6,572 nucleotides of DNA from NCBI GenBank assembly GCA_016188625.1, contig JACPHL010000317.1, positions 1 to 6,572 of the forward strand. The letters run 5' to 3'. The notes below the pieces were generated by a model that searched no databases, was not told the DNA's origin, and saw nothing but the letters and a program-made list of their open reading frames with translations. This DNA comes from Candidatus Rokuibacteriota bacterium. GTDB lineage: Bacteria > Methylomirabilota > Methylomirabilia > Rokubacteriales > JACPHL01. The position numbers and the translations under genes are program-made. Positions 1 through 6,572 of this stretch are shown piece by piece (position 1 is the first letter of the stretch; the number at the start of each line of letters is the position of its first letter).

Positions 1-1272
1 GACGCCCTGGCGGACGCGGGCGCCGCCGCCCTGGTGGAGCTGATCGCCGGGGAGCGCTCGGTGGCGGCGGCGCAGGGCGAGTTCCGGTTCCGGAAGACGG
101 AGGAGCTCGCCCGCCTCCTCCCCGGCCCGGTCACCTCGGTCCGCCCCATCGTCGCCGAGCAGAGCAACACCTCGGTGGTCGTCGATGGGGTCGCCATCCT
201 GAAGGTGTTCCGGCGGCTCGAGTGGGGCCTCAACCCCGACTTCGAGATCCCGGACTTCCTCACCCGCCTGACCCGCTTCCGCGGCGTCCCCGTCCTCGCC
301 GGCTCCGCGGAGTACCGGGGCGGGGACGGGCGGCTCGCGACGGTGGGGACCCTCCAGGCCTTCGTCCCCGACGCGGTGGACGGGTGGCGATACACGCTCG
401 CTCACCTGGGCGAGTTCTTCCACGCCGTGGCCGAGAAGGGGGGGGCCGACGATCCAGGCGCGGCGGTCCGCCAGGCCGCGGCCGACTACCTGGCCGAGGC
501 GCGCGCCCTCGGCCGCCTGACCGCGGAGCTGCACCTGGCCCTGGCCTCTCGCCCCGACGTGCCGGCCTTCGCGCCGGAGCCGATCACCTCGACCGAGGTC
601 CGCGAGTGGGTGGCCGGCATGCAGGCCCACCTGGAGCACGTCGCCGCCGTCGTCCGGGAGCGGCTCACGGCCTACCCCGAGGAGGTCCAGGCCTCGGTCC
701 GGACCTTCCTGGCCGACGCCGACAGCTTCCGCCGCGCGCTCGGGGGCCTCAAGGCCCTCGATGGCGCCGGGGTCGTCAAGACCCGGCACCACGGGGACTA
801 CCACCTCGGGCAGGTCCTGAAGACCCGCGACGGCTTCGTCATCCTGGACTTCGAGGGCGAGCCGGCCTACCCCATGGAGGTCCGGCGGGCCAAGCAGTGC
901 CCCCTCCGGGATGTCGGGGGGATGCTCCGCTCCTTCGACTACGCGGCCCACGCCGGCCTCGACGCGTTCTCCGCGGCGGAGCAGCCGGCGCCCGACCTGG
1001 TCGCGCGGTTGGAGGCGGCGGCAGAGGTCTGGGAAGCGGCGGTCCGGGACGCCTTCATCGAGGCCTACCTCGACACGGCCCGGGAGGGCGGGGCGGCCTT
1101 CCTCCCGCCGGGGCGCGTCACCGTGCACAAGGTCATCGCGGTGTACGAGCTGGACAAGGCGATCTACGAGGTCTTCTACGAGATCCAGAACCGCCCCCGC
1201 TGGCTCTCGATCCCGCTGGCCGGCCTCCGCCGGGCCGGCGTGCCGCCCGAGGGACCCGAGACAGGGAGGTGA
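1..1272 (+). CDS. Maltokinase (or maltokinase domain of a TreS-Mak fusion), 5'-truncated by window
   Basis: The reading frame is open from base 1 (first residues DALADAGAAALVELIAG), so this is the C-terminal 423 codons of a longer gene; the GTG at 34 is internal, not a start. Maltokinase phosphorylates maltose with ATP to maltose-1-phosphate, linking TreS (trehalose to maltose) to GlgE alpha-glucan synthesis in the cytoplasm. Visible family signatures are EQSNTS (window codons 53-58), the ATP-site lysine in ILKVF (codon 68) followed by RRLEWGLNPDFEI, TAELHLALAS, the aminoglycoside-phosphotransferase-like catalytic loop HGDYHLGQ (bases 790-813), the Mg-binding aspartate of LDFEGEP (Asp at 847-849), PLRDVGGMLRSF, and the closing NRPRWLSIPLAGL. 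All key kinase residues look intact. Whether a TreS hydrolase domain is fused upstream cannot be seen. The stop codon lies inside the ribosome-binding site of the next gene, so the two genes are probably translated together. The family call is secure; fusion versus stand-alone is open. Confidence 0.93.
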   Translation, partial: DALADAGAAALVELIAGERSVAAAQGEFRFRKTEELARLLPGPVTSVRPIVAEQSNTSVVVDGVAILKVFRRLEWGLNPDFEIPDFLTRLTRFRGVPVLAGSAEYRGGDGRLATVGTLQAFVPDAVDGWRYTLAHLGEFFHAVAEKGGADDPGAAVRQAAADYLAEARALGRLTAELHLALASRPDVPAFAPEPITSTEVREWVAGMQAHLEHVAAVVRERLTAYPEEVQASVRTFLADADSFRRALGGLKALDGAGVVKTRHHGDYHLGQVLKTRDGFVILDFEGEPAYPMEVRRAKQCPLRDVGGMLRSFDYAAHAGLDAFSAAEQPAPDLVARLEAAAEVWEAAVRDAFIEAYLDTAREGGAAFLPPGRVTVHKVIAVYELDKAIYEVFYEIQNRPRWLSIPLAGLRRAGVPPEGPETGR

Positions 1273-1273
1273 G
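1265..1273 (+). promoter_or_regulatory. Strong Shine-Dalgarno for the 70-aa membrane protein
   Basis: GGAGGTGAG spans the maltokinase stop codon (TGA 1270-1272) and lies 8 nt (counted from the end of GGAGG) before ATG 1278. It fixes the start of the small gene and indicates translational coupling to the kinase. It is the best Shine-Dalgarno seen at any start in the window. Confidence 0.8.
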
Positions 1274-1277
1274 GCGC

Positions 1278-1490
1278 ATGGAAGTGGTGACGCTCCTGAT
1301 CGCCGTGGCTGCCCTGGTCATCGCCGTGGCCGCCTATACTCGCACGGGTGGGATCCAGGACCTGCGCCGGCAGGTGGATTCCCTCAGCTCCGCCTCGGAA
1401 ACGGTGCGGGAGAAGACCGCCGACGCCGTGGCGCGGCTCGAGCGCCTGATCCGGGGCCGGGAGAAGCCGCCCGGGGAAGGGGAGCCCTGA
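1278..1490 (+). CDS. Small single-pass membrane protein with C-terminal coiled coil (70 aa, hypothetical)
   Basis: I do not recognise a named family. The protein has one hydrophobic helix at about residues 3-20 (VVTLLIAVAALVIAVAAY), containing a repeated IAVAA. An Arg/Gly turn follows, then a helix from about residue 26 to 58. Position d of the heptads is L29, L36, V43, A50, L57, and position a is I26, V33, S40, T47, L54, which is a regular coiled-coil register. The tail is charged and Pro/Gly-rich (residues 60-70). Positive charge just after the helix suggests a cytoplasmic C-terminus. It probably oligomerises at the membrane as an anchor or scaffold; this is inferred from shape only. The start is fixed by the strong ribosome-binding site overlapping the maltokinase stop, 5 bp upstream, so it is the last gene of that operon. 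It lies in a different frame from the kinase and is followed 10 bp later by a structured intergenic element. That this is a real gene is fairly certain; its function is unknown. Confidence 0.75.
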   Translation: MEVVTLLIAVAALVIAVAAYTRTGGIQDLRRQVDSLSSASETVREKTADAVARLERLIRGREKPPGEGEP

Positions 1491-1500
1491 GTCCCTATAC

Positions 1501-1569
1501 TCGAAGGGGGGTTCCACCCCCCTCCGAGCCTCCCCCCAGGGGTTGCGCCGGCAAAGCCGGCGCTCGAAG
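1501..1569. repeat. Stem-loop cluster bounded by TCGAAG direct repeats (possible palindromic intergenic element or terminator)
   Basis: The unit starts and ends with TCGAAG (1501-1506 and 1564-1569). The first hairpin pairs GGGGGG (1506-1511) with CCCCCC (1517-1522) around TTCCA, and extends outward to TCGAA/TCCGA with one mismatch. A weak CCCC/GGGG stem follows (1532-1535 with 1539-1542). The last hairpin is a perfect 8-bp stem, GCGCCGGC (1545-1552) with GCCGGCGC (1556-1563), around AAA. No T-run follows either hairpin, so it is not a classical intrinsic terminator. It could still end the maltokinase operon message in a U-tract-independent way, protect the 3' end, or be one copy of a dispersed REP-like repeat. 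Only one copy is in this window. Confidence 0.55.
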
Positions 1570-1667
1570 CGGACTATCCATACGTGAGGCGAGGGGTCGA
1601 GAGCGCGCGATCGCACAGGGTTACTCGCGTGGGTGCGCCGGGCGCGGTGACCGGGTAGGGTACGGAG
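1570..1667 (+). other. Non-coding leader region upstream of the antiporter
   Basis: These 98 bases carry no convincing ORF. The only regulatory signal seen is the TAGGGT hexamer at 1656-1661. Short self-complementary words (GCGATCGC near 1607, GGTGACC near 1646) are present but unremarkable at this GC content. No -35-like hexamer lies at the usual spacing. Confidence 0.4.
1656..1661 (+). promoter_or_regulatory. Candidate -10 element of a leaderless promoter (antiporter)
   Basis: TAGGGT fits the TANNNT pattern of extended bacterial -10 elements. Its last base is exactly at -7 if transcription begins at the A of ATG 1668. GGAG directly abuts the ATG with no spacer, a poor Shine-Dalgarno position, which also favours a leaderless start. 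No -35 element is recognisable. Confidence 0.4.
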
Positions 1668-3665
1668 ATGGTCGAGCTGCCGTTCCTGCGCGACCTCGTC
1701 CTCCTGCTCCTCCTCTCGCTCGGGATCGCCCTGGTCTTCCAGCGGCTCCGGCAGCCGCCCGTCGTCGGGTTCCTGGCCGCCGGCGTCGTCCTCGGTCCCC
1801 ACGGCCTCTCCCTGGTGCGCGACGTCCACCAGGTGGAGCTCCTGGCCGAGGTGGGGGTGATCCTGCTCCTCTTCACGCTGGGCCTGGAGTTCTCGCTGGC
1901 GGCCCTGGCCCAGCTCCGCCGGCAGGTCCTCGTGGGCGGCGGCCTCCAGGTGACCCTCACGATGCTCCTCACGGTGCCGGTGGCGCTGGCCCTCGGCGGC
2001 GGGCGCCAGGCGGTGCTGATCGGGGGGCTCGTGGCGCTGTCGAGCACCGTCATCGTCTTCAAGCTCCTGGCCGACCGGGGCGAGGTGGACACCCCGTACG
2101 GGCGCGCGGCGGTCGGGATCCTCCTCTTCCAGGACCTCCTCGTGATCCCGATGATGCTGGGCGTCCAGCTCCTGGCCGGCGTGGTGGACCTCGGGACCCG
2201 GGCCGCCCTCTGGTACCTGACGGGGGGCCTCCTCCTGGTGGCGGGCATCCTCGTGGCCGCCCGCTGGGTGATCCCGCGCCTCCTGGAAGAGGTCGTCCGG
2301 ACCCGCCGGCGGGAGCTCTTCGTGCTGACGGTCATGCTGATCTGTCTCGGGACCGCCTGGGCGACCAACCGGGTCGGCCTCTCCCTGGCGCTGGGCGCGT
2401 TCCTGGCCGGCGTCGCGGTCTCGGAGAGCGAGTACGGCGCCCAGGCGCTGGCCGATGTCCTGCCCCTCCGGGACACCTTCTCGAGCCTGTTCTTCATCTC
2501 CATCGGGATGCTTCTCGACGTCGGCTTCGTCCTCGGGCACCCGGTGCTGGTGGGCGGGGCGGTGGTGCTCGTCCTGGCGCTCAAGCTCGTCACCGGGGTC
2601 GCGGCGGTCTGGGCCCTCGGGCTCGGGCTCCGGCCGGCGGTGCTGGCCGGGTTCGCCGTGGCCCAGGTGGGCGAGTTCTCCTTCGTCCTGGCCCAGGCGG
2701 GGGTCGCCGCCCGGCTGCTCGGCGCCGACCTCTACCAGGTCTTCCTCGGCGTGGCGGTCACCACCATGTTCGCCACGCCGTTCCTGCTCGCGGCCGCCGG
2801 GCCCCTGGGGGACCGGCTGCTCGCGACGCCGCTGCCGGGGTGGGTGCGGGGGCGCCGGGCGCCCGGCCCGCCGGTCGCGGAGCTCCCCCGCGACCACGTG
2901 GTGATCGCCGGCTACGGCCTGAACGGGTCGAACCTCGCCCGCGTGCTCCGCGCGGTGGAGATCCCCTACCTGATCCTGGACACGAACCCGGAGCGGGTCT
3001 GGGCGGCCCGGGCCGCGGGGGAGCCGATCGAGTACGGCGACGTGGCCCGCCGTGAGGTCCTGGAGCACCTGGGGCTCGACCGGGCGCGCGCCCTCGTGGT
3101 GGCGATCTCCGACCCCGCCGCCACGCGCCGCGCGGTGGCCGTCGCCCGGGCCGGGTGGCCGCGCCTGACCGTCGTCGCCCGGACGCGCTACCTGGGGGAG
3201 GTCGAGGAGCTCTACCGGCTGGGCGCCAGCGAGGTGGTCCCCGAGGAGTTCGAGACCTCCATCGAGATCTTCGCCAAGGTCCTGGCCACCTACGACGTGC
3301 CGCGCACGGTCATCGCCCAGCAGATCGAGCAGGTGCGGCGGGAGCACTACGCGGTCTGGCGCGACCTCGACCTCTCCGCCCACCGCCTCGGCCGGCTCCG
3401 GACCATGCTGGCCGGGCTCGACGTGGACACCTACCGGGTGACCGGGGACTCCTTCGCCCGCGGCAAGTCGCTGGCCGAGCTGGACCTCCGCCGCCTCTCC
3501 GGCGCCGTGGTGATCGCCCGGGTCCGGGACGGGGCCGCCCTGCCCAACCCCGGCGGGGACGTGACGGTGGAGCCGGGAGACACCCTGGTGCTCCTCGGGA
3601 CCAACGCGGAGGTGGAGCGCGCCGCGGCGCTCCTCGGCCAGGGCCCGACCGCGCCCTCGCCGTGA
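1668..3665 (+). CDS. KefB/KefC-type monovalent cation:proton antiporter (CPA2) with RCK domain
   Basis: This inner-membrane protein of 665 residues should exchange K+ or Na+ for protons. The first ~385 residues contain about 12-13 hydrophobic helices. CPA2 hallmarks include SSTVIVFKLL (from residue 125), FQDLLVIP with the Gln155-Asp156 pair in the ion-binding helix (the Q-D form seen in Kef-type transporters rather than the D-D of NapA/NhaA types), GAFLAGVAVSESEYGAQ, and LFFISIGMLLD. A cytoplasmic TrkA-N/RCK domain starts near residue 409, with the Rossmann loop GYGLNG at 415-420 and the ribose-binding acidic Asp438. A TrkA-C domain occupies roughly residues 585-660. The protein has the full length and domain order of KefB/KefC homologues. 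No KefF/KefG-like ancillary gene is nearby, so glutathione gating is not supported. The TANNNT hexamer upstream suggests its own leaderless promoter. The transported ion is uncertain; the family call is firm. Confidence 0.93.
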   Translation: MVELPFLRDLVLLLLLSLGIALVFQRLRQPPVVGFLAAGVVLGPHGLSLVRDVHQVELLAEVGVILLLFTLGLEFSLAALAQLRRQVLVGGGLQVTLTMLLTVPVALALGGGRQAVLIGGLVALSSTVIVFKLLADRGEVDTPYGRAAVGILLFQDLLVIPMMLGVQLLAGVVDLGTRAALWYLTGGLLLVAGILVAARWVIPRLLEEVVRTRRRELFVLTVMLICLGTAWATNRVGLSLALGAFLAGVAVSESEYGAQALADVLPLRDTFSSLFFISIGMLLDVGFVLGHPVLVGGAVVLVLALKLVTGVAAVWALGLGLRPAVLAGFAVAQVGEFSFVLAQAGVAARLLGADLYQVFLGVAVTTMFATPFLLAAAGPLGDRLLATPLPGWVRGRRAPGPPVAELPRDHVVIAGYGLNGSNLARVLRAVEIPYLILDTNPERVWAARAAGEPIEYGDVARREVLEHLGLDRARALVVAISDPAATRRAVAVARAGWPRLTVVARTRYLGEVEELYRLGASEVVPEEFETSIEIFAKVLATYDVPRTVIAQQIEQVRREHYAVWRDLDLSAHRLGRLRTMLAGLDVDTYRVTGDSFARGKSLAELDLRRLSGAVVIARVRDGAALPNPGGDVTVEPGDTLVLLGTNAEVERAAALLGQGPTAPSP

Positions 3666-3750
3666 GGGGGGTCGGGCTCGCGACGGCGGGACGACCGATG
3701 AACCCGAAGATCACCGCGTGCGGCGAGCCCTCCTGCGCTATCATGGGCGC
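3666..3750 (+). other. Intergenic spacer between antiporter and helicase
   Basis: This 85-bp gap has no strong terminator hairpin; the best pairing is a loose TCGGG/CCCGA (3672-3676 with 3703-3707). A GTG at 3718 could extend the helicase by 11 residues, but it has no ribosome-binding site and would put the promoter-like TATCAT inside the gene. Confidence 0.4.
3739..3744 (+). promoter_or_regulatory. Candidate -10 element of a leaderless promoter (helicase-nuclease operon)
   Basis: TATCAT, a near-consensus -10 hexamer standing out in GC-rich DNA, ends exactly seven bases before ATG 3751. Transcription starting at that A would give a message without a 5' leader. No Shine-Dalgarno precedes the ATG (GGGCGC lies between) and no -35 hexamer is evident. 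It supports ATG 3751 over GTG 3718 as the start. Confidence 0.5.
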
Positions 3751-5211
3751 ATGGGACGCCCCGTCTCCCGCGCCCGGCGGGCTCCCGTCCCCCCTGCGGG
3801 GCCGGGGTCTCACCGCCTTGTCTTTGACCGAGGCTCCCTCCGCCTCGAGGCGCCCCGGAGCGCGGCCGTCCCGCCCTACCTCGCCTGGGACGACCGCGTG
3901 CACGCCTGGCGGACCGAGGCCTTCCACCACCCCCGGCTCCGGGAGGAGGCGGCCGCCTACCGGCTGAGCCTCCAGGACGAGGCCCCGCGCTTCTTCGACT
4001 GCCCGCGACTCCATCCGAGCCTCCCCGCGCTCCGCCCGGACCAGGAGGCCGCGGTCCAGGCCTGGGAGCGGGCCGGCGGCCGCGGGGTCGTCGTCAAGCC
4101 CACGGGCACGGGGAAGACCGAGATCGCGCTCGCGATCATCGCCCGCCATCGGGTCTCGACCCTCATCGTCGCCCCCCTGCGCGACCTCATGTACCAGTGG
4201 CAGCGGCGCATCCGGCAGGCCCTCGGGGCCGAGGCGGGCATCCTCGGCGATGGCCGGCGCGAGGTCTGGCCGCTCACCGTCACGACCTACGACAGCGCCT
4301 GGATCCACATGAAGGAGATCGGCAACCGCTACCGGCTCATCGTGTACGACGAGGCCCACCACCTGCCGGGCCCGAGCCTCCACGAGAGCGCCCTCGACTC
4401 CCTGGCCCCCCTGCGCCTGGGTCTCACCGCGACCCCCTGGCGCGCCGACGGCCGCGACCGCCTCCTGGCCGACCTCATCGGGCCGGTCGTCTACGAGGAG
4501 GACATCGCCGCGGCCCGGGGGCGGACGCTGGCCGACTACACCATCGTCCGGGTCCCGATCTACCTGACGGACGCCGAGCAGGCGGAGTTCGACGCCCTCT
4601 CCCGGAGGATCCGGGCGTACGTGGCGGCCCGCCGGCGCGAGGACCCGACCTTCGCGTGGGAGGACCTGACGCGGCTCTCCCGGGCCGACCCCGAGGCCAA
4701 GGAGGTCTTCCGCTGCTGGCGCCGCAAGCTGACCCTCACCCACCGCTCGGCGGAGAAGCTCCGCGTGGTCGAGGACATCCTCCGTCTCCACGCCGGCGAG
4801 CAGTGCGTGATCTTCACCGCCTCGAACCGGATGGCGCTCGATGTCTCCGCGCGGTTCCTGATCCCCGCCCTGACCGCCCACTCGGATAAGCGCGAGCGGA
4901 ACGCGGTCCTCGATGCCTTCGCCCGGGGGGAGATCCGGGTTCTGGCCGCGTGCGAGGTCCTGAACGAGGGGTGGGACGCGCCGGCCGTCAAAGTCGGGGT
5001 GGTGCTCGGGGGGGAGAAAGGGGTGCGCGAGGCGGTGCAGCGTCTGGGACGCTTGCTCCGCCGCTCGGGGGACCGCGCGGCCCGTCTCTACGAGGTCGTG
5101 GTCCAGGAAAGCCCCGACCTGGCCCGGGCGCGGCGGCGGGGCCGGAGCCATGCTTACCAAAGCGCACCGCGTCTATCGGTGGATCAGGCCCGGCAGCTCG
5201 ATCTTTTTTGA
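3751..5211 (+). CDS. XPB/Rad25-like SF2 DNA helicase, partner of Bax1
   Basis: This 486-residue DNA-dependent ATPase/helicase is probably used in DNA repair with the nuclease encoded downstream. A short N-terminal domain (residues ~18-85, beginning LVFDRGSLRLE) resembles the damage-recognition-like domain of archaeal XPB. Helicase motifs are Walker A PTGTGKT (117-123), Ia LIVAPLRDL, DEAH box (200-203), motif III TAT (226-228), GWDAP of motif V (407-411) and QRLGRLLRR of motif VI (from 430), the last typical of XPB. A helical, basic insert at ~273-325 sits where the XPB thumb lies. The RED motif that follows motif III in XPB reads RAD (231-233). The protein ends in QLDLF (482-486), matching the bacterial sliding-clamp binding pentapeptide. 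ATG 3751 is chosen because of the promoter-like hexamer upstream. The last 62 bases overlap the nuclease gene in another frame. It could be read as a generic DEAD/DEAH helicase, but the neighbour makes XPB the better name. Confidence 0.88.
   Translation: MGRPVSRARRAPVPPAGPGSHRLVFDRGSLRLEAPRSAAVPPYLAWDDRVHAWRTEAFHHPRLREEAAAYRLSLQDEAPRFFDCPRLHPSLPALRPDQEAAVQAWERAGGRGVVVKPTGTGKTEIALAIIARHRVSTLIVAPLRDLMYQWQRRIRQALGAEAGILGDGRREVWPLTVTTYDSAWIHMKEIGNRYRLIVYDEAHHLPGPSLHESALDSLAPLRLGLTATPWRADGRDRLLADLIGPVVYEEDIAAARGRTLADYTIVRVPIYLTDAEQAEFDALSRRIRAYVAARRREDPTFAWEDLTRLSRADPEAKEVFRCWRRKLTLTHRSAEKLRVVEDILRLHAGEQCVIFTASNRMALDVSARFLIPALTAHSDKRERNAVLDAFARGEIRVLAACEVLNEGWDAPAVKVGVVLGGEKGVREAVQRLGRLLRRSGDRAARLYEVVVQESPDLARARRRGRSHAYQSAPRLSVDQARQLDLF
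5150..5211 (+). other. 62-nt helicase/nuclease gene overlap with T6 run and TTTTGAC at the helicase stop
   Basis: Two frames are used here: the helicase tail ending QLDLF-stop and the nuclease N-terminus through IFFD. At the end, codons CTT TTT TGA (5203-5211) are followed by C. A tRNA on TTT (5206-5208) can re-pair perfectly on TTT (5207-5209) after a +1 slip, then reads GAC (5210-5212), which is Asp21 of the nuclease. The T6 run (5204-5209) is unusual in this GC-rich DNA. No Shine-Dalgarno-like stimulator lies close upstream, unlike prfB. The overlap is certain; frameshifting is a hypothesis. Confidence 0.5.
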
Positions 5212-6322
5212 CCGGCTGGAGGACGACTGCCTCTCCCACCTGGCCCGGGCGATCGAGGTCTACCGCGTGCGGGTCGGCCAGGCCCTCGGCCAGGTCCGCA
5301 ACGCCGCCCGCCAGGCGCTGGAAGGGCTCCGGCCGGACCGGGTGGAGGCGATCGTCGAGCTGCTGGACGGGGTCGCCGGTTACGAGTGGCCGCGGGGCCC
5401 CTGGCAGGCCGAGCGCCGCGTCCGGGTCTTCGTCGCCGCGGCCCGCGAGCACCCCGTCCTCGACCCGGGGCGGGCGGAGGCCCTCCTGGCGGCCCACCTC
5501 GACCCGCCCCTCGAGCGCAGTGACGAGGTCGTGGCGGCGCTCTACGCCGACTACCCGGAGTTTCACCGCCTGAGCGCCTTCCCGGCCGGATACACCGCCG
5601 AGGACCTCCGGGCCGACTACGACCTGGGCCAGGCCCAGGCCCTCCTCTACGACGCGACGCGCGTGGTCGTGGAGGCCCGCGCCGACTTCACGCACATCCT
5701 CCGCTACGCGCACCTCGCCCGCCTGCTCCACCGGATCGAGCGCCTCGATGGTGGCTACCGGCTCGTCCTCGACGGGCCGAACTCGGTCCTCCGCCAGACC
5801 CGGGCCTACGGGGTGGACTTCGCCCGGTTCCTGGCCGCCCTGGTGCAGGCCCGCGACTGGCTGATGGCGGCGGAGATCGTCCTGAGGAAGGGGTGGCGGC
5901 CGGTCACCTTCACGCTGTCGGCCGCCGAGGGCCTCCGCTCCCGCGTCCCGGCCCCGGCCTTCTTCGACTCGCGGCTCGAGGAGGCCCTCGCGCGGACGTT
6001 CGGGGACGAGCGGGACGGCTGGCGACTCGCGCGGGAGGGGGCGATCCTGGAGGCGGGGGATGCCGTCCTCGTGCCGGACTTCCTCTTCACCCATGCCGAC
6101 GGGACCGAGGTGGCGCTGGAGATCCTGGGCTACTGGACCCCGGAGTACCTCCGGGACAAGCTCGCGCGGCTCGGGCGCGTGCGGGCGCCGAACCTCCTGG
6201 TCGCCGTGCCGGCGGCCCGCGCCCTCGCCCCCGGCGCCGTCCCGGCCCCCGTCCTCCCGTTCCGGAGCCGGATCAAGCCCAGCGACCTGCTGCCGCGCCT
6301 CGAAGCGTTCCGCCGCCGCTGA
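5150..6322 (+). CDS. DUF790 / Bax1-type nuclease (XPB-associated)
   Basis: This 390-residue protein resembles DUF790, the family of archaeal Bax1, an endonuclease that binds XPB and cuts bubble/fork DNA in a proposed excision-repair role. The N-terminus (MLTKAHRVYRW, then SSIFFDRLEDD and a long helix) matches where the family usually starts, supporting ATG 5150 despite its overlap with the helicase. The middle contains the family-like YGVDFARFLAALVQARDW region (~222-239). The C-terminal part looks like a PD-(D/E)XK core: helix SRLEEALARTF, then PDF (Pro309-Asp310), then LEILGYW with Glu324, and YLRDKL with Lys337. The usual lysine two residues after the glutamate is Leu326, so Lys337 may replace it. 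The ribosome-binding site is weak (GGAG 5144-5147, two bases from ATG), suggesting translation is coupled to the helicase. Length is normal for the family. Family call good; substrate inferred from archaeal homologues. Confidence 0.87.
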   Translation: MLTKAHRVYRWIRPGSSIFFDRLEDDCLSHLARAIEVYRVRVGQALGQVRNAARQALEGLRPDRVEAIVELLDGVAGYEWPRGPWQAERRVRVFVAAAREHPVLDPGRAEALLAAHLDPPLERSDEVVAALYADYPEFHRLSAFPAGYTAEDLRADYDLGQAQALLYDATRVVVEARADFTHILRYAHLARLLHRIERLDGGYRLVLDGPNSVLRQTRAYGVDFARFLAALVQARDWLMAAEIVLRKGWRPVTFTLSAAEGLRSRVPAPAFFDSRLEEALARTFGDERDGWRLAREGAILEAGDAVLVPDFLFTHADGTEVALEILGYWTPEYLRDKLARLGRVRAPNLLVAVPAARALAPGAVPAPVLPFRSRIKPSDLLPRLEAFRRR

Positions 6323-6360
6323 CCCCCGGGCGGGGTCTCTCCCCCCGAAGCTCCGGGGAG
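6321..6360. terminator. Two tandem hairpins in the convergent gap (terminator-like, no U-tract)
   Basis: GACCCC (6321-6326) pairs perfectly with GGGGTC (6332-6337) around CGGGC, beginning in the nuclease stop codon. CTCCCC (6339-6344) pairs with GGGGAG (6355-6360) around a 10-nt loop. Their position between convergent genes suggests a bidirectional end signal. No T-run follows on either strand, so intrinsic termination is uncertain. Confidence 0.4.
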
Positions 6361-6377
6361 GCGCTCGCTGTCGGCCC

Positions 6378-6572
6378 TCAGGCCGTGCCCGCCTTTTTGA
6401 GCTTGGCGAAATGCTGCTTGCGGACCTTGGCGACCTTCGGGGCCACGATCATGCGGCAGTACGGCTGGTTCGGGTTTCGCCGGAAGTACTCCTGATGGTA
6501 CTCCTCGGCGGGGTAGAAGGCCGTGAACGGCGCGACCTCGGTCACGATCGGGGCGCACCAGATGCCCGAGGC
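6378..6572 (-). CDS. msrA: Peptide methionine sulfoxide reductase A, C-terminal fragment (cut by window end)
   Basis: On the reverse strand the last 64 residues of MsrA and a TGA stop (complement of 6378-6380) are visible; the frame is open to base 6572, so the N-terminal part lies outside. MsrA reduces methionine-S-sulfoxide in proteins, using thioredoxin. Diagnostic residues are [20 protein letters not shown], where AEEYHQ is the family signature, followed by [11 protein letters not shown]. The Cys in PYC aligns with the recycling cysteine of the GYC motif in E. coli MsrA. The catalytic GCFW cysteine is upstream, outside the window. The C-terminus is basic ([14 protein letters not shown]). 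The gene is convergent with the nuclease gene, 55 bp away, and not part of its operon. The promoter is outside the window. Apart from truncation by the window nothing looks broken. Confidence 0.93.

Follow-up and report, generated by a model that had tools for sequence, protein, structure and literature searches.

The XPB-like helicase encoded in the window, the 6,572-nucleotide stretch of DNA analysed here, ends in the pentapeptide QLDLF, which, judging from sequence, is probably (roughly 80%) a working binding motif for the bacterial sliding clamp DnaN (beta clamp). This tag suggests that a helicase-nuclease pair is tied to the bacterial replication clamp. The helicase, an SF2 protein of 486 residues encoded on the forward strand at positions 3751-5211, beyond a KefB/KefC-type antiporter gene (1668-3665), consists of a damage-recognition domain, two RecA-like domains and a clade-specific C-terminal tail. 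It matched the Pfam families XPB_DRD (PF18458; 9.1e-10, above the cut-off), ResIII (9e-22) and Helicase_C (1e-13) and, in phmmer searches, archaeal XPB crystal structures (5tnu, E 4e-84; also 6p66 and 2fwr); its score against the NCBIfam equivalog NF045503, 151.7 bits, is below the cut-off of 610. The adjacent gene on the same strand, 5150-6322 (ATG at 5150, stop at 6322), encodes a Bax1/DUF790 nuclease, the partner of XPB, as indicated by matches to DUF790 in Pfam (E 3e-71), to Bax1 in NCBIfam (1e-31) and to a solved Bax1 chain (6p4f_B, 2e-26). Together, the matches of the two neighbours identify them as an XPB-Bax1 pair. An anti-phage defence helicase was considered and rejected, as PbeA (7e-49, best stretch 187-455) and others gave only partial matches in the helicase domains. 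The nuclease had zero matches among anti-phage defence families, and a search for a viral relative, which would point to phage origin, found none.

The C terminus of the helicase reads ...RLSVDQARQLDLF, and the tail peptide carrying the motif is APRLSVDQARQLDLF. Residues 482-486 are encoded by CAG CTC GAT CTT TTT at 5194-5208, preceded by the codon of R481 (5191-5193) and followed by TGA at 5209-5211, so that the motif with its stop occupies 5194-5211 of the forward strand. This direct reading of the codons bears out the initial annotation, which had matched the last five residues to the clamp-binding consensus QL[S/D]LF. A pre-motif segment, APRLSVDQAR (residues about 472-481; 5164-5193, forward strand), runs past the point at which sister XPBs stop. 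The nuclease gene is read in the +1 frame relative to XPB and shares its first 62 nt with the XPB gene, stop codon included, so that the motif bases are also nuclease-coding; the overlap (5150-5211, forward strand) holds the XPB tail and nuclease residues 1-20, and the bases of QLDLF double as nuclease residues 15-20. The 2.6-Mb genome contains a single CAR-YTN-NNN-YTN-TTY-TRR site, the one at the XPB end, and all relatives keep the motif save for L and G variants, so a chance origin of QLDLF was rejected.

In an AlphaFold2 monomer model (18-sequence alignment) the mean pLDDT of XPB was 84.9, with most of the body at 80-97 and some loop blocks at 59-79. The tail scored about 73 at residues 471-480 and about 64 at 481-486, which fits an exposed, flexible XPB end, though as a model value it is no proof of one. 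The extreme C-terminal position and the lower pLDDT are compatible with the earlier picture of an exposed, probably disordered tail, but in the model a short helix (477-482) leaves the tail only partly disordered. At its very end the XPB gene of the window also reads CTT TTT TGA C (5203-5212), a six-T run in a context prone to +1 slippage. The +1 frame here is that of the nuclease, and a slip would yield an XPB-Bax1 fusion from residue 21; the run is not conserved, being found in the window alone, and relatives end in CTC TTC TGA C or CTC TGA C.

To collect close relatives, we scanned GTDB contigs and searched whole genomes related to the window's own, which is 84% complete, as well as genomes of a second lineage. 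The set comprised 17 close homologues in 16 genomes, with protein identities to the window XPB of 74-84%. Of these, 14 end in QLDLF, two in QLDLL (L006, L007) and one, with Gly at position 2, in QGDLF (L079, genome G181); all 17 fit Q-x-x-L-[FL]. In one genome (G036) there are two XPB copies that closely resemble each other, on separate contigs (L033 and L177; C137 and C111), and both end in QLDLF. Loss of the pentapeptide in close homologues, which the initial annotation had named as a reason to abandon its reading, was therefore not what we found. In the alignment of C termini that it had called for, the pentapeptide is conserved and the residue directly before it varies (R, K, Q or N); the flank further upstream is conserved as well, the tails reading RLS[LV]xQAx-QLDL[FL] with few exceptions. 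As the upstream R-L-S and Q-A are also kept, the selected unit may exceed five residues.

To place the motif among XPBs at large we used 67 distinct XPB C-terminal halves, 51 of them from outside the clade. None of the 51 had Q[LIVMA]x[LM](x)[FL] in its last 25 residues, which rules out the motif as a general bacterial XPB feature. The earlier claim for bacterial XPB-Bax1 hence survives for one clade and not for bacterial XPB-Bax1 in general: by these sequence comparisons, the motif is confined to a clade of uncultured bacteria made up of Rokubacteriales and a second lineage, whose genomes carry the label 'Bacillota' or 'bacterium'. The clade is split from sister XPBs with 100/100 tree support. 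Within it the tree interleaves the two lineages, suggesting horizontal transfer between them, although one-clade tests did not reject (AU p 0.055 and 0.082). Some Rokubacteriales also carry a remoter XPB-DUF790 pair (L043, L045, L047, L048), with XPBs about 37-38% identical that end in SSGQL or RSAQL, without the clamp motif; one genome (G025) has both kinds of pair. One XPB from the same class but a different family (L040) ends in QQESALLF over the start of its nuclease gene, a hydrophobic, non-canonical end that was left out of the counts.

The whole motif lies within the overlap, and a conserved nuclease N terminus could leave the XPB frame merely to spell QLDLF over nuclease codons. Inside the overlap third-position change is suppressed in both frames, and over the motif itself XPB-silent sites are slow (4 events in 5 codons). 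Nuclease Ile18 never varies, which fixes part of the D-L spelling. The nuclease-silent sites, however, are near-frozen over the motif, with 2 third-position events in 5 codons (across 321 five-codon windows elsewhere the count never falls below 6 and its median is 19), and become free right past the XPB stop, where the first three nuclease codons show 5, 4 and 3 events. Outside the overlap, fourfold sites with invariant first two bases were invariant in 0 of 51 cases in the nuclease and 0 of 59 in XPB (14 distinct sequences). Changes within the motif, small as the counts are, also ran in the direction expected of XPB-level constraint: 4 of 10 possible XPB-silent, nuclease-changing substitutions were seen, as against 1 of 15 that change XPB and are silent in the nuclease. 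In the window, two XPB-silent changes converted Ser-Ser of the nuclease to Phe-Phe and left QLDLF intact.

Comparison with sister XPB-DUF790 pairs (Planctomycetota, Aminicenantes; XPBs about 42-50% identical) points the same way. Most share the +1 overlap at the DAY/MLT site, yet their XPBs stop about nine residues earlier (DAY-ERTVHRRV; HRR[VIL] or similar) and lack the clamp motif, and their nucleases mostly retain a Pro before DRL that clade nucleases do not. Counted before D[RC]L, this Pro is present in 28 of 32 sisters and 0 of 16 clade members, which have Ser or Phe instead (L006 reads IFSDRL at the site); the nuclease thus departs from its family exactly at the motif. We also enumerated the XPB-frame readings of given nuclease peptides at local codon usage. 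For peptides of the xSSISSD type the probability of QLDLF-stop is about 1e-5, and that of any Q-[LIVM]-x-[LM]-[FL]-stop about 4e-4 to 7e-4; for the window peptide, GSSIFFD, the values are 5e-4 and 9e-3. L-F-stop is spelled by two nuclease Ser codons, and most clade members use TCT at both, a rare codon that makes up 1.8% of Ser codons outside the overlap. The nuclease frame therefore fails to account for QLDLF on silent sites, direction of change, displacement of the Pro and enumeration alike; we rejected the by-product explanation on these grounds and regard it as very unlikely. This agrees with the earlier remark that the motif is kept although its bases also encode the nuclease, and disposes of the overlap-only explanation put forward with it. 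As read from these substitution patterns, both frames are under selection across the motif. Event counts within 15 nt are small; what carries weight is that the motif stands out against the sequence around it and that independent tests agree.

Constraint at the level of RNA or translation, such as coupling or low structure in early codons, is common at the start of genes, and the overlap covers the first 20 nuclease codons, so the DNA might be frozen for this reason. The suppression, however, ends sharply at the XPB stop and does not fade along the nuclease gene, where the motif occupies a stretch 45-59 nt from the start. We consider this explanation extremely improbable.

We then asked how well the peptide suits DnaN. 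The natural DnaN-binding consensus is Q-aliphatic-x-[LM]-[FL], with Phe or Leu allowed last, and QLDLF has been reported as the strongest clamp-binding pentapeptide (PMC11139829). The XPB motif fits this consensus, and other constraints do not account for the extent of its conservation. Substitutions at position 2 are tolerated at some cost in binding (PMC11139829), and Gly there, as in G181, weakens binding by the consensus peptide. DnaE carries QTGLF in G181 and G150 and QGSLF in G036, which makes QGDLF plausible as a clamp motif. DinB proteins of the clade genomes contain internal motifs of the same kind, namely QLDLF (G150, G025), QLSLF (G037, G039), QLSLL (G036, G053) and QLLLF (G149). 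In the window's genome, sampled by family and pattern searches, the single DinB had no visible motif, and none was seen in the DnaE fragment, which is cut by a contig end. A scan of 13 clade genomes for QLxLF-stop returned the XPB site in every genome with a QLDLF-ending XPB and few other genes, two of them DNA polymerases of family B ending in QLTLF and QLSLF. An open reading frame of G025 (L185, 232-1515) ends in QLALF and has, by eye, a PHP-like N terminus with no Pfam match; it could be another clamp client.

A search of nine genomes yielded DnaN itself in eight; it is 28-37% identical to the E. coli protein. Pocket residues R152, L155, T172, G174, R176, L177, P242, V247, N320, V360 and P363 are as in E. 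coli in all eight, R246 and S346 differ in all eight, and H175, Y323, V344 and M362 differ in some. With the motif shared with classes of clamp client and the DnaN pocket intact, the initial reading of QLDLF as a clamp motif on a bacterial XPB is supported at the sequence level. Because the RLS[LV]xQA flank is conserved too, constraint extends beyond the five residues, and the longer unit could have a different ligand; the tail, QLDLF included, might be a docking peptide for Bax1 or another clade-specific partner, consistent with its co-occurrence with an altered nuclease N terminus. Sister-lineage Bax1 proteins, however, manage without such a tail, the residues fit the clamp motif position by position, down to the Phe/Leu exchange permitted at its end, and polymerases that are clamp clients in clade genomes carry the same peptide. 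Docking to a partner other than DnaN is thus unlikely, and a DnaN-binding motif remains our preferred reading.

As to origin, we lean slightly towards a de novo clamp motif that arose by overprinting. The ancestral stop would have been lost and XPB extended by about nine residues, past the sister stop, into the alternative frame of nuclease-coding bases, with the nuclease losing its family-typical proline; selection would then have kept a canonical clamp motif at the end of the tail as a DnaN-docking peptide, wiring a helicase-nuclease of archaeal/eukaryotic type into the bacterial replisome. The exposed C-terminal peptide may dock in the DnaN cleft, where subsite II would receive Gln and Leu and subsite I the Leu-Phe pair. 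If the two proteins associate as archaeal XPB and Bax1 do, a clamp peptide at the end of XPB would deliver both enzymes to DnaN. Docking would tether XPB to a clamp that trails the replisome or sits next to it, with Bax1 attached to the C-terminal half of the helicase. At that place XPB could open damaged DNA for incision by Bax1, and a clamp-bound polymerase could fill the resulting gap. We infer these steps, namely XPB-DnaN binding, Bax1 recruitment and the repair step served, from the sequences.

XPB-Bax1 has been studied as a stand-alone archaeal helicase-nuclease, and we found no paper in the open-access PubMed Central literature that connects the sliding clamp with XPB from a bacterium. 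What is new here is an XPB-Bax1 variant with a clamp-motif tail, confined to Rokubacteriales and a single further lineage. If the reading is right, a clamp tether would put XPB-Bax1 in replication-coupled repair. The pair also illustrates clearly how a short linear interaction motif can be maintained where two genes overlap, and here the constraint on each frame can be demonstrated separately.

The archaeal XPB-Bax1 complexes of Archaeoglobus fulgidus and Sulfurisphaera tokodaii (6p66, 6p4o, 6p4f, 6p4w) belong to the same families and match nearly the whole helicase; they form a physical heterodimer through the ThM/HD2 of XPB (PMC7293015). The window pair differs from them in its bacterial host, which has DnaN and not PCNA, in the 62-nt overlap and in the QLDLF tail; a clamp-like tail was likewise absent from one haloarchaeal and one Deinococcus XPB that we translated. 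The proposed mode of binding resembles that of the Pol II and Pol IV tails, in which a C-terminal motif docks in the DnaN cleft (PMC11139829), although those proteins are polymerases and XPB is a helicase. RecBCD on the E. coli beta clamp is likewise a helicase-nuclease tied to DnaN by a short motif, QVEMEF of RecB, which binds the clamp with a Kd of 2 uM (PMC13254535). It is an unrelated enzyme that acts at Chi sites and uses an internal RecB hexapeptide, in contrast to the C-terminal pentapeptide of XPB, and so provides a precedent, outside the XPB family, for a clamp-tethered helicase-nuclease.
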